Assembly (NCBI GenBank): GCA_947454705.1
Contig: CANGKZ010000003.1
Location: 124,001-188,000 of the forward strand
DNA: 64,000 nucleotides
Reading direction: 5' to 3'
Origin: Verrucomicrobiota bacterium
GTDB lineage: Bacteria > Verrucomicrobiota > Verrucomicrobiia > Limisphaerales > UBA9464
Under the pieces are notes generated by a model. The model worked only from the letters and a program-made list of their open reading frames with translations. It made no database searches and was not told the origin of the DNA. Shown here in pieces: positions 1 through 64,000 of the stretch (positions within the stretch are counted from its first letter, which is position 1; every line of letters starts with the position of its first letter). A program made the position numbers and the translations under genes.

Positions 1-2238
1 CTGTTGTTCGCAACGGAGGCCGTTCGCGCTGTCGATGCGCCGTCCCCGGACCGCATCGGCCCGGCCTGGAGTGATCCGCGAAATCCCATCGTCCGAATTT
101 TCCACGGCGAACGACTGGACCTGTGGTCCCTGCGAGCCCCAAAAACGGTACAGATTCCCGCCCCACCCGCCGGGGCGAACACGGATGAAGCGATCACGCC
201 AATCGACCGCTTCATCGCGGACCGTCTTGCGTCCCACCGGCTCATCTTGTCCCCCACTGCGGACCGGCGAACGCTCATTCGCCGACTCACCTTCGACCTC
301 ACCGGGTTGCCTCCCACCCCCGAGGAAATCGACAGGTTCGTGTGCGATCCCGCGCCCGATGCGTACGCGCGACTCGTGGAGCGCCTCCTGCAATCGCCCC
401 GCTATGGCGAACACCAGGCGCGGTTGTGGCTCGATGTCATTCGCTACAGCGACAGCAACGGCTTCGACTGGGATGAGTTTCGCCCGAAGGCGTGGCGCTT
501 TCGTGACTACGTGGTGCGCGCTTTCAATTCGGACAAACCCTTCGACCGATTCATCCTCGAGCAACTGGCCGGCGATGAACTGGTCTCCGGCGCCCCCAGG
601 GATTCGGCCGAGCAGGACGCGTGGATCGCCACCGGGTTCCTCCGGCTTGGTCCCCACGACAATGCCGCGCCGCTGTTCAACGAGCAGGAGCGGAGCCGCG
701 CAGAGTTGATGGCGGATTTGGTGGAGACCACCGGCGGCGCATTTCTCGGCCTCACGCTGTCGTGCTCGCGCTGCCACGATCACAAATACGATCCGCTTTC
801 CCAGGCCGACCACTTCCGCATGCGCGCCTTTTTTGAACCGGTGCGGTTTGCCGACGATCTCGCACTCGACCTCGCGCCCGATCAGGACTCCATCCGTGCC
901 CGTCAGCAGCGTCACGACGAGACCCTCCACGGCCTCGAGCAACAGCGCGATGCCCTGATGAAAGGCGTCCGACAACGGCTTCGCGCGGACCTCAAATCGA
1001 AGCTCAGTGAAGAAGAACAACGGCAACTCGCTGTATCGCTTCCGGCGAACGCCGCGGCCGATGCGGTGAAGGCACAGAAGGAACTTCAGAAGCGTGTGGA
1101 ACCTCCGGATGCTGCGGTTCGAAAGGCACTCGCTCCGGAGGACCTCGTGCGGGTGAAGGAACTCGATGGCGCGATCGCCGCGAACCAACGCGAACGCCCC
1201 GCCTTCACCACCGGCCTGCTGATGACCGATGCCGACGGCGCTCCGCCGGTCACGCGAATCCTGCATCAGGGGCGCCATCAGGATCCGCGCGATGCGGTGG
1301 AACCCGGTTTTCCCTCAGCCCTCGATCCCAATCCCGCGTCCATTGAAACTCCGCGGAATCCCAAAACCCGGGGCCGCCGCCTCACCCTCGCGCGCTGGAT
1401 CGCATCGGAGAAAAATCCGCTGACCGCGCGCGTGTTCGTGAATCGAATCTGGCAGCAGCATTTCGGCACCGGACTGGTGGCCACGCCCAACGACTTCGGA
1501 TTTGCCGGAACGCCTCCGTCGCATCCCGAGCTGCTCGATTGGCTGGCGCAGGAATTCATCCGCACCGGTTGGTCGGTGAAGCAATTGCACCGCCTGTCGG
1601 TCCTGAGCTCGACGTATCGTCAGCAATCCTTCGGCACCGCGGGGAACTCCGTGGATCCCGACAACACCCTGCTCTGGCGACAGAATCCCCACCGCCTCGC
1701 CGCCGAGCCGCTGCGCGACGCCCTGCTGGCGACCAGCGGTCAACTCTTGCTCCGCGCCGGCGGCCCGCCCGCCTGGCCCGAACTGCCGCCGGAAGTGCTG
1801 CAGGCCAATCCCGCCTTCCTGGACGACAACGAGACCAAGACCAAGGGATGGTACCCCTCCCCGGCGGCCGACCAGCCGGTTCGCAGCGTGTACCTGGTTC
1901 AAAAACGGACCGTGCGCGTTCCCTTCATGGAGACCTTTGATCTTCCAGAAAACTCGACCTCGTGCGCGCGACGCACCACCTCAACGGTCGCCCCGCAGGC
2001 GCTATCCCTGCTGAACAGTCCGCTGGCGATCGAGGCCGCGCAGGCCTTCGCCACCCGGGTGGAACGCGAGGCCGGACTGGACACCGAGGCCCGAATTCGA
2101 CACGCCTTTCGCCTCGCCCTGCTGCGGGAACCCGGCGCACAGGAACTCTCCCGCTGCAGTCCGCTGCTGAAGCAACACGGGCTTCCCGCGTTGTGTCGGG
2201 CGCTGCTCAATTTGAACGAGTTCGTCTACGTCGATTGA
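1..2238 (+). CDS. DUF1549/DUF1553 (PSCyt2/PSD1) protein, 5' end outside window
   Basis: The frame is open from base 1, so the start lies upstream. The first visible residues ([13 protein letters not shown]) look like the end of a signal peptide, so only a short piece is probably missing. The N-terminal half (about residues 50-280) matches PSCyt2/DUF1549: [15 protein letters not shown], then a [10 protein letters not shown] motif near 257-266, a CxxCH site typical of this family. A charged, probably helical stretch follows (about 300-410). The C-terminal half has the DUF1553 signature ([23 protein letters not shown]) and ends in the usual LNEFVYVD. These secreted proteins are common in Planctomycetes and Verrucomicrobia beside sulfatases and DUF1501 proteins, but their biochemical role is not established. 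There seems to be no room for the separate PSCyt1 cytochrome c domain many relatives carry, unless the true start is much further upstream. Confidence 0.9.
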
Positions 2239-2330
2239 CCTGCGAAACCCCGCGCTTCGGGGGCGAATTCGCGCGGCCGTTCCATCTGTTGCCGAAGCCG
2301 CGGCGTTTCCGGTAGGCTGACGGGACGCAA

Positions 2331-5090
2331 ATGAGTGATCTGTCCAAGGCCTACGAGCCGCAGTCGGTTGAGTCCAAGTGGTATGAGTTCTGGCTGAAGC
2401 ATGACTGCTTCAAGGCCGAGCCCGCCCGCGTGTCGCCCACGCGTCCGGCCTACTCGATCGTCATCCCGCCCCCGAACGTCACCGGCGTCCTCACGCTCGG
2501 CCACGTGCTCAACAACACCATCCAGGACATCCTCGCCCGCAAGGCGCGCATGGATGGCAAGGAAGTGCTGTGGCTCCCCGGCACCGACCACGCCGGCATC
2601 GCCACGCAGAACGTGGTGGAAAAGACCCTCAAGAAGGCCGGCGAGATCAAGCATCGCGACGACCTCGGACGCGAGGCCCTCGTGGCCCGGATCTGGGAAT
2701 GGAAGGAGAAGTACGGCGGCATCATTCTCCAGCAGCTCCGCGCCCTCGGCGCCTCGTGCGATTGGAGCCGCACCCGCTTCACCATGGACGCCGAGTACTC
2801 CCAGTGCGTTCAGCAGGTGTTCGTGGACCTCTATCACAAGGGCCTCATCTACCGCGGCAAGCGCATGGTGAACTGGTGCCCCGCCTCCCTCACCGCGTTG
2901 TCCGACGAGGAAGTGGTGATGAAGGAGCAGAAGGGCTTCATGTACCATTTCCGGGTGGAGGTGGCCGAACTGCCCGGCACCTTCCTCACCATCGCGACCA
3001 CGCGTCCGGAAACCATTCCGGCCGACACCGCGGTGGCCGTGAACCCGAAGGACCCTCGCTACCAGCACCTGATCGGCAAGCACGTGTATCGCGCGCTCCC
3101 GCTCGACGTGCCGAAGGAGCAGCGGCGCATTCCGATCATTGCCGACGAGCACGTGGATTTCGAATTCGGCACCGGCGTGCTGAAGGTCACGCCCGCGCAC
3201 GACAAGGCGGATTATGAAATCGGCCTCCGGCACAAGCTCCCGGTGATCGACATCCTCACGCCCGACGGAAAGATGACCGCCGAGGCGGGCGCCGACCTCG
3301 CCGGGCTCGACCGTTTCGTCGCCCGCAAGAAGTCGATGGAGCTGCTGGAATCCGCCGGGGCCCTCGACAAGGCCGAACCCTACGCCAACAAGGTCGGGTT
3401 CAGCGAACGGGCCGACGTGCCCATCGAACCCCGCCTGAGCGAGCAGTGGTTCCTCAAGTACCCGAGCATCGAAGCCGCCCGCAACTGCGTGGCCCAGGCC
3501 GAAGGTTCCGCCACCGAGAAACCGGCGACCAAGGGATCCACGCCCTCCGCGGGCGAAATGCGATTCCACCCCGACCGCTGGGCCAAGGTGTACGACCACT
3601 GGCTCGGAGGGATCCAGGATTGGTGCATCAGCCGCCAGCTCTGGTGGGGACACCGCATCCCGGTGTGGTACCGCAACGGCGAAGTGTACTGCGGCAACAA
3701 CGCCCCGTCGGGCGAGGGTTGGACGCAGGATCCCGACGTGCTCGACACCTGGTTCAGCTCCTGGCTGTGGCCTTTCGCCACGATGGGCTGGACGAATGAC
3801 GTGGCCGTCGATGCCACGAATCCGACGCTCGCGGCGTTCTATCCCACCACCGATCTCGTCACCGGACCCGACATCATCTTCTTCTGGGTCGCCCGCATGA
3901 TCATGGCGGGATACGAGTACATGGGCGACCTGCCGTTCCGGAACGTCTATTTCACCGGCATCATCCGCGACAAGCAGGGACGCAAGATGTCGAAGTCGCT
4001 CGGCAACTCGCCCGATCCGCTCGACCTCATCGCCAAGTACGGGGCCGACGCCCTGCGCTTCGGCGTGATGCGCGCCGCCCCGCTGGGGCAGGACGTGCTG
4101 TTCGACGAGCAGTCGGTCGAGCTCGGACGCAACTTCTGCAACAAGCTCTGGAACGCCTGCCGATTCCGCCAGATGGTCGGCGGCGAAGGCAGCGCCGTCG
4201 AAGCCGAGATCCAGCCCGACCTGCTCACCGCGGACGACCGCTGGATCCTCATGCGCCTCGACCGCGCGATCCTCGAAGTCACCCAGGCCCTGGGCGACTA
4301 CAAGTTCAGCGACGCCACCTCCACGCTCTACCGCTTCTTCTGGAGCGAGTACTGCGATTGGTACGTGGAAGCCTCCAAGGCCGCGTTCTACGGCACCGAC
4401 GAGAAGCTCAAGGCCAACAAGCTGGCCGTGATCGACTACGTCCTCGCCACCCTCCTGCGCATCTTCCATCCGTTCCTGCCCTTCATCACCGAAGAGCTCT
4501 GGCACGGCATGGGATATTCGCAGGACATGCCCGAGGAACAGGGCGGACGCACCATCATGTTTGCCCGCTGGCCGAAGCCGTTCAGCGCGCAGGAGAAGGA
4601 ATACTTCGGTCTCGATGAAACCGCCGAGGCGGTGGCGCAGGCCAAGTACGACCTCGTCAGCATCGGCCGCAACCTGCGTCGCGAGCTGAAGCTGGATCCG
4701 GCGAAGAAGCTGAAGTTCGTGCTCAAGCCGTCGGGCGAAATGTCCCCGGCCGACTTCGAAGTGCTCACGCTCCTGTTGAACGCCGAAACCGTGGACCGGG
4801 TGGACGCCGCGTGGACTCCCGACAAGGGCACTCCGAGCGCCGGCAATTCACTCGGCGAACTCTACCTCCCCACCGCAGGCCTCGTGGACACGGCGGCGGA
4901 GCGGACGCGCCTCACCAAGGAACTGGAGAAAATCCGGAGCGAAATCGAGAAGGTCGAGGTCAAGCTCGCCAATCCCGCGTTCACTTCCAAGGTACCCGCC
5001 AAGGTGCTCGAAGAACACCAGCAGCGATTGCTCGATTGGAAGTCCAAGGAGAAGCAGACGCTCTCCTCGTTGGAAAACCTTCCGGCCTGA
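2331..5090 (+). CDS. valS: Valyl-tRNA synthetase
   Basis: Class I aminoacyl-tRNA synthetase that charges tRNA-Val and edits mischarged threonine; cytoplasmic. The 919 residues are normal length. The HIGH-type motif is TLGH near residues 55-58, after the family-typical PPPNVTG. The KMSKS motif is at about 552-556 in GRKMSKSLGN, and WCISRQLWWGHRIP of the catalytic core is intact. The last 65 residues form the charged coiled-coil arm typical of ValRS (ERTRLTKELEKIRSEIEKVEVKL). ATG 2331 gives the standard N terminus (LSKAYEPQSVESKWYEFW). An Ala/Thr/Gly/Ser-rich insertion sits just before the conserved FHPDRW segment (about residues 388-402), where most ValRS have a short linker. The gene stands alone, 92 bases after the DUF1553 gene and convergent with the Ig protein gene. 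Confidence 0.98.
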   Translation: MSDLSKAYEPQSVESKWYEFWLKHDCFKAEPARVSPTRPAYSIVIPPPNVTGVLTLGHVLNNTIQDILARKARMDGKEVLWLPGTDHAGIATQNVVEKTLKKAGEIKHRDDLGREALVARIWEWKEKYGGIILQQLRALGASCDWSRTRFTMDAEYSQCVQQVFVDLYHKGLIYRGKRMVNWCPASLTALSDEEVVMKEQKGFMYHFRVEVAELPGTFLTIATTRPETIPADTAVAVNPKDPRYQHLIGKHVYRALPLDVPKEQRRIPIIADEHVDFEFGTGVLKVTPAHDKADYEIGLRHKLPVIDILTPDGKMTAEAGADLAGLDRFVARKKSMELLESAGALDKAEPYANKVGFSERADVPIEPRLSEQWFLKYPSIEAARNCVAQAEGSATEKPATKGSTPSAGEMRFHPDRWAKVYDHWLGGIQDWCISRQLWWGHRIPVWYRNGEVYCGNNAPSGEGWTQDPDVLDTWFSSWLWPFATMGWTNDVAVDATNPTLAAFYPTTDLVTGPDIIFFWVARMIMAGYEYMGDLPFRNVYFTGIIRDKQGRKMSKSLGNSPDPLDLIAKYGADALRFGVMRAAPLGQDVLFDEQSVELGRNFCNKLWNACRFRQMVGGEGSAVEAEIQPDLLTADDRWILMRLDRAILEVTQALGDYKFSDATSTLYRFFWSEYCDWYVEASKAAFYGTDEKLKANKLAVIDYVLATLLRIFHPFLPFITEELWHGMGYSQDMPEEQGGRTIMFARWPKPFSAQEKEYFGLDETAEAVAQAKYDLVSIGRNLRRELKLDPAKKLKFVLKPSGEMSPADFEVLTLLLNAETVDRVDAAWTPDKGTPSAGNSLGELYLPTAGLVDTAAERTRLTKELEKIRSEIEKVEVKLANPAFTSKVPAKVLEEHQQRLLDWKSKEKQTLSSLENLPA

Positions 5091-5097
5091 GCTCGCC

Positions 5098-5144
5098 TCG
5101 ATCTCGATTTCGAGCCCGATTTCGAGCCCGAGCCTGAGCCACAC
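5098..5144. repeat. Short tandem repeat, about 12-bp unit
   Basis: Directly after valS the unit CGATTTCGAGCC occurs twice in a row and is followed by a degenerate third copy (CGAGCCTGAGCC). It lies in the gap between two convergent genes and is probably slippage-derived non-coding sequence. Confidence 0.5.
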
Positions 5145-5150
5145 GCAACC

Positions 5151-5170
5151 CGCAGGCGTCAGCCCCTGCG
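5151..5170. repeat. Intergenic hairpin with CGTCA loop (copy 1)
   Basis: CGCAGG and CCTGCG form a 6-bp stem around CGTCAGCC. The hairpin lies between the convergent ends of valS and the Ig protein gene. No T-run follows, so it is not a classic terminator. The same design (GC-rich arms around CGTCA) recurs at 27527-27545 and 47538-47554. Confidence 0.45.
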
Positions 5171-5175
5171 TTCCC

Positions 5176-7710
5176 TCACGGAACCAGGGGCAGCACCCGC
5201 GCCCGCCAGAAGCGTAACCCGACCGCCGATGGGCTCGGGCCGGCAGCGGCAGGAATCGTGACCCGCGAAGGCGATGCTGCATCGGCCGTCACCGTTGCGA
5301 CTCCGGTCCAGTCGACGGACCCCAGATCTTTACGTTCCTCGATCGCATAGCTGCGGCCGGGAATCGTTGAAACGGTCAACTCAGCCGACGTGTCCGATCC
5401 CACCGAGAGCAGCGTCAAGACCGGCAGCGGAGCCAGCGTTACCTTGATTTCCTGCGTGAGCGCCGTCGCAGCCCCCGCAGTCACTTCCACCCGGTAGCGT
5501 CCCGCATCCGAGGCCTTCAGGCTTGCCAGCGTCAGCACCCCGGAGGTCGCCTCCGGAATCGGTGCACCATCTTTGGTCCACTTGAAGGTCGCCGGGAGCG
5601 TCGTGGAAACCACCGCCCGCAGGTTCACCGTCTCGCCCTCGTACGCCGTTCCGCCCAACGGGAACACCGTGAGCGAGGCATCGATCGTTGGCGTGACCAC
5701 CGCCACGTTCACCGGCGTGGTGGAAACGGTTCCGGCCAGGTTCGTCACCCGCAGCACATACAGGCCGGCATCCGAGGATTGCGCCGAGGCAATCGTGAGT
5801 GTCGATCCCGTGCCCAGCGGTGCCGGCAGGGCGACGTTGTCCTTCAACCACTGGAAGGCCAGCCCGGTTCCCGTCACCAAGGCTTCAAGAGTGAACGACG
5901 ATCCAAGCGTCACGCTCACTCCCTTCGGTTCCGACGCAATCACGGGCAGCGACACCACCGTCACGGCTGCGCCCTCGCTGGTGGCAGTTCCGGCGAGATT
6001 GGAAACCCGCAGCGAATAAACACCTGCGTCGGATGCCTTCACCGCCGCGAACTCCAGCGCGACGGAGGTCCCCAGCGGCGCGGGAAGAGGCGTACCATCT
6101 TTGATCCATTGATAACTCAGCCCGCTTCCCGAGACCGAAGCCGTCAGCGACAGCGCAGTTCCCTCGGCCACCGTCCGGCCCTGGGGACCGGTTACGATCG
6201 AAGGGATCGACAGCACGGTCACCGTGGCGCCTTCGCTGGTGACGGAACCGGCGAGGTTGGAAATGGACACGGTATACACTCCCGAGTCCGCAGGAGTGGC
6301 GGAGGAAATCGAAAGCGTGGAAGCAGTGCCGGCCGGCGCGGGGATGGCGACCGTGTCCTTGCGCCATTGGAAACTGAGGCCGGTGCCCGTGGCCTCCGCG
6401 GACAACACCAGCGGGGATCCGGCACCGAGGGTCTGGCTCTTGGGACCACTGACCAACACCGGAGCGGACACCACCACCACCGTTGCACCGCCGCTGGAGG
6501 CGGTTCCGGCAGAGTTCGAAACCACGACCGAATACACCCCGGCATCGGAGGGTTTCACGGCACCGATCACCAGCGATGACGCCGTACCGACAGGCCCCGG
6601 AATGGCCTTCTCGTTGAAAAACCATTGATAGGAAAGCCCCACGCCAACGGCCGACACATTGAGCGTGAGAGGAGCCCCTTCGGCGAGCGTCTGGGATTGC
6701 GGAGGCGTCGAGACGATCGGCGGCGAGATCACAGAAACACTCACCGGACCACCGACCGCCACCCCGGCCGCGTTGGAAACCCGGACGGTGTAGTTTCCGG
6801 CATCGACCAGAAACGCCGCCGGCACAAAGTAGGTCGGCGAAACGGCGGAAGCCCCCTGCAGTGCGGTATCCTCCTTGAACCACTGATAGCTGAGCCCGGT
6901 CCCGGTGGCCTGAACGGTCAACGTCAGCGGACTGCCGGAGGCGACGCTCTGGGACACAGGGGGCGCAACAATCACGGGTGCCGTGATCACGGACAAGGTG
7001 GCCGGATCACTCTCAGCGGAGCCCGAGGTATTCGACACCAGCACGGTGTAGTTTCCTGCATCGGCCGGTTGCACGGCGGACAGCGTCAGCGTCGCTCCGG
7101 TTCCTGCGGGTGCCGGGATCGGATTCCCATCCTTCTTCCACTGATACGAAAGGCTGGAACCGACCACCGTGGCGCTGAAGGTGACCGGCTGTCCGACGAC
7201 GATGGACTGCGATTGCGGCGGAGAGGAAATGGTAGGCGGATCCAGTGTCACCGCGGCAACCACGGTGAACGGGAGCACGGCAACGAAACTGTTTCCGAAG
7301 GCCCCTGCAAACTCCCAACCGATCACGAGCACATTGTAGGTCCCGGGCTTGGTTGGGATTCCTGTGATGACTCCCTGGGCGCTGCCGCTGAGGCCCGGCG
7401 GCATTTGATTGAAGGTGAAGGCGCGGGGCGCTCCGAAGGCGCTAAACATCTGAACCCGCACGCCGGCAAGCACGACGCCATTGGTTCCACGGGCCTGGGT
7501 CACCGAGGCTCCTCCCTGCTGCACGGTCATCCCGCTGGCGCCCGACACCCCGTGAAAGGCGCCGGCAACGGCGGCAGTTCCCGCGATCCACCGGAGAATG
7601 GTGACCAGCGGCGAGCCGACGACGACGGATTCAGCAACCGCAATTCGCATCAGGGGCGCGAGCTGCAGAACAAGGGAAAGAAACAGGGCGGGCAAACGGA
7701 TCTGATTCAT
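5176..7710 (-). CDS. Secreted protein with seven Ig-like repeats
   Basis: Likely exported structural or adhesive surface protein of 844 residues. The start at 7710 gives a signal peptide (MNQIRLPALFLSLVLQLAPLMRIAVA); the reading frame stays open 41 codons upstream, but that part does not look like protein. A putative-Ig (He_PIG-like) segment (FTFNQMPPGLSGSAQGVITGIPTKPG) comes first. Seven bacterial Ig-like domains of about 85 residues follow, each with the pattern PPQSQ..G....L....G..LSYQW.KDG...P...G....L....P.DAG.Y.V.VSN.AG. The C terminus carries a YAIEERKDL..VDW module that also ends the neighbour at 7921-9732. No PEP-CTERM or other anchor is visible. Neighbouring repeats are very alike, pointing to internal duplication. 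Ligand unknown. Confidence 0.85.
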   Translation of the reverse strand: MNQIRLPALFLSLVLQLAPLMRIAVAESVVVGSPLVTILRWIAGTAAVAGAFHGVSGASGMTVQQGGASVTQARGTNGVVLAGVRVQMFSAFGAPRAFTFNQMPPGLSGSAQGVITGIPTKPGTYNVLVIGWEFAGAFGNSFVAVLPFTVVAAVTLDPPTISSPPQSQSIVVGQPVTFSATVVGSSLSYQWKKDGNPIPAPAGTGATLTLSAVQPADAGNYTVLVSNTSGSAESDPATLSVITAPVIVAPPVSQSVASGSPLTLTVQATGTGLSYQWFKEDTALQGASAVSPTYFVPAAFLVDAGNYTVRVSNAAGVAVGGPVSVSVISPPIVSTPPQSQTLAEGAPLTLNVSAVGVGLSYQWFFNEKAIPGPVGTASSLVIGAVKPSDAGVYSVVVSNSAGTASSGGATVVVVSAPVLVSGPKSQTLGAGSPLVLSAEATGTGLSFQWRKDTVAIPAPAGTASTLSISSATPADSGVYTVSISNLAGSVTSEGATVTVLSIPSIVTGPQGRTVAEGTALSLTASVSGSGLSYQWIKDGTPLPAPLGTSVALEFAAVKASDAGVYSLRVSNLAGTATSEGAAVTVVSLPVIASEPKGVSVTLGSSFTLEALVTGTGLAFQWLKDNVALPAPLGTGSTLTIASAQSSDAGLYVLRVTNLAGTVSTTPVNVAVVTPTIDASLTVFPLGGTAYEGETVNLRAVVSTTLPATFKWTKDGAPIPEATSGVLTLASLKASDAGRYRVEVTAGAATALTQEIKVTLAPLPVLTLLSVGSDTSAELTVSTIPGRSYAIEERKDLGSVDWTGVATVTADAASPSRVTIPAAAGPSPSAVGLRFWRARVLPLVP

Positions 7711-7731
7711 AGTTCGCACCAGGGGTCCTCG

Positions 7732-7840
7732 GTTTGGGTTGAGGCGGGGCCGTTGGGAGCAGGCAATCCACACGACTGAATGGCGCAGCCCCCATCGATT
7801 CCGGGAACTGCCGAACCCCGCCGTGTGATCCAACCCAAAC
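7732..7840 (-). promoter_or_regulatory. Long-range leader stem upstream of the Ig-repeat gene
   Basis: Two nested perfect inverted repeats flank 66 bases: GTTTGGGTTG (7732-7741) with CAACCCAAAC (7831-7840), and GGCGGGG (7743-7749) with CCCCGCC (7816-7822). Together they could form a 17-bp composite stem in the 5' leader, ending 22 bases upstream of the chosen start. The pairing is directly visible; a function is inferred only. Confidence 0.4.
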
Positions 7841-7888
7841 AGCTTTAGGGAGCACCCCCAACTGCGCTAGAAGCAACTCACGCGACTT

Positions 7889-7906
7889 GGTAACAGAGTT
7901 GTTACC
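7889..7906. promoter_or_regulatory. 18-bp palindrome GGTAACA-N4-TGTTACC
   Basis: Perfect 7-bp arms around GAGT, 15 bases beyond the stop of the 7921-9732 gene and about 180 bases upstream of the Ig gene start. Neither side carries a useful T-run, so a dimeric regulator site is more likely than a terminator. No regulator gene in the window can be linked to it. Confidence 0.35.
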
Positions 7907-7920
7907 TTTCCAGAATTGAT

Positions 7921-9732
7921 TCACCTGGAGGGACGCAGGGCGACCCGGAGAAACGACCGCGCCCCCGGCGTGCCGCGCAGCGCGGTGTCCACGATCCGGT
8001 CGGATCCGTCCCCGACAGCCCAAGCCGCCGACTCCGCCCAGGTGCGGAGGTCCTGGGAGAGCTCGACCCGATACGACAACCCTTTGCGGGTCGGGAACCG
8101 GAGGCGAAGCACGCCTGTTTCCGAAGTCCCAACCCGCGTGGCGACCACCGCGGGATTCAATTCCGGAACCACCATTCGGGCGCGGTAGATCACATCGAAC
8201 GGAATGCCCTGAATCACATTCGTCGAAACCTGGGTGAACGCGCCGTTCCGACCGTCGGGGCTCAATCCATCCCATTGGGACGGAACACCGGCGGGCAATT
8301 CCACCCCGGGCAGGGCCTCGGCGAGAGGAATCACCGTTCCGTCCAAAAGACTGAGCACCGCCCCCTGGGAGGTCATTCCTGCGGCCACCGTTCCATCCAA
8401 GGAAAGAAACTGGAGCGTGACTCCCGCGGGCGCGGGAATCGTGTTGGCGATTCCCCAGCGGTCGGACCAGAGCCGGCTCTTGTCCGCCAGCACCGTCGCA
8501 TCGCCAGAGATCAGGGTCGGCTCGAACCCCGCCGGAACGGCGAGGGGTTCCACCGTCGAGGTGGTTTCGGAGAAGATCACGCGACGCCATTTCGCAGAGG
8601 TACCAAATCCGGTACTCACCACTGCTAGCTCCCCGTTCGGCGAGGCCCCAAGCCATCCGTCCACCGTGACGTTGGCTTCGATCCGGCTGAAATCGGCCAG
8701 ACTGATCCGCACCAGCTTTTGTCCCTCGCCGAGAAACTTGGGAACGTAGCCAAACACGAAACGACCATCCGCACTGATTCCCAGCGCCCGCATCTCCGGC
8801 AGCCTCCATCGAGGTTCCGGATTTCCCAGCATCGGCGTGGACTGCTGCCCGGAGAGCGGGTCGTAGATTCCCGCGCCGTTCCGGTTCCAAAGCACCAGGG
8901 ACCCATCGATCGTGCTCCCCGCCCAAGAGAAGTAGGCGGGCGGGATGAATACCGACCGGTCTCCCACCACATAGGATTCCCCACCGGACTTCGCCCCATA
9001 GTTAAACTCGGGTATCTGCTGACCGGTCTCCCGCCAGGTCCGGAGCGTGTAGGCAGTGAAGGATTGAAACGGACCGCCCGAATAGCTCGAGTGCGACAGC
9101 AACGCCGTCGCCCCGTCGCCGGAAAGCGCCTGCACCGAAAACGTGTCGAAGGAGGATTGGACGAGGTCTCGGGACGGCGAGGAGCTGATGATCTGAAGCG
9201 ACGCGCCGGGGGCGGACCGGGGGACCGATAGCGGGATCCCGACGGACGGCGGCACAAGGGTCGTATCCAATCGGGAGACGAACTCGGGAAACCCCACCTT
9301 GGTCGAATCATTCGTCCCGGTGACGGAACTGACGTAGTAAACCGGCGCGACCCCACGGGTCCGGGCCTCTTCAAAACGGTTTACCCGTCCCGCTTCGGAA
9401 TCCCAGAATCTCAACTGCAACACCGCCGGCGATCCCGGGGGAATTCCCGGAAGCGTTACCAAAATTGGAACCTTCACTCGGGGCGCGACGTCCGCGGTCG
9501 AGGCCACGGGGCCGTAGGCTTGAAGATCAGTGGAGGCAGCCCCCTTGGGCCCGGCATAGACCTGAAACGAAAGCGGACGCGTGGACCTGTCCTGCAGATT
9601 CGTTTCATAGATGAAGTACCCCGGCGCCCCTGGATTCTGGGAAGAAACACGGAGCTCGATCACTCCCTGTGCCATCGCGGTCCACGCGCTGAGTCCCATA
9701 GAAGCGAGAAGAAAACCCCCAAGGCCGTTCAT
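7921..9732 (-). CDS. Exported protein of unknown function with beta-propeller-like repeats
   Basis: 603-residue secreted protein from the start at 9732, which gives a signal peptide (MNGLGGFLLASMGLSAWTAMAQG); 54 upstream in-frame codons lack protein character. The middle contains repeated segments of the type SADGRFVFGYVP, SPNGELAVVSTG, SGDATVLADKSRLW and SLDGTVAAGMTSQGAVLSL. They resemble the short repeats of HAF-type or WD40-like extracellular beta-propellers. The C terminus (LRLRFPTRKGLSYRVELSQDLRTW) is the same kind of module that ends the downstream Ig protein. I do not recognise a named family. It precedes the Ig gene on the same strand, but the 210-base gap holds structured sequence, so co-transcription is uncertain. 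The 225 bases upstream of its start show a repeated ACGAGTG and no clear promoter. Confidence 0.75.
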   Translation of the reverse strand: MNGLGGFLLASMGLSAWTAMAQGVIELRVSSQNPGAPGYFIYETNLQDRSTRPLSFQVYAGPKGAASTDLQAYGPVASTADVAPRVKVPILVTLPGIPPGSPAVLQLRFWDSEAGRVNRFEEARTRGVAPVYYVSSVTGTNDSTKVGFPEFVSRLDTTLVPPSVGIPLSVPRSAPGASLQIISSSPSRDLVQSSFDTFSVQALSGDGATALLSHSSYSGGPFQSFTAYTLRTWRETGQQIPEFNYGAKSGGESYVVGDRSVFIPPAYFSWAGSTIDGSLVLWNRNGAGIYDPLSGQQSTPMLGNPEPRWRLPEMRALGISADGRFVFGYVPKFLGEGQKLVRISLADFSRIEANVTVDGWLGASPNGELAVVSTGFGTSAKWRRVIFSETTSTVEPLAVPAGFEPTLISGDATVLADKSRLWSDRWGIANTIPAPAGVTLQFLSLDGTVAAGMTSQGAVLSLLDGTVIPLAEALPGVELPAGVPSQWDGLSPDGRNGAFTQVSTNVIQGIPFDVIYRARMVVPELNPAVVATRVGTSETGVLRLRFPTRKGLSYRVELSQDLRTWAESAAWAVGDGSDRIVDTALRGTPGARSFLRVALRPSR

Positions 9733-9957
9733 CGTTCGAAGCCTTTCATGCCGCAGTCCAATGTCGCAAGCTCGCGGGCTGCCAGTCAGGACGCACCAAG
9801 CTTCACGAAAACATCCAGGCACGAACTTCCCCAAACGACGACAAAACGAGTGGAACGAGTGACCTAACCTCCGAGACCAGCAACAGATCAGCATCTCCTT
9901 GCTTACGTCACCTTGCGTGAAAAGTTACAGGCCCCCGACTGCTTCGCACCCATGCGC

Positions 9958-11052
9958 TTAGGGCCAGTCCTCGGAATCATCAAGATTCCCTGCGGCGGGC
10001 AGGTGCGCTGCGGTTGCGGGATCAATGGATTGAATCACCCGCCGGAGCAGACGCCGGTCGGGGTTCGGGCCGGAATCGCGACCGGGACAGCGCGAATGAA
10101 GAAGCATCAACACCGGCAGGGCATTGCTGGCTCGGGATCCCTGCAGCCCGAGGAGAAGCGCCGCCATCATCGGATCCAGTTCAACTCCAGCACGCACGCC
10201 GAGCACATCTGGACTCGGGATCGCGGCCACCCGTTCCATCAGTCGCACCAGCGGAGCGACCACCGCGGGTTGGTTGGGCTCAATGCGCCCGATGGCTCCG
10301 AGAACATGGTATCCCGCCTGCCCCCGTTCGACGCATCGAAGCAGCGCCGGCAGCGCTTCCGAATTTTCTCCCATCCCCAGCGCGAGCGCGGCGGTGTCGC
10401 GCGCCGGGGCGTTGGTCGAATCCAGCGCGTGGACCACAACCGAGACACCCGCCGTTCCGAGACGGGTCAGCGCGAGCGCCAGCGGCAGCTCGGCCCCGTC
10501 GCCTGCCATCAGCGGCGCGAGCGCGGGGACGGCGTTCGATGCCCGGGGGCCGAGGATTTGAAATCCCTCACAGGCCGCCACCTGCCAGCGTCCCGCCCGA
10601 CCGGTCCAGGGGGAATCGTCAAAGCGGACGCCCCATCGCCGGATCAAATCTGGAACATGCGGAAGCAGACGCGACACCGTGTGATCCAGCTCGGTGGGGC
10701 GCCGGTGCATCCACTTCACCAGCCACGGAATCGCTTCCGGCCCGAGTGAGGGTTGATCTTGGCGAGCGAGCGACGGGCGTGCGGCCGTGGCTTGTGATGC
10801 TTCGGGTGCGGTCGGAACGGGCTTGGACTGCGCGACCAGTTTCTCCCAAAGCTCATCGTGGATGTGCCCGTAGAGATCGTTGGGAATCCAGACGAAGTCC
10901 GGATCCTCGGAATGGAGCCACTGCGAAAGACTCCGACCTGCGTAGCGAGGTTCGGGCTCGGAACGTTCGAGCAGGAGTCCGACAAGCACTCCGATCAGAA
11001 CCACCAACACCGCCACGCCCCATCGTCCGATCCCCCGCCGACGACGCGCCAT
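9958..11052 (-). CDS. Membrane-anchored HEAT-repeat protein
   Basis: 364 residues from the start at 11052 (MARRRRGIGRWG). A positively charged N terminus precedes one membrane segment (VAVLVVLIGVLVGLLL, about residues 13-28). The rest, probably outside the cytoplasm, contains helical repeats of HEAT/PBS type: LGPRASNAVPALAPLM, LALTRLGTAGVSVVVHAL, DTAALALGMGENSEALPALLRCV and VLGAIGRIEPNQPAVVAPLVRLM. Such proteins act as scaffolds or binding surfaces; the partner is unknown. It follows the redoxin-cytochrome-monooxygenase gene by 41 bases on the same strand and is probably co-transcribed with it. Confidence 0.75.
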   Translation of the reverse strand: MARRRRGIGRWGVAVLVVLIGVLVGLLLERSEPEPRYAGRSLSQWLHSEDPDFVWIPNDLYGHIHDELWEKLVAQSKPVPTAPEASQATAARPSLARQDQPSLGPEAIPWLVKWMHRRPTELDHTVSRLLPHVPDLIRRWGVRFDDSPWTGRAGRWQVAACEGFQILGPRASNAVPALAPLMAGDGAELPLALALTRLGTAGVSVVVHALDSTNAPARDTAALALGMGENSEALPALLRCVERGQAGYHVLGAIGRIEPNQPAVVAPLVRLMERVAAIPSPDVLGVRAGVELDPMMAALLLGLQGSRASNALPVLMLLHSRCPGRDSGPNPDRRLLRRVIQSIDPATAAHLPAAGNLDDSEDWP

Positions 11053-11093
11053 TCCGGGCGGCGACGTCGGATCGGAGGGGTCGGAAAACGAGT

Positions 11094-12896
11094 TCAACGC
11101 GCCGATGCGGTCTTCTTCTCGCCGCCGAGATCCCAGGTCACGTTGTACCAACCGAGGAACATTTCATCCCAGGACTGCTCGCCCCAGTGAACCGTCTTGT
11201 CCGGATTCGGGTTCGCCGGATTGCGCGCCGAATTGTCGAACCCTCCCGCGAGACGCACCCAGGTCCCGGCGGGAATCTGGATCGGCTTCTCGAAGGCGTA
11301 GGAAAGCTGCCAGTTGAAATCGTAGCGCGGCACCGAGCAGACCGTCTCGCGTTTGCCGTCGGGGAACAGCAGCTCAAATTTGATCCACCGTCCGCGCAGG
11401 TGCATGTGCGGCGTCACGCTGTGAAGCACGGCCGGCTTCTTGAAGCAGTACATGCCGTCCACTTGGGAGTCAGGGTCCCCGGGCTTGATCTCGAATTGGT
11501 AGTTCACCACCGGCACCGACTCGAAGCGCTTCTGCACCGGCTCGCGGGTGAGGTACAGGCCGATCTCGGTGTCGTCGGTCTGCTCCGAACCGTTGGTGGT
11601 GTAGTGGAGTTCAAGGTCGAACACGGCCTTGGCGGGAATGCGCTTGCCGCTGCCGCTGGGGAACCAGGTCTGGGTCGCTCCCGGCGCCCATCCGGCGAAC
11701 AGCTCGCGTTCGCCCAGATGATCCTTCTGCCCGCCGTTTTTGATGCGGGCAATCACGTGGTGAACCACCTTGCGATTCCCCGGCTTCACCCACACCGCAC
11801 CCACCCAGGCTTCCTCGGCGTTGCCGGCTTCCACATCCACATGGCGGTAATCCAGCACGCCCGTCGCAGGGATCTTCTGCGTGGCGGGAAGACGGAGAAC
11901 AATGTCGGGCTTGCCCAACGGCCATTCCGCGGGAGGAGCGGGCGGCGGCGTGGTTTCCAGCGGATCCTCCCCGTCACCGCGCGGCGAACCCTGGCGGATC
12001 CACCGGAGCAAGGTCTGCGTCTCCGCCACGGTGAGACTCGGGTTGTCCTTGAAACGACCGAAGTGCGGGTCGGCATCCCACGGCGGCATACGACGCGCCA
12101 GCAACACTTCTTCGATCATCGCCGACATGCCCTTCACCTTCTTGTGGCTGACCATCGCCCCATCGCCGATATTGCCCGGGCTGTGGCACGACACGCATTT
12201 GCGCTGCAACAGCGGCGCGATTTCCTTCGCATAGGAAACCGGGGTGGATTCCGCCGCGTCGCCACCTTCGAAGGTGTACAGGCATCCGCGCGTGGCGGTC
12301 TTTGTCACCAACACCGGCTTCCCTTCCAGATATTGGGCGAGGGCGGTCTCCAAATAACGTTCGGTGGGCTGCGGCTTTGAAGCGCCTTCGACCAATTGAT
12401 CGTCGATCGCCCCGCGGTAGAACACCGACCAGTCGCGCGTGCCGATCGCCACCACTTCCGCGGTCCGGCGCACTCCCAGCTTGCGGGTCAGCCCCTGAAC
12501 CTCGTCCTTCACCAGGGGCAGATGCCACACGCCCAGCTCCATCAATTGGTGCTGGATGGCCCGCGCATCGTCTGCCGGACTCGCATTCACCAGCAGGAAC
12601 TCCACGCCCTTCCGGCTGAGGCGTTCGCTGAGATCCCGGATCTTGGAAACGTTCTGTCGGACGATCGGGCAATCATTCGCCACGAAGAAAAGCACCAGCG
12701 CCTTCCCCTGCGTGCGGCGCAACTCATGCATGCGCCCCTGAAGATCCAGCAGCGCGAAATTGGGGACCTCCTGCCCGGGTTGACCTGGGGTGGGCTCCGC
12801 AGCCGTGGCTGCCATCGCGATGGCGGCGGAAATTCCCAGCACCCAGCCCATCCGGCCCAGGGTCCGGCCCACAGCGTTGTTCCAAATTTGATCCAT
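11094..12896 (-). CDS. Redoxin / cytochrome c / copper type II monooxygenase-like fusion
   Basis: 600-residue exported protein with three modules. An N-terminal hydrophobic segment (about 11-33) serves as signal or anchor. Residues about 40-190 are a thioredoxin-fold redoxin with a peroxiredoxin-like N-D-C-P-I-V site (Cys76). Residues about 222-305 are a single-haem cytochrome c-like domain with C234-V-S-C-H238 and RRMPPW as possible distal Met region. Residues about 330-595 resemble the PHM/dopamine-hydroxylase copper fold: paired H379-H380, H431 in LELHY, and H497-M-H499 in TPHMHLRG. If these bind copper, the protein combines thiol chemistry, electron transfer and oxygen chemistry in one periplasmic chain. 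Similar redoxin-cytochrome architectures are known in Planctomycetes and Acidobacteria, mostly uncharacterised. The substrate is unknown. Confidence 0.8.
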   Translation of the reverse strand: MDQIWNNAVGRTLGRMGWVLGISAAIAMAATAAEPTPGQPGQEVPNFALLDLQGRMHELRRTQGKALVLFFVANDCPIVRQNVSKIRDLSERLSRKGVEFLLVNASPADDARAIQHQLMELGVWHLPLVKDEVQGLTRKLGVRRTAEVVAIGTRDWSVFYRGAIDDQLVEGASKPQPTERYLETALAQYLEGKPVLVTKTATRGCLYTFEGGDAAESTPVSYAKEIAPLLQRKCVSCHSPGNIGDGAMVSHKKVKGMSAMIEEVLLARRMPPWDADPHFGRFKDNPSLTVAETQTLLRWIRQGSPRGDGEDPLETTPPPAPPAEWPLGKPDIVLRLPATQKIPATGVLDYRHVDVEAGNAEEAWVGAVWVKPGNRKVVHHVIARIKNGGQKDHLGERELFAGWAPGATQTWFPSGSGKRIPAKAVFDLELHYTTNGSEQTDDTEIGLYLTREPVQKRFESVPVVNYQFEIKPGDPDSQVDGMYCFKKPAVLHSVTPHMHLRGRWIKFELLFPDGKRETVCSVPRYDFNWQLSYAFEKPIQIPAGTWVRLAGGFDNSARNPANPNPDKTVHWGEQSWDEMFLGWYNVTWDLGGEKKTASAR

Positions 12897-12914
12897 GTGA
12901 AGAAGGTCGATTCA

Positions 12915-12929
12915 GACGCCCGGGGCGTC
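12915..12929. repeat. Perfect 6-bp inverted repeat GACGCC-CGG-GGCGTC
   Basis: It lies 19 bases upstream of the redoxin fusion start, in the 152-base gap to the divergent zinc-ribbon gene. The position suits an operator or leader hairpin, but the motif is short and GC-rich. Confidence 0.25.
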
Positions 12930-13048
12930 CCGATGTTCAATTCCGGGCGATCCTGCCCCGGTCCTGTTCAAATCCGCAAACAACATTGAGCCGCGGGAAC
13001 ATCCGGTCCACGCTCCGGCCGTCTCCTCCCCGGAGACTCCTTTGCCAC

Positions 13049-13345
13049 ATGGCCGCCGCTTCCGACTTCGAACCGCCCGACATCTGTCCCGTTTGCGACA
13101 CCCCCGTCCCCGAACGCGCCCGGGCGTGTCCGCACTGCGGCGCGGATGAATCGACCGGATGGAGCGACTCCGCCAAGTGCCAGCGGCTAGGAATCCCGGA
13201 CGATGAACCGTTCGACGCCGAGGAATTTGCCGAGGAGGAATTCGGGGAACCGCGGAGCCGCCGTCTGCCCTGGATCTGGATCGTCACCGGCATCGTGGTG
13301 CTCGCGGCGTTTCTCATTCCGGCGTTCCGGCATTTCTTCCCATGA
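13049..13345 (+). CDS. Small zinc-ribbon membrane protein
   Basis: 98 residues from ATG 13049 (MAAASDFEPPD). A CPVC...CPHC zinc ribbon at about residues 13-31 is followed by a linker with an acidic run (DDEPFDAEEFAEEEFGEP) and a C-terminal membrane helix (LPWIWIVTGIVVLAAFLIPAF), so the ribbon should face the cytoplasm. The stop overlaps the start of the MFS gene by four bases (ATGA), which indicates translational coupling. No specific family is recognised. Confidence 0.75.
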   Translation: MAAASDFEPPDICPVCDTPVPERARACPHCGADESTGWSDSAKCQRLGIPDDEPFDAEEFAEEEFGEPRSRRLPWIWIVTGIVVLAAFLIPAFRHFFP

Positions 13346-14838
13346 GCCGGCTCCGGAATCGCGAGCTGCTGCTCTCGCTCAAGGCCTCGACCATTGAGGC
13401 GTGTTTCAGCGTGCCGATGCTGAACCTCACCATGCCGAGCTTTCCCTTCGTGATCGCCTTTGCGGTCGCGGCGCTCGGATGGGGACCCGGGGCGGTGGGC
13501 CTGATGGCCGCCCTGCCCCACTTGTGCAACCTGGTCCAGCCCGCGTTGTCGGTCTGGTTGCGCGGACGTTTCTCGCTGCGGCAAATCATCCAGGTCACCT
13601 TCATCCTCAACGCGCTGCCGTGGGCGTTCGTGTCGGCACTGCCGATGGCATCCACCACCACGCGCAACATCAGCTTCGCCGTCATCCTCACCGTCGGCAC
13701 GCTGGCCAATTGCGTTTGCGCCGTGGCCTGGTCTTCCGCCATCGCGGAACTCGTGCCTTCGCGGATTGCAGGAACCTTTTTTGGTCGGCGAAACCTGATC
13801 TTCGGATTCTGGACCCTGCTCGTGGTCATCACCGCCAGCCAGCTCGCACAGCGGTACGGAAGCACGCTGTCGGTGTACGGATGGATCTTCGTCGCCGGAT
13901 CCGCGGCACGCATGATCGGGTTCTTCTTCTTTACCCGGATGAAGTTTCCCAAATCGGTCCTGCACCGCGCCCCCACTCCGCCAAATTGGGGCGAGCTCGC
14001 CGCGCCGTTTCGCGATCCCAACTACCTCATTCTCGCCCTGTTCATCGGCCTGTGGGGCTTCTTCCTCAACATGGGGCAGCCGTTCTATCCGGTGTTCCTG
14101 CTCAAGATCCTGCACCGCCCGGTGGGCGATGTCGGATGGCTCACCGCGCTTGCCGGCGTCGGCGCGTTGCTGACACTGCGCGGATGGGGACGCCTGAGCG
14201 ACCGCTTCGGAGTGAAGCCGGTGCTGTACGTCTGCTCGCTGTTCTGGGCGTTGATCTCGCTCGCCTCATGGAGCGCGGCCGGGACCCGCTGGCATCTGCA
14301 CATCGCGCTCTGCTACCTGCTGGTGGGTGGAGCCACCGCAGGATTCCAGCTCTGCCAGTTCAACCTCATGTTGAAACTCGCCCCCGCCAACAAGGCCCCG
14401 CACGTGGCGGTCTTTGTGGCGCTCACGAGTTTTCTCACCGCCCTCGGACCGCTGGCGGGCGGGCTCATGCTGCGCTTCCTACCCGAGGATTTGGGCACCG
14501 TGATGGGACAGGGCTTGCACCACTTCCATCTCGTGTTTGCCGTGTCGATGATCGGATGCCTGCTCAGCATCCACGTGCTCGACCGGGTGAAGGAAGAATC
14601 AGCGCACGGACCCGAGGCCGTGTGGCGCACCATGCGCGGAATGCGGACCTTCAACCCCCTGCTCAGTGTCACCACCGCCGCGCAAATGCTGGTCACCCCA
14701 CGCGCACTCGTGGGCATCACGCGCGACTCGGTGCGCTCCCTCAAACGTCACGCCAAGCGCATCGGCGACGTAGGAGAGGAAATCGTCGAAGGCGGACGCG
14801 ATGTCATCCGTTCCCGGCTTCCCGGAGATCGGGACTGA
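13342..14838 (+). CDS. MFS transporter
   Basis: 498-residue multi-spanning inner membrane protein with about 11-12 hydrophobic segments and MFS features: a GRFS-type loop after the second helix, and the GRLSDRFGVKPVLY loop in the second half, matching the MFS G-x-x-x-D-R-x-G-x-x-x signature. The C-terminal 80 residues are cytoplasmic and charged. A substrate cannot be read from the sequence. The start overlaps the zinc-ribbon gene by four bases, so the two proteins are made together and may act together. Confidence 0.88.
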   Translation: MSRLRNRELLLSLKASTIEACFSVPMLNLTMPSFPFVIAFAVAALGWGPGAVGLMAALPHLCNLVQPALSVWLRGRFSLRQIIQVTFILNALPWAFVSALPMASTTTRNISFAVILTVGTLANCVCAVAWSSAIAELVPSRIAGTFFGRRNLIFGFWTLLVVITASQLAQRYGSTLSVYGWIFVAGSAARMIGFFFFTRMKFPKSVLHRAPTPPNWGELAAPFRDPNYLILALFIGLWGFFLNMGQPFYPVFLLKILHRPVGDVGWLTALAGVGALLTLRGWGRLSDRFGVKPVLYVCSLFWALISLASWSAAGTRWHLHIALCYLLVGGATAGFQLCQFNLMLKLAPANKAPHVAVFVALTSFLTALGPLAGGLMLRFLPEDLGTVMGQGLHHFHLVFAVSMIGCLLSIHVLDRVKEESAHGPEAVWRTMRGMRTFNPLLSVTTAAQMLVTPRALVGITRDSVRSLKRHAKRIGDVGEEIVEGGRDVIRSRLPGDRD

Positions 14839-14845
14839 GGGGTAG

Positions 14846-14881
14846 ACACGGATTTCTCGGATGGAACGGATTCAATCTGAT
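14846..14881. repeat. Degenerate GGATT-type intergenic repeat
   Basis: Between two convergent genes the sequence reads ACACGGATTTCTCGGAT then GGAACGGATTCAATCTGAT, an imperfect direct repeat around ACGGATT. Short arrays of this style are frequent between convergent genes in Verrucomicrobia and Planctomycetes (recollection, not tested here). Confidence 0.3.
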
Positions 14882-14901
14882 CGAAGCCAGACGCTGGTGC
14901 A

Positions 14902-16329
14902 TCACCACACGCAGGTGGTCACTGATTTTGCCGGCAATTGGAGCGACGCGTTTTTCGATTTCCAAAACATTGCGGCCTGCTTCGCGGCGTCGGTCGTGTT
15001 GACCACGATCAGGACCACCGATCCATCCGGATTCTGGAAGCACACATTCGACAGGTCCCGATCGCTTCCCGAACTGCCGACTCGAACCGCGCCGCGTTTC
15101 ACGGCTCGCATGAAGTGGCCGTAATTGTGGTACTCGAACAGCGGCTCCACGCGGCCGGTGTCGGAGTGGAGCTTGAGAATCGCCTTGGTGGCGGGGAATG
15201 GACCGTTGTTCGGACGCCCCTGCTCGTCGAGCATCACCACCCACGCGTTGTAGGTGGTGGACCAATTTCGGAACCGCTGCACCAGGTCGTATCCGCCCCA
15301 GATGCTGAACACCGAGCCCTCGGTGAAGCGGATCGGCTTGCCGGGGAACTCCGAATGGAAACGCGACATCCCCTCCGCCTCGCCAACGTAATGATGGAAC
15401 GCCACTCCATCCACATACGCCGCCGCCTCGGGGTTGTTGAGGATCGTGCGGGGATGATTTAACCCGGCGGATTCTTCCGTGGGGTCCACGTTGTAGTTGT
15501 GATCGTAGCACCAGATCCGCGTCTTCAACCCGGCCTGCTTCAACGCGGGTCCCAGATGATCGCGGATGAAATCGCGCTCCTGCTCACCGGTCCAGTGACA
15601 CGAGGGGTAATGCCATTTCGGATCCTTCGACCGCAGACGATCCACGCCGGGTTCGTTCTGAACCGTCACCGCATAGATTGGAATGCCCTCGTCGGCATAC
15701 GCGCGGATGAAGCGAACGAAGTACTGGGCATAGGCCGGATACCACTCGCGCTTCAATTCACCGCCTACCATCAGCCCGGAGGTTTTCATCCAGCCCGGCG
15801 GACTCCACGGCGAGGCGAAGAACAGCAGCGAGGGATTCTTCTTCAGCGCGAGCTTCACCACCGGCAGCAGCGTGGCGCGATCCTTCGCAATCGAAAATCG
15901 TTCCAACCTGGGATCGGTTTCCCCCGGCGGAAGGTCGTCGTAGGAATACCAGGGCTCGCCTGCAAAATCGGAAGTGCCGATGCACAGCCGCATGAGGTTC
16001 ATGCCGAGCCCTCGCTTCGGATCCACCAGCGATTCCACGGCGCGTTCCCGGTCCGCCGCGTTGAGACGAAAGAGATTCGAACACGTGGTGTGTTCCAGCG
16101 AGGCGCCCATGCCGAGCATGGTTTGGAGTCGGTTGGCTGGATCAATTTCGATCCACCGGACTCCGTCGCGCGGGGCCGCCGAACTCCACGACAACGCAGG
16201 CTGCGGAGCCGAGGCCAGTCGCAGATCCTCCGTGGTCACCCACGACCGAATCTCACCGGCGGTCGCCGCAAGCGCACCGGCGAGCAACAGCGCCGTACGA
16301 AACAATCTCCATGAGGCAGGGCAGGACAT
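14902..16329 (-). CDS. Glycoside hydrolase family 30 enzyme
   Basis: 475-residue secreted retaining glycosidase of the GH30 (glucosylceramidase-like, clan A) family. A signal peptide covers about residues 1-25. The barrel begins with LGMGASLEHTTCSNLFRL. The predicted acid/base is E226 in TVQNEPG and the nucleophile is E337 in RFTEGSVFS. SPWSPPGWMKTSG (about 173-185) is a hallmark of the family. After the barrel, from about residue 370, comes the beta-sandwich fused to GH30 barrels. Likely substrates are beta-glucosides, beta-1,6-glucans or related glycans; subfamily cannot be fixed by eye. It is the last gene of a three-gene operon with 13-14-base gaps, behind a second putative glycosidase and a Gfo/Idh/MocA oxidoreductase. 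Confidence 0.92.
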   Translation of the reverse strand: MSCPASWRLFRTALLLAGALAATAGEIRSWVTTEDLRLASAPQPALSWSSAAPRDGVRWIEIDPANRLQTMLGMGASLEHTTCSNLFRLNAADRERAVESLVDPKRGLGMNLMRLCIGTSDFAGEPWYSYDDLPPGETDPRLERFSIAKDRATLLPVVKLALKKNPSLLFFASPWSPPGWMKTSGLMVGGELKREWYPAYAQYFVRFIRAYADEGIPIYAVTVQNEPGVDRLRSKDPKWHYPSCHWTGEQERDFIRDHLGPALKQAGLKTRIWCYDHNYNVDPTEESAGLNHPRTILNNPEAAAYVDGVAFHHYVGEAEGMSRFHSEFPGKPIRFTEGSVFSIWGGYDLVQRFRNWSTTYNAWVVMLDEQGRPNNGPFPATKAILKLHSDTGRVEPLFEYHNYGHFMRAVKRGAVRVGSSGSDRDLSNVCFQNPDGSVVLIVVNTTDAAKQAAMFWKSKNASLQLPAKSVTTCVW

Positions 16330-16342
16330 AAATCAGGGCGGC

Positions 16343-18544
16343 TCAGCGGCGGATCTCGTAATAAAGGGTCCTGGGTTTCAGTTCGATGCGCCGGGCAGAT
16401 CCCACCTTCTCCAGGGGCATTCCGTTCTCATCCAGCGCCGTCACCGTGAGTTCCCCGGCGTCCGCGCGCTTGAACACCACCGAACCCTGGATCTCACGCA
16501 CGCGCCACGGATCGGTCCCGATGGACTCGATGCGCTGCATTCCGGGCCCGGAGGAAGAAGTGGCCCATCCGGTCGGTTTTTCCTCGGTCATCACCTGAAG
16601 GAGCATCCTTCCGGACTCCGACAACGGGCGGCCGTCGAGCGACACCACCACGAGTTCCATGAGATCCAACGGCGAGGACACCTGAAGATCCGGCAGATCC
16701 ACCATGGGGCGCGACTTCAAGTTCCCGAGAACTCCCTGCGCGGCCGCGGCCCGCACTTCGAGCACCCCCGCATCGTAATCCAATTGAAGTTCCCCGCGGC
16801 TGCTCACCACGCGCTTGCGGGCGCGATCGATCAGCGGGCTTAGCGGCTTCACATCGGTCCGACTCTTCGTGGCGCCGAGTTGAACGCGCGTGCGACCGGC
16901 GAAATGAATCAAGGGATCAATCTGAGCCCCCGCCTCGAGAGCGCCCTCGCCGGAGGGAACATCCTTTAGCCGGAGTTCATCAAACGCCGCATCCAGCGGC
17001 AGCGGCGTGCCACGCAGCGCCAGCAAATCGGCCGCGGAATGCTGCACCTCGGCCAGCACCTCGCCGACGTTGACCAACCCTTTTCGGTACATCAGCGCGG
17101 CCGCGGGAAACTGCCCAAACTGCGTCGGCGACATCAGGGTCCAGGGCTGCATGAAGTACCCGGGCTTCACCGACCACCCCGCGCCATCGAGCGCGAAATG
17201 CACCACCGCATCGGTGTCCTGCAGCGCTCCATACGCGGCATAAAAAAGCGGAGCCTCGCCACGATACCGGTTCGGACGATTCCACGTGGTCTCCGAAATC
17301 ATCGAGGGAAGGCCGTTGTACTCCACATCGGCCACCGGATGAACAAACGACCGGGGTGCACCAGGTTTGGTACCTTCAAATCGGAGCGCACTGCGGTCCG
17401 AGTACTGTTGTCCGTTGCGGATCGACCACTCGGAAGCCTCGCCCGTGTGAGCCCCGGCGAAGTAGCCGTGACGGTCGATAAAATCCCCCGCCGTGTAGCT
17501 CCACTTTTCCAGCGGACCCAAAATCTGGTTTTCGGCCGTGGTCCAGTTGGAGGCGCAAATCACTCCGCGGAATCCGAGCGATCGCAGGAACGCGACCGTG
17601 TCCCGGTAGAATCGAAACTGCGTCTCCACGAGGAACGCCGCCGTGTCGCGATCCCGCGCCGAACGATCGTGCGCGAGGTTCCACAGCGGACGAAATCCGA
17701 CGCGCCCGGCCGACGGATTGTCCGACGGAAGCGGCGCGCCGCCCCAGGCGGCGAGGGCTTTCTCGATCGAGCCATGACGCGCCTTCAGCCAGGTGCCGAA
17801 TTGCGTCTCGATCAGAGCCCACTGCTCCGGGGGTAGGTTCTGTTGGCTGAAGGTCCAGAAGAAGAGCGAGTCCTCATTCTGCACTTCGAGCCCGAACACG
17901 GCGGGATCATTAACCAATTTGGATCCATCCGGCCCCGGCGTGAGCAGCAGCGCCTTCCACCAGTTTCGGTACTGGGCTTGGAACTCCGGATTGAACATCA
18001 GCGCGGCAAACGCGTGTTTCTTCCCGTCGTAACCAGGGAGCCAGGAAGTTCCCGCCGGCGGATCGAGCCAGAGCGGGAAGTAGATGGAGAGGTGGGTGTA
18101 GATGCCGTGGGGCTTCAACGCCGCCACCACGTTTCGCAGCCGCTCCAACTTCGCGGGATCCGCCTCACCCTTGCGGTCGAACACCGCCCCGTGAGCCCGG
18201 ACCAGATTCACCCCGTACTTCGCGAGACGCCGTCCGAGCATCGAGAGCTCGTTCGTGGTTCGTGCGCTTTCGGGCGGACCGTTCACGGCCCAGAATCGAA
18301 TCGGCTGTCCGTCGCGCGACCGGACAAAATGGCCTTCACGCGCCGTGATATTTCCATGCTCGCCGGCGAAGCGTTCATTGAGCGAACGCAGGTCGATGAC
18401 GCTCCGGGAATCCATCGGATCGGCCGCCGGAGCGAACGCGAACCATCCCGCGTCGTCCGGCTTCGCCGTCCCCTGCCCGAGCGCGACGAGCGGGAGCAAC
18501 GCCGCAAGTGCCGCCCCGAATCCCGCCGCGCGTCGTCGCTTCAT
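16343..18544 (-). CDS. Secreted clan-A-like glycoside hydrolase, family unassigned
   Basis: 733 residues from the start at 18544 (MKRRRAAGFGAALAALLPLVALGQG, signal peptide). The reading frame continues 99 codons upstream, but there it overlaps the neighbouring oxidoreductase gene and has no protein character. The N-terminal part looks like a GH5/GH42-style TIM barrel: FWAVNGPPESARTTNELSMLGRRLAKYGVNLVRAHG, then a likely acid/base E224 in LEVQNEDSLFFW and likely nucleophile E418 in MISETTWNRPNRY. The last 250 residues are beta-rich and probably accessory. Exact family not recognised; beta-galactosidase-like and cellulase-like enzymes both fit. Middle gene of the operon, 14 bases from each neighbour, so it probably acts on the same glycan as the GH30 enzyme. 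Confidence 0.8.
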   Translation of the reverse strand: MKRRRAAGFGAALAALLPLVALGQGTAKPDDAGWFAFAPAADPMDSRSVIDLRSLNERFAGEHGNITAREGHFVRSRDGQPIRFWAVNGPPESARTTNELSMLGRRLAKYGVNLVRAHGAVFDRKGEADPAKLERLRNVVAALKPHGIYTHLSIYFPLWLDPPAGTSWLPGYDGKKHAFAALMFNPEFQAQYRNWWKALLLTPGPDGSKLVNDPAVFGLEVQNEDSLFFWTFSQQNLPPEQWALIETQFGTWLKARHGSIEKALAAWGGAPLPSDNPSAGRVGFRPLWNLAHDRSARDRDTAAFLVETQFRFYRDTVAFLRSLGFRGVICASNWTTAENQILGPLEKWSYTAGDFIDRHGYFAGAHTGEASEWSIRNGQQYSDRSALRFEGTKPGAPRSFVHPVADVEYNGLPSMISETTWNRPNRYRGEAPLFYAAYGALQDTDAVVHFALDGAGWSVKPGYFMQPWTLMSPTQFGQFPAAALMYRKGLVNVGEVLAEVQHSAADLLALRGTPLPLDAAFDELRLKDVPSGEGALEAGAQIDPLIHFAGRTRVQLGATKSRTDVKPLSPLIDRARKRVVSSRGELQLDYDAGVLEVRAAAAQGVLGNLKSRPMVDLPDLQVSSPLDLMELVVVSLDGRPLSESGRMLLQVMTEEKPTGWATSSSGPGMQRIESIGTDPWRVREIQGSVVFKRADAGELTVTALDENGMPLEKVGSARRIELKPRTLYYEIRR

Positions 18545-18558
18545 GACACCAACCCGGA

Positions 18559-19644
18559 TCAGGGCTTGAGCTTCACCGCACGCTTGAGCGCCGCGCTGCG
18601 CACGGCGGCGTCCACGATTTCCTGGCCGATGCGGCTGATCGGGAGGCTCACCGGTCCCTCGAGCGGGATCTCGCGCTGGAGGCAGTGCAGGAGGTACTGG
18701 ACCGGATTCTGATTCGGCGCCTTGGTCGCGGGAGCGGCCACCTGGTGGGGCTTGGGCTTGCGACGGGTCTGGACCGTGACGTAGTCGTCGTAGTCGTAGC
18801 TGCTCACCGTGCCGTCGGTGCCGAGAATCACGAACCCGCACTTCGGCTGCGGTTGGATGATCCAGGGATCGGTGAAGGTGCCCCAGCGTGTTTCAAATTT
18901 GGAAAGGCCGTGGGCGTAGCGCGCCACCACGATGCTGTGCTCATCCACTTCCAGCCCCGCCGGTTCGTCCACGATGGCGGTCACCTCGATGGGGCGGCGT
19001 CCGCCCTGGTACCAGGTGCCGAGCGTGGTGCCGTAGCCGAGGTAATCGAGCAGCGATCCACCGCCGTGGGCCTTCTTGTAGAACCAGGAATGGGGCTTCT
19101 CCTTGGCCACCTGAGCGGGAGTCTTCTCGTCCTTGTCCGCGCCGTGGAATAGCGGACCGCGATTGCCGCCGATGTGCCAGACATTGAGCACCTCGCCGAT
19201 CGCGCCGGAGGAAACGATCTCATACGACTTGCGGTGCGAGGCGACCCACTGCAGCGGCCAGTTGATCATCAGGCGCTGATCGCCCTTCACCGCGGCGGTC
19301 ATGGCATCGGCCTCCTTGAGCGAGGCGGCGAACGGCTTTTCCACCATGATGTGCGGGCCGTACGGGGCCACCTTCTTCACCCACTCGCCGTGCTTCGACG
19401 CCGCGGGACAGAGGATCACCACGTCGGGACGCGTCTTTTCGAGGCACTCGCGGTAGTCGGTGAAGGCGCGGTCGCGGGAGACGAGCCCCTTGCGGACGGC
19501 TTCCTCCATGCGCTCGGGCTTTTCGTCGCTGATGCCCACGATCTCCGCGTTCGGATGCTCGTGGGTGTACCGCAACAGGTCACCCATGTGAAAATGGTCA
19601 AAATTGATGCCGGCGATTTTCCAGGTGCGCTTGCTCTGTTTCAT
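18559..19644 (-). CDS. Gfo/Idh/MocA family oxidoreductase
   Basis: 361-residue probable cytoplasmic NAD(P)-dependent sugar oxidoreductase, started at 19644 (MKQSKRTWKIAGINFDHFHMG). The Rossmann domain is N-terminal; its first loop (GINFDHFHMGDLL) departs from the usual GxGxxG. The conserved catalytic-lysine motif is present as MVEKPFA (about residues 98-104). GGGSLLDYLGYGTTL (about 198-212) corresponds to the family's second-domain GG-x-x-x-D-x-G/H motif. No signal peptide is seen, in contrast to the Tat-exported homologue at 60974-62317. First gene of the operon with the two glycosidases, which suggests modification of a released sugar. The 74 bases upstream contain no clear promoter. Confidence 0.88.
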   Translation of the reverse strand: MKQSKRTWKIAGINFDHFHMGDLLRYTHEHPNAEIVGISDEKPERMEEAVRKGLVSRDRAFTDYRECLEKTRPDVVILCPAASKHGEWVKKVAPYGPHIMVEKPFAASLKEADAMTAAVKGDQRLMINWPLQWVASHRKSYEIVSSGAIGEVLNVWHIGGNRGPLFHGADKDEKTPAQVAKEKPHSWFYKKAHGGGSLLDYLGYGTTLGTWYQGGRRPIEVTAIVDEPAGLEVDEHSIVVARYAHGLSKFETRWGTFTDPWIIQPQPKCGFVILGTDGTVSSYDYDDYVTVQTRRKPKPHQVAAPATKAPNQNPVQYLLHCLQREIPLEGPVSLPISRIGQEIVDAAVRSAALKRAVKLKP

Positions 19645-19718
19645 GGTGGTCGGTAGGGGCTCTAGAGTGGCGCGGAAGCCCTCCTGCGCGAAAGCAAAAT
19701 GCCGGGACTGCCGCCGAA

Positions 19719-21263
19719 TCAGCGCGGCCCCGCGTAATTCGCCAGAAGTTCCACGAGGGAATCGATCTCGCGTCGCGACGAGGCGGATCCCTCGGCGACG
19801 TACTGATTCACCAGGATGCTGAACGCGAGCGGTTCGCCCGAGGCCGAGGTCACGTAGCCGGAAAGCGCGTTGACGTGGCGAAGCGATCCGGTCTTGGCCC
19901 GGACATTTCCCTTGGTGGGCAACGCGGTGAAGCGCGTCTTCAGGGAACCATCCACTCCGCCGATCGGCAGCGACTCCATCCACTCCTTCGCCGCCCGGTG
20001 TCGCGCCATGAATTTCAACAGATTGACCACCGCGTGCGGCGTGACCGCGTTCTTCCGCGACAGGCCCGATCCCTCCTCGAAAAAGTACTCGGTCCGATGC
20101 AACCCGACGGCCGCGAGAAACGAATCCATTGCACGGAGGCCCGCAGCCTCGGTGGTGGACGCGGGAACGGAACGCTGCCGCGCTCCGACCTGAAGCAGGG
20201 CCAGCTGCGCGTGGAGGTTGTCCGACGGCTTCATCAACTCGCGGATCCGGAGCGACAGCGGAGCCGATGGAATCGCCGCCAACTCCTGCAATCCAGGCGG
20301 AGGAGAGGAGGACTTCGGATCAGAGCCGTAGCCACCGATCACGCGAATGCGTCCGCTGACCTGAACCCCCGCTGCTGCCAATCCCTCACGCACCGCCCGC
20401 GCGAAATACGCCGCGGCATCCACCACCGGCACCTCCGCGGATTCCGATCCGCCTTCGAAGGCGACCAAACCTGATACAGTCATGACGGCCACACCCGGCG
20501 GCATTTCCCAGGTGAGTTGGGATTCCTGGTTGGTCGTGCCGGTGATCACCCGATGCGTCACGGTGAGCAGCGGTGGATCTCCCGCAGCCGAAGCCGACGA
20601 CACCCACGGTGGATCCAGTCGCAAGGTCGCAGGCTGTCCCGGAGCGGGTCCGGGAGCGAAGGTGATGCGAACGCAATTATTGTTGAAGGTCAGCGGCGAA
20701 ACGGGCGGCGCATCGGAAACGGAAAGGTCATCCCAATTCCAACCGTTGCCATACGCGGGGCCGCGAAATCGGGTCACGTCGGCCACCAGGTCGCCCTTCA
20801 CCTGTTTGATTCCTGCGGCCTGGATGGCAGCCACCACCGGCTCGATGCCACGCTTCCATCCGCCCCCGCGCGCCCGTCCGGAAATCAGTGAATCCCCCTC
20901 GCCGCGGATCCAGAGATCACCGGCCAGGGTTCCATCGGCGGCAGGTTTCTCCATCGACAGCACCCGGGTGTTGAGACGATCGGCGGGCCCGAGTTGATCG
21001 AGGGCCAGCGCGCCGGTGAAGAGCTTGGTATTGGATGCCGGGACGAACAACCGGTCGGCATTGGTGGCGAACAACGTCTTGCCCGACTCCAACGAAATCA
21101 CCTCCACGCCCCAACTCGCCCCGGGGGCATGGGTGGCTGCCAGCCGGGCCGCGAGCCCTGCCTGTAGCGCGGCGATTGAGACGATCGGCGCCTCTGCGGC
21201 GATCCCCTGTCCGAGAAGTACCAGGAATGGAAATATCAATCCGAGGGGTTGGGGAATTCGCAT
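19719..21263 (-). CDS. dacB: D-alanyl-D-alanine carboxypeptidase/endopeptidase (PBP4/DacB type)
   Basis: 514-residue periplasmic class C low-molecular-mass penicillin-binding protein (peptidase S13). A signal peptide (MRIPQPLGLIFPFLVLLGQGIAA) is followed by the catalytic S77-N-T-K80 in VPASNTKLFTGALALDQLGP. The second motif is the SRKN of FEEGSGLSRKNAVTP, and the KTG motif occurs in VRAKTGSL. The long insertion between the first two motifs is typical of DacB. It trims or opens peptidoglycan cross-links. It lies 75 bases upstream of the oxidoreductase operon on the same strand but is functionally separate. Confidence 0.93.
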   Translation of the reverse strand: MRIPQPLGLIFPFLVLLGQGIAAEAPIVSIAALQAGLAARLAATHAPGASWGVEVISLESGKTLFATNADRLFVPASNTKLFTGALALDQLGPADRLNTRVLSMEKPAADGTLAGDLWIRGEGDSLISGRARGGGWKRGIEPVVAAIQAAGIKQVKGDLVADVTRFRGPAYGNGWNWDDLSVSDAPPVSPLTFNNNCVRITFAPGPAPGQPATLRLDPPWVSSASAAGDPPLLTVTHRVITGTTNQESQLTWEMPPGVAVMTVSGLVAFEGGSESAEVPVVDAAAYFARAVREGLAAAGVQVSGRIRVIGGYGSDPKSSSPPPGLQELAAIPSAPLSLRIRELMKPSDNLHAQLALLQVGARQRSVPASTTEAAGLRAMDSFLAAVGLHRTEYFFEEGSGLSRKNAVTPHAVVNLLKFMARHRAAKEWMESLPIGGVDGSLKTRFTALPTKGNVRAKTGSLRHVNALSGYVTSASGEPLAFSILVNQYVAEGSASSRREIDSLVELLANYAGPR

Positions 21264-21318
21264 CTTAGGAACAAAAGACTTTTGCCATTCGGTCCGGATC
21301 GCAATACAGGAATCGCCC

Positions 21319-21816
21319 GTGCATCCGTTGGATTACCCAGACCGCCATTTCGTCCGAGCCGCAGAAGGATGGCTGGAACTGGGGGATTCCGCCGAGGCCG
21401 CGCGCGAACTGAAGCTGGTTTCGCGTGCTGCGGAGGGACATCCCGACGTGCTGGAACTCCGCTGGAGGTTGCACGCCCTGCACGGGCAGTGGGATGATGC
21501 GCTCGAAGTCGCGGAGAAGGTCACCGCCATGGTGCCCGACCGCGCCTCGGGATGGATCCACCAGTCCTATTGCCTCCACGAATTAAAGCGCACCGGCGAG
21601 GCGTGGGAGCTTCTGCTCCAGAAGGTGGGAAAATTCCCGAAGGAATCCATCATCCCGTACAACCTCGCCTGTTACGCGTGTCAGATGGGTGACCTGGCCG
21701 CAGCCAAGGAATGGCTGCGCAAGGCGGCCAAACTGCGGACTCGCGAGGAGATCCGCGCCATGGCGGCGAATGATCCCGACCTGAGCCCGATTCGCGAATT
21801 TATCGAATCGCTCTAA
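21319..21816 (+). CDS. TPR-repeat protein
   Basis: 165 residues, most likely from GTG 21319 (protein MHPLDYPDRHFVRAAEGWLELGD), with CAGGA nine bases upstream; the frame is open further upstream but overlaps the divergent dacB gene. At least three tetratricopeptide-like units are visible: FVRAAEGWLELGDSAEAARELKLV, LRWRLHALHGQWDDALEVAEKV, and IPYNLACYACQMGDLAAAKEWLRKAA. No signal peptide. Probably a cytoplasmic protein-protein interaction module; partner unknown. Confidence 0.8.
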   Translation: MHPLDYPDRHFVRAAEGWLELGDSAEAARELKLVSRAAEGHPDVLELRWRLHALHGQWDDALEVAEKVTAMVPDRASGWIHQSYCLHELKRTGEAWELLLQKVGKFPKESIIPYNLACYACQMGDLAAAKEWLRKAAKLRTREEIRAMAANDPDLSPIREFIESL

Positions 21817-21828
21817 ATCAAGAGCAAG

Positions 21829-21849
21829 CGTCCCTGCAGCTCAGGGACG
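21829..21849. terminator. Hairpin between convergent genes
   Basis: CGTCCCTG and CAGGGACG form an 8-bp stem with a 5-base loop between the end of the TPR gene and the stop of the DUF1232 gene. There is no T-run; it may act as a shared weak terminator or 3' end stabiliser. Confidence 0.4.
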
Positions 21850-22245
21850 GCTGGTGATCTTTTCCCAATCCACATCGCGGCTTTCCGCGTAGGTGGCGAA
21901 GGCGCGCTCGTGAAGGATGAGCACCGCACGGGCGACGCTGGAATCATCGGCGCGGCCCATCACGCCCATCGCGTCGGGAATCAGGTCCATCTTGCGATGC
22001 GCATAGGTCAGTGCGAACACCGCAGCACTCAGAGCGTGGTAGGGCAGTTCCTTGTAGGCACCCTCGGCCACGTCCTCGACCACATCGGCCAGAAATTCGA
22101 GCTGATCGATGAGGTGCGGAAATTGGGGCGCGTGGATCTGGGCAAACTCAACCTTCCACATCGGGAGGCTGCGCAGCACTTTTTCCACCAAGGCCGGCGT
22201 CACCTGGGCCGCACCATGAGTCACGAAGTTGGCGATTTCTGACAT
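21841..22245 (-). CDS. DUF1232 (YkvA-like) protein
   Basis: 134 residues from the start at 22245 (MSEIANFVTHGAAQ); an alternative ATG at 22257 adds four residues. The C-terminal half carries the DUF1232 pattern: ALSAAVFALTYAHRKMDLIPDAMGVMGRADDSSVARAVLI, with the conserved D-L-I-P-D and downstream D-D. The family is widespread but of unknown function. No clear transmembrane segment except a moderately hydrophobic stretch before DLIPD. Confidence 0.75.
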   Translation of the reverse strand: MSEIANFVTHGAAQVTPALVEKVLRSLPMWKVEFAQIHAPQFPHLIDQLEFLADVVEDVAEGAYKELPYHALSAAVFALTYAHRKMDLIPDAMGVMGRADDSSVARAVLILHERAFATYAESRDVDWEKITSRP

Positions 22246-22440
22246 GGCCGCCACCATAGCGAGTCGACCGTGCCGCCACAACCCGCAACGCGTTTGTTTT
22301 CCGGCACCCACCCTCCATCCCAGACTTCGCACGTTGGAAACGAGACCGCTGACACCGTCCATTCCCGCGATAGAATGCTCTCCATGAAGTGTCCGCCCCC
22401 CGGAATCGGAGCGCTCCGATTCCGGTACCAACTCCGATGC

Positions 22441-23811
22441 ATGCCTCGGTGTCAGTTCTGGTTCGGATCTCCGCTTCTTCTCGCGTTTCTCTTCGCCCAC
22501 ATTGCGCTGTCAACAACGTGCCTCGGACAACGGGCGGGGCAGCGTCCGAATGTCGTGTTCATTTTGACCGACGACCAGGGCTACGGGGATCTCTCCCTGC
22601 ACGGACATCCGGTTCTCAAGACACCGAATCTCGATCGACTCGGTCGCGAGGGCGTGCGCTTCACGGATTTTCACGTCAGCCCCACGTGCTCCCCCACACG
22701 CGCGGCGCTGCTCACCGGCCGACACGAATTCCGCAACGGAGTCACCCACACCATTCTCGAACGCGAACGACTATCCCTCTCCGCCATTACGCTCGCCGAA
22801 GTGCTTCAATCGGCCGGATACATCACCGGCATCTTCGGGAAGTGGCATCTCGGCGACGAACCCGCGTACCAGCCCGATCGACGCGGCTTTCACGAGGTCT
22901 TCATCCACGGCGGCGGCGGCATCGGACAAACCTACCCCGGCTCCTGCGGTGACGCGCCGGGCAATCGCTATTTCGATCCCTCCATCCTCCACAACGGCAC
23001 CTTCGAACGCACCCGCGGCTATTGCACCGACGTCTTCTTCCAAGCCGCCACCCGCTGGATCGGACAGGTCCGAGGCACGCGCCCCTTCTTTGCCTACATC
23101 GCCTGCAACGCCCCGCACGCTCCACTCCAGGTCCGCCCCGAGGACGAAGCCCGCTACACCGGCCACTACACCAACGCACTCGCGGCAAAATACCTCGGCA
23201 TGGTCGCCAACATCGATGACAACGTCGGCCGCCTCCTCGATCAACTCGCCTTGTGGAATCTCGACCGCGAGACCCTGATCGTGTTCATGACCGACAATGG
23301 CTCCGACGGCGGCCTGCTCGCCAACTACAACGCCGGCATGCGCGGCGGTAAAGGTACCGCCTACCTCGGAGGCACCCGCGCCGTGAGTTTCTGGCGCTGG
23401 CCCGCCCGCCTGCAGCCCGGCGTTTGCCGTGCGCTATCCGCACACGTGGATGTTCTCCCCACCTTTCTCGAATTGACCGGCACCCGCCCCACTGCGCGTC
23501 TTGAGCGCCAGATCGAAGGACGATCCCTGGTCCCCTGGCTCAAACACCCCGACCAACCCGCCCCCGACCGAACCCTCTTCACCCATCTCGGACGCTGGCC
23601 CAAGGGAGCGGATCCGGAAACCGCCCGCTACCGGACCTGTTCGGTCCGGACTTCCCAGTGGCACCTCGTTTCCGCCAAGGGAGCCCAATCTCCCCGATGG
23701 GAATTGTTCGACATCCTCCAGGACCCCGGCGAGACCCGGGACGTCCAACTCGAGCACCCGGAGGTCCTCGCCGATCTCGCCCTCCGCTACGACCGCTGGA
23801 GGAATCGGTGA
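22441..23811 (+). CDS. Arylsulfatase-type sulfatase (Cys-type)
   Basis: 456-residue exported sulfatase. The start is uncertain: ATG 22441 gives a clean signal peptide (MPRCQFWFGSPLLLAFLFAHIALSTTCLG); ATGs at 22384 and 22375 are alternatives. The first conserved block is RPNVVFILTDDQGYGDLS with two metal-binding Asp. The modification site C83-S-P-T-R87 in SPTCSPTRAALLTGR is converted to formylglycine. GKWHLG and MTDNGSDGG are the other family blocks. It hydrolyses sulfate esters, probably on sulfated polysaccharide, in the periplasm or outside. The maturation enzyme (SUMF1-type or anSME) is not in this window. A possible small gene starts at its stop codon. Confidence 0.92.
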   Translation: MPRCQFWFGSPLLLAFLFAHIALSTTCLGQRAGQRPNVVFILTDDQGYGDLSLHGHPVLKTPNLDRLGREGVRFTDFHVSPTCSPTRAALLTGRHEFRNGVTHTILERERLSLSAITLAEVLQSAGYITGIFGKWHLGDEPAYQPDRRGFHEVFIHGGGGIGQTYPGSCGDAPGNRYFDPSILHNGTFERTRGYCTDVFFQAATRWIGQVRGTRPFFAYIACNAPHAPLQVRPEDEARYTGHYTNALAAKYLGMVANIDDNVGRLLDQLALWNLDRETLIVFMTDNGSDGGLLANYNAGMRGGKGTAYLGGTRAVSFWRWPARLQPGVCRALSAHVDVLPTFLELTGTRPTARLERQIEGRSLVPWLKHPDQPAPDRTLFTHLGRWPKGADPETARYRTCSVRTSQWHLVSAKGAQSPRWELFDILQDPGETRDVQLEHPEVLADLALRYDRWRNR

Positions 23812-23978
23812 CGCCCTTTGGAGTCAACGAATCGGCAACCGGCCCCCGGATCAATCCCTTCAAGACCCACTACTGGAAGCAATTCGGAGGCGGCCCCTCC
23901 CCGGCGGATCTGCGCGACATGGACCTCCTCCAAAACCCCGCCACCCGCCCCCCTTCCGTTCCCACTCGATCGCCGTGA
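23808..23978 (+). CDS. Possible 56-residue protein coupled to the sulfatase
   Basis: GTG 23808 overlaps the sulfatase stop in a GTGA arrangement, the classic sign of translational coupling. The frame encodes about 56 residues (TPFGVNESATGPRINPFKT... ending PSVPTRSP). Codon third positions are mostly G or C, as in neighbouring genes. No signal peptide, membrane helix or known motif is visible; it is rich in Pro and aromatic residues. It could be genuine or a chance open frame. Confidence 0.35.
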   Translation: MTPFGVNESATGPRINPFKTHYWKQFGGGPSPADLRDMDLLQNPATRPPSVPTRSP

Positions 23979-24102
23979 ACCCACGGTGAATCGACCGTGA
24001 ACAACATTGCATAAAAAGACCTCGTACCTCCGAGGGATTCGGCCACGCTGTGGGCTTCAAAAATGGCCCGAAAAACAGGGATTTTGCCTCGTTATCACCC
24101 AG

Positions 24103-24118
24103 TTGTGACTTTTCACAA
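24103..24118. promoter_or_regulatory. 16-bp palindrome TTGTGA-N4-TCACAA
   Basis: Perfect 6-bp arms around CTTT, about 220 bases upstream of nrdJ. The half-sites resemble CRP (TGTGA), but the 4-base spacing is that of FNR-type sites. It does not match the NrdR box. Inference only: a site for a Crp/Fnr-family regulator. Confidence 0.35.
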
Positions 24119-24138
24119 AAAACCGCTTGAAACCACAA

Positions 24139-24173
24139 CCTGTGGGGGTAGCTTGGAAGCCCACCCCTACAGG
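24139..24173 (+). promoter_or_regulatory. 11-bp stem hairpin in the nrdJ leader
   Basis: CCTGTGGGGGT (24139-24149) pairs with ACCCCTACAGG (24163-24173) with one G-T wobble, and the 13-base apical region can form a further 3-bp stem (GCT/AGC). Bases 24162-24166 (CACCC) can pair instead with GGGTG at 24176-24180, giving a mutually exclusive alternative. Confidence 0.5.
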
Positions 24174-24180
24174 ATGGGTG

Positions 24181-24219
24181 CCAAACGAGGTTAAAACAGC
24201 CTCTTTTGGGCCGTTTTTT
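24181..24219 (+). terminator. Terminator or attenuator upstream of nrdJ
   Basis: CCAAACGAGG (24181-24190) pairs with CCTCTTTTGG (24200-24209) with a single C-T mismatch and a 9-base loop; GCCG and a run of six T follow. This is a credible intrinsic terminator. It sits 200 bases after the last upstream reading frame and 120 bases before nrdJ, so it either ends the sulfatase transcript or attenuates nrdJ. The rest of 23979-24339 is AT-richer than its surroundings and shows no gene. Confidence 0.5.
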
Positions 24220-24339
24220 ACCATTTTTACCGGTTTGGCAGCGTATTTCGTGAAGGTGTCTTCTGGAATCCGCGGTCATCCAACATCGTCGCTTTTTATA
24301 CAACCCAAGTCAGCCAGACCCCCAGCCAAGCAACCAGCC

Positions 24340-27462
<3,123 letters not shown>

Positions 27463-27491
27463 GGATCACGTCTTGGATTGAAACCAACGCG

Positions 27492-27519
27492 AAAGCCGGG
27501 CCGAAAGGTCCGGCTTTTT
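27492..27519 (+). terminator. Rho-independent terminator of nrdJ
   Basis: AAAGCCGG-G-CC pairs with GG-T-CCGGCTTT around a GAAA tetraloop (an 11-bp stem including one G-T pair), followed by a T-rich tract (CTTTTTCGTTTTA). It lies 30 bases after the nrdJ stop. Confidence 0.9.
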
Positions 27520-27526
27520 CGTTTTA

Positions 27527-27545
27527 GTGGGCACGTCACGCCCAC
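27527..27545. repeat. Intergenic hairpin with CGTCA loop (copy 2)
   Basis: GTGGGC and GCCCAC form a 6-bp stem around ACGTCAC, directly after the nrdJ terminator. It shares its design with the elements at 5151-5170 and 47538-47554. Confidence 0.45.
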
Positions 27546-27606
27546 CTCCTCTGAACCGGGCAAGTGATGGCTCTTGCCAGCCTGTGCACAGGGGAGTCAA
27601 GTGGGC

Positions 27607-28491
27607 ATGGTTCGTCCGTTCCAACCCATGAACGCCCCACTCCCCCGGATCACTTACGCCACCTCACGCCCGGCCCGCCGCGGCTTCACCCTGATCGAGC
27701 TTCTGGTGGTGATCGCGATCATCGCGATTCTCGCCGGCATGCTTCTTCCCGCCCTCGGGAAGGCCAAAACCAAGGCCGAAGGCATCAAGTGCCTCGCAAA
27801 TCATCGACAGCTCCTCATCGGCTGGGCGATGTACATCCACGACAATCGGGATCAGCTGCCCTACGCCTACGCGGATGAAACCAACCCCGCCACGTCCGAC
27901 GGCGCCTGGGTTCAAGGCATCCTCCAGTGGGAGCAAAAACTCGGAAATGCCACCAGCCCGAAGGACAACTGGGATCTCACCTACCTCCAGCAAAGCCCGC
28001 TCTACACCTACACCGGTCAATCCAAGGACATCTGGAAATGCCCCGGCGATAAAACGATGGCCATCGACAAGGACAAGAAGCGCGTGCCGCGCATCCGGTC
28101 CATGTCCATGAGCATCTGGACCGGTGGCAACAAGGGAACCGACGGCGGATGGGGCCCGAAGTGGAACGTCTTCACCCGGCTCACCAGCTTCACTGATCCG
28201 GGTCCGACCATGACCTACGTGCTCCTCGACGAACGTGAGGACAGCATCAACGACGGATTCTTCGTGGTGTCGATGGAGGGATATCCCGATTCATCCAAGA
28301 CCACCATGGTGGATTGGCCCGCGGCCTATCACAACAAGGCGGGCGGCTTCTCCTTTGCGGATGGCCACGCTGAAACGCACAAGTGGGTCGATCCCCGCAC
28401 TTCTCCTCCGCTCGGGAAAATCAGCGCCACTTCGCAGCCCCGCAATCCCGACATTCTGTGGATGCAGGAGCATTCCACCCGCGCCAAATAA
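27607..28491 (+). CDS. Type II secretion pseudopilin-like protein (H-X9-DG type)
   Basis: 294 residues from ATG 27607 (MVRPFQPMNAPLP), with GGGGAG about 12 bases upstream; ATG 27628 is a good alternative. The prepilin peptidase site and helix are textbook: RRG-FTLIELLVVIAIIAILAGMLLPALGKAK, cleaved after Gly with Phe at +1. The body ends with YHNKAGGFSFADGHAETHKW, the H-X9-DG pattern of the very numerous planctomycete and verrucomicrobial pseudopilin-like proteins. It is expected to be processed by a prepilin peptidase (not in the window) and to sit in the inner membrane with its domain outside. Individual roles in this family are unknown. Confidence 0.9.
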   Translation: MVRPFQPMNAPLPRITYATSRPARRGFTLIELLVVIAIIAILAGMLLPALGKAKTKAEGIKCLANHRQLLIGWAMYIHDNRDQLPYAYADETNPATSDGAWVQGILQWEQKLGNATSPKDNWDLTYLQQSPLYTYTGQSKDIWKCPGDKTMAIDKDKKRVPRIRSMSMSIWTGGNKGTDGGWGPKWNVFTRLTSFTDPGPTMTYVLLDEREDSINDGFFVVSMEGYPDSSKTTMVDWPAAYHNKAGGFSFADGHAETHKWVDPRTSPPLGKISATSQPRNPDILWMQEHSTRAK

Positions 28492-28510
28492 TCAGCGACC
28501 CGCACGCGAT

Positions 28511-28560
28511 GGAGGCAACGGGGACAACCGATCCTGAAATCGAGTTGTCCCCAAGCCTCC
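28511..28560 (+). promoter_or_regulatory. Long compound hairpin upstream of leuD
   Basis: GGAGGC, GGGGACAAC and CGAT on the left pair in order with ATCG, GTTGTCCCC and GCCTCC on the right: 19 base pairs with a small internal loop (AAC/AA) and one bulged A, closed by CCTGAA. It ends 22 bases before the leuD start and has no T-run. It may be a leuD leader element or a 3' stabiliser of the pseudopilin transcript. Confidence 0.55.
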
Positions 28561-28582
28561 GGTAACGCATCTTGCCGCCGTC

Positions 28583-29134
28583 ATGAGCAAGTTCACCGGC
28601 CCGGTTTACGTCGTCCGCGACAACATCGATACCGACCAGATCATTTCCGCGAAGTACCTGAACCTCGTTCCCACCATCAAGGAGGAGTACGAGAAGCTCG
28701 GAAGCTTCGCCATGGAAGGTCTGCCGGATCAGGAATATCCGATCCGGTTCGTGAAGGCCGGTGCCACGGACACCGAGTTCCCGATTATCATTGCCGGCCG
28801 CAACTACGGCTGCGGCAGCTCGCGCGAACACGCTCCAATCGCTCTCGGAGCCGCAGAATGCCAGGCCGTGGTTGCTGAAAGCTTCGCCCGCATCTTCTTC
28901 CGCAACTGCGTCGCCACCGGCGAAGTCTATCCGGTCGAATGCGTCGAACGCCTGTGCGAGATCTTCAAGACCGGGGACGTCGCCACCGTGGACATCGATG
29001 CCAACACCATCACGCATCATGGCACCGGCGTCACTCACGCCCTCAAGCCCCTCGGTGAAGTCCGCCCCGTGGTGGACGCCGGCGGCATCTTCCAATACGC
29101 CCGCAAGGCCGGGATGATTCCGCAGGCTAGCTGA
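28583..29134 (+). CDS. leuD: 3-isopropylmalate dehydratase small subunit
   Basis: 183-residue small (swivel) subunit of isopropylmalate isomerase, second step of the leucine branch; it needs a LeuC large subunit carrying the 4Fe-4S cluster. The start region VVRDNIDTDQIISAKYL and GRNYGCGSSREHAPIALGAA (about residues 72-91) are diagnostic. The length fits the short archaeal-type/bacterial LeuD. leuC is not adjacent and not in this window, so the two subunits are encoded apart. The related homoaconitase small subunit cannot be fully excluded. A large hairpin lies in the leader. Confidence 0.88.
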   Translation: MSKFTGPVYVVRDNIDTDQIISAKYLNLVPTIKEEYEKLGSFAMEGLPDQEYPIRFVKAGATDTEFPIIIAGRNYGCGSSREHAPIALGAAECQAVVAESFARIFFRNCVATGEVYPVECVERLCEIFKTGDVATVDIDANTITHHGTGVTHALKPLGEVRPVVDAGGIFQYARKAGMIPQAS

Positions 29135-29260
29135 TCGGATCAGCAGCACTCAGCGTTGCTGAACGATGGCGGCGGGCGACGAGGCGCGATTCCAGAAAGT
29201 AACCTGCAATCGCGCAAGCAGCTGAACATGGGCGCGAAACTTGCAGTCTGTTCCGCCCAG

Positions 29261-30898
29261 ATGCGCCACCGCTTCCGCCCCGCTCTGCCCTTTCTGACCG
29301 TTCTGCTGTTGTGCCTCCTGGGCAGCGGTTGCCGTCGCACCGACGCCCGGCCCACCACGCCGGCTCCCGTGGTCGAGACGCAGGAAATGCGGCTCGATCG
29401 TGAAGCGGACGCCTTCTTTGCCGGACCGATCCGAACCTTCGAGGTCAGCTTCGCGACGAACGCGCTGGAGTCGCTGCGCGTCGATCCACGAAAGGCCGTC
29501 CCGGCCACAGTGCGCGTGGGAACCAACGTCTTCGATTCCGTTTCCGTCCACGTCAAAGGCTCGGCCGGCAGCACCCGGAGCATCGATGACAACCCGGCGT
29601 TGACGCTCAATTTCGGGCGGTTCAAGAGCGGCCAACATGCCTTCGGCCTGCACAAGCTCCACCTGAATAACTCGGTTCAGGATCCCTCGAGGATGAACGA
29701 GCTGGTGGCCAGCACCCTGTATCGCCGGGCCGGAATCCCCACCGCCCGCGCCACCCAGGCACTGGTCAAGTTGAACGGACGCGACCTCGGCGTGTACGTG
29801 GTGAAGGAGGGCTACGACAAGGCGTTTGTCCGACGCAACTTTCCTGAGGATCCCAAGGGCGATGGCAATCTCTACGACGGCGGATTCGTGCGCGACATCG
29901 ACCAGGATCTCACGCGCGAAGTCGGCAAGGGCACCAACGATTTCGCAGACCTCAAGAAGCTCCGCGCCGCCGCCAACGAACCTCCGGCCACCCGCGCCGC
30001 CGCTTTGGAAGCCATCCTCGACACCGACCACTTCCTGTCCTACTGCGCGTTTCAGTCGATCAATGACGACTGGGACGGCTACCCGCGGAACCGGAACAAC
30101 TATCGCCTCTACCGCGACCCGGTGAAAAACCGCTTCCGATTCATCCCCCATGGCATGGATCAACTCTACGCCAACCCCAGCCAAGCCCTCGAACCCGGCT
30201 GGAATGGGATTGTCTCTCAGAGGTTTTTTGAACTCCCAGGAACCCGCGACCGATTGCTCGACCGCATCACTCAGATCTCCAACCGCTACTTCACTCCGGA
30301 TGCGCTGACCAACATCCTCGATACCGCCACGCTCCGGTTGAACACCGTGTTGACCAACCGATCCGAGCCCGAGCGACAGGAGATCCTCGCCCACATTCGG
30401 GGACTCCGAGGCCGGCTTCTGGAGCGGACAATTCAAATTCCGCTGCAGATGGAAATGCGTCCACGTCCGGTGAAGTTCGATGCGAATGGGGAAATGGTCG
30501 TGGGCGGCTGGCTCCCCCGGCCCGACACCGGCAACGGCGTGGCTGAAATCATCAACCTCCCGAACGGCCCGCGCGCGTTCCACCTCGTTGCCCGATCCCC
30601 AGCCACCGTAGCCGGCTTCCGCGCTCCGATGCGATTGCCGGCCGGAAGCTACGTGCTCTCAGGCCGATTCAAAACCGCCGGCCTCCAGCCATTTTCCGAC
30701 CCTCGCGGCACCGGTGCCGGAATCCGAATCGGCGGTGGTGGACGAACCAATGTCCTCTCCGGAGACACCGACTGGACCGTCGTGCAATTCCCGATCGAAC
30801 TGCCGGAAGCCCGCGATCTGGAGTGGGTTGCAGAAATCCGGGCCGACGCGGGCGAAGCCTGGATCGAAATGAACTCGCTCCGCCTGAAACGTAAATAA
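29261..30898 (+). CDS. CotH kinase-like lipoprotein
   Basis: 545 residues from ATG 29261 (MRHRFRPALPFLTVLLLCLLGSGC), giving a lipobox-like LGSGC with Cys24; ATG 29228 is possible. The CotH domain spans about residues 60-390: SVHVKGSAGSTRSIDDNPALTL, ELVASTLYRRAGIPTARATQALVKLNG, and LDTDHFLSYCAFQSINDDWDGYP. The usual WDFD metal motif appears as FRFIPHGMDQLY, keeping one Asp only. CotH kinases phosphorylate spore coat protein in Bacillus; in environmental bacteria they are extracellular and uncharacterised. The last 130 residues look like a beta-sandwich (VAGFRAPMRLPAGSYVLSGRFKT). The gene stands alone between leuD and accD. Confidence 0.85.
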   Translation: MRHRFRPALPFLTVLLLCLLGSGCRRTDARPTTPAPVVETQEMRLDREADAFFAGPIRTFEVSFATNALESLRVDPRKAVPATVRVGTNVFDSVSVHVKGSAGSTRSIDDNPALTLNFGRFKSGQHAFGLHKLHLNNSVQDPSRMNELVASTLYRRAGIPTARATQALVKLNGRDLGVYVVKEGYDKAFVRRNFPEDPKGDGNLYDGGFVRDIDQDLTREVGKGTNDFADLKKLRAAANEPPATRAAALEAILDTDHFLSYCAFQSINDDWDGYPRNRNNYRLYRDPVKNRFRFIPHGMDQLYANPSQALEPGWNGIVSQRFFELPGTRDRLLDRITQISNRYFTPDALTNILDTATLRLNTVLTNRSEPERQEILAHIRGLRGRLLERTIQIPLQMEMRPRPVKFDANGEMVVGGWLPRPDTGNGVAEIINLPNGPRAFHLVARSPATVAGFRAPMRLPAGSYVLSGRFKTAGLQPFSDPRGTGAGIRIGGGGRTNVLSGDTDWTVVQFPIELPEARDLEWVAEIRADAGEAWIEMNSLRLKRK

Positions 30899-31070
30899 CG
30901 TTATCGTAGTTCCATTTTCGTCGCATTTATCGCATTTAATCGATTTTTGGGTCGCTTTCTCATTTTGGATGAAACCCAGATTCCTGATGGATGTCTGCAT
31001 CGGAACACTGGCCAAGGCTCTATCTCACTGATAGACTTCGCGCTCGTTCATCCAGAACAGATATCCCTTC

Positions 31071-32009
31071 ATGGCGACAAAGGTATTAAAGCGAAAGGCA
31101 TTGGTATCGGATCCTGTGGAGCCGGCGGTCACGCCCCCTCCCCGGAGCCCTGAGACCTCCTTTCTCACCAAGCCGAAGCTCTCCCCGAAGTCCCGGAAGC
31201 GGGACATGCCGGAGGGGCTTTGGACCAAGTGTCGCAAGTGCGCCGAACTCATCTTCGACAAGGAGCTCGACGACAACCTCAAGGTCTGCCCGAAGTGCGG
31301 ATACCATTTCCCAATTGGGGCCCGCGAACGCATTCACTCTCTGGTCGAGACCTGCTCGTTCGAGGAAATGGACGCGCAGATGGAAGCGGTGGACGTCCTC
31401 AAGTTCACCGGCGCTGCCAGCTACGAAGCCAAGCTCGCCGCCAACCGGAAGAAATCCCCGCTGCTTCGTGACGCGGTGGTCACCGGAATCGGCCGGATCG
31501 GAGCGCACCGTGTGGCCCTCGGGGTCATGGACTTTTCCTTCCTCGGCGGCTCGATGGGAGCGGTGGTTGGAGAAAAACTCACCCGCCTCATCGAAGCGGC
31601 GACCGATCGCGGGATTCCGGTGGTGATCATTTCCGCCAGCGGTGGCGCCCGCATGTACGAGGGCATGTTCAGCCTCATGCAGATGGCCAAGACCTGCGGC
31701 GCACTCGCGTATCATGCGCGTCAACGGCTGCCCTACATTTCCATTCTGACCGATCCCACCTACGCCGGCGTGATTGCCAGCTTTGCCACGGTGGGGGATC
31801 TCATCCTGGCCGAACCTGAGGCGGAAATCGGATTTGCCGGTGCCCGTGTCATCAAGGACACCACCCAGGCGGAATTGCCCGAAGGGTTCCAGACCAGCGA
31901 ATTCCTCCAGAAGCAGGGCTTGATCGACGCCATCGTGACGCGCAATCAGATGCGGGAGAAACTGATCTCCTTCCTCGACCACCTGTCGGCCGGACGCACC
32001 TCGGTCTGA
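31071..32009 (+). CDS. accD: Acetyl-CoA carboxylase carboxyltransferase subunit beta
   Basis: 312-residue beta subunit of the carboxyltransferase, which makes malonyl-CoA with AccA; cytoplasmic. The Zn ribbon uses C54, C57, C73 and C76 (WTKCRKCAELIFDKELDDNLKVCPKC). The crotonase-fold core includes ASGGARMYEGMFSLMQMAKT and DPTYAGVIASFATVGD. The N terminus has about 40 extra Pro/Lys-rich residues before the ribbon, longer than in E. coli. accA is not in the window. The 172 bases upstream are AT-rich, with a TCGCATTTA direct repeat but no clear promoter. Confidence 0.96.
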   Translation: MATKVLKRKALVSDPVEPAVTPPPRSPETSFLTKPKLSPKSRKRDMPEGLWTKCRKCAELIFDKELDDNLKVCPKCGYHFPIGARERIHSLVETCSFEEMDAQMEAVDVLKFTGAASYEAKLAANRKKSPLLRDAVVTGIGRIGAHRVALGVMDFSFLGGSMGAVVGEKLTRLIEAATDRGIPVVIISASGGARMYEGMFSLMQMAKTCGALAYHARQRLPYISILTDPTYAGVIASFATVGDLILAEPEAEIGFAGARVIKDTTQAELPEGFQTSEFLQKQGLIDAIVTRNQMREKLISFLDHLSAGRTSV

Positions 32010-32027
32010 GCGCTCCGAGCCGTCGGA

Positions 32028-33761
32028 TCAACGCGCGCCGGTGGACGGACGGCTGTCCAGCCACCGAAGCTGCACCGAACAGCGGCCCCCGTATTCATTG
32101 ACTTGCGGAACCACCGCAACGTCAAACACGCCGCTCGGAATCGGTGCTTCGCCCGCGTTCCACCACACGGCATCCACGCGACGCACGCCATCCGTAAGGG
32201 GCAGCTTCAAGTGCTGCTGGGTCTTCCCCATGCGCAGCGGGCGACCGGCGAGTTGAACCCCGGCGATGGCAAACTGCGGCGGCGGATTGTCGGTGCCGAA
32301 CGGCTCCAAACGCTGCAGGCATTCGACCGCAGACAACGTCAGCTCCTCGAGCGTCACCCACGCATCCACCCGGACTGTCGGAATCAGAATCTCCGGCGTG
32401 ATTCGTTCGCGGGCCACCTCGTTGATCCGGCTTCGGAACGCTTCGAATTGATCCGGGCTCAGCGTCACGCCGGCGGCCATGGCGTGACCGCCGTGACGAA
32501 CCAGGAACTCGGAACATGCCCGGAGCGCCTCCGCCAAATCGAATCCGGGCAGGCTTCGCCCCGAACCGCGCCAGTGCTCCTGGGAAGGATCCCCGCCCAG
32601 AATTAACGTGGGTCGGTTGAATTCCCGCAACACGCGCGAGGCCACGATTCCCACCACGCCGAGATGCCAATTCGCATTGCCTTCCACGATCACCCAGTCG
32701 CGCGCGGGATCGAACCGGGCCCGCACCTGCGCTACGGCCGTCTCCGACATTTCCCGCTCCAAGGTTTGTCGTTCGCGATTGGTGGCATCGAGCGCGGCGG
32801 CCAGCGGACGCGCGGTCTCCAAATCGCGCGCCATCAGAAGGTCCAGCGAAGCCTCCGCCGTTTCCAATCGACCCGACGCGTTGAGGCGCGGCCCAAGTTG
32901 AAACCCGACTTCCGACACCCCCACGTCGCCCTCGATCCCGGCCACTTCCTTCAACGCGACCAGACCGGGCCGTTTGGTTTCCGTGAGACGCTGCAGCCCC
33001 GCCGTCACCAGAATACGATTCTCCCCGACCAGCGGGACCAGATCCGCCACGGTGCCGAGCGCCACGAGATCGAGAAACTCCCGCAAATCGAGCGTATCAA
33101 ATCCGGTCAACCCGAGCTCGCGTCCGCGCTTCATCACGGCGTGCAGGACCTTGAACGCGACGCCGGCGGAACAGAGCTCCCGAAACGACGGGGTGCCCGT
33201 TTCTCCGAGCTGCGGATTCACCAGCGAGAACGCGGCCGGAAGCGGCGTGCTCACCTGATGATGATCGAGCACCAGCACGTCCACGCCGCGACCGTTCAAC
33301 CAAGCGATCGGATCCACGGCGGTCGATCCACAATCCACCGCCACCAGCAACGACACCGGATACCGGCCCAGGCAGGTTTCCACTCCCTGCTGACTCAAGC
33401 CGTACCCTTCCTCCATCCGGCGCGGCAGGTAGTGATGGACGATCCAACCCAACTGCTCCAATCCCTGCTTGAGAATGGTGGTGGCCGTCACTCCATCCAC
33501 GTCGTAATCCCCGAACAGCACCAGCGGCTGATTGGACTCGCGCTGTTGAAACAACCGGTCCACCGCGGAAGCGATATTCGGCAGCAGGAAGGGATCCGAC
33601 AAACGGCGCAGGCGCGGATCCAAAAAGACCGCTGCGGATTCCGGATTTCCCTGTCCCCGGTGAATCAGGCACTGCGCAATCCAGACCGGCAGGTCGAACT
33701 GTTCCGCCAGCGCCTCCGCCTGCGGGGAAGGATCCGACGGCGTCAGCCAGCGGCGGCTCAA
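32028..33761 (-). CDS. recJ: Single-stranded-DNA-specific exonuclease RecJ
   Basis: 577-residue 5'-3' ssDNA exonuclease of the DHH superfamily for RecF-pathway repair and mismatch repair. The chosen start is TTG 33761 (protein SRRWLTPSDPSP), because it overlaps the upstream TerC stop in a TTGA arrangement; the longer frame starting at 33887 runs into TerC and reads as nonsense. Motif I is FGDYDVDGVTA (D85, D87, D89), motif III is VLDHHQVS (H167, H168), and the DHHA1 region carries GGHAMAAGVTL. The C terminus is the RecJ OB fold. Probably translationally coupled to the TerC gene although the functions are unrelated. Confidence 0.95.
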   Translation of the reverse strand: MSRRWLTPSDPSPQAEALAEQFDLPVWIAQCLIHRGQGNPESAAVFLDPRLRRLSDPFLLPNIASAVDRLFQQRESNQPLVLFGDYDVDGVTATTILKQGLEQLGWIVHHYLPRRMEEGYGLSQQGVETCLGRYPVSLLVAVDCGSTAVDPIAWLNGRGVDVLVLDHHQVSTPLPAAFSLVNPQLGETGTPSFRELCSAGVAFKVLHAVMKRGRELGLTGFDTLDLREFLDLVALGTVADLVPLVGENRILVTAGLQRLTETKRPGLVALKEVAGIEGDVGVSEVGFQLGPRLNASGRLETAEASLDLLMARDLETARPLAAALDATNRERQTLEREMSETAVAQVRARFDPARDWVIVEGNANWHLGVVGIVASRVLREFNRPTLILGGDPSQEHWRGSGRSLPGFDLAEALRACSEFLVRHGGHAMAAGVTLSPDQFEAFRSRINEVARERITPEILIPTVRVDAWVTLEELTLSAVECLQRLEPFGTDNPPPQFAIAGVQLAGRPLRMGKTQQHLKLPLTDGVRRVDAVWWNAGEAPIPSGVFDVAVVPQVNEYGGRCSVQLRWLDSRPSTGAR

Positions 33762-34738
33762 GGCTTCTCCTCCGGGGTCGACTCCACCGATCCGCCTTTT
33801 CCAAACAACAAAGAAGCCACGACTGAGATCACGAGAATGGCGAGCACGATCCCAAGGGAGTAGTGCATCAACGAATCCCCCAGCCACGGCTTCAACCAGG
33901 GCTCGGCAAGCATCTTGGCGCCGATGAACACCAGCACGAGCGACAGCCCGTATTTGAGCAGACTGAAATAGCCCATCGCGCTCGCGAGAACGAAATACAG
34001 GGAGCGAAGCCCGAGAATGGCGAACACGTTGGAGGTGAAAACCAAAAAGGCGTCCTGGGTCACGCCGAAGATCGCCGGGATCGAATCCAGGGCGAACACC
34101 ACATCGGTCGTCTCCACCATCACCAACACCAACGCCAGCGGCGTGAGCAGGCGACGTCCATTCATCCGCGTGGTGAAGGCTTCACCGTCGTAGCCATTCG
34201 ACATGGGGAAAAACCGGCGGACCATTTTCACGAACGGGTTCCGCTCCGGTTCGACGGAAGCATCCGACTCCGCCGCCATCAGCATGCGACAGCCGGTGTA
34301 CACCAGGAACGCCCCCATCACGTAGAGCGCTGCGTGGAACTTTTCGATCAGCAGCGCGCCCCCGGCAATCATGATGCCGCGCATGGCGAGAGCTCCGAGG
34401 ATGCCCCAAAAAAGGACCCGGTGCTGCCACGCGGCCGGCACCGCAAAAAAGCGGAAGATGCAGGCCATGACGAACACGTTGTCCATCGACAGCGACAACT
34501 CCACCAGATAGCCGGTCAGAAACGTGGCCCCACTCGCGGCACGCCAGCCGGGGATCACGCGGGGAGCCACCACAAAGGCGAACAGCATGGCGCACGCGGC
34601 CCACACGGCGGTCCAGCCCAAGGCTTCCTTGAATCCGACCGACCGCCCGTGCCGGTGAAACAAGCCAAGATCCAGCGCCAGTGCGAAGAGCACAAACGCG
34701 GTGAACCCCGCCCAATGAATCACAGTAATGTCAGCCAT
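33758..34738 (-). CDS. TerC/Alx family integral membrane protein
   Basis: 326-residue inner membrane protein with about nine hydrophobic segments and the TerC signatures: ELSLSMDNVFVMACIF (about residues 79-94) and ETTDVVFALDSIPAIFGVT in the second half. The acidic residues inside the membrane are conserved. Family members (Alx, TerC, MeeF) are linked to manganese export and metallation of exported enzymes, or tellurite resistance. A manganese (yybP-ykoY) riboswitch was looked for in the 103-base leader and not seen. A weak CTGGAA/TTCCAG inverted repeat lies just before the start. Its stop overlaps the recJ start by four bases. Confidence 0.92.
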   Translation of the reverse strand: MADITVIHWAGFTAFVLFALALDLGLFHRHGRSVGFKEALGWTAVWAACAMLFAFVVAPRVIPGWRAASGATFLTGYLVELSLSMDNVFVMACIFRFFAVPAAWQHRVLFWGILGALAMRGIMIAGGALLIEKFHAALYVMGAFLVYTGCRMLMAAESDASVEPERNPFVKMVRRFFPMSNGYDGEAFTTRMNGRRLLTPLALVLVMVETTDVVFALDSIPAIFGVTQDAFLVFTSNVFAILGLRSLYFVLASAMGYFSLLKYGLSLVLVFIGAKMLAEPWLKPWLGDSLMHYSLGIVLAILVISVVASLLFGKGGSVESTPEEKP

Positions 34739-34841
34739 CTGCGCGCGGAACGATACGCTGGAACCCCATTCATTCCAGACCCGGTTTGGTCAAAAAATGA
34801 AGCCGTCGGGGCCAGTCCCACGAATCCCACGCCTGCCGGAT

Positions 34842-35618
34842 TCATGTCCCGCTGATGCCGTCCTCGGAATCCGCGGCACGGCCTCCCCGTTCGAGCGCGG
34901 ATTCATGCAGCAGAATCAATTCGCTGGCGATCAGCGGATCCACGCTCCACTTGCGGGCCAGCAGCACGATTCGGTCCGTGTTGTGGGATTCGGGCGACAC
35001 CTCCCCGAACGGCACCGGCTCCGATTCCACATCCTCGCCGTACTCGCGGCATCGAAGCCCCAGCAACCGCTCCTCCAGCGAGACCCGGCCTTCGTTCCAA
35101 AGGGTGCTTCCGGCCCACGCGTAGGCGCGCGTCACGTGACCCTGATCGATCCGAACCCAGGCATGGGAATGCAGCACGCGGTCGGCTGAGAAGAACTGAA
35201 TCGTCCCCAACGCATCGCCGAGTTCGCGCAGCCGGTGGAACGCGCGATCCACATCCTGAAACACGTCGGGAAGATCGCCACCCACGAGGAGACTCCAGCC
35301 ATCGACCGAGGGCGACACAAACACGGTCCGCTCGCGGCAGCGGGACAAGGCATCGGCCCAACCCGAGTACACCGCGACTTTTCCGCGAAACGCCGCTCGA
35401 ATGCGCTCCGGCGAGGCGCCGTGCACGGCCATCCACCGGGCCGGCAAAGGAAACGGAAACGGACGACGGAGTCCGCGGGTAAACAGCTCGGGCGAAGCGG
35501 TGGTGACTCCAAGCGCGCTGCGGCGACGGCGCTCCCGTCGATACAACATCATGAAGAAAATCAGGATGCCGATGACGGTGGACAGAGAGGCCAGGAGCGT
35601 GACCACCAACAGTTCCAT
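34842..35618 (-). CDS. Membrane-anchored protein of unknown function
   Basis: 258 residues from ATG at 35618 (MELLVVTLLASLSTVIGILIFFMMLYRRERRRRS), an N-terminal anchor with a basic cytoplasmic edge. The rest is a soluble domain with the conserved-looking stretch FVSPSVDGWSLLVGGDLPDVFQDVDRAFHRLRELG, then RVLHSHAWVRIDQGHVTRAYAWAGSTLWNEG. It is reminiscent of small proteins that compare or score input, but no family is recognised. 103 bases upstream of TerC on the same strand. Confidence 0.7.
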   Translation of the reverse strand: MELLVVTLLASLSTVIGILIFFMMLYRRERRRRSALGVTTASPELFTRGLRRPFPFPLPARWMAVHGASPERIRAAFRGKVAVYSGWADALSRCRERTVFVSPSVDGWSLLVGGDLPDVFQDVDRAFHRLRELGDALGTIQFFSADRVLHSHAWVRIDQGHVTRAYAWAGSTLWNEGRVSLEERLLGLRCREYGEDVESEPVPFGEVSPESHNTDRIVLLARKWSVDPLIASELILLHESALERGGRAADSEDGISGT

Positions 35619-35700
35619 TCCCACTCCGGTAATCCGGAAGTTCGATCCATGCAACCGGTTTCCCAAAAACGGGGAGCGGTCGGAGAATGCTGCAATGCGA

Positions 35701-36639
35701 TTACGGCAGTCGCGAACCGCGGGCCGCTTCGAAGAGGCGATACCACGTTTCGCGATCCACGGACAAATCCGCCGCCTTGGCGAGCTCGCGAATCCGCGCG
35801 GGACGCGTGGTGCCGATGACCGGCATCACGCCCGGAAGCGCAAGCAACCAGGCGATCGCCAGAGCCGAGCGCGAAACCCCGTATCCTGCGGCGAGCGAAT
35901 CCAGCAGCGCCCGCAATTGCGCACGCGTCGCCGCCTCCGCGCTTCCCGCCGGCGCCGGCTCTCCATCGCCCAGACGCCCCTTGTCGAGCGGGCTCCAGGC
36001 CATGGGGGTCATGCCAGAGGCCAGGCATTGGTCCAGCGTTCCATCTCCCAACGCCGAATGCTGGTGCAGGCTGATTTCCACCTGATGCACCGCGAGCGGA
36101 AGCGGGAGTGCCTTTTGCAAGGCCTCGACCTGCGAGGGGCGGAAATTGCTCACGCCGAACTCGCGCACTTTGCCGGCATCGCGCAATTGCACGAACGCGC
36201 CCGCCACCTCCGCGGGATTCATCAACACATCGGGCCGATGCAACATGAGGATATCGAGATGATCGATCCCCATGCGCTTCAGGGAACCTTCCACCGACGA
36301 CACAATGTACTCCGCGCTGAAGTCATATCGATACGGGGACGTCGGACTGGGATCTCCCGGCTTCCGAATCCCGCACTTGCTGGCCACGCAAAGCTGGGAG
36401 CGGAGTCCCGGAGAATCGGCGAGCGCGCGACCGAAAATCCGTTCCGAATCGCCGCCGCCGTAAATATCCGCCAGATCAAACAAGGTGAACCCGGCATCCA
36501 CCGCTTCCCGAACCGCACGAACTCCGGTGACCGCGACGTCGGGAGGAGGCACTTCGCCCTCCGATCCCCCGAGGCGCCAGCATCCATAAGCGAGACGCGA
36601 GCCCATCAGGGAAGTCGAACCGATGCGGATCTGTTTCAT
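35701..36639 (-). CDS. Aldo/keto reductase
   Basis: 312-residue NADPH-dependent oxidoreductase with the (beta/alpha)8 AKR fold, closest in style to the YdhF/AKR11 group. The catalytic tetrad is present: Asp and Tyr in FDLADIYGGGDSE, Lys in VASKCGI, and His in LMLHRPD. The cofactor-binding end is PVIGTTRPARIREL. Cytoplasmic; physiological substrate unknown. The gene lies 35 bases downstream of the ilvD start-side neighbour in the same orientation, with a short GGAATTC/GCGGAAT repeat in between. Confidence 0.93.
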   Translation of the reverse strand: MKQIRIGSTSLMGSRLAYGCWRLGGSEGEVPPPDVAVTGVRAVREAVDAGFTLFDLADIYGGGDSERIFGRALADSPGLRSQLCVASKCGIRKPGDPSPTSPYRYDFSAEYIVSSVEGSLKRMGIDHLDILMLHRPDVLMNPAEVAGAFVQLRDAGKVREFGVSNFRPSQVEALQKALPLPLAVHQVEISLHQHSALGDGTLDQCLASGMTPMAWSPLDKGRLGDGEPAPAGSAEAATRAQLRALLDSLAAGYGVSRSALAIAWLLALPGVMPVIGTTRPARIRELAKAADLSVDRETWYRLFEAARGSRLP

Positions 36640-36674
36640 TCGGAATTCAGAGTGCGGAATGCAAAACCCAGGAC

Positions 36675-38429
36675 TTAGAACCCGAGATCGGTCACAGCGC
36701 CTTCGCTCGCGGTGCTCACCGTCGCCGCGTACTTAGCGAGGATGCCGCGGGTGTAGTTCGGACGCGGCTGCTTCCACTTGCGCAGGCGGGCGTCGAGCTC
36801 CTTGGCCGGGATCGCCAGGGTGATGGCACGCTTCTCGGCGTCGATCTCGATCGGGTCGCCGTTCTTGACCACGGCGATCGGACCGCCGTCAAACGCTTCC
36901 GGCGTCACGTGGCCGATCACGAATCCGTGGGAACCGCCGCTGAACCGTCCGTCGGTGATCAACGCCACGTCCTTGCCCAGCCCCTTGCCCATGATGGCGC
37001 TGGTCGGGGAGAGCATTTCGCGCATGCCGGGTCCGCCCTTGGGGCCTTCACCGCGGATGATGATCACGTGGCCCTTCTTCACCTTGCCGTTGAGAATGCC
37101 TTGGAGCGCCTTCTCCTCGTTTTCGAACACGATGGCGCGTCCGGAGAACTTCAATCCCTCCTTGCCGGAGATTTTTCCAACCGCGCCGCCCGGGCAGAGG
37201 TTGCCGCGGAACACGACGAGATGGCTCGAGGGCTTGATCGGATTGTCGAAGCTGCGCACCACATCCTGGCCGGCAGGATACTTGGGAGCGTTGCGGAGAT
37301 TCTCGCGCAGGGTCTTGCCGGTGACGGTCATGGCGTCGCCGTGGAGCAGGCCCTCGTCGAGGAGCATCTTCATCAGCGGAACCGTTCCGCCGATTTCCAC
37401 CAGACGCGCCATCACGTACTTGCCCGACGGCTTGAGGTCCGCCAGCACGGGCACGCGTTTGCCCACGCGGGTCCAGTCGTCGATGGTGAGCTTCACCCCG
37501 GCAGAATGGGCCATGGCGATGAGGTGCATGACGGCATTGGTGGATCCGCCGAGCGCGATCACCAGGGTCATGGCATTCTCAAACGCCTCGCGGGTCATGA
37601 TGTCGCGGGGACGGATGCCGCGCTTGATCAAATTCAGCACCGCCGCACCGGCCTGCTCGCAATCCAGCGTCTTGTCCTTGGACACCGCCGCCTGCGCGGA
37701 GGAGTTGGGCAAGCTCATGCCCAAGGCTTCGATCGCGCTGGCCATGGTGTTGGCGGTGTACATGCCACCGCAGGATCCGGCACCAGGGATCGCCACCTCG
37801 GCGATGGCTTCGACCTGCTCGGCCGAACAGGAGCCGGCGGCGTTCTTGCCCACGGCTTCGAAAATGTTCACCAGATCCACGTCCCGGCCCTCGTGTTCTC
37901 CGGGGAGAATGGTGCCGCCGTACACGAAGATCGAAGGGCGATTCAACCGGCCCATGGCCATGATGCAGCCCGGCATGTTCTTGTCGCATCCGCCCACGGC
38001 CACAAACCCGTCAAAGCCCTGGCAGCCGACCACGGTTTCGATCGAGTCGGCGATCACCTCGCGGGACACCAGCGAATACTTCATGCCCTCGGTGCCCATC
38101 GAGATGCCGTCGGAAATGGTGATGGTGTTGAACACCACCGCCTTGCCACCGGCTTCGTTGATCCCCTGGGCGACGCTCACCGCGAGCTGGTCGATGTGCA
38201 TGTTGCACGGCGTGACCATGCTCCAGGTGGAGGCGACGCCGACCTGGGATTTCTTGAAGTCCTCCTTCTTGAACCCGGTGGCGTAAAGCATTCCGCGGCT
38301 CGGAGCGCGCTCGATGCCGTCCACGACAATGGAAGAAAAAGCGCGCTCGAGGGAGGCCGGATTGGCTTTCCCCTTCTTGGCGGTGGTGGTCTTCGACGAG
38401 GATTTCTTGGAAGTGGCGATCTTGCTCAT
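36675..38429 (-). CDS. ilvD: Dihydroxy-acid dehydratase
   Basis: 584-residue Fe-S dehydratase for the third common step of valine and isoleucine synthesis. The start at 38429 ([21 protein letters not shown]) leaves a Lys/Ser/Thr-rich tail of about 25 residues before the conserved [13 protein letters not shown]. Cluster ligands align at C75 (VTPCNMH), C148 ([10 protein letters not shown], with K150 beside it) and C220 ([14 protein letters not shown]). The C terminus has the usual [20 protein letters not shown] 7-bp hairpin (CCGCAAA/TTTGCGG, 38464-38486) lies in the leader. The gene is not clustered with other ilv genes. Confidence 0.97.
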
Positions 38430-38463
38430 GGCTGGCCCCGTCAGTGTGCCGAAGCCGGGCGAC

Positions 38464-38486
38464 CCGCAAAGGCGAAAGTTTTGCGG
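38464..38486 (-). promoter_or_regulatory. Hairpin in the ilvD leader
   Basis: CCGCAAA and TTTGCGG pair across 9 bases, about 35 bases upstream of the ilvD start. No leader peptide rich in Ile, Leu or Val was noticed beside it, so classical attenuation is not supported. Confidence 0.25.
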
Positions 38487-38684
38487 AACAGGGCCGTGCA
38501 TCGCGCCGTCCTCCCCTCGAAATCAGGTTCCCAAACCGCCGCGCCTCAATCCTCAACCCCAACGAACGTTGCGCGGGCGCAGGAAAACCAAGTAGGATGT
38601 CACCGGGCCAGCGCAAGGGCGACCCACTCCGGCTCGATAGGGTATTCCCCTATTTTGGTACAGGTTGAGCCTTTGACGCATTCG

Positions 38685-38713
38685 TTGCTATTCACCGACG
38701 TCCGTCCTAGGAT
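38685..38713 (+). promoter_or_regulatory. Possible sigma-70 promoter for the first PEP-CTERM gene
   Basis: TTGCTA and TAGGAT are separated by 17 bases, 47 bases upstream of the start at 38760. A 5-bp hairpin (TAGGG/CCCTA, 38638-38652) lies just upstream and could be an operator. The remainder of the 330-base divergent region 38430-38759 holds only the ilvD leader hairpin. Moderate match, untested. Confidence 0.3.
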
Positions 38714-38759
38714 ATTCAGAGTCAGAGATCGCTGGAACCCATCGTTTAGCAAATTGCCC

Positions 38760-39575
38760 ATGAAATCGAATTTTGAGACCCGAAGCCGTGCGACCTACCG
38801 TCCCGGCATCCTGGCACTGGCTGTCGGGGCATTTGCGCTTCCGGTGTCGGTGTCGGCTGCCCTGACTGTTTACGAACCCTTTAACTACGCTGCAGGTTCG
38901 TTGACCGGGCAGAATGGTGGATTCGGCTTCGCCTCCGGTTGGACCGCCACGACCGGCACTTCAACGGTTGCAACGCCGAGCCTGACCTATTCGACGGTTC
39001 CCTCTATTGGAAATCGGGCGACCACGGCAGCCGCCACTGCAACCACCCAGACTCGCGCCCTCACCTCCGCGCTCGGGACTGGAACCTACTACATCAGCTT
39101 TCTCCTCCGCCCCGACAACACGGCCGCGGGCAACAATGCCGAATTTGCGCTCATCGGCAGCACGGCGAACCTCTTCATTGGAAAGCCGACCTCGGGAAAC
39201 AACTACGTTCTCGACACCCTGGCCACGGCGGGCGGCACCCAGAACGCCAGCAGCGTTTCCTACTCCAGTGGCGCCACCGTTTTGATGGTTCTCAAGGCCA
39301 CGCTCGGTGCAGGTGGTGACACCTTCCAGCTCTACATCAATCCGAGCGTTTCCGCCGAACCGGGTTCCAGCGACGCCACCAAGTCGGGATACGACATCGG
39401 CAACGTCACTTCGCTGCAGTTCACCGGCAACCTCGGATTCAGCATCGACGAGCTCAAGATTGGCTCCTCGTATGCCGACGCGGTGCCAGAGCCCAGCACC
39501 TACGCCGCTGGCTTGGCCGTCGCCACTCTTGTGGGGATGACTTGGATGCGCCGCAAGGCCGCCAAGAAGGCTTGA
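38760..39575 (+). CDS. PEP-CTERM sorting domain protein, copy 1
   Basis: 271 residues from ATG 38760; the much longer open frame upstream is antisense to ilvD. A signal peptide ends near VSVSAA (about residue 35). The body is beta-rich and low in charge (YEPFNYAAGSLTGQNGGFGFASGW, TYYISFLLRPDNTAAGNNAEFALIGS) and resembles the concanavalin-like fold of many PEP-CTERM proteins. The C terminus is a complete sorting signal: VPEPST, a hydrophobic helix and RRKAAKK. It should be cleaved by an exosortase (not in the window) and delivered to the surface or exopolysaccharide matrix. Two paralogues follow in tandem, and a strong terminator follows this copy. Confidence 0.88.
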   Translation: MKSNFETRSRATYRPGILALAVGAFALPVSVSAALTVYEPFNYAAGSLTGQNGGFGFASGWTATTGTSTVATPSLTYSTVPSIGNRATTAAATATTQTRALTSALGTGTYYISFLLRPDNTAAGNNAEFALIGSTANLFIGKPTSGNNYVLDTLATAGGTQNASSVSYSSGATVLMVLKATLGAGGDTFQLYINPSVSAEPGSSDATKSGYDIGNVTSLQFTGNLGFSIDELKIGSSYADAVPEPSTYAAGLAVATLVGMTWMRRKAAKKA

Positions 39576-39595
39576 TTCGCTCAGCTCCTTCAAAC

Positions 39596-39630
39596 AGGGC
39601 GCCGGACCTCCGGCGCCCTTTTTGTTTTTG
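39596..39630 (+). terminator. Rho-independent terminator of PEP-CTERM copy 1
   Basis: AGGGCGCCGG and CCGGCGCCCT form a perfect 10-bp stem with loop ACCT, followed by TTTTGTTTTTG. Confidence 0.93.
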
Positions 39631-39639
39631 AAGAGGTGT

Positions 39640-39930
39640 TTTAGAGCTCGGTCGTCCCCAAGCATTACCGAGCGGGAAGTGCACCCGATGGTGCAATCAC
39701 CGGACTGAAATGGAGCCGTTATAACTCTTTCGTAGCATTGGATTTCAACAAGACCGCCACCCACCTTAGCGGGCGGTTGGGAGCATCGAAATTCCGTCAA
39801 AAAGGGCTTCAGATTCCGAGAAAGGAGGTCGATACGACCGCTGATTCGAGCCCGCGAAGTGACTCGAATTAGGGCATGCCAGATGCCCGGTCACTTGGAC
39901 CGGGTGTATGACGAATGCGACGTCATGCCC
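39640..39930 (+). other. Hairpin-dense non-coding spacer
   Basis: No gene is visible between the first terminator and PEP-CTERM copy 2. The stretch holds at least six short perfect inverted repeats: GCTCGGT/ACCGAGC (39646-39673), TGCACC/GGTGCA (39680-39695), GGTCG/CGACC (near 39827), GGGCAT/ATGCCC (39872-39888), CCCGGTC/GACCGGG (39886-39904) and ATGACG/CGTCAT (39908-39926). The GGGCAT and CCCGGTC stems share bases 39886-39888 and so exclude each other. It could be a structured leader of copy 2 or an unannotated small RNA. Confidence 0.4.
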
Positions 39931-39962
39931 AAACGCAGCTTCGCCCGCCCGCCAAAAGCATC

Positions 39963-40826
39963 ATGACCTCGACGCCTCGTTCGACTTTCGCCCTTCCAAC
40001 ACTCCTCGTTCAACTTGTCGGCCTTGGTCTCGGAACGGCGGCTGCGACCGTTCCCGCATTGGGCAGCCTCGTTGCCTACGAAGGCTTCGACTACACCGCG
40101 TCGAGCTCGTTGGCTTCGCAAAACGGTGGAACTGGATTCAGCGGCGGTTGGACCGCCACGACTGGAACATCCACCATCGGCAACCCCGGCTTGACCTATG
40201 GATCGATGAACGTCATCGGCAATCGCGCAACGACCCCGGTCCAGAACACCACGTTTTCCCGGTCCCTGCTCACAACCCTAGGATCGGCGACTGGTACCTA
40301 CTACTTTAGCTTTATCCTGCGTCCCGACAATTCCTCCAGCAGCAACGGAGCGGAATTCGCTCTGACGGGCAGCACGGCCAGCCTCTACGTGGGAAAACCG
40401 ACCACCGGCAACTTCTACGGCCTGGACACGGTGGGAAACGGCGGCGGCGGAACTCAGAACCTGACTTCAACCCAGTTCGCCAGTGGCACAGCGGTGCTGA
40501 TGGTGCTTCGCGCCGACTTTGTTTCGGGTGGCGCCGATACTTTCAAACTCTATATCAACCCGAACCTGACCGCCGAACCGGGCAGTGCTGATGCGACGAA
40601 AACCGGTTATGATGTCGGCAATGTCAGCGGAATTCAGTTCACCGGGAACATCGGATTCAGTTTCGACGAACTGCGAATTGGAACCAGCTACGCCGACGTC
40701 GCCAGCGCAGTGCCAGAATCCGGCACTTGGGTGGCGGGTTTCGCCCTTACCGGGGTCACGGCTGCGGGCTGGCTACAGACCCGCAAGAGCCGCACTCACC
40801 AACCAAACGGCCCGAAAAACATTTAA
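39963..40826 (+). CDS. PEP-CTERM-like protein, copy 2 (VPESGTW variant)
   Basis: 287 residues from ATG 39963 (MTSTPRSTFALPTLLVQ), with a signal peptide ending near ATVPALGS. The core aligns with copies 1 and 3 along its length: YEGFDYTASSSLASQNGGTGFSGGWTATTGTST, TYYFSFILRPDNSSSSNGAEFALTGS, LYINPNLTAEPGSADATKTGYDVGN. It is the most divergent copy. The sorting signal reads VPESGTW, a hydrophobic helix, then TRKSRTHQ, so Pro of the PEP motif is replaced by Ser and a 14-residue polar tail extends beyond the basic cluster. Confidence 0.85.
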   Translation: MTSTPRSTFALPTLLVQLVGLGLGTAAATVPALGSLVAYEGFDYTASSSLASQNGGTGFSGGWTATTGTSTIGNPGLTYGSMNVIGNRATTPVQNTTFSRSLLTTLGSATGTYYFSFILRPDNSSSSNGAEFALTGSTASLYVGKPTTGNFYGLDTVGNGGGGTQNLTSTQFASGTAVLMVLRADFVSGGADTFKLYINPNLTAEPGSADATKTGYDVGNVSGIQFTGNIGFSFDELRIGTSYADVASAVPESGTWVAGFALTGVTAAGWLQTRKSRTHQPNGPKNI

Positions 40827-40840
40827 TCAGCAATCCCTTC

Positions 40841-40866
40841 CACCGGTTCAACCGGCGGGGATTTTA
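40841..40866 (+). terminator. Weak terminator of PEP-CTERM copy 2
   Basis: CCGGTT-C-AACCGG, extended by flanking CC and GG, is followed by GGGGATTTT. The short loop and short T-run make it weaker than the other terminators here. The remaining 228 bases up to copy 3 show no gene. Confidence 0.4.
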
Positions 40867-41094
40867 TCGGGATCTGACGGTTGCGGAGCCACAGCGGGAG
40901 CGCCCCAGTAGAATTTGGGTAAAAAACCTGACAAATTCCCTTAAGGATTTGGAGGGGCTACCGATGACTTGGATGCAGGTTATTCAGAAGGCGTAGGGTT
41001 TCATGAGAAGTTGTAGGTTCTTGGTTGATGTCGTGTGGACCAGGAATCGAGGAGCTCGTGACTTCGACGCTAAAAAATCGAACCGCCATCCATC

Positions 41095-41973
41095 ATGCAG
41101 CCTTCCAACCCCACACGTCGTCCTTGGGCTTACGCTTCCCACCGTGCAGCACCCGCGCTGATCCTTTCACTCCTTCCGCTATCCGTTTCTGCAGCGCTGA
41201 CCACCTACGAGCCTTTCAACTACTCCACGGGATCCCTGACCGGGCAAAACGGCGGCGTTGGTTTTGCCTCCGGTTGGACCGCCACGACCGGTACTTCAAC
41301 CGTTGCGGCGAGCAGCCTGACCTACACGACGGTTCCTTCCCTTGGAAATCGTGCGACCACCGCAGCGGCCACTGCAACCACCCAGACCCGCAGTCTCACG
41401 TCCGCCCTTGGCAACGGGACCTACTACGTCAGCTTTCTCCTCCGCCCCGACAATACAGCAGCGGGCAACAACGCCGAGTTCGCGCTCATTGGCAGCACGG
41501 CCAATCTCTACGTCGGGAAGCCAACCTCGGGAAGCAACTACGTTCTCGACACCTCGGCGTCGGCGGGCGGCACGCAGAACGCCACCAGTGTTGCCTACGC
41601 CAGCGGCACCACGGTTCTCATGGTGATCAAAGCCACCCTCAGTGCGGGTGGTGATTCCTTCCTGCTCTATATCAATCCGAGCGTTTCCGCCGAGCCGGGT
41701 TCCAGCGATGCCACCAAAACTGGTTACGACATTGGCAACATCACCTCGTTGCAATTCACGGGAAACCTCGGGTTCAGCATCGACGAACTGAAGATCGGTT
41801 CCGCTTACGCCGACGCCGTACCGGAGGCCGGCACCTGGGGATCCGTGTTTGCCGTTTTGGGAATCGGATGCGTCGCCTGGTTGCGTCATCGCGATGCCAC
41901 CCGCAAAACACAGTCTGTCGCTCTGGCCGCTCCTGCCGTGCCACAGCCTCCGGTACCGAAGTCCGTCTCCTGA
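41095..41973 (+). CDS. PEP-CTERM-like protein, copy 3 (VPEAGTW variant)
   Basis: 292 residues from ATG 41095 (MQPSNPTRRPWAYASHRAA), signal peptide ending near LSVSAA. The mature core is nearly the same as copy 1, with long identical blocks (TAAATATTQTR, LRPDNTAAGNNAEFALIGSTANL, YINPSVSAEPGSSDATK). The sorting signal is VPEAGTW, a hydrophobic helix and WLRHRDATRK. A further tail of about 20 residues (SVALAAPAVPQPPVP...) follows, which is unusual because PEP-CTERM proteins normally end right after the basic cluster. Processing may therefore be altered. Confidence 0.85.
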   Translation: MQPSNPTRRPWAYASHRAAPALILSLLPLSVSAALTTYEPFNYSTGSLTGQNGGVGFASGWTATTGTSTVAASSLTYTTVPSLGNRATTAAATATTQTRSLTSALGNGTYYVSFLLRPDNTAAGNNAEFALIGSTANLYVGKPTSGSNYVLDTSASAGGTQNATSVAYASGTTVLMVIKATLSAGGDSFLLYINPSVSAEPGSSDATKTGYDIGNITSLQFTGNLGFSIDELKIGSAYADAVPEAGTWGSVFAVLGIGCVAWLRHRDATRKTQSVALAAPAVPQPPVPKSVS

Positions 41974-42025
41974 GCTCTGAGGCTTGGACAATCGCACAAC
42001 CTCGTCCATGGTGGATTCAACCGCC

Positions 42026-43558
42026 ATGAACCGGATCCGTGCGCTGACTACAACAGGTGGCAGAATTTTTCTGGGAGCGCTGCTGCTCGGCCTCCTCACT
42101 GGAATCCTTTCTGCCCGGGCGGCCGACGCGCCGCCCGCGATCTCGCGCGAGTTTCGCGCGATGTGGATCGCCTCCGTCGGCAACATCGACTGGCCCACCA
42201 AGCCCGGCCTTTCGGTCGCCCAACAGCAGCAGGAATTGCGCGTGCTCCTCGATGGAGCACGCAGCCTGAAGCTCAACGCCGTTCTTCTACAGGTCCGCAC
42301 CGCGTGCGATGCCCTTTACGCCTCCCCGTATGAACCGTGGAGCGAATACCTGACCGGACGCATGGGCGAAGCGCCGGGCGGCGGATGGGACCCCCTGAAG
42401 TTCGCCTGTACCGAAGCTCACGCCCGCGGACTCGAACTGCATGCCTGGGTTAATCCGTTTCGCGCCCGCTACCACCAGGCCATTTCCCCCATCTCCAAGG
42501 ATCACGTCAGCTCACGTCATCCCGACTGGGTGGTCTCCTACGTCAAACACCTCTGGCTCGACCCCGGAAATCCCGCCGCCCGCGAATGGTCGCTCAAGGT
42601 CATCACCGACATCGTGCGTCGCTACGACATCGATGGCCTGCACATGGACGATTACTTTTATCCGTACCCGGAAAAAGCAGGCGGCGTCCCGATCCCCTTC
42701 CCCGACGATCCCAGCTACGCGCGCTACCGCCGATCCGGTGGGACTCTCGAACGCGACGATTGGCGGCGCGACTGCATCAACTCCTTCGTTCAACAACTCA
42801 ACTCCTCCATCCACAGCACCAAACCGTGGGTAAAATTCGGGATCAGTCCGTTCGGCATTTGGCGTCCGGGATTCCCGGCTGGGATCAAGGGGTTCGATGC
42901 CTTCGCCCAACTCCATGCCGATGCCCGCCTCTGGCTTCAGAACGGCTGGTGTGACTACTGCGCGCCGCAGCTCTACTGGTCACTCGACCGCAAGGACCAA
43001 AACTTCCAGTCATTGCTCCGATGGTGGATCGAGCAAAACCCGCACGGACGCTGGATCGTGCCCGGGCTCGCCAGCGCAAGCATCGGAAAGGACCGCACCG
43101 CCGACGACACCGCGAATCAAATTCGGATCACGCGTCAGGAAGGCGGAGCCGCGGGAGTGGTGTTCTGGAATTCGAGCAGCCTGCGCGACAACCTCGGTGG
43201 AATTTCGGTCGGACTCGGACGCGAGCTCTTCGCCCGCCCGGCCATCGTCCCGGCCGCTCCTTGGCTCGGCCGACGCGCCCCGGAACGTCCGATTCTCGAG
43301 GGCCGCTTCCTGCCCCGCCCCGGAGCAATCCGCCTCGCCTGGAAACCCGGCAGCGGAGAGCCAACGAGCGTGCTGGTGATGCAATCCCGCACCGGATCCC
43401 AGTGGACCACCGAGGTCATTGGAGCCATTCCGGGCGGACGCGAAATCCCCCGACGACGCGGTGTCGCATTCCCGGATGAAGTGCGCCTGATACCGGTCGG
43501 ACGCACTGGAGCCCTGGGCGAATCCGCCGTCTGGAATCGTCCTGAAGGCGTCCGCTAA
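42026..43558 (+). CDS. GHL10 (DUF187) family glycosidase-like protein
   Basis: 510 residues from ATG 42026 (MNRIRALTTTGGRIFLGALLLGLLTGILSARA, signal peptide); ATG 42008 is an alternative. The TIM-barrel domain carries the GHL10/YngK signature: EFRAMWIASVGNIDWPTKPGLS, LNAVLLQVRTACDALYASPYEPWSEYLTGRMG, GLELHAWVNPFRARYH, and DGLHMDDYFYPYP with probable catalytic acidic residues. WVKFGISPFGIWRPG and DYCAPQLYWSLDRKD complete it. The last 100 residues form a beta-rich domain. The family is related to GH10/GH13-like barrels and is thought to act on peptidoglycan-like or other glycans; the activity here is not known. Confidence 0.88.
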   Translation: MNRIRALTTTGGRIFLGALLLGLLTGILSARAADAPPAISREFRAMWIASVGNIDWPTKPGLSVAQQQQELRVLLDGARSLKLNAVLLQVRTACDALYASPYEPWSEYLTGRMGEAPGGGWDPLKFACTEAHARGLELHAWVNPFRARYHQAISPISKDHVSSRHPDWVVSYVKHLWLDPGNPAAREWSLKVITDIVRRYDIDGLHMDDYFYPYPEKAGGVPIPFPDDPSYARYRRSGGTLERDDWRRDCINSFVQQLNSSIHSTKPWVKFGISPFGIWRPGFPAGIKGFDAFAQLHADARLWLQNGWCDYCAPQLYWSLDRKDQNFQSLLRWWIEQNPHGRWIVPGLASASIGKDRTADDTANQIRITRQEGGAAGVVFWNSSSLRDNLGGISVGLGRELFARPAIVPAAPWLGRRAPERPILEGRFLPRPGAIRLAWKPGSGEPTSVLVMQSRTGSQWTTEVIGAIPGGREIPRRRGVAFPDEVRLIPVGRTGALGESAVWNRPEGVR

Positions 43559-43601
43559 ATCCGGAATCGAATCGAAACCCGGGTGAAATCCACGCGCTCC
43601 G

Positions 43602-43616
43602 TGGCTTGACACTTGC
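43602..43616 (+). promoter_or_regulatory. Possible sigma-54 promoter
   Basis: TGGCTTG-ACAC-TTGC, preceded by G at 43602, has the invariant GG and GC ten bases apart and matches TGGC and TTGC of the -24/-12 consensus. It is 66 bases upstream of the isomerase-like gene. The same bases contain TTGACA, a sigma-70 -35 hexamer, but no -10 at normal spacing is seen. A 5-bp hairpin (CCACG/CGTGG) overlaps its left edge. Confidence 0.3.
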
Positions 43617-43681
43617 GGGGAAGAGAAGAGGGGGATAAAGGAACACGCGTTCCTGTTGATTCACACACTCACGCATCCCCT

Positions 43682-44710
43682 ATGGCCAACGCCTACCATG
43701 CCTCGATCGAAGGTGCCCAGCATGGCGCCAAGTCCCTCGCCCAATTTCTCGACTACGCCAAGGCGGCCGGCGCCCTGGGCGCGCAGCCGAGCAATTACAT
43801 GCTGCATGGCGCGAAAGGACTGAAGCCGGCCAAGGAGATTCGCGAGACCTTTGAATCGCGCGGCATGTCGCTCGACGGCATCAGCGCCCACTGCCCCTTC
43901 TGGGTTCACACCAGCGCCTGGACTGGCACCCGTTCCGGCAACCCCTTCATCCCGGCCGACGTCGCGAAGCAGTCTCCCGACAAGATCGAGAAGTGGCACG
44001 AGACCTACCTGCTCAAGCTGATGGATCTCTCCGCCGAACTCGGCGTCAAGGTCGTGCCCATGTTCTGGGGCGTCGCCTTCGGCTGGGAATTGGCCACCGG
44101 CTATCCCTGGGGCTTCTGGAGCGGCGGCGGCTTCGACCTGCTTGAAGAGGGCAAGGAACGCTTCGTCAAGAAGACGGCCAAGCTCCGCAAGCATGCCAAT
44201 TCGCTCGGCATCAAACTGGCCCACGAAATTCACCCGGGCACCGCGGCCATGTGCGCCGATGACTTCCTCACGCTGGTCAAGATCTGCGACAACGACCCCT
44301 GCCTCGCCGTGAACGCCGATCCGAGCCACTGCTGGGAAGGTGAATCGTGGGAGAGCCGCTTCCTCAAGGTCGGCCCCTACATCTACGCCGCGCACGTGAA
44401 GAATTTCGTGATTCGCCCCGGCTTCCCGCTCCGCGCCATGGAGCCGAACTGGCCCAAGCGCGCGATGCAGTTCACCGATCTCGGATCCGGCGATCTCAAC
44501 ATGCAGCGCTACGTCGAACTGCTCCTCGCCGTCGGCTACAAGGATCGCTACACGAAGCTCATGGGCACCAAGTCCGCCCCGCTCGTGGTCGAAGCCGAAT
44601 CCGCCCACAAGGAACTCGACTTCTGCTCCGCCGACGGCATCCGCTACGTCGCGCAGAACCTCTGCTTCCCGCAGGCCGCCGGCAGCTTCGAAGACGGCAT
44701 GGGCGCCTAA
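43682..44710 (+). CDS. Sugar phosphate isomerase/epimerase-like TIM barrel (AP endonuclease 2 family)
   Basis: 342 residues from ATG 43682 (MANAYHASIEGAQHGAK). The xylose-isomerase-like barrel shows metal-ligand-rich strands: LAHEIHPGTAAMCADDF, LAVNADPSHCWEGESW, IYAAHVKNFVIRPG and PLVVEAESAHKELD. Such proteins isomerise or epimerise sugars, often inositol or keto-sugar derivatives, and work beside Gfo/Idh/MocA oxidoreductases. No signal peptide, so cytoplasmic. It has its own possible promoter and a strong terminator, so it is probably monocistronic. Confidence 0.88.
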   Translation: MANAYHASIEGAQHGAKSLAQFLDYAKAAGALGAQPSNYMLHGAKGLKPAKEIRETFESRGMSLDGISAHCPFWVHTSAWTGTRSGNPFIPADVAKQSPDKIEKWHETYLLKLMDLSAELGVKVVPMFWGVAFGWELATGYPWGFWSGGGFDLLEEGKERFVKKTAKLRKHANSLGIKLAHEIHPGTAAMCADDFLTLVKICDNDPCLAVNADPSHCWEGESWESRFLKVGPYIYAAHVKNFVIRPGFPLRAMEPNWPKRAMQFTDLGSGDLNMQRYVELLLAVGYKDRYTKLMGTKSAPLVVEAESAHKELDFCSADGIRYVAQNLCFPQAAGSFEDGMGA

Positions 44711-44717
44711 TCCAGGC

Positions 44718-44739
44718 GTTCCGAACTTAGCTTCGGAAC
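44718..44739 (+). other. Hairpin after the isomerase gene
   Basis: GTTCCGAA and TTCGGAAC form a perfect 8-bp stem with a 6-base loop, 8 bases after the stop. It precedes the true terminator and probably protects the 3' end. Confidence 0.5.
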
Positions 44740-44752
44740 CAACACTCCTTCG

Positions 44753-44790
44753 ACGGGCGCCGGACTCCGGCGCCCGTTTTCATTTCGTTC
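44753..44790 (+). terminator. Rho-independent terminator
   Basis: ACGGGCGCCGG and CCGGCGCCCGT form an 11-bp perfect stem with a 3-base loop, followed by TTTCATTTCGTT. It closely resembles the terminator after PEP-CTERM copy 1 (shared GGGCGCCGG core). Confidence 0.9.
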
Positions 44791-44806
44791 CACCTCCGAC
44801 GATCGA

Positions 44807-45556
44807 ATGACCGCACCCAGCACCGCCCTCCCGTGGCCTGATGGACCGCGACTCGATCCGCGACGCTGCGCGTGGTTCGAGGATTCCGGCACGGTGGTCG
44901 TCGCCGATCTCCATCTCGGCTACGCGTGGTCGCGACGCACCCGCGGTGCGTTGCTGCCGGTCGAGACCCCTGACGACACGCTGGAGCGTCTCGAAGCGCT
45001 ACACCGAGATTACGCTCCGCGCCGATGGGTCATCCTCGGGGACATCGTTCACGAAGCCCTCGATCTCCCCGCGATCGAGCGCGCGCTGCGCGACCTCTGT
45101 GGACGAATCACCCACGGATCAGAATTGATCTTCTGTCTGGGCAATCACGACCGCCACCTGGAGAAGCGGCTGAAGGATTGGAACCTTCCGGTGCAGTGCC
45201 ATCGGCAATTCGAGATCGGGGGAATCCAACTCCTCCATGGCGATGCCCCACTGAATTCGACGCCTGAAGAAACCTTCACGCTCGGGAAAACAGATCCCGC
45301 TCCTGCACGCTGCATGCTCGGACACGAACATCCCGCGATCACGCTCGGGGACGGCGTGGCCACGCGCGTGAAGTGCCCGGCCTTTTTGGTGGGAGACCGC
45401 GCGATCATCCTCCCGGCCTTCTCCGCCTGGGCCGCCGGATGCGAATGGAAACGCCAGCCCTTCCTCGGCCCGATCGCCCGCTCCGCGCGGTTCCACACCG
45501 CCTTCGCCTGCGCCGGGACGCGACTCCTTCCCGTGCCGCTCGGATCCGTTCGCTGA
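44807..45556 (+). CDS. pdeM: Metallophosphoesterase, PdeM-like
   Basis: 249-residue calcineurin-like phosphoesterase. The metal motifs are complete: VVADLHLGY (D-x-H), VILGDIVHE (G-D), CLGNHDRHLEKRL (G-N-H-D) and LLHGDAP, then CMLGHEHPAI (G-H-x-H). This order and the short length match the family called ligase-associated DNA damage response endonuclease PdeM. Its usual partners (LigD-like ligase, Lhr-type helicase, exonuclease) are not adjacent here, so the functional name rests on sequence only. Confidence 0.8.
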   Translation: MTAPSTALPWPDGPRLDPRRCAWFEDSGTVVVADLHLGYAWSRRTRGALLPVETPDDTLERLEALHRDYAPRRWVILGDIVHEALDLPAIERALRDLCGRITHGSELIFCLGNHDRHLEKRLKDWNLPVQCHRQFEIGGIQLLHGDAPLNSTPEETFTLGKTDPAPARCMLGHEHPAITLGDGVATRVKCPAFLVGDRAIILPAFSAWAAGCEWKRQPFLGPIARSARFHTAFACAGTRLLPVPLGSVR

Positions 45557-45625
45557 ATTGCCCGCTTCGAATCTGCGACTGGCGCATTGCCTTCCGACGA
45601 GGCTTCCGGCTTCGATCTGCGCCGG

Positions 45626-46369
45626 ATGAAAGCCGTTATTCTCGCCGCCGGTAAGGGAACCCGCATGAAGGATCTCACCCAGGAGATCCCAAAGCCCATG
45701 CTCCGCGTTCAGGGGCGCCCGATTCTGGAACACATTCTGGAAGGCCTTAAAACCGCCGGGATCCGAGAGTTCTGCATCATCACCGGCTGGCATGCGGAGG
45801 TCGTGGAGTCGTATTTCGGCGACGGAAGCCGCTTCGACTGCCACATCGAGTACGCGCGCCAAACCGTCCAGGACGGCACCGGCAAGGCCGCCGAACCGGC
45901 ACGCGGATTCCTTGGATCCTCGGAATTCCTGCTCACCTACGGCGACATCTTGGTGCGTCCAGAAACCTATCGCGACATGCGCGAACGCTGGACCGCCGGG
46001 AACTTCTCCGCGCTGCTCACCGTCACCGAGGGACAGGACGTCACCCAGGGCGGATTGAACTTCTTCAACGACCAGTTCTGCCTCACCCGCCTCGTGGAGA
46101 AACCCTCGGCCGCCCAGCTTGAGGAGCTGCGCGCAACCGGGTGGCTGAAACCCGGTGACCCGGTTTGGTACAACGCGGGGATCTACCTCTTCCGTCCTGA
46201 TCTCTTCGACTACACCACCCGCCTGCAAAAATCTCCGCGCGGCGAATACGAACTCACCGATGCCATCACCGCCATGCTGGGAGACGGCAAGGTCATCGCC
46301 GGATTGAAGATCGCCGGACGCTGGGTGGACGTGCGCGACCCCGCCGTGCTGGCGAGCCTTCAGGGTTGA
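45626..46369 (+). CDS. Sugar-1-phosphate nucleotidyltransferase
   Basis: 247-residue cytoplasmic nucleotidyltransferase from ATG 45626. The glycosyltransferase-A fold signature is MKAVILAAGKGTRMKDLTQEIPKPML, with G-x-G-T-R-M binding the NTP. LTYGDILVRP carries the metal Asp, VEKP and NAGIYLFRP follow, and DVRDP is near the end. It is short, lacking the beta-helix acyltransferase domain of GlmU, and fits glucose-1-phosphate thymidylyl/uridylyltransferase-like enzymes that supply activated sugars for polysaccharides. Its stop lies within TTGA, which could serve as an overlapping start for the radical SAM gene. Confidence 0.9.
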   Translation: MKAVILAAGKGTRMKDLTQEIPKPMLRVQGRPILEHILEGLKTAGIREFCIITGWHAEVVESYFGDGSRFDCHIEYARQTVQDGTGKAAEPARGFLGSSEFLLTYGDILVRPETYRDMRERWTAGNFSALLTVTEGQDVTQGGLNFFNDQFCLTRLVEKPSAAQLEELRATGWLKPGDPVWYNAGIYLFRPDLFDYTTRLQKSPRGEYELTDAITAMLGDGKVIAGLKIAGRWVDVRDPAVLASLQG

Positions 46370-46404
46370 GCGCGGGATTCGATTCATCCCGACTCCCCCT
46401 CCCG

Positions 46405-47502
46405 ATGTCCCACCCGTCGAGCCAATCTGACGGCATGGATCAAGCCTCCCGGGCGCATCGTGGAACTCCGCTTCAACCGGCCAACCGGTTTCAATCGCTC
46501 CATCGCGAACGCGAACTCGACCTCGAGGATCTCGATCCCGCCGAGGAACCGCTGCCGCGAACCGAGTTTTTGACCGACACCACGTCGTCGGTCCTGACCC
46601 GCAACACGAGTCCCGATCTCGGATTCGACTTCGGGCTCAATCCCTACCGGGGCTGCGAGCACGGATGCATCTACTGCTACGCGCGGCCGTATCACGAGTT
46701 TCTCGGGTGGAGCAGCGGACTCGATTTTGAAACACGCATCCTCGTGAAACACGACGCGCCGGCCCTGCTGCGCGCCGAATTCTCCAAACCCTCGTGGAAA
46801 CCCAGCGTGGTCGCCCTGAGCGGCGTGACCGACTGCTACCAACCGGTGGAGCGAAAACTTCGCATCACGCGACAATGCCTCGAAGTCTTCGCCGAGTTTC
46901 GCAACCCGGTGGGCGTGATCACCAAGAACGCCCTGGTGGCCCGGGATGTGGACGTGCTGCAGAAACTCGCGCGATTCAAAGCGGTCTCGGTGGCCATTTC
47001 CCTCACCACGCTGGATCCCGCGCTGCGATCCATTTTGGAACCCCGCACTTCGCCACCCGTCGCGCGGCTCGCAGCCGTTCAGCGGCTCGCTCAGGCGGGA
47101 ATTCCTGTTGGCGTCATGATTGCGCCGGTCATTCCCGGATTGAACGATCATGAGATTCCATCGCTGGTCGCCGCAGCCGCCCAGGCCGGTGCCTCGTTCG
47201 CCTCCACCACGATTCTGAGGCTTCCCCACTCGGTGGCCGCGTTGTTCGAAGACTGGCTCACGCGGCACTTCCCCGACCGGAAGGAGAAGGTGCTGAACCA
47301 GCTTCGGTCGCTGCGCGGCGGGGAATTGAACGACGCTCGATTCGGCACGCGGATGCGCGGCGAAGGGCCGCTCGCCGAACAGGTTTCCCGGCTCCTCCAC
47401 ATCGCGTGCAGACGGGCGGGAATTCAAACCCGACACCCGGAGTTGTCCGAAAGCGCATTTCGCAGAACCGCCGCAGGCCAGGGCGAATTGTTCGATCCCT
47501 GA
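46405..47502 (+). CDS. PA0069/Rv2578c-family radical SAM protein
   Basis: 365 residues from ATG 46405; TTG 46366, overlapping the upstream stop by TTGA, and ATG 46435 are possible alternatives. The cluster motif is C84-E-H-G-C88-I-Y-C91 in LNPYRGCEHGCIYCYARPYHEF, diagnostic for the SplB-like PA0069 family. GVTDCYQPVERKLRITRQCLEV and VGVMIAPVIPGLND are further landmarks. It binds a 4Fe-4S cluster and SAM; the substrate is unknown. Probably co-transcribed with the nucleotidyltransferase, but no common pathway is obvious. Confidence 0.9.
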   Translation: MSHPSSQSDGMDQASRAHRGTPLQPANRFQSLHRERELDLEDLDPAEEPLPRTEFLTDTTSSVLTRNTSPDLGFDFGLNPYRGCEHGCIYCYARPYHEFLGWSSGLDFETRILVKHDAPALLRAEFSKPSWKPSVVALSGVTDCYQPVERKLRITRQCLEVFAEFRNPVGVITKNALVARDVDVLQKLARFKAVSVAISLTTLDPALRSILEPRTSPPVARLAAVQRLAQAGIPVGVMIAPVIPGLNDHEIPSLVAAAAQAGASFASTTILRLPHSVAALFEDWLTRHFPDRKEKVLNQLRSLRGGELNDARFGTRMRGEGPLAEQVSRLLHIACRRAGIQTRHPELSESAFRRTAAGQGELFDP

Positions 47503-47537
47503 GCTGCGGCGGTGGATGCCGAAGATTCGGCCTGAAG

Positions 47538-47554
47538 GCGGGCGTCACACCCGC
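47538..47554. repeat. Intergenic hairpin with CGTCA loop (copy 3)
   Basis: GCGGG and CCCGC enclose CGTCACA, between the convergent radical SAM and beta-barrel genes. A second small hairpin (GCCGA/TCGGC) lies just before it. Same design as 5151-5170 and 27527-27545. Confidence 0.4.
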
Positions 47555-47566
47555 GTGCGATCAAAA

Positions 47567-48607
47567 TCAGAAGTTGAGCGACACACCCGCAACGCCCCCG
47601 TAGGAGGTGCCGAGATTGAACCTCACTTCACGTCCCGGAGCGATGACCGAGGAGCTGGTGGAGTACTGCATGTCGGCGCCGACATAGAGTCCCACGTGGC
47701 GGGTCAGGCGGTACTGCAACCGGGCCTGCGCAAAGGCGCCTGGAGACCAGTGAGCCCCATTGGTGTGGATCGAGACCGAAGTCGGAGCCGGCAAAGCGGC
47801 ATTGGCAAAGGCGAGCGATTCCGTGATGTCCCAGCTCGACCCGGTGTAAACCGTGGCATAGCCGGCGCTGAGGCCGAGGCTCATGCGCCCGCTGAGCGGC
47901 ACTTCGATCCAGGGGCCAACGCGGAAGGTGTGAAAATCCGTCTGCAGCCGGCTGTCCAGCGTCGCGGTCGCCGCCGATGAAGTCGTGGCGTGGGCCGACG
48001 GATTGAGCGAAAGAAGCGGGCCGGGGCCAGCGAAAGTTCCCTGGTACGGCGCGAGCGGCGGAATCACTCCACCGAGGGAGAATTGATCCACGGTCTGCAC
48101 CGCGGTGCCGGTTGCCATGGCATGCTGCGAGGAGGACAGCGTGCTGTAGCTGTAGCCGGCTTCGAAACCGAACTTGGCTTCCCGCTTACCAATATTGAAA
48201 CGCGCGAATTCAAACCCTGCGATGAGTTCGCCGCCCCAGTGCGGATCGTCCTTGAGGGCATCGATTCCACCCACTCGCGGGGTTCCGTCAATGCGCTGAA
48301 GCACGAGATTGCCGGCCTGAATCTGCGAAGCGGTGTTGTAGCCCCAGTTCCAAGTGGAGGTGGCGCTGCCGCCGGCGTCCGGCTTCACGTAGCCGTTGTC
48401 ATACGCACCGGCGACCGAAACGGGAGCCGCCTGGGTGTCGCGGATCTGCGCCTTGACGCCCATCGACACACGCCCGCCGAAGCGGACAAACCAGCCCGCC
48501 TGATCCGGATCTTCGAACGGATCCACCGCACCCAGCGCGGGAGCGGCGGCGGAGAGACAAAGCGCGCAGGCGGCGCTGCGGGGAGTCAGAATTCGGGACA
48601 GGTTCAT
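47567..48607 (-). CDS. Probable outer membrane beta-barrel protein
   Basis: 346 residues with a signal peptide (MNLSRILTPRSAACALCLSAAAPALGA). The body alternates hydrophobic and polar residues in short segments (FHTFRVGPWIEVPLSGRMSLGLSAGYATVY, FAQARLQYRLTRHVGLYVGADMQYS) and ends in VAGVSLNF, a terminal Phe as recognised by the BAM machinery. FVRFGGRVSMGVKAQI near the N terminus could be the first strand. Family not recognised; probably a porin-like or structural outer membrane protein. Confidence 0.75.
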   Translation of the reverse strand: MNLSRILTPRSAACALCLSAAAPALGAVDPFEDPDQAGWFVRFGGRVSMGVKAQIRDTQAAPVSVAGAYDNGYVKPDAGGSATSTWNWGYNTASQIQAGNLVLQRIDGTPRVGGIDALKDDPHWGGELIAGFEFARFNIGKREAKFGFEAGYSYSTLSSSQHAMATGTAVQTVDQFSLGGVIPPLAPYQGTFAGPGPLLSLNPSAHATTSSAATATLDSRLQTDFHTFRVGPWIEVPLSGRMSLGLSAGYATVYTGSSWDITESLAFANAALPAPTSVSIHTNGAHWSPGAFAQARLQYRLTRHVGLYVGADMQYSTSSSVIAPGREVRFNLGTSYGGVAGVSLNF

Positions 48608-48669
48608 GCGATGGACGTGAAGCTTCAGATCAGGGAACGAATAAAATCAGCAGGGGCTGCGCCGGAAAC

Positions 48670-50337
48670 TCACTTGGTCTCCAGCACGCGATAGAACCGG
48701 GCGCCCGCAGTCGGAATCGAACGTGTCTTCGGAGGACCGTTGTCCAGCCACTGAACGCTGGCTCCGGTTCCCGGAACGGCCGGAAGCGCGGTGAAGATTG
48801 CGGCCGAGTTGGTGCCCGTGAAATCCGAGGCGCGATCCGCGTATTGAACGTAGTAGCGGCGATCGGACCGAGTCGCGAACTCAACCAGGAATCCCTGGGG
48901 AATGAAGCGATTCGTGATCACGCTCAACGCGGTGCCCGCGGGCGGATCCGCCAGCGTGATGGTGGCCCCGTAGGCCGCGAGCGTCGGAGCCGGAACCGTC
49001 GAGCGATCCGGAACATAGTATTCGAGCCGCAGGGCATGACGCTCTCCCGGGGCCAGCGTGCCCGAGTTCACGAATGCGGTGCCGGAGGACAAATACCCCT
49101 GCGCATTCGCGAGCAGGATGGAGTTGGTCCGGGAATCCACGCCCAATCCCGCCACCGTCACAAAGGTGCCTTCGAGCACCGTGTTGCCCGGGTTCGCGAG
49201 TTCGATCGGCTGCTCCAGCAATCCGGTCTGGGGATTGAGAACCGGAGCCGACGCAGTGGCGGTGAAGACCGGCGGAGTCGGCCCGAGCAGTTGCACCGTG
49301 GAGTTGGTAATCAGCAGCGCGGTGTTGGTGGAATTGGTGGTGATCAACGCCGGAGCGAACGAAAGCGGAAGCGGCACCCCGGTCAGCCCCACGCGGCCAG
49401 CAAAGCGATTGGTCGCGCCGCTGACCATCGTCGCGCCGAAATTGCCGATCAGGTTTTCACCCGGCTTCACGGCGAACGTCACCGGCGCGTAAACGGCCGA
49501 AACGCCGAGCGATCCGGTCGAGGCCTTCGAGGTGTCCATCGACCAGGTCACGTTTTCCGTCGAGGCCGGGAAAAACGTGACGTTGGTATAAACCGCCGGG
49601 TCAAAGGTAAGGCTGAAGCTGAGGTTCGTCTCGGTTCCGTGACCGGTGTAGAGGACCGGGAACACGGCCGATCCCTCGCTGAAGCGCGCAGTGTCCAGAC
49701 GGATGGCCGGATCGGGCAGCGCCAGAATGCTGAGAACGGCGAAGGTGGACTGACCGCCGTACACGTTGGTCGCCATGATCGTGTAGGCTCCTGCATTCGT
49801 GTAGTCCACCGGACCGACCGTCAGCGAAGCGTTGGTCGCGTTGGTCAGCGTGGTGGTTCCGAAATACCACTGAAAGGTCACCGGGGCCGATCCGCTGGCC
49901 GCCACGGAAAAATTGGCGGTCTGCCCCAGATACAACACCTGGCTGACCGGCGTGGTGGTGAACACCGCAGGCGCATTCACCGTGAGCACTGCAGCGGCTG
50001 AGACCACGAAACCCGCGGCATTGGAAACCCGCACCGTGTAGCTCCCCGCATCGGCCAGACTGCTCACCAGCGGGGTGAAGGTGCTGTTGGTGGCGGAATC
50101 AATATTGGTTCCGCCCTTGAGCCATTGATACGCCAGCGGAGCCGTTCCGGCGGCGACCACCGTGAAGTTTGCATTGGTACCGGCCAAAACCGTCTGGCTG
50201 GCGGGCTGGGTGGTAATGACCGGCGCAACCTGCGCCAGAGCCTGACGGAACGTCGCACCGACGAGCAGGGCGACGATGAGAAGCATCGACCTGAAGCTGC
50301 GGTGGAACAACGAAGGCAACGGAGTCGAGAAGGGCAT
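48670..50337 (-). CDS. Secreted protein with two Ig-like domains
   Basis: 555 residues from the start at 50337 (MPFSTPLPSLFHRSFRSMLLIVALLVGATFRQALA, signal peptide). Two Ig-like domains follow: ITTQPASQTVLAGTNANFTVVAAGTAPLAYQWLKGGTNI and FTTTPVSQVLYLGQTANFSVAASGSAPVTFQWYFGTTTL, each ending with AG.YT. A cohesin/Calx-like beta region follows (SFSLTFDPAVYTNVTFFPAS, VKPGENLIGNF), then a C-terminal module (VEFATRSDRRYYVQYADRASDF) similar in style to the ends of the two proteins at 5176-9732. Unusually rich in Thr and Asn. Probable surface or matrix protein; ligand unknown. Confidence 0.8.
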   Translation of the reverse strand: MPFSTPLPSLFHRSFRSMLLIVALLVGATFRQALAQVAPVITTQPASQTVLAGTNANFTVVAAGTAPLAYQWLKGGTNIDSATNSTFTPLVSSLADAGSYTVRVSNAAGFVVSAAAVLTVNAPAVFTTTPVSQVLYLGQTANFSVAASGSAPVTFQWYFGTTTLTNATNASLTVGPVDYTNAGAYTIMATNVYGGQSTFAVLSILALPDPAIRLDTARFSEGSAVFPVLYTGHGTETNLSFSLTFDPAVYTNVTFFPASTENVTWSMDTSKASTGSLGVSAVYAPVTFAVKPGENLIGNFGATMVSGATNRFAGRVGLTGVPLPLSFAPALITTNSTNTALLITNSTVQLLGPTPPVFTATASAPVLNPQTGLLEQPIELANPGNTVLEGTFVTVAGLGVDSRTNSILLANAQGYLSSGTAFVNSGTLAPGERHALRLEYYVPDRSTVPAPTLAAYGATITLADPPAGTALSVITNRFIPQGFLVEFATRSDRRYYVQYADRASDFTGTNSAAIFTALPAVPGTGASVQWLDNGPPKTRSIPTAGARFYRVLETK

Positions 50338-50465
50338 CAGTGGCAATGGATTGGTGTTCCAGGTCCCCCGGAACAAGCGCCGCAACTTCCGACGAACCCC
50401 ACTGCCGGGCAAGGAAAACCTTTTGCCCATGCCTCATCCCTGGGGCGCAACGCAGGATCGGGGCA

Positions 50466-50493
50466 TTGCCGGGCAAGAACCTCAGCCCGGCAA
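50466..50493 (-). terminator. Hairpin after glgC
   Basis: TTGCCGGGC and GCCCGGCAA form a perfect 9-bp stem with a 10-base loop, 38 bases beyond the glgC stop. There is no T-run. TGCCGGGCAAG also occurs at 50403-50413, where it forms a weaker stem. Confidence 0.45.
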
Positions 50494-50530
50494 CCCGCCC
50501 CCGTGGAGGAAACCGCAGGGAGGAATCAAA

Positions 50531-51826
50531 TCAGATCACCGTGCCGTTCGGAATCACTCCACCCTTCGGGATGATCAGAATGCCGTCGCGGATGTAGTAC
50601 AACGGGTGGTCCACGTTATCCGGTTTGCCGGCGGGACTGAGGACACAGCCATCTCCGATGCGCGCGTTCTTGTCCACGATCGCATTGTCGATGCGTGTTC
50701 CCTTGCCCACGCCGATCGCAATGTTTTGGTTCTCCGGCTGGCTGAGGCGGGCCGGGGTGTCGTAGTAGTCCGCGCCCATCATCACCACGCGGTTCAACGC
50801 GGAGCCTTCCTCCAGGATGCCGCGGATGCCGACGACACTGTGCTGGATGCGGGCCTTGTTGATGATGCAGCCGTCGGAAATAACCGAGTGCTCGATGGCA
50901 GCCGCATTGATCTTGGACGGCGGGAGGAACCGGGGACGGGTGAACACCGGCGGATCGAAGAAGTTGAACTTCGGCTTCTCCGCCGCCTGATCGAGGCTGG
51001 CTTCGAAGAAACTGCGGATGGTTCCGATGTCTTCCCAATATCCCTGAAACACGTAACTGAACACACGGTGCGTCTCGATGGCACCGGGAATGATGTGTTT
51101 GCCGAAATCCGTCAGGTTGTTGTCGAGAAGTTCGAACAGGATGTCCCGGTTGAAAACGTAGATGCCCATCGAGGCCAGATAGAATTGCTCGTCGCCCTTC
51201 ACCCCCAGGCCCGCGTAACTCGCCCGGTCCAGCTTCAAGGTATCGAGCAGCGCCGGATCCTTGGGCTTCTCCACAAACCGGGTCACGCGTCGTTCCCCGT
51301 TGATGTGCATGATCCCGAGCGCGGTCGCCTCGCGCGCCGGAACCGGCATGGTGGCAATGGTCAGGTCGGCAGAGCTCTCCTCGTGCGCCTCAATAATGCG
51401 CCGGAAATCCATCCGATACAGCTGATCGCCAGAAAGGATCAGCGCGTAATCAAAATTGGTATTCTTGAAGTGCTGGAGGTTCTTCCGCACCGCGTCGGCC
51501 GTGCCCTGGTACCACGAGGTGCTGGAGAAGCTTTGTTCCGCGGCGAGGATTTCCACGAAGCCGCCGTTAAAGTGGTCGAACTTGTAGCTCTGCGACACGT
51601 GCCGGTGCAGCGACGCGGAGTTGAACTGGGTGAGCAGATAGATCCGCTGCAGGTCCGAGTTCAGGCAGTTCGAAATGGGGATGTCCACCAACCGGTACTT
51701 GCCCGCGAGCGGCACCGCGGGCTTGGCGCGTTCCTCGGTGAGCGGGAAGAGGCGCGTTCCCTGACCGCCGCCCATGATGATGGCGAGCGTGTTGTGGCTG
51801 TAGGAGACGTGACGCGATGCGGGCAT
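50531..51826 (-). CDS. glgC: Glucose-1-phosphate adenylyltransferase
   Basis: 431-residue ADP-glucose pyrophosphorylase, the committing enzyme of glycogen synthesis. From the start at 51826, the N-terminal catalytic domain carries IIMGGGQGTRLFPLTEERAKPAVPLAGKYRLVDIPISNCLNS, with the allosteric and catalytic loops intact. LSGDQLYRMD contains the metal Asp, FVEKPKDP the substrate Lys. The C-terminal beta-helix follows (IEHSVISDGCIINKARIQHSVVGIRG). No other glg gene is near. An 8-bp inverted repeat (GGTTCGGA/TCCGAACC, 51846-51880) lies 20 bases upstream of the start. Confidence 0.96.
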   Translation of the reverse strand: MPASRHVSYSHNTLAIIMGGGQGTRLFPLTEERAKPAVPLAGKYRLVDIPISNCLNSDLQRIYLLTQFNSASLHRHVSQSYKFDHFNGGFVEILAAEQSFSSTSWYQGTADAVRKNLQHFKNTNFDYALILSGDQLYRMDFRRIIEAHEESSADLTIATMPVPAREATALGIMHINGERRVTRFVEKPKDPALLDTLKLDRASYAGLGVKGDEQFYLASMGIYVFNRDILFELLDNNLTDFGKHIIPGAIETHRVFSYVFQGYWEDIGTIRSFFEASLDQAAEKPKFNFFDPPVFTRPRFLPPSKINAAAIEHSVISDGCIINKARIQHSVVGIRGILEEGSALNRVVMMGADYYDTPARLSQPENQNIAIGVGKGTRIDNAIVDKNARIGDGCVLSPAGKPDNVDHPLYYIRDGILIIPKGGVIPNGTVI

Positions 51827-51845
51827 GGGAAGTGTGTTGTGTTGC

Positions 51846-51880
51846 GGTTCGGACGTCGGATGCAGGAGATACTCCGAACC
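51846..51880 (-). promoter_or_regulatory. Inverted repeat in the glgC leader
   Basis: GGTTCGGA and TCCGAACC are perfect 8-bp arms separated by 19 bases, in the 177-base divergent region between glgC and dgt. It could be a leader hairpin or an operator. Confidence 0.35.
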
Positions 51881-52003
51881 CCGGCACCATTCAAGAGGCG
51901 AGACGGATTTGCGCACAATTGGGTTTCCAAAGGCGCCGGTTGGACGTTGGACTTCGGGCGCGCTTGCAGCCAAGATCCCCCCCGCAGGACACCTTCCATC
52001 ACC

Positions 52004-53167
52004 ATGCCCGTCACCCGGATCGAACTCGAGTCCCGCGAGCGGCAGATCCTCGCACCGTACGCCCAGCTCAGCTCGGAGACCCGCGGGCGCATCCACGACG
52101 AACCCCCGCCGGAGTGGCGCACCGCCTTCCAGCGCGATCGCGACCGCGTGATCCACTCCCGGGCGTTTCGCCGACTGGAGTACAAGACCCAGGTGTTCCT
52201 CAACGGCACCGGCGACCATCTCCGCACGCGCCTCACCCACACCATCGAGGTCGCCGCCATTTCGCGAAACATGGCGCGCGCCCTTCGGCTGAATGAGGAT
52301 CTCGCCGAGACCATCGCCCTGGCGCACGACCTCGGCCACTCGCCCTTCGGCCACACCGGCGAAGAAACCCTCGACCGCCTCATGCGCAAGCACGGGGGTT
52401 TCAATCACAACCGGCAAAGCCTCCGCGTCATCGAGGAGCTGGAGCAGAAATACCCCCGATTCCTCGGGCTGAATCTTTCCTGGGAAGTCCGCGAAGGCTT
52501 GAGCAAGCACCAGAGCACGTTCCCCGCGCCCCCCGCCGGCAAGACCATCGACTTCGAACACCGGCAGCCTTCAATCGAAGCCCAGATCGCGAACCTGGCC
52601 GACGAAGTCACCTACTACAGCCACGACCTCGACGATGGTCTGGAAAGCGGACTCCTCGATGAAAAGCGGCTCCTGCGCGAGGTGGAGGTCTGGTCCTCCG
52701 CTGCGAAGAAGGTGCGAAAGGACTTCGGCAAACTTCCGGATGAAAGCCGGCGCTACTACACCATCCGCGAAATCATCGACCAGCAGGTGTCCGACGTGGT
52801 GAACACCACCGAGGACGCCATCCGCGCCGCGCGGGTGGATTCCGCCGATGCCGTCCGGGCCTGCGCCAAACCGCTCGTCCGCTACAGCCCCCAGCGCAAG
52901 CGCGCGAACCTGGAGCTGCGGAAGTTCCTCTACAAAAATCTCTACTACAACCCGGGCGTGGCCGGCCCCAACAACCGTGCCGCAAAAATGCTCGGAGAGG
53001 TGTTCAACTACCTGCTCGCCCATCCCGACGAAACCCCGACCGCCGTTCAGCGACGCGCTCAAATCGAGGGCTGGGAACGCGCCGTCTGCGATCACATCGC
53101 CGGCATGACCGACCGCTACTGCATCCACGAACACCAGCGCCTCTTCGGCCTGGAGTTCATTTCCTGA
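52004..53167 (+). CDS. dgt: Deoxyguanosinetriphosphate triphosphohydrolase
   Basis: 387-residue HD-domain dNTP triphosphohydrolase. The chosen ATG 52004 gives MPVTRIELESRERQILAPYAQLS; the longer upstream frame is antisense to glgC. The substrate-binding and HD motifs are clear: HSRAFRRLEYKTQVF, TRLTHTIEVAAISR, and IALAHDLGHSPFGHTGEETL, with a further Asp in LADEVTYYSHDLDDGL. It converts dNTP to nucleoside and triphosphate and controls dNTP pools. It is transcribed divergently from glgC and is followed, convergently, by a cyclic-nucleotide-binding protein. Confidence 0.95.
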   Translation: MPVTRIELESRERQILAPYAQLSSETRGRIHDEPPPEWRTAFQRDRDRVIHSRAFRRLEYKTQVFLNGTGDHLRTRLTHTIEVAAISRNMARALRLNEDLAETIALAHDLGHSPFGHTGEETLDRLMRKHGGFNHNRQSLRVIEELEQKYPRFLGLNLSWEVREGLSKHQSTFPAPPAGKTIDFEHRQPSIEAQIANLADEVTYYSHDLDDGLESGLLDEKRLLREVEVWSSAAKKVRKDFGKLPDESRRYYTIREIIDQQVSDVVNTTEDAIRAARVDSADAVRACAKPLVRYSPQRKRANLELRKFLYKNLYYNPGVAGPNNRAAKMLGEVFNYLLAHPDETPTAVQRRAQIEGWERAVCDHIAGMTDRYCIHEHQRLFGLEFIS

Positions 53168-53185
53168 GCCCCGGATCCAGGGGTA

Positions 53186-53719
53186 TCAGCGCCGGCACTG
53201 GAGCAGTTGCTGCCGCGTCGTTTGCAGGCGTTGGATGACCACGCGGGTCATGCGCCGCATCATCTCGTAGCCGAAGTCGTGGTCCTGATCGCAGAGGTCC
53301 CGCAGGCGCGTACCAAAAAAGGAAACTGCCGACACCGGCTCGGTGCAGCGCGCATCGAAATTCCACTGGCACGGCGGGAACAGCCACGACCAACCCACCA
53401 CCTCGCCCGGCCCCAGGATCTGCACCTCGACCGGAGCCTCATCGCGCAAATGCGCCTCGAGCGCCACGCGGCCCGACTCGATCAGGTAGAACCGATTTGC
53501 CGGCTCGCCCTCCCGGAACAGGAATTCATCCGCGCGACACGAGACACGCACGGCGCTTTCCTCGAGATGACGCAGGTACTCCGGCTTGAGACCGCTCAAA
53601 AACGGATGCGCCGCGAGCGCTCCGGAGATGGGAAGGCGTGAAGTGGGAACCGTGCCGAGGTCCGACGCTGCACCGGAGTCTGCGGACGCGGGGGAAAGCA
53701 GGAGTGGGGAGGAATTCAT
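53186..53719 (-). CDS. Stand-alone cyclic-nucleotide-binding (Crp-like) domain protein
   Basis: 177 residues: a Ser/Ala-rich N terminus (about 1-35), then a cNMP-binding domain of the Crp/Fnr type: HPFLSGLKPEYLRHLEESAVRVSCRADEFLFREGEPANRFYLIESGRVAL, then ILGPGEVVGWSWLFPP. The end (MRRMTRVVIQRLQTTRQQLLQ) is the dimerisation helix. The helix-turn-helix of transcription factors is missing, and the phosphate-binding cassette is not well conserved. It may be a ligand-sensing or protein-binding module, not a DNA-binding regulator. Confidence 0.85.
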   Translation of the reverse strand: MNSSPLLLSPASADSGAASDLGTVPTSRLPISGALAAHPFLSGLKPEYLRHLEESAVRVSCRADEFLFREGEPANRFYLIESGRVALEAHLRDEAPVEVQILGPGEVVGWSWLFPPCQWNFDARCTEPVSAVSFFGTRLRDLCDQDHDFGYEMMRRMTRVVIQRLQTTRQQLLQCRR

Positions 53720-53803
53720 GGTGGAACTGCACCCGAATCAAATCTGGGGCGTGCCATCAACCTGCATGGATTGCTCCACGCACGCCACTCCGGTCTTGGG
53801 AAA

Positions 53804-53832
53804 CCCCCGCCCGGGCTTGTCCAGGCGGGGGG
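53804..53832 (-). terminator. GC-rich hairpin after the 53849-54370 gene
   Basis: CCCCCGCC and GGCGGGGG form an 8-bp stem with a 12-base loop; on the minus strand GTTTCCC follows. It is a plausible but T-poor terminator. Confidence 0.45.
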
Positions 53833-53848
53833 AAGAGGATTCGCGGGA

Positions 53849-54370
53849 TCAGAGCCCCAGCTTCATCAACTCGCGCTCGAGTGCGACCTGGAACTGCTGC
53901 AGGTCGGGATTCGGAGGACGATAGCCCTTGGTGTCGGGCACCAATCCCGGGCGGCCGTATTGATCCACATACCAGGTGCCGCCCTGGCCATCGCTGAACT
54001 TGACCCGTCCGCTGACCACCATGCCGGGGCGCGTGACCGCATCCACGGTCACGTCCACGGATCCACCGAGATCCCCACCGGGTTCGGCCCCAGCGTCCGC
54101 CGCACCATCCCCGACATCCTCGGGTCCGCCCGGGACTCCGGGAGCCGCACCAGCACCTGCCGCGGCAGGAGCAGGCTTCACCGGCTCGGGCTTCACGGGA
54201 GGTTCGGCATCCTTGGGCAGCACCTTGAGATCATCGACCAGGAAGCGCACCTCCATGTAGGTCATCTGGAGTTTGAACTCCTTCTCCAACTGCTTCTGGA
54301 ACTCCGAAAGCTTCATTCCGTCGGCCAGCCAGCGGCGGGCCTGATCCTTTTGGGAATCGGTCAACGTCAT
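53849..54370 (-). CDS. Small protein of unknown function with Pro/Gly/Ala linker
   Basis: 173 residues, no signal peptide. The N-terminal 50 residues look like a compact helical domain (SQKDQARRWLADGMKLSEFQKQLEKEFKLQMTYMEVRFLVDDL), possibly a DNA- or protein-binding helical bundle. A low-complexity Pro/Ala/Gly/Asp linker (about 55-100) leads to a small beta domain with SGRVKFSDGQGGTWYVDQYGRPGL. I do not recognise the family; similar linker proteins are common in Verrucomicrobia. Confidence 0.7.
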   Translation of the reverse strand: MTLTDSQKDQARRWLADGMKLSEFQKQLEKEFKLQMTYMEVRFLVDDLKVLPKDAEPPVKPEPVKPAPAAAGAGAAPGVPGGPEDVGDGAADAGAEPGGDLGGSVDVTVDAVTRPGMVVSGRVKFSDGQGGTWYVDQYGRPGLVPDTKGYRPPNPDLQQFQVALERELMKLGL

Positions 54371-54516
54371 GGACGCACCGTAGGAACTGTTCAGCCCGGG
54401 TTCAAGGGGGCAGCCAAGAAAGTCGCAGATCCCTGCCTCAAAACCGGGACGTCCACGCCAGGATCGGCGTCATTCCGCTTGGATTCCGTTCCTCCCGACT
54501 TCTAACCTCTCCCCCC

Positions 54517-54816
54517 ATGTTTTCTCACGTTGTCATCTTCTGGACCGATCCGGCCAACCCCACCTCCGCCGACGAATTGCTCGCCGGTTGCGAGAAGTAC
54601 CTCCGCCCCATCCCCGGCGTGCTGACCTTCCACGCGGGTAAGATGGTTGGCAGCCCCCGCCCCGTGGTGGACCAGAGCTATCAGGTCGCCCTGAACCTCG
54701 TGTTCCCCGACAAGAAGGCGCAGGACGACTACCAGGTACACCCGCTGCACATCGAATTCATCGAGAAGGTCTTCAAGCGCGTGTGCAAGAAGGCGGTCGT
54801 GTACGACTTCGCCTGA
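54517..54816 (+). CDS. Dabb (stress-responsive alpha/beta barrel) protein
   Basis: 99 residues, the typical size. It begins MFSHVVIFWTD, with the family His after the first strand, then an LLAGCEKYLRPIPGVLTFHAGK helix-strand, LNLVFPDKKAQDDYQVHPLH and an IEKVFKRV helix. Dabb proteins form dimeric ferredoxin-like barrels; functions range from polyketide cyclases to stress proteins. No link to neighbours is apparent. Confidence 0.88.
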   Translation: MFSHVVIFWTDPANPTSADELLAGCEKYLRPIPGVLTFHAGKMVGSPRPVVDQSYQVALNLVFPDKKAQDDYQVHPLHIEFIEKVFKRVCKKAVVYDFA

Positions 54817-54835
54817 GCCGCAGATGTGAAGCTCG

Positions 54836-55534
54836 TCAGAGCCGGCGCCGCGATTCTGCATCGGGCGCCGGTCCTGAATTCAGCAGCGCCGTCGGGGTGC
54901 CGGCGGGCGGAGTCGATGCGGGATCCGCCGGAGCCCCGTCACTGTTCGATTCCTTGCGCGCCGCCGCCTGCCGCGCCGCCACGCGAAACGCCACCTGCTC
55001 CCGCAAGGGCAGAATCGAGACAGACGCAGGAGCCACTTCAATGTGCCCCTCCGACACCAGCTCGCAGGCCAGATTCACCGTGTTGGTGCCCACGTAGAGA
55101 TACCCGGTGACCATCCGGTCCGGCCGCTTCGGATACCCCACCCAGTTGGTTTGGAGCGAGGTGTACGCCACGTGCACCGGCTGCCCCAGGATGCGCGGGC
55201 TGATCACGGCCACCATCGAAGTGGACCACGATTTCATCGCCTTCGGGGGCGTCTTCACCGGGTCGGGCCCCACCCATCCGGTCAATCCCACCGTATAGAC
55301 CGTCCCCGCCTCATCGCGGAACTGCACCGTGGACGGCGCGAGCATCTTCACCACCGTCCCCTCCAGACGCGGCAGCTCGGGCGGCTCCTGGTAATTGCAC
55401 TCGTGCCAGACTTGATACAGGTCCAGCAGCGGACGCCCCACCTCGCGCTGGCTCCAGACCCAGGCTCCCGCGGCGATCCACAGTGCGATCACGCCCGCCT
55501 TCACGAGTCGATTGAGAAAGACAAACATGGTCAC
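54836..55534 (-). CDS. Membrane-anchored SNase-like (OB-fold) protein
   Basis: 232 residues. GTG 55534 overlaps the upstream stop by GTGA; ATG 55528 is two codons later. An N-terminal membrane anchor (FVFLNRLVKAGVIALWIAAGAWVW) precedes a region resembling staphylococcal-nuclease-like domains: LEGTVVKMLAPSTVQFRDEAGTVYTVGLTGWVGPD, then RMVTGYLYVGTNTVNLACELVSEGHIEV, the latter like the R-x-G-x-V...VN-x-x-L-V-x-x-G block. The classical catalytic Arg/Glu/Arg set is not all visible, so nuclease activity is doubtful. The C terminus is disordered. Last gene of the PilT-type operon. Confidence 0.7.
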   Translation of the reverse strand: MTMFVFLNRLVKAGVIALWIAAGAWVWSQREVGRPLLDLYQVWHECNYQEPPELPRLEGTVVKMLAPSTVQFRDEAGTVYTVGLTGWVGPDPVKTPPKAMKSWSTSMVAVISPRILGQPVHVAYTSLQTNWVGYPKRPDRMVTGYLYVGTNTVNLACELVSEGHIEVAPASVSILPLREQVAFRVAARQAAARKESNSDGAPADPASTPPAGTPTALLNSGPAPDAESRRRL

Positions 55535-56268
55535 TCCCGGGTTGAGCCTTGCGGCGGTTGAAGGTCGTTGGGTTCCGCCTCGGAATTGGACTCGGAAAGA
55601 CCAAGTTTTCCCGGCTCCACCGGTCCCCGACTGGTCCCGGAGAACGGCGCGGCGAACAATCGGATCCGCTCATTCCGCTGCAGCGGCGGCGGTGGCGGCG
55701 CGGCGGGAACGGCCAGGATTGCGGCTTCGGGACGCGGCTCGCGAATGTGGGAGCGGATCGCGAGATTGACCTCCGCCTCCCGGTGCAGCCCCGGATTCAC
55801 ATCGTGCCGCAGCTTCAGGATGTCGTGGGCCCGCACGCAATTGGCCACGTTGTTGAAGCGAAACACCTCCTCGCTGAACACCCGCTCCAACCAGGAACCC
55901 GGACGCGTGTTGTTCATCCCCAGGACGAACGCCGCAGGAAGTCGCGGGTGACGCACCCCCTCCACAAAGCACAGCACGACCACCAGACGACGCCAACCAC
56001 GCGCTTCCAGTCTTCGAATCCAACGAATCAACCGCGTGTTGCCCTGCGACACCGAGCCATCGGTCAGCGTCCCGGTCATCGGCCCCGCCACCACCTCGCC
56101 GAGCACCGGCGCCCAGGTCGCAGCCGCCGCGATGCCGATCAACACCGCGAGCACGAAATTCCCGGCGTTGCCGATGTCATTCGACAGATTGAGATGCGCC
56201 TCCCGCGCCGCGTGGGCGAGCAGTCCGACAAACAACCCGGTGAACAGAATGCGAAAGATCAGGAGCAT
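55531..56268 (-). CDS. Membrane protein of unknown function, PilT operon
   Basis: 245 residues. The N terminus has two hydrophobic segments: MLLIFRILFTGLFVGLLAHA and NFVLAVLIGIAAAATWAPVLG. The remainder is a cytoplasmic domain with IRRLEARGWRRLVVVLCFVEGVRHPRLPAAFVLGMNN and a Pro-rich disordered C terminus. It lies 6 bases after the PilT-type ATPase gene and overlaps the SNase-like gene by four bases, so all three are probably one translation-coupled operon. No family recognised. Confidence 0.75.
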   Translation of the reverse strand: MLLIFRILFTGLFVGLLAHAAREAHLNLSNDIGNAGNFVLAVLIGIAAAATWAPVLGEVVAGPMTGTLTDGSVSQGNTRLIRWIRRLEARGWRRLVVVLCFVEGVRHPRLPAAFVLGMNNTRPGSWLERVFSEEVFRFNNVANCVRAHDILKLRHDVNPGLHREAEVNLAIRSHIREPRPEAAILAVPAAPPPPPLQRNERIRLFAAPFSGTSRGPVEPGKLGLSESNSEAEPNDLQPPQGSTRE

Positions 56269-56274
56269 AACGCC

Positions 56275-57396
56275 TCAACGATTGGGGTCGGGATCGAGAA
56301 TGGCCTGCTGGGTGAGAATGCCGCGCAGCGCAAGATCGAGGCGGTGCCGGTTGATGGCGAACGCGCGCGCCGTCTCCTCCGACACGATCCCCGCCGCGAG
56401 CAATTCCTGCAGGTACTGGTCAAACGAGTGCATGCCCACGTGGTTCGCCGACTCGATGATCCCGGTGAGCCGGTGCAGATCGTTCTCCAGAATCGCCTGC
56501 GACGTGCCGGCGTCGCGTTTCATAATTTCCACACAGGGCGTCCGCGTCCCTTCGACGTTCGGAATCAGGCGCTGGCAAACAATGCTGTTCAGATTACGCG
56601 CCAGCAGCGAACTGATGTTGGGCTGCTCCTCCGGCGGATAAAATTCGCGGATCCGCCCGATCGCCTGCGCCACCGAATCGGCGTGCAGCGTGGTCAAAAC
56701 CAGATGCCCGGTCTCCGCCGCCTGCATCGCGGCCCAGATGCTTTCCCGGTCCCGAATTTCGCCCACGAAAATCACGTTGGGATCCTGCCGCATCGCATTG
56801 CGGATCCCGTCGGCAAACGTCCGCGTGTCCAACCCCACCTCGCGCTGTTCGAAATGCGACTGGGCATCCGTGAACAGATACTCGATCGGATCCTCGATGG
56901 TGATGATCCGCAGCGCCTGGGTTTCATTCAGGTGCTGGATCAAGGCGCGCAATGTGGTGCTCTTGCCCTGCCCCGTCGGCCCGGTCACCAGGATCAATCC
57001 GCGCGGCTCACGCACCAGGTCCGCTAGGGATTCGGGCAGCTGCAGATCTTCCATCCGCATCCGGTGCTGCGGCACCACCCGGAATGAAAACGACTGCGCC
57101 CCCCGCTGCTTGCTGAAATTCGCCCGGTAGCGCAGCGACCCATGCTGGAAGCTGGCATCCACCTCGGTCGATGTCGTGATCCGCGAGACCAGCTCGCCGG
57201 AAAAACAATCTAGGAACCACGAGGTCAGCATGAGGTCGTCGGGAGCCGGAAACAGCTCCACCGGCACGACACTCAATCGCCCGTGCACCCGGATCTGAAA
57301 CGGCCATCCGCCACGCCCGTGAAGGTCGGACGCCCCCTGCGATTCACACCACGACAGCAATGCCGACAGCCGGGATTGGGGCGGGACGGTTTCCAT
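56275..57396 (-). CDS. pilT: PilT/PilU-type twitching motility ATPase
   Basis: 373-residue hexameric secretion ATPase that retracts type IV pili. From the start at 57396 (METVPPQSRLSALLSWC), the N-terminal domain includes SDLHGRGGWPFQIRVHGRL, matching the S-D-L-H start of PilT. The C-terminal RecA-like domain has Walker A GPTGQGKSTT, Asp box TIEDPIEYLF, Walker B VGEIRDRES and His box LTTLHADS; the VCQRLIPN block near the end is also present. PilT versus PilU cannot be separated by eye. Operon head for two membrane-anchored proteins. No pilin or pilB is in the window apart from the unlinked pseudopilin at 27607. Confidence 0.92.
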   Translation of the reverse strand: METVPPQSRLSALLSWCESQGASDLHGRGGWPFQIRVHGRLSVVPVELFPAPDDLMLTSWFLDCFSGELVSRITTSTEVDASFQHGSLRYRANFSKQRGAQSFSFRVVPQHRMRMEDLQLPESLADLVREPRGLILVTGPTGQGKSTTLRALIQHLNETQALRIITIEDPIEYLFTDAQSHFEQREVGLDTRTFADGIRNAMRQDPNVIFVGEIRDRESIWAAMQAAETGHLVLTTLHADSVAQAIGRIREFYPPEEQPNISSLLARNLNSIVCQRLIPNVEGTRTPCVEIMKRDAGTSQAILENDLHRLTGIIESANHVGMHSFDQYLQELLAAGIVSEETARAFAINRHRLDLALRGILTQQAILDPDPNR

Positions 57397-57500
57397 GGGA
57401 GTGGGACAAGTTTGTTTACACTTGCGAATGAATGCAAGCCGGATGTTGCGGTTGGGGGAGCAGGATTGCGTGTTTTCCGGATCCTCACTAAGCACTCCCC

Positions 57501-58151
57501 GTGCCTCGCGAATCCCAAGCGGCCCGACAGGAACGGGTCCGACACCTCCTGGCAGGGCTGAAAGCCGCCTACCCCACCGCGCATTGCGAGTTGGTGTTTC
57601 AAAACCCGCTGGAATTGCTGATCGCCACCATCCTCTCCGCCCAGTGCACCGACAAACAGGTGAACAAGGTCACCGAGGGGCTTTTCCAAAAATACCGGAC
57701 CGCGGCGGATTACGGATCGGCGGAACCAGCCGCACTTGAGCAGGACATCCGCCGCATCGGGCTCTTCCGCAGCAAGGCGAAGAACATCCGGTCCGCCTGC
57801 CAGGCTCTCGTGTCCCGCCACGGAGGGGAGATTCCACGAACCCTGGAGGAACTCACCGCCCTCGATGGCGTGGGACGCAAGACGGCGAACGTGGTCCTCG
57901 GCAACGCGTTCGGACTCGAGGAAGGCATCGTCGTGGACACCCACGTGGCCCGTCTCTCGCAGCGACTCCGCATGACCACGGAAACCGACCCGGTGAAAAT
58001 CGAGGCGGCCCTGATCAAGCTGGTACCCAGAACCGAATGGACCCAGTTCAGTCACCAGCTCATCTGGCACGGACGCCGCCGGTGCTTCGCGCGAAATCCC
58101 GACTGCGCACAGTGCGAACTCCAAGCGCTCTGCCCCTCCGCAGAGAAGTGA
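57501..58151 (+). CDS. nth: Endonuclease III
   Basis: 216-residue DNA glycosylase/AP lyase that removes oxidised pyrimidines. GTG 57501 starts MPRESQAARQERVRHLL. The helix-hairpin-helix is LDGVGRKTANVVL with catalytic K127, followed by D146 in VVDTHVARLSQRL. The 4Fe-4S ligands C195, C202, C205 and C211 follow the C-x6-C-x2-C-x5-C spacing exactly. It is transcribed divergently from the pilT-type gene. The 104-base gap between them has no convincing promoter. Confidence 0.97.
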   Translation: MPRESQAARQERVRHLLAGLKAAYPTAHCELVFQNPLELLIATILSAQCTDKQVNKVTEGLFQKYRTAADYGSAEPAALEQDIRRIGLFRSKAKNIRSACQALVSRHGGEIPRTLEELTALDGVGRKTANVVLGNAFGLEEGIVVDTHVARLSQRLRMTTETDPVKIEAALIKLVPRTEWTQFSHQLIWHGRRRCFARNPDCAQCELQALCPSAEK

Positions 58152-58179
58152 TTCGGGAAACCGCGGTTCAAATCACAGA

Positions 58180-58315
58180 TAACCACAGATTCACACAGAT
58201 AACATGGGCGTTCGAAAACTCGACCTGCATCGAACCACTTCCCCTTCTGAGTAATTCGCGAGTCAATCCGTTCCGGGCGTTTTCACCTGTGTTTATCCGT
58301 GTCCACCTGTGGTTA
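58180..58315. repeat. Imperfect inverted repeat element between convergent genes
   Basis: The left arm (58180-58204) starts TAACCACAGATTCACACAG; the right arm (58290-58315) ends CCGTGTCCACCTGTGGTTA. The arms are complementary at most positions over 25 bases and enclose about 85 bases. It fills most of the 199-base gap between nth and the beta-propeller gene. Elements with this ACCACAGATT..ACACAGAT theme are widespread in some bacterial genomes (recollection, not tested here). Confidence 0.6.
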
Positions 58316-58350
58316 AGCGCTTCATGGTTTGCGGTTTGAATTGCCGCGAC

Positions 58351-59943
58351 TCAGTTCGATTCCGGAATTCGAACCAACGCCGCTTCCTGATCGTTGCGCA
58401 CCAACACCAGGTTTCCCACCACCGCGATGGGATTCCAGGTCTTGTCGGAAAACACGCGGAACTTCCCCAGCATCCCCAGCCCTTCCGGCGACGGATTCAG
58501 CAGGACGAGTTCGCCAATCTCCGCCATGAGCAGGTAGTGATTCCCCACCAGCAATCCCTGCCCGTGACCGAAACGGCCTTCCTTCCAACGCTGGGCCCCG
58601 TCCTTCAACTCCACGCACGCAAACATTCCGTCATCCAATCCGTAGGCGAATCCATCGCGCACGAACGGCGTGGAAAACTTGGCCTTCAACTTTCGCGAGT
58701 GCCACAGCGCCGATGGCACCAGCTTCCCGGCCGACGGTGACGCAACCTCGACCAACTCCGAGCCCATCCCGTAGCCGGCGGAAATCAGCACCCGGTTCGT
58801 TCCGATCAAAATCGGTACCGCCACGTGTGGTTGTTCGTTGCCAAAGGGATGATCCCAAAGCACCGCGCCCGTTGCCGGGTCGTGCGACGTGAGGTGGCTG
58901 CTGTTAAATGCGAGGATCTGAGGAACCCCGGCCAGCGTCGCCAACACCGGTGAACTGTAGCTCGCACCATGCGTGCCGCCCGACCAGCGCAGCGCCCCCG
59001 ACTCCAGGTCGTAGGCCACCACCGATCGCCCATCGTTCCCGCCGGCAATCACGATCACCATCCCCTGATGCACCATCGGCGAACCGGAGAATCCCCAACC
59101 CGGCGTGCCCGCCGGAACTTCGGAAACGAGGTTGTGGCTCCAGATCTTCTTTCCCGTCGCGCGATCCAGGCAGTTCAACCATCCCGTCGCTCCAAGCGTA
59201 ATCACCCGGGAGCCCGACACCGTGGGCGTCGCCCGCGGCCCTTCGCCGGCGATGGTGGTCGCGTACCGGGCCTCATCGGCATGTTCCCAAATCAATCGGC
59301 CGGTCGAGAGCTCGTAACAGGTCACCTTCTCCTGAGGCCCCGATTGCTCCTGCGTCCACGCCATTCCACCGGCCACCGCAAACCCGCTCCACGCCGGGCC
59401 GATTGGATGACGCCACACCACCTCGGGCGGTCGCACGCTCCAGTTGGTGCCCCACGCCCGGGCCGGTGCCGGCAGGACTCCATCCCGCCGCGCCCCGAGA
59501 AATTGCGGATACTCGGACGCCGCATCCTGAACCAGTTTTGAAATACCCACCGCGGACTCGGCGGGAATCAATGGAGCGGCGCCGGTGGGTTTCGCGGCGG
59601 CAACAGACGAAGACGCCAGCCACTGGTTCCATCGGGGTTCCAGAATTGGTACCAGGTCACCGCTCACGCCCCGGATTCGGAAGAGGCCCGCCCCCACGCC
59701 AGCGAGGAGAAGCACAGCTCCGAGGCCGGTGAGTTTGCGTCGGATCGAAGTGCGCGACGCAAACAACCACCAGAGCAGCACCGCTCCGAGCGTGCATGCG
59801 GCGATGGTCAGCGTGGCGAGGTTTCGCTGCTGATACGATCTCGCCGGATCCGTGCGGACGACTCCCACCGCGATGGCGGTCGCGAGCGCGACGAATCCGA
59901 GCGGCCACCAGCGAATCCCGCGGGGTTGAGACGACGAAGACAT
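58351..59943 (-). CDS. Membrane-anchored PQQ-type beta-propeller protein
   Basis: 530 residues from the start at 59943 (MSSSSQPRGIRWW). Three membrane helices lie at the N terminus (WWPLGFVALATAIAVGVV, LATLTIAACTLGAVLLWWLFA, LTGLGAVLLLAGVGAGLF). An extracytoplasmic beta-propeller follows, with PQQ-like blades: LSTGRLIWEHADE, DRATGKKIWSHNL, DLESGALRWSGG, DPATGAVLWDHPF. The conserved PQQ enzyme active-site residues are not obvious, so it is more likely a binding or scaffold propeller than a dehydrogenase. Similar outer-membrane-protein-assembly or planctomycete propellers are common. Confidence 0.85.
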   Translation of the reverse strand: MSSSSQPRGIRWWPLGFVALATAIAVGVVRTDPARSYQQRNLATLTIAACTLGAVLLWWLFASRTSIRRKLTGLGAVLLLAGVGAGLFRIRGVSGDLVPILEPRWNQWLASSSVAAAKPTGAAPLIPAESAVGISKLVQDAASEYPQFLGARRDGVLPAPARAWGTNWSVRPPEVVWRHPIGPAWSGFAVAGGMAWTQEQSGPQEKVTCYELSTGRLIWEHADEARYATTIAGEGPRATPTVSGSRVITLGATGWLNCLDRATGKKIWSHNLVSEVPAGTPGWGFSGSPMVHQGMVIVIAGGNDGRSVVAYDLESGALRWSGGTHGASYSSPVLATLAGVPQILAFNSSHLTSHDPATGAVLWDHPFGNEQPHVAVPILIGTNRVLISAGYGMGSELVEVASPSAGKLVPSALWHSRKLKAKFSTPFVRDGFAYGLDDGMFACVELKDGAQRWKEGRFGHGQGLLVGNHYLLMAEIGELVLLNPSPEGLGMLGKFRVFSDKTWNPIAVVGNLVLVRNDQEAALVRIPESN

Positions 59944-59992
59944 GTTCCAATCTGGCCCGCCTTCACCGCGTGCATGCAAGGGGGAAACCAAA

Positions 59993-60032
59993 ATGAAAAC
60001 ACGGGAAACCGGAGGACCCGATTTCCCGTGTT
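59993..60032 (-). terminator. Rho-independent terminator of the isomerase-like gene
   Basis: AACACGGGAAA and TTTCCCGTGTT form a perfect 11-bp stem with a 13-base loop; on the minus strand TTTTCATTTT follows. It lies about 20 bases after the stop at 60052. Confidence 0.93.
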
Positions 60033-60051
60033 CGATTGAAAACGTGCCGGA

Positions 60052-60915
60052 TTACCAGCTCACGGTTTCGAGGAAGCGCAGGCTCTGCGGAATCTGCTCC
60101 GGAGCGGCGGCAGCTTCGTCTTCGATGAAGTAGAGTTTCACCCCCGTCTCGCGGGCGGCCTTGAGAATGCCGGGCCAGTCGAGCTGACCGGTGCCGAGCA
60201 CCACGTCGTTGTTCGGATCCGTGCCGCCGGAGAGTGACCCACGGGCCACGCCCTTCTTGAGATCCTTCATGTGCATGAGCTCCCAGCGTCCGGGATACTT
60301 GCGCAGCAGGGCCGCGGGATCCTGTCCCGGGAAAAACACCCAGGTGGTGTCCATCTCGAAGGTGACGAACTTCGGATTGGTCTCCGCAAACAGCAGGTCC
60401 AGAAGGGTTCCCTTGGCGTGCGGTTGGAATTCGTATCCGTGCACATGATAGAAGAAGCGGATGCCCTCCTTGGCCAGGACTTCGCCGGCGTGGTTGAACA
60501 CGGCGGCAGCATCGCGGCAATTCCGTTCCGTGAAGTCGCCCTTGTGCGGAATCCAGGCGAGGCCCGCGTACCTCAATCCCAGCGCCTTGGCCTCGCGGGC
60601 CACGGCCTCCGGATTGTCGCGATACCGCTCATAGGAGAAGTGCGCGCTCACCGGATTCAGTCCGGCCGCGGTCAACATATCGCGGAACTTTTCCGGCGCG
60701 ATGTTGTAGGTCCCGGCGAGCTCCACATTGCGAATGCCGAGCGCCTTGGTCTGCTCAATCGCCGCAGGAACGCTGCGGGTGAATTGGGCACGAAGGCTGT
60801 AAAGTTGGAGGCCGACCGGACCGCGGAACGAGGCCCCGGTGCCGACTCCGTGGGATTGCGTGGAACAGCCCGCCAGCAGCGCAAGCAGGGAGGCAAATGC
60901 GAGAATGCGTTTCAT
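60052..60915 (-). CDS. Sugar phosphate isomerase/epimerase-like lipoprotein
   Basis: 287 residues from the start at 60915 (MKRILAFASLLALLAGC), a lipoprotein signal with lipobox LAGC and Cys17. The xylose-isomerase-like TIM barrel has VGLQLYSLRAQF at the first strand, GIRNVELAGTYN, FFYHVHGYEFQP, TFEMDTTWVFFPGQDP and MHMKDLKKG, with metal-ligand His, Glu and Asp in place, and IEDEAAA at the end. Exported members act on keto-sugars in the periplasm together with Gfo/Idh/MocA enzymes. Exactly such a gene lies 58 bases upstream on the same strand, so the two probably form an operon. Confidence 0.9.
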   Translation of the reverse strand: MKRILAFASLLALLAGCSTQSHGVGTGASFRGPVGLQLYSLRAQFTRSVPAAIEQTKALGIRNVELAGTYNIAPEKFRDMLTAAGLNPVSAHFSYERYRDNPEAVAREAKALGLRYAGLAWIPHKGDFTERNCRDAAAVFNHAGEVLAKEGIRFFYHVHGYEFQPHAKGTLLDLLFAETNPKFVTFEMDTTWVFFPGQDPAALLRKYPGRWELMHMKDLKKGVARGSLSGGTDPNNDVVLGTGQLDWPGILKAARETGVKLYFIEDEAAAAPEQIPQSLRFLETVSW

Positions 60916-60973
60916 GGATGTTTGGAACTGCGAAGATTGACGCCCGCCGACCCGCGGTCGGGCAAGGGAGAAA

Positions 60974-62317
60974 TCAGGCGTGCCACCCGCGGCGATACCC
61001 ATGGCCCACCCACTGGTTGGCCGAGTCCAGGTTGGTGACCTTCAGCTTGCGCGCGTTCCACTCAATCGGAGCCCGCGCCCGCAACGCCACATTGCCGAGC
61101 AACACCACCTCGGTCATCGGCCCCGTGGCCTCGAACCCGGACAAAGTCTTCGGACCGCCCTTCGCCGCCTGGATCCATTCCGCGTAGTGCGCATGTTCCC
61201 ATTCCTTGGCCCCCGCCTTGGGGAAGAGTTCGGCGATGTCCTTGAAATCCGCGTAGGTCCGCCCCGATCGGAACGAGGCCCCGCCTTCATAGTTGGTCAG
61301 CATGGTGTCCTTGTCCCCGACCACCAGCACGCCGTTCTCCGGCAACGCGCGCCCCGGGAACAGCGACGGGTTGGGACGCTTGCCGCCGTCGTACCAAAAT
61401 AAGCGAAACGCCGGACGCAACCCGCGGGCCGCGATGTCCCATCGAACCGTCGAGGTCACCGGTGCCGACTCTGCCGTCATCCCCTCCGACACCGCCTCCA
61501 CACGAGTGGCCTCGCGAATCTGAAGCGCGAGGTCCGGCACGTTCAGCAAATGACATCCCATGTCTCCCAGCGCCCCGGTGCCGAAATCCCAATACCCGCG
61601 CCAGGCAAACGGAACATACGCCGGATGATACGGACGCTCCGGTGCCCCTCCGAGCCACAGATCCCAATCCAGTCCCGAGGGAACCGCCGGCGCATCGGAT
61701 GGACGCTGCACGCCCTGCTTCCACCACGGGCCGGGACGATCCGTCCAGCAGTGCACTTCACTCACCGTCCCCACTGCGCCGCCGCGGACCAGCTCTGCAT
61801 CGCGGCGCGTCGCGGGATGGGACCTGCCCTGCGTGCCCATTTGTGTCGCCACCTTCTTCTGCGCGGCAGCCGCGGTGAGAAGCCGCGCTTCCTGAATCGT
61901 CTGCGTGAGCGGCTTCTGACAATACACGTGCTTGCCCCGTTGGATCGCCCACATCGCGGGAATGAAATGCATGTGATCCGGAGTGGACACCGTCACTGCG
62001 TCGATCTCGCGTCCCATCTGATCAAACATCTGCCGGAAATCGCGGAAGCGCCGGGCATTGGGAAACCGCTTGAAGGCGGCGTCCGCGCGGCGGTCGTCCA
62101 CATCACACAGCGCGACGATGTTCTCCGAGTCGCACTGCGTGACATCGGTCCAGCCCTTTCCTCCCACACCGATGCTGGCGATGTTCAAGCGGGCATTCGC
62201 ACCCAGCACCGGCAGTCGATGAATGAACGGAAACGCCAGGGTGGAAGCCAGAGCGGCGTCCCGCAAAAACCGTCGGCGGGAACCAGAAAGAGCATTCGAT
62301 GCGTGCGTGGAGTTCAT
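60974..62317 (-). CDS. Tat-exported Gfo/Idh/MocA oxidoreductase
   Basis: 447 residues with a twin-arginine signal (GSRRRFLRDAALASTLAFPF). The Rossmann domain follows: LNIASIGVGGKGWTDVTQCDSENIVALCDVD with G-x-G-x-x-G-like loop, and the catalytic YCQKPLTQT (Lys about residue 137). The second domain carries WDFGTGALGDMGCHLLNVPDLAL. It has the form usual in Planctomycetes and Verrucomicrobia, where periplasmic NAD(P)-containing members oxidise or epimerise sugars (GFOR/GH109-like). Precedes the isomerase-like lipoprotein gene. The 128-base divergent region to the DEAD-box gene shows only weak inverted repeats. Confidence 0.92.
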   Translation of the reverse strand: MNSTHASNALSGSRRRFLRDAALASTLAFPFIHRLPVLGANARLNIASIGVGGKGWTDVTQCDSENIVALCDVDDRRADAAFKRFPNARRFRDFRQMFDQMGREIDAVTVSTPDHMHFIPAMWAIQRGKHVYCQKPLTQTIQEARLLTAAAAQKKVATQMGTQGRSHPATRRDAELVRGGAVGTVSEVHCWTDRPGPWWKQGVQRPSDAPAVPSGLDWDLWLGGAPERPYHPAYVPFAWRGYWDFGTGALGDMGCHLLNVPDLALQIREATRVEAVSEGMTAESAPVTSTVRWDIAARGLRPAFRLFWYDGGKRPNPSLFPGRALPENGVLVVGDKDTMLTNYEGGASFRSGRTYADFKDIAELFPKAGAKEWEHAHYAEWIQAAKGGPKTLSGFEATGPMTEVVLLGNVALRARAPIEWNARKLKVTNLDSANQWVGHGYRRGWHA

Positions 62318-62445
62318 GGGGATTTCGGGAGAAGTGTGAGCCTGCGATCGGTTCCTGACCAGACCGCAATCCGGGGCTTCGAGTCCCGGCCATCAAAAGA
62401 CTTCTCGTCCGCAGGCGGATTTCTGACATACTCCCCGCCTAGCGA

Positions 62446-64000
62446 ATGACGCCCAAACTCTTTTCCGAACTCGGCCTTTCCCCTGAAGTCCTCAAGGCCA
62501 TTGAACGCCTGGGCTTCGAGCAGGCGTCCCCCATCCAAGCAGAAGCCATTCCGGTGATCCAAACCGGCAAGGATGTGGTGGGCCAGTCGCAGACCGGCTC
62601 TGGAAAGACCGCGGCCTTCGCGATTCCCGCGATCGAAAAGATCAAACCCGCCGACCGCTGCGTCCAGGTGCTGGTGCTCTGCCCCACGCGTGAACTCGCC
62701 GTTCAGGTCAGCGAGGAAGTGCACAAGCTCGCCGCCTTCAAGCCCGGCGTCCGCGCCCTGCCGATCTACGGCGGGCAAAGCTACGATCGCCAATACGCCG
62801 GTCTTCGCGCCGGCGCCAATTTCGTCATCGGCACTCCCGGTCGCGTCATGGACCACATGCAGCGCGGGACGCTGAAGCTCGAGCGCATCCACACCGTCAT
62901 CCTCGACGAGGCCGACGAGATGCTCGACATGGGCTTCCGCGAGGACATTGAGGTCATCCTCAAGGCCATGCCCCCCGAGCGCCAGACGGTGCTCTTCTCC
63001 GCGACCGTTCCCCGGGCCATCGAGGAACTCATCCGCAACTACACCCGAGACGCCGTCCGCGTCCGGATCGAGGCCAAGGCCCTGACCGTACCAACGGTGG
63101 AACAGGTCTATTTCGAAGTGGACCGCCGCTGGAAGTTCGAAGCCCTCACCCGGCTCATCGAACTGCACAACACCACGCTCGGCATCGTGTTCTGCAACAC
63201 GCAGCGCATGGTCGATGAACTCAGCGACCATCTTCAGGCCGCTGGCTACAGCGCCGACGCCCTGCACGGCGGCATGGCCCAGGCGGCCCGCGACCGCGTG
63301 ATGAAGAAGTTCCGCAGCGGCGGACTCGAATTCCTTGTGGCCACCGACGTGGCCGCACGCGGAATCGACGTCGATGATGTCCAGGTGGTCTTCAATTACG
63401 ACCTCCCCTACGACGCCGAAGATTACGTCCACCGCATCGGCCGCACCGGCCGCGCCGGACGTACAGGCATCGCCATTACCTTCGTCAGCGGACGCGAATT
63501 CTTCCTCATTCGCGAAATTGAACGCTTCACCCGTCAACGCATTCGCAAGGGCGAGATTCCCTCCGAAGGTGAAATCGAGCGCGTGCGCGAGGATCAGTTG
63601 ATCAGCCGCGTGCGCACCGTGCTCACCGCCGGCGGATTCCCGAAGCGCGAACACCTCATTGAGGCCCTGCTTGAAGAAGGCTTTGATTCCGTCGCCATCG
63701 CAGGCGCTGCGCTCCACATGCTGACTGGCGGTGGAGACAATGCGGAAGGAGCCCCAGCCGCTCCTGCTGGCGTCGCACCCGCTGGCGCACCTGCAGCACG
63801 GCCCGCCAAAGCCGCCCCTGCCCCCGCTGCACCGCGTCCGCAGCCCCAACCGCAGTACGTGGCTGGCGTAGCGTCCGATTCCGTGCCCGCTGCGGCCTCC
63901 AGGCCTGCACCGTTTTCCACCGCTGGCCGGGTGAACCCGAAGCCCGCGCGCCCGACGGAACCCAAACCCGCTGCGGCAGCTCCTGCTCCAGCGCCCACTC
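62446..64000 (+). CDS. DEAD-box ATP-dependent RNA helicase, 3' end outside window
   Basis: The frame is open from ATG 62446 to the window end (518 codons), so the C terminus is missing. Motifs in order: Q motif FEQASPIQAEAIP; Walker A SQTGSGKT with K54; PTRELAVQV; GTPGRV; D154-E-A-D157; SAT in LFSATVP; then domain 2 with IVFCNTQR, LHGGMAQAARDRVM, ATDVAARGIDVDDV and HRIGRTGRAGR. This is a canonical cold-shock/ribosome-assembly type helicase (DeaD/CsdA/RhlE-like). After about residue 425 the sequence turns into an Ala/Pro-rich disordered tail that runs out of the window; a DbpA-type RNA-binding domain could follow. The long reading frame on the opposite strand is only a codon-bias shadow. Confidence 0.95.
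   Translation, partial: MTPKLFSELGLSPEVLKAIERLGFEQASPIQAEAIPVIQTGKDVVGQSQTGSGKTAAFAIPAIEKIKPADRCVQVLVLCPTRELAVQVSEEVHKLAAFKPGVRALPIYGGQSYDRQYAGLRAGANFVIGTPGRVMDHMQRGTLKLERIHTVILDEADEMLDMGFREDIEVILKAMPPERQTVLFSATVPRAIEELIRNYTRDAVRVRIEAKALTVPTVEQVYFEVDRRWKFEALTRLIELHNTTLGIVFCNTQRMVDELSDHLQAAGYSADALHGGMAQAARDRVMKKFRSGGLEFLVATDVAARGIDVDDVQVVFNYDLPYDAEDYVHRIGRTGRAGRTGIAITFVSGREFFLIREIERFTRQRIRKGEIPSEGEIERVREDQLISRVRTVLTAGGFPKREHLIEALLEEGFDSVAIAGAALHMLTGGGDNAEGAPAAPAGVAPAGAPAARPAKAAPAPAAPRPQPQPQYVAGVASDSVPAAASRPAPFSTAGRVNPKPARPTEPKPAAAAPAPAPT

Follow-up and report, generated by a model that had tools for sequence, protein, structure and literature searches.

Conflicting histories of cores and tails in a tandem array of PEP-CTERM-like genes from a Verrucomicrobiota genome

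We analyzed a 64,000-nucleotide stretch of DNA (hereafter, the window) from the genome of an uncultured Verrucomicrobiota bacterium (G000), and found that the first and last of three tandem genes resemble each other in their cores but resemble the same-position genes of other species in their C-terminal tails. This conflict probably reflects old segmental concerted evolution, in which the core would have been homogenised by non-reciprocal recombination beneath two fixed, older tails; the donor copy in G000 would be the opposite of that in its congener G006.

The array comprises three consecutive plus-strand genes (c1, c2 and c3), all of which carry the core motifs quoted in the first-pass annotation, and each of which encodes a signal peptide (identified by eye), a core of ~205 residues and a PEP-CTERM-like tail. 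It lies between an ilvD-like gene and a glycosyl hydrolase gene, and the locus is syntenic in two congeners: G006, which has two copies (t1, first; t2, last), and G007, in which the first (C437) and last (C693) copies lie on separate contigs and the last is a fragment with 41–42 core residues. The features are as follows.

36675..38501, minus strand: ilvD-like gene, kept neighbour upstream of the array, which we take to be a dihydroxy-acid dehydratase; protein identity 88% (G006) and 95% (G007) over the match
38760..39575, plus strand: c1, first copy, 271 aa (ORF and translation); same position as t1 and C437 by synteny
38895..39482, plus strand: core segment of c1, probably homogenised, about residues 46–241 (identity switch, nucleotide view; bounded 3' by the PEP motif, with only an approximate 5' limit)
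39483..39572, plus strand: A-type PEP-CTERM-like tail of c1, VPEPSTYAA..., canonical (model scans, identity, tail tree, tail-match ranking)
39596..39619, plus strand: intrinsic-terminator-like hairpin of 10 pairs, 3' of c1 (terminator scan; the c1/t1 alignment extends through it)
39963..40826, plus strand: c2, middle copy, 287 aa, not homogenised; both its core and its tail (VPESGTW at 40710) are distinct and divergent
41095..41973, plus strand: c3, last copy, 292 aa, with a B-type tail and proline-rich extension; same position as t2 and the C693 fragment
41230..41817, plus strand: core segment of c3, probably homogenised, about residues 46–241 (core identity, nucleotide view, identity switch)
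41818..41970, plus strand: B-type tail of c3, VPEAGTWGSVFAVLGIGCVAWLRH..., with a long extension past the basic residues (tail-match ranking, AU test)
42026..43558, plus strand: glycosyl hydrolase gene, kept neighbour downstream of the array, presumably family-10-like; protein identity 79–80% in the congeners

An alternative in-frame ATG is possible upstream of c2, at 39915. Only three species (G000, G006 and G007) carry the locus. The ilvD and hydrolase genes of G002–G005 are on different contigs, and these genomes gave no core match at E 1e-8 in a search that listed 50 genomes, with only weak matches among those listed elsewhere; the G001 contig with ilvD ends 258 bases past that gene, so any array would lie outside it. 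A scan of genome contigs with c1 alone as the query returned one locus (L026). Scans of the region detected 0 sigma-70-like promoter sites (1.0 in shuffles) and 6 terminator-like sites (4.6 in shuffles); therefore, the terminator scan by itself is no evidence for the hairpin. A regular expression for the ATTCCCCTATT-like element 5' of c1 found none in that form upstream of 25 other PEP-CTERM ORFs.

Within the window, core identity was 178/204 (87%) between c1 and c3, compared with 129/203 (63%) between c1 and c2 and 127/203 (62%) between c2 and c3, and within G006 it reached 203/210 between t1 and t2. The cores of c1 and c3 matched the same-position genes of the congeners at only 53–61% (c1 with C437, 125/202, and with t1, 108/202). 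In the core tree, c1 and c3 were sisters (91/99, branch not starred), and approximately unbiased (AU) tests rejected both the first-position grouping of c1, C437 and t1 (P = 2.5e-57) and the grouping of c3 with t2 (P = 3.9e-44). As a control, two dispersed G000 copies (C9 and C45) showed a core identity of 71%, below the 79% between C45 and the congeners' C55 and C107.

The tails exhibited the opposite tendency. Identity between the c1 and c3 tails was 9/30 (30%), whereas identity to same-position tails was 56–72% (c1 with C437, 21/29, and t1, 17/30; c3 with t2, 25/41, and C693, 25/43). On the tail tree, for which 33 columns were kept and no branch was starred, AU tests rejected the pairing of c1 with c3 (P = 0.0055) and of t1 with t2 (P = 0.0126). 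The first-pass annotation had regarded a tree in which each copy groups with a different orthologue as evidence against recent duplication or conversion; the tails of c1 and c3 group in this way and the cores do not. When tails were ranked against 26 other G000 tails and 11 tails of the family, the two best matches of c1, c3, t1 and t2 were in each case their own same-position partners, and the B tails have in common a specific motif followed by the proline-rich extension. The t1 and t2 tails were identical at 17/31 positions, with a B-like IAWLR patch in the t1 tail.

Cumulative identity in the three triples tried placed the switch between core and tail at alignment columns 280–281, next to the start of the PEP motif at column 278. 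We expressed this switch as paralogue-minus-orthologue identity (95% resampling intervals in brackets). For c1, the values were +0.26 (0.18 to 0.33) in the core and –0.41 (–0.59 to –0.24) in the tail against C437, and +0.34 and –0.27 (–0.43 to –0.10) against t1; for c3 against t2, they were +0.33 (0.26 to 0.41) and –0.37 (–0.57 to –0.13). The tail contrasts of G006 were not significant, whether for t1 (vs C437, –0.17 (–0.41 to 0.07); vs c1, 0.00 (–0.27 to 0.27)) or for t2 (vs c3, –0.10 (–0.29 to 0.10); vs C693, 0.00 (–0.19 to 0.23)). The segmental pattern, in which one segment groups by genome and the other by orthologue, is thus supported both ways by AU tests, and resampling is clear in G000 but not significant for the tail in G006. 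We rejected a purely rate-driven similarity: the paralogue ranks above the orthologue in the core and below it in the tail, a reversal not expected from differences in rate alone. In addition, tail likeness was at least as great as body likeness in all seven comparisons selected among adjacent PEP-CTERM genes of G000 (four within one array), the reverse of c1 and c3, which are alike in body and unlike in tail.

The flanking DNA was examined by alignment against shuffles. The 3' alignment of c1 and t1, with a query window from 100 nt before the stop codon, continued through the terminator-like hairpin (score 60; maximum of 30 shuffles, 25), and c3 and t2 aligned above shuffles both downstream of the stop codon and in a short upstream stretch. 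The 3' stretches of c3 and C693 were not above shuffles (22 vs 25), and the stretch with the IAWLR patch also aligned above shuffles between t1 and t2 (45 vs 24). Because the tail and flanks of c3 match the last copy of the congeners, c3 appears to predate the species split. At the N-terminus, t1 and t2 (23/32) were more alike mutually than to their congeners, suggesting that the exchange in G006 probably extended to the N-terminus; N-termini elsewhere do not decide.

The first-pass annotation described long identical blocks common to c1 and c3, which is apt for the proteins but not for the DNA: the longest identical run was 26 nt of 813, a length attained in 336 of 5000 shuffles, indicating that the likeness is old. 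The synonymous-site comparison that it proposed was equivocal. The pS of c1 and c3 was lower in the core (0.48) than in the ends (0.72–0.75; P = 0.049), a weak contrast, and that of t1 and t2 was 0.22 in the core versus 0.42–0.45 in the ends (P = 0.023), but this contrast is not specific, as the orthologue pair c3–t2 (P = 0.047) and the pair c1–c2 (P = 0.067) gave similar values. Moreover, the dS of one flanking gene between G000 and G007 (0.66) was below that of the c1–c3 core (0.76), and dS therefore does not securely make the core exchange younger than the species split.

On the reading that we favour, the ancestor of the three species would already have carried, flanked by ilvD and the hydrolase, a first gene with an A tail and a last gene with a B tail. 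Later, within each lineage, non-reciprocal recombination among the tandem copies would have overwritten the core of one copy with that of the other, largely sparing the tails; the PEP motif would mark the end of the exchanged stretch. The middle copy, whose gene is 57–58% identical in DNA to those of c1 and c3, was probably too diverged to participate. We infer gene conversion as the mechanism of core sharing. The donor would be the first copy in G000 and apparently the last copy in G006: a one-residue insertion is common to t1, t2 and C693 and absent from c1, c2, c3, C437 and five dispersed copies, and the pairing of C693 with C437 (P = 0.0047) or with c3 (P = 0.012) was rejected. This direction is suggested by one indel and 41 columns, in an analysis that marked C693 as a long branch.

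Cycles of unequal crossing-over might instead have homogenised the cores during array expansion and contraction, while the outer ends and spacer persisted because they are unique. This alternative, which we consider possible but not likely, fits the copy number of three in G000 versus two in G006, the conserved 3' flanks of the first and last copies and, in particular, the two copies and one spacer of G006. However, the homogenised pair of G000 brackets c2, which is divergent and has a tail of its own; a single unequal crossover joining c1 and c3 would leave either no c2 or two, and two compensating events would be required. Improbable, in our estimation, is independent duplication in each lineage, with last-copy tails alike through convergence on a common function or acquired from another PEP-CTERM gene. 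Tails are short and functionally constrained, PEP-CTERM sets turn over fast, according to Haft (2006; PMC1569441), and the tail contrast of G006 is weak, but the B tails have their motif and proline-rich extension in common and match each other above 26 other G000 tails, the 3' flanks match, and a sister relationship between the C693 core fragment and C437 is rejected. Duplication of c3 from c1 across c2, one of two origins offered by the first-pass annotation, would explain the core identity and the sister placement of c1 and c3 but is very improbable, because the c3 tail, its downstream flank and a short upstream stretch are of the congeners' last-position type, the tail tree rejects c1 with c3, and a last-position gene already exists in G006 and G007. 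The other origin, gene conversion keeping c1 and c3 alike, agrees with our results, yet in a segmental and not recent form.

We also considered how the array products may be sorted. Of the three genes given the PEP-CTERM label in the first-pass annotation, only c1 has a canonical tail; scanned by itself, c1 scored 20.5 bits (Pfam cut-off, 20.7) and 14.8 bits (NCBIfam cut-off, 16); in the genome-wide PF07589 search c1 reached 24.5 bits, over the Pfam cut-off, although it was not among the three TIGR02595 matches at E 0.001. The tails of c2 (VPESGTW) and c3 (VPEAGTW) matched neither model. Six of 26 other G000 tails read (from 32 places of the PF07589 search) carry VPEA variants; the motifs of c2 and c3 thus look like a local variant, and we rejected decay of these two tails. 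As in the PEP-CTERM/exosortase system, the proteins combine an N-terminal signal (by eye), a body without a Pfam match, and a VPE motif followed by a hydrophobic stretch and basic residues; they differ in the VPES and VPEA motifs outside the models and in the long c3 extension beyond the basic residues. Exosortases are present in G000 yet unlinked to the array: consistent with the earlier remark that none is nearby, PF09721 had no match on the array contig (C3), and four matches over the cut-off on contigs C26, C21 and C10 (two). All eight genomes of the genus had such a match. All four G000 stretches exceeded the TIGR04178 cut-off and two of the four that of TIGR02602, while no named NCBIfam exosortase type was matched at its cut-off. 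The array proteins are putatively sorted by one of these four distant exosortases. According to Haft (2006; PMC1569441), PEP-CTERM regions are more alike within species than between, whereas the array tails here track position across species and the bodies are species-specific.

An AlphaFold model, built from window and L026 rows only, was beta-rich with a mean pLDDT of only 51.6. In a structural search with this low-confidence model, 11 of 1000 chains reached Z 8 or more, among them 2a5z (176 residues aligned at Z 9.9 with an rmsd of 3.9), and many of the 50 rows listed had a concanavalin-A-like fold over model residues 32–243; we take the matched folds to include ERGIC-53, legume lectins, and sialidase and GH43 accessory domains. 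A PDB profile search gave one weak solved relative (E 0.41), and c1–c3 had no Pfam lectin match, which sets them apart from known concanavalin-A-like lectins. With low confidence, the core resembles a concanavalin-A-like lectin/glucanase jelly roll; the array products are probably secreted lectin-like surface proteins, with putative glycan binding by the core.

Segmental concerted evolution itself is already known. In Helicobacter pylori homA/homB, one paralogue segment clusters by strain and another by orthologue, which is attributed to gene conversion in PMC2795765, where babA/babB is cited as a similar case. The present array shows the same segment-wise conflict with the same explanation, and differs in that the conflict is seen among species of Verrucomicrobiota, within a tandem array, with the boundary at the sorting motif and the tail as the unshared segment. 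Searching an open-access library, we found no case of gene conversion or concerted evolution of PEP-CTERM genes.

The first-pass annotation suggested a repertoire of matrix proteins; homogenised cores are the opposite of the pattern for a diversity-generating repertoire. Selection might keep the c1 and c3 tails apart, each read by a different exosortase, so that one lectin-like core, its uniformity maintained by conversion, has two destinations or fates with the boundary at the PEP motif. We regard this as rather unlikely; if true, it would be a modular system of the same cargo with two address labels. Pairs of the c1/c3 type provide natural same-core, different-tail proteins for asking whether co-resident exosortases differ in substrates, and in arrays of this kind a tree built from entire genes is a misleading guide to orthology. 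With tails that would be old and position-specific and bodies that would be homogenised, the evolution of the cargo and that of the sorting signal may be separable in PEP-CTERM-type proteins.

Positions 124001-188000 of contig C3, part of a 5.45 Mb genome in 80 contigs (G000), make up the window, which carries three neighbouring PEP-CTERM-like genes, as the first-pass annotation had stated:

38760-39575, + strand: first gene (c1), ORF of 271 aa
39963-40826, + strand: middle gene (c2), ORF of 287 aa
41095-41973, + strand: last gene (c3), ORF of 292 aa

Common to all three is a core of about 205 residues, with protein identities of 178/204 (c1-c3), 129/203 (c1-c2) and 127/203 (c2-c3). The long identical blocks claimed for c1 and c3 hold for the protein but not for the DNA, in which unbroken identity extends over no more than 26 nt, a length reached by 336 of 5000 shuffles. 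Whole-gene dS values (NG86) were 0.98 (c1-c3), 1.76 (c1-c2) and 2.17 (c2-c3); the copies are old.

When scanned alone, c1 gave a PEP-CTERM match slightly below the cut-offs, and it exceeded the Pfam (PF07589) cut-off in the genome-wide search; c2 and c3 matched no model in the family scans. The genome search (E up to 1) listed 32 places, 17 of them above the cut-off. Among 26 PEP-CTERM-like tails read in G000, six contained VPEA instead of VPEP, as in c3, and all six fall below that cut-off. The absence of a nearby exosortase was borne out: the genome-wide search found none above the cut-off on C3 and four elsewhere (on C26, C21 and C10), and all eight genus genomes contain exosortase matches. 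Two same-strand exosortase genes were also observed at G000:C10:13427-16513, and likewise on G006:C83, G002:C111 and G004:C125; such pairs, whose matched parts are separated by about 0.9-1.5 kb, are present in 4/8 genus genomes, hinting at conservation in the genus.

The array lies downstream of a gene that we take to be ilvD and upstream of what are presumably a hydrolase and a sugar-isomerase-like gene. In the congener G006 (contig C127), two copies (t1 and t2) lie between the same neighbours. In G007, contig C437 carries ilvD and the first copy, and C693 the end of the last copy and the hydrolase; we infer that these contigs adjoin. The flanking-gene tree was (G006,(G000,(G001,G007))), with the G000+G001+G007 branch at 91/93 and not starred.

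The core and the C-terminal tail gave opposite relationships. The c1 core was 87% identical to c3, 61% to C437 and 53% to t1, and the t1 core was 96% identical to t2. In the tails, identities were 21/29 (c1-C437) and 17/30 (c1-t1) between first-position genes and 25/43 (c3-C693) and 25/41 (c3-t2) between last-position genes, compared with 9/30 (c1-c3) and 17/31 (t1-t2) between positions. Forcing the first-position genes together in the core tree cost 211 log-likelihood units (P = 2.5e-57), and forcing c3 with t2 cost 181 (P = 3.9e-44). The tail tree, in which no branch was starred, rejected both c1+c3 (P = 0.0055) and t1+t2 (P = 0.0126). The grouping of c1 with c3 suggested by the first-pass annotation thus stands for the core and fails for the tail. 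In column resampling, core and tail were clearly opposite in sign for c1 and c3, and the tail intervals of the G006 genes spanned zero. Cumulative identity switched at columns 280-281 in all three triples tried; the PEP motif begins at column 278.

Non-reciprocal conversion between c1 and c3 would produce this pattern and leave the intervening c2 untouched. Two compensating unequal crossovers could give the same outcome. Unequal rates among segments would not be expected to swap the ranking of paralogue and orthologue, which recombination can do. The tails may have been kept either by selection or simply because recombination requires similarity. In G006, the N-termini (23/32 identical) and a tail patch also look exchanged, so the ends would be imperfectly insulated. 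PMC2795765 describes segmental concerted evolution for homA/homB and cites it for babA/babB; in the open-access library searched, we found no paper on gene conversion or concerted evolution in PEP-CTERM proteins.

In a control comparison with 26 other G000 tails (26 of the 32 PF07589 places) and 11 tails from the family, c1, c3, t1 and t2 each had their same-position genes as the two best partners. Terminal DNA was compared with 30 shuffles (shuffle value in brackets), the 3' windows beginning 100 nt before the stop. The 3' scores were 60 (25) for c1/t1, where the alignment extends through the terminator, and 60 (23) for c1/C437 and 66 (24) for t1/C437, both mostly within the tail. Past the stop and upstream, c3/t2 scored 37 (24) and 33 (27), and c1/C437 scored 25 (21) upstream. 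Counting against the pattern, c1/t1 upstream, 20 (23), and c3/C693, 22 (25), did not exceed shuffles, and t1/t2 exceeded them at both ends (34 vs 24, 45 vs 24). An A(T/A)TCCCCTATT-like element was seen upstream of c1 (38636-38665) and of C437 (L034), with a weaker form near t1; a search upstream of 25 further PEP-CTERM ORFs did not find it in this form.

The general tendency of PEP-CTERM regions to be more alike within than between species is described by Haft and colleagues (PMC1569441). Among neighbouring PEP-CTERM genes of G000, the tail matched as well as the body or better in 7/7 chosen comparisons (four within one array), the opposite of c1/c3. Two dispersed core relatives in G000, on C9 and C45, are 71% alike, compared with 79% between C45 and congeners' copies, and by this measure are not homogenised. 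Probably at least four genes make up a second PEP-CTERM array, which is split over the C42 end (L063) and the C8 start (L060), contig ends that share sequence by eye. Its C42 gene looks mosaic: one stretch is nearer C8:1221 (131/135 nt identical) than C8:532 (91/135), and the next is nearer C8:532 (78/90 vs 58/90).

Core dS was 0.76 for c1-c3, 0.27 for t1-t2 and 1.41 for c1-C437, and three flanking genes gave 1.10, 1.67 and 0.66 between G000 and G007, all values near saturation. These comparisons make the exchange probably younger than the species split, though not firmly so, and it is not recent. The longest identical t1-t2 run was 86 nt (reached by 2/5000 shuffles). For c1-c3 (P = 0.049) and t1-t2 (P = 0.023), synonymous identity in the core exceeded that at the ends, but this test is not specific, since the orthologue pair c3-t2 also gave P = 0.047. 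A one-residue insertion is common to t1, t2 and C693 and missing from c1, c2, c3, C437 and five dispersed copies. The simplest reading of direction would make the last copy the donor in G006 and the first copy the donor in G000, resting on 41 columns with branch support of 90/89 and C693 flagged as long.

An AlphaFold model built from four rows had a mean pLDDT of 51.6. Its best Foldseek match in the PDB was 2a5z, a protein of unknown function (E = 1.7e-5); among the 50 rows shown, many were L-type or legume lectins, and some were of other kinds, including pilins and phage fibres. In a second structural comparison, 2a5z scored Z 9.9 over 176 residues, and a sialidase lectin domain, GH43 accessory domains and ERGIC-53 scored Z 8 to 9, on a scale where values below 8 are common according to the tool's warning. 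The predicted fold is likely a ConA-like jelly roll, and the core may bind glycans.

Using a four-row profile (E 1e-8), we found core matches in 4/8 genus genomes (G000, G001, G006 and G007) and in 15 of the 50 genomes covered across the whole family. Beyond the genus, many lie within long ORFs (up to 2576 aa) and some in short ones, such as G051:C341 (335 aa) and G060:C37 (314 aa); that on G016:C36 (387 aa) ends in a VPEP tail. In Pfam scans of the array genes and six extra-genus ORFs, no model covered the core. This unnamed domain recurs in large multi-domain extracellular-type proteins at L041, L042, L043, L044 and L017. Since five of the six ORFs carry Ig-like, cadherin-like, TIG, TSP3 or M4-peptidase domains above the cut-off, the core is probably an extracellular module, and a candidate new domain family.
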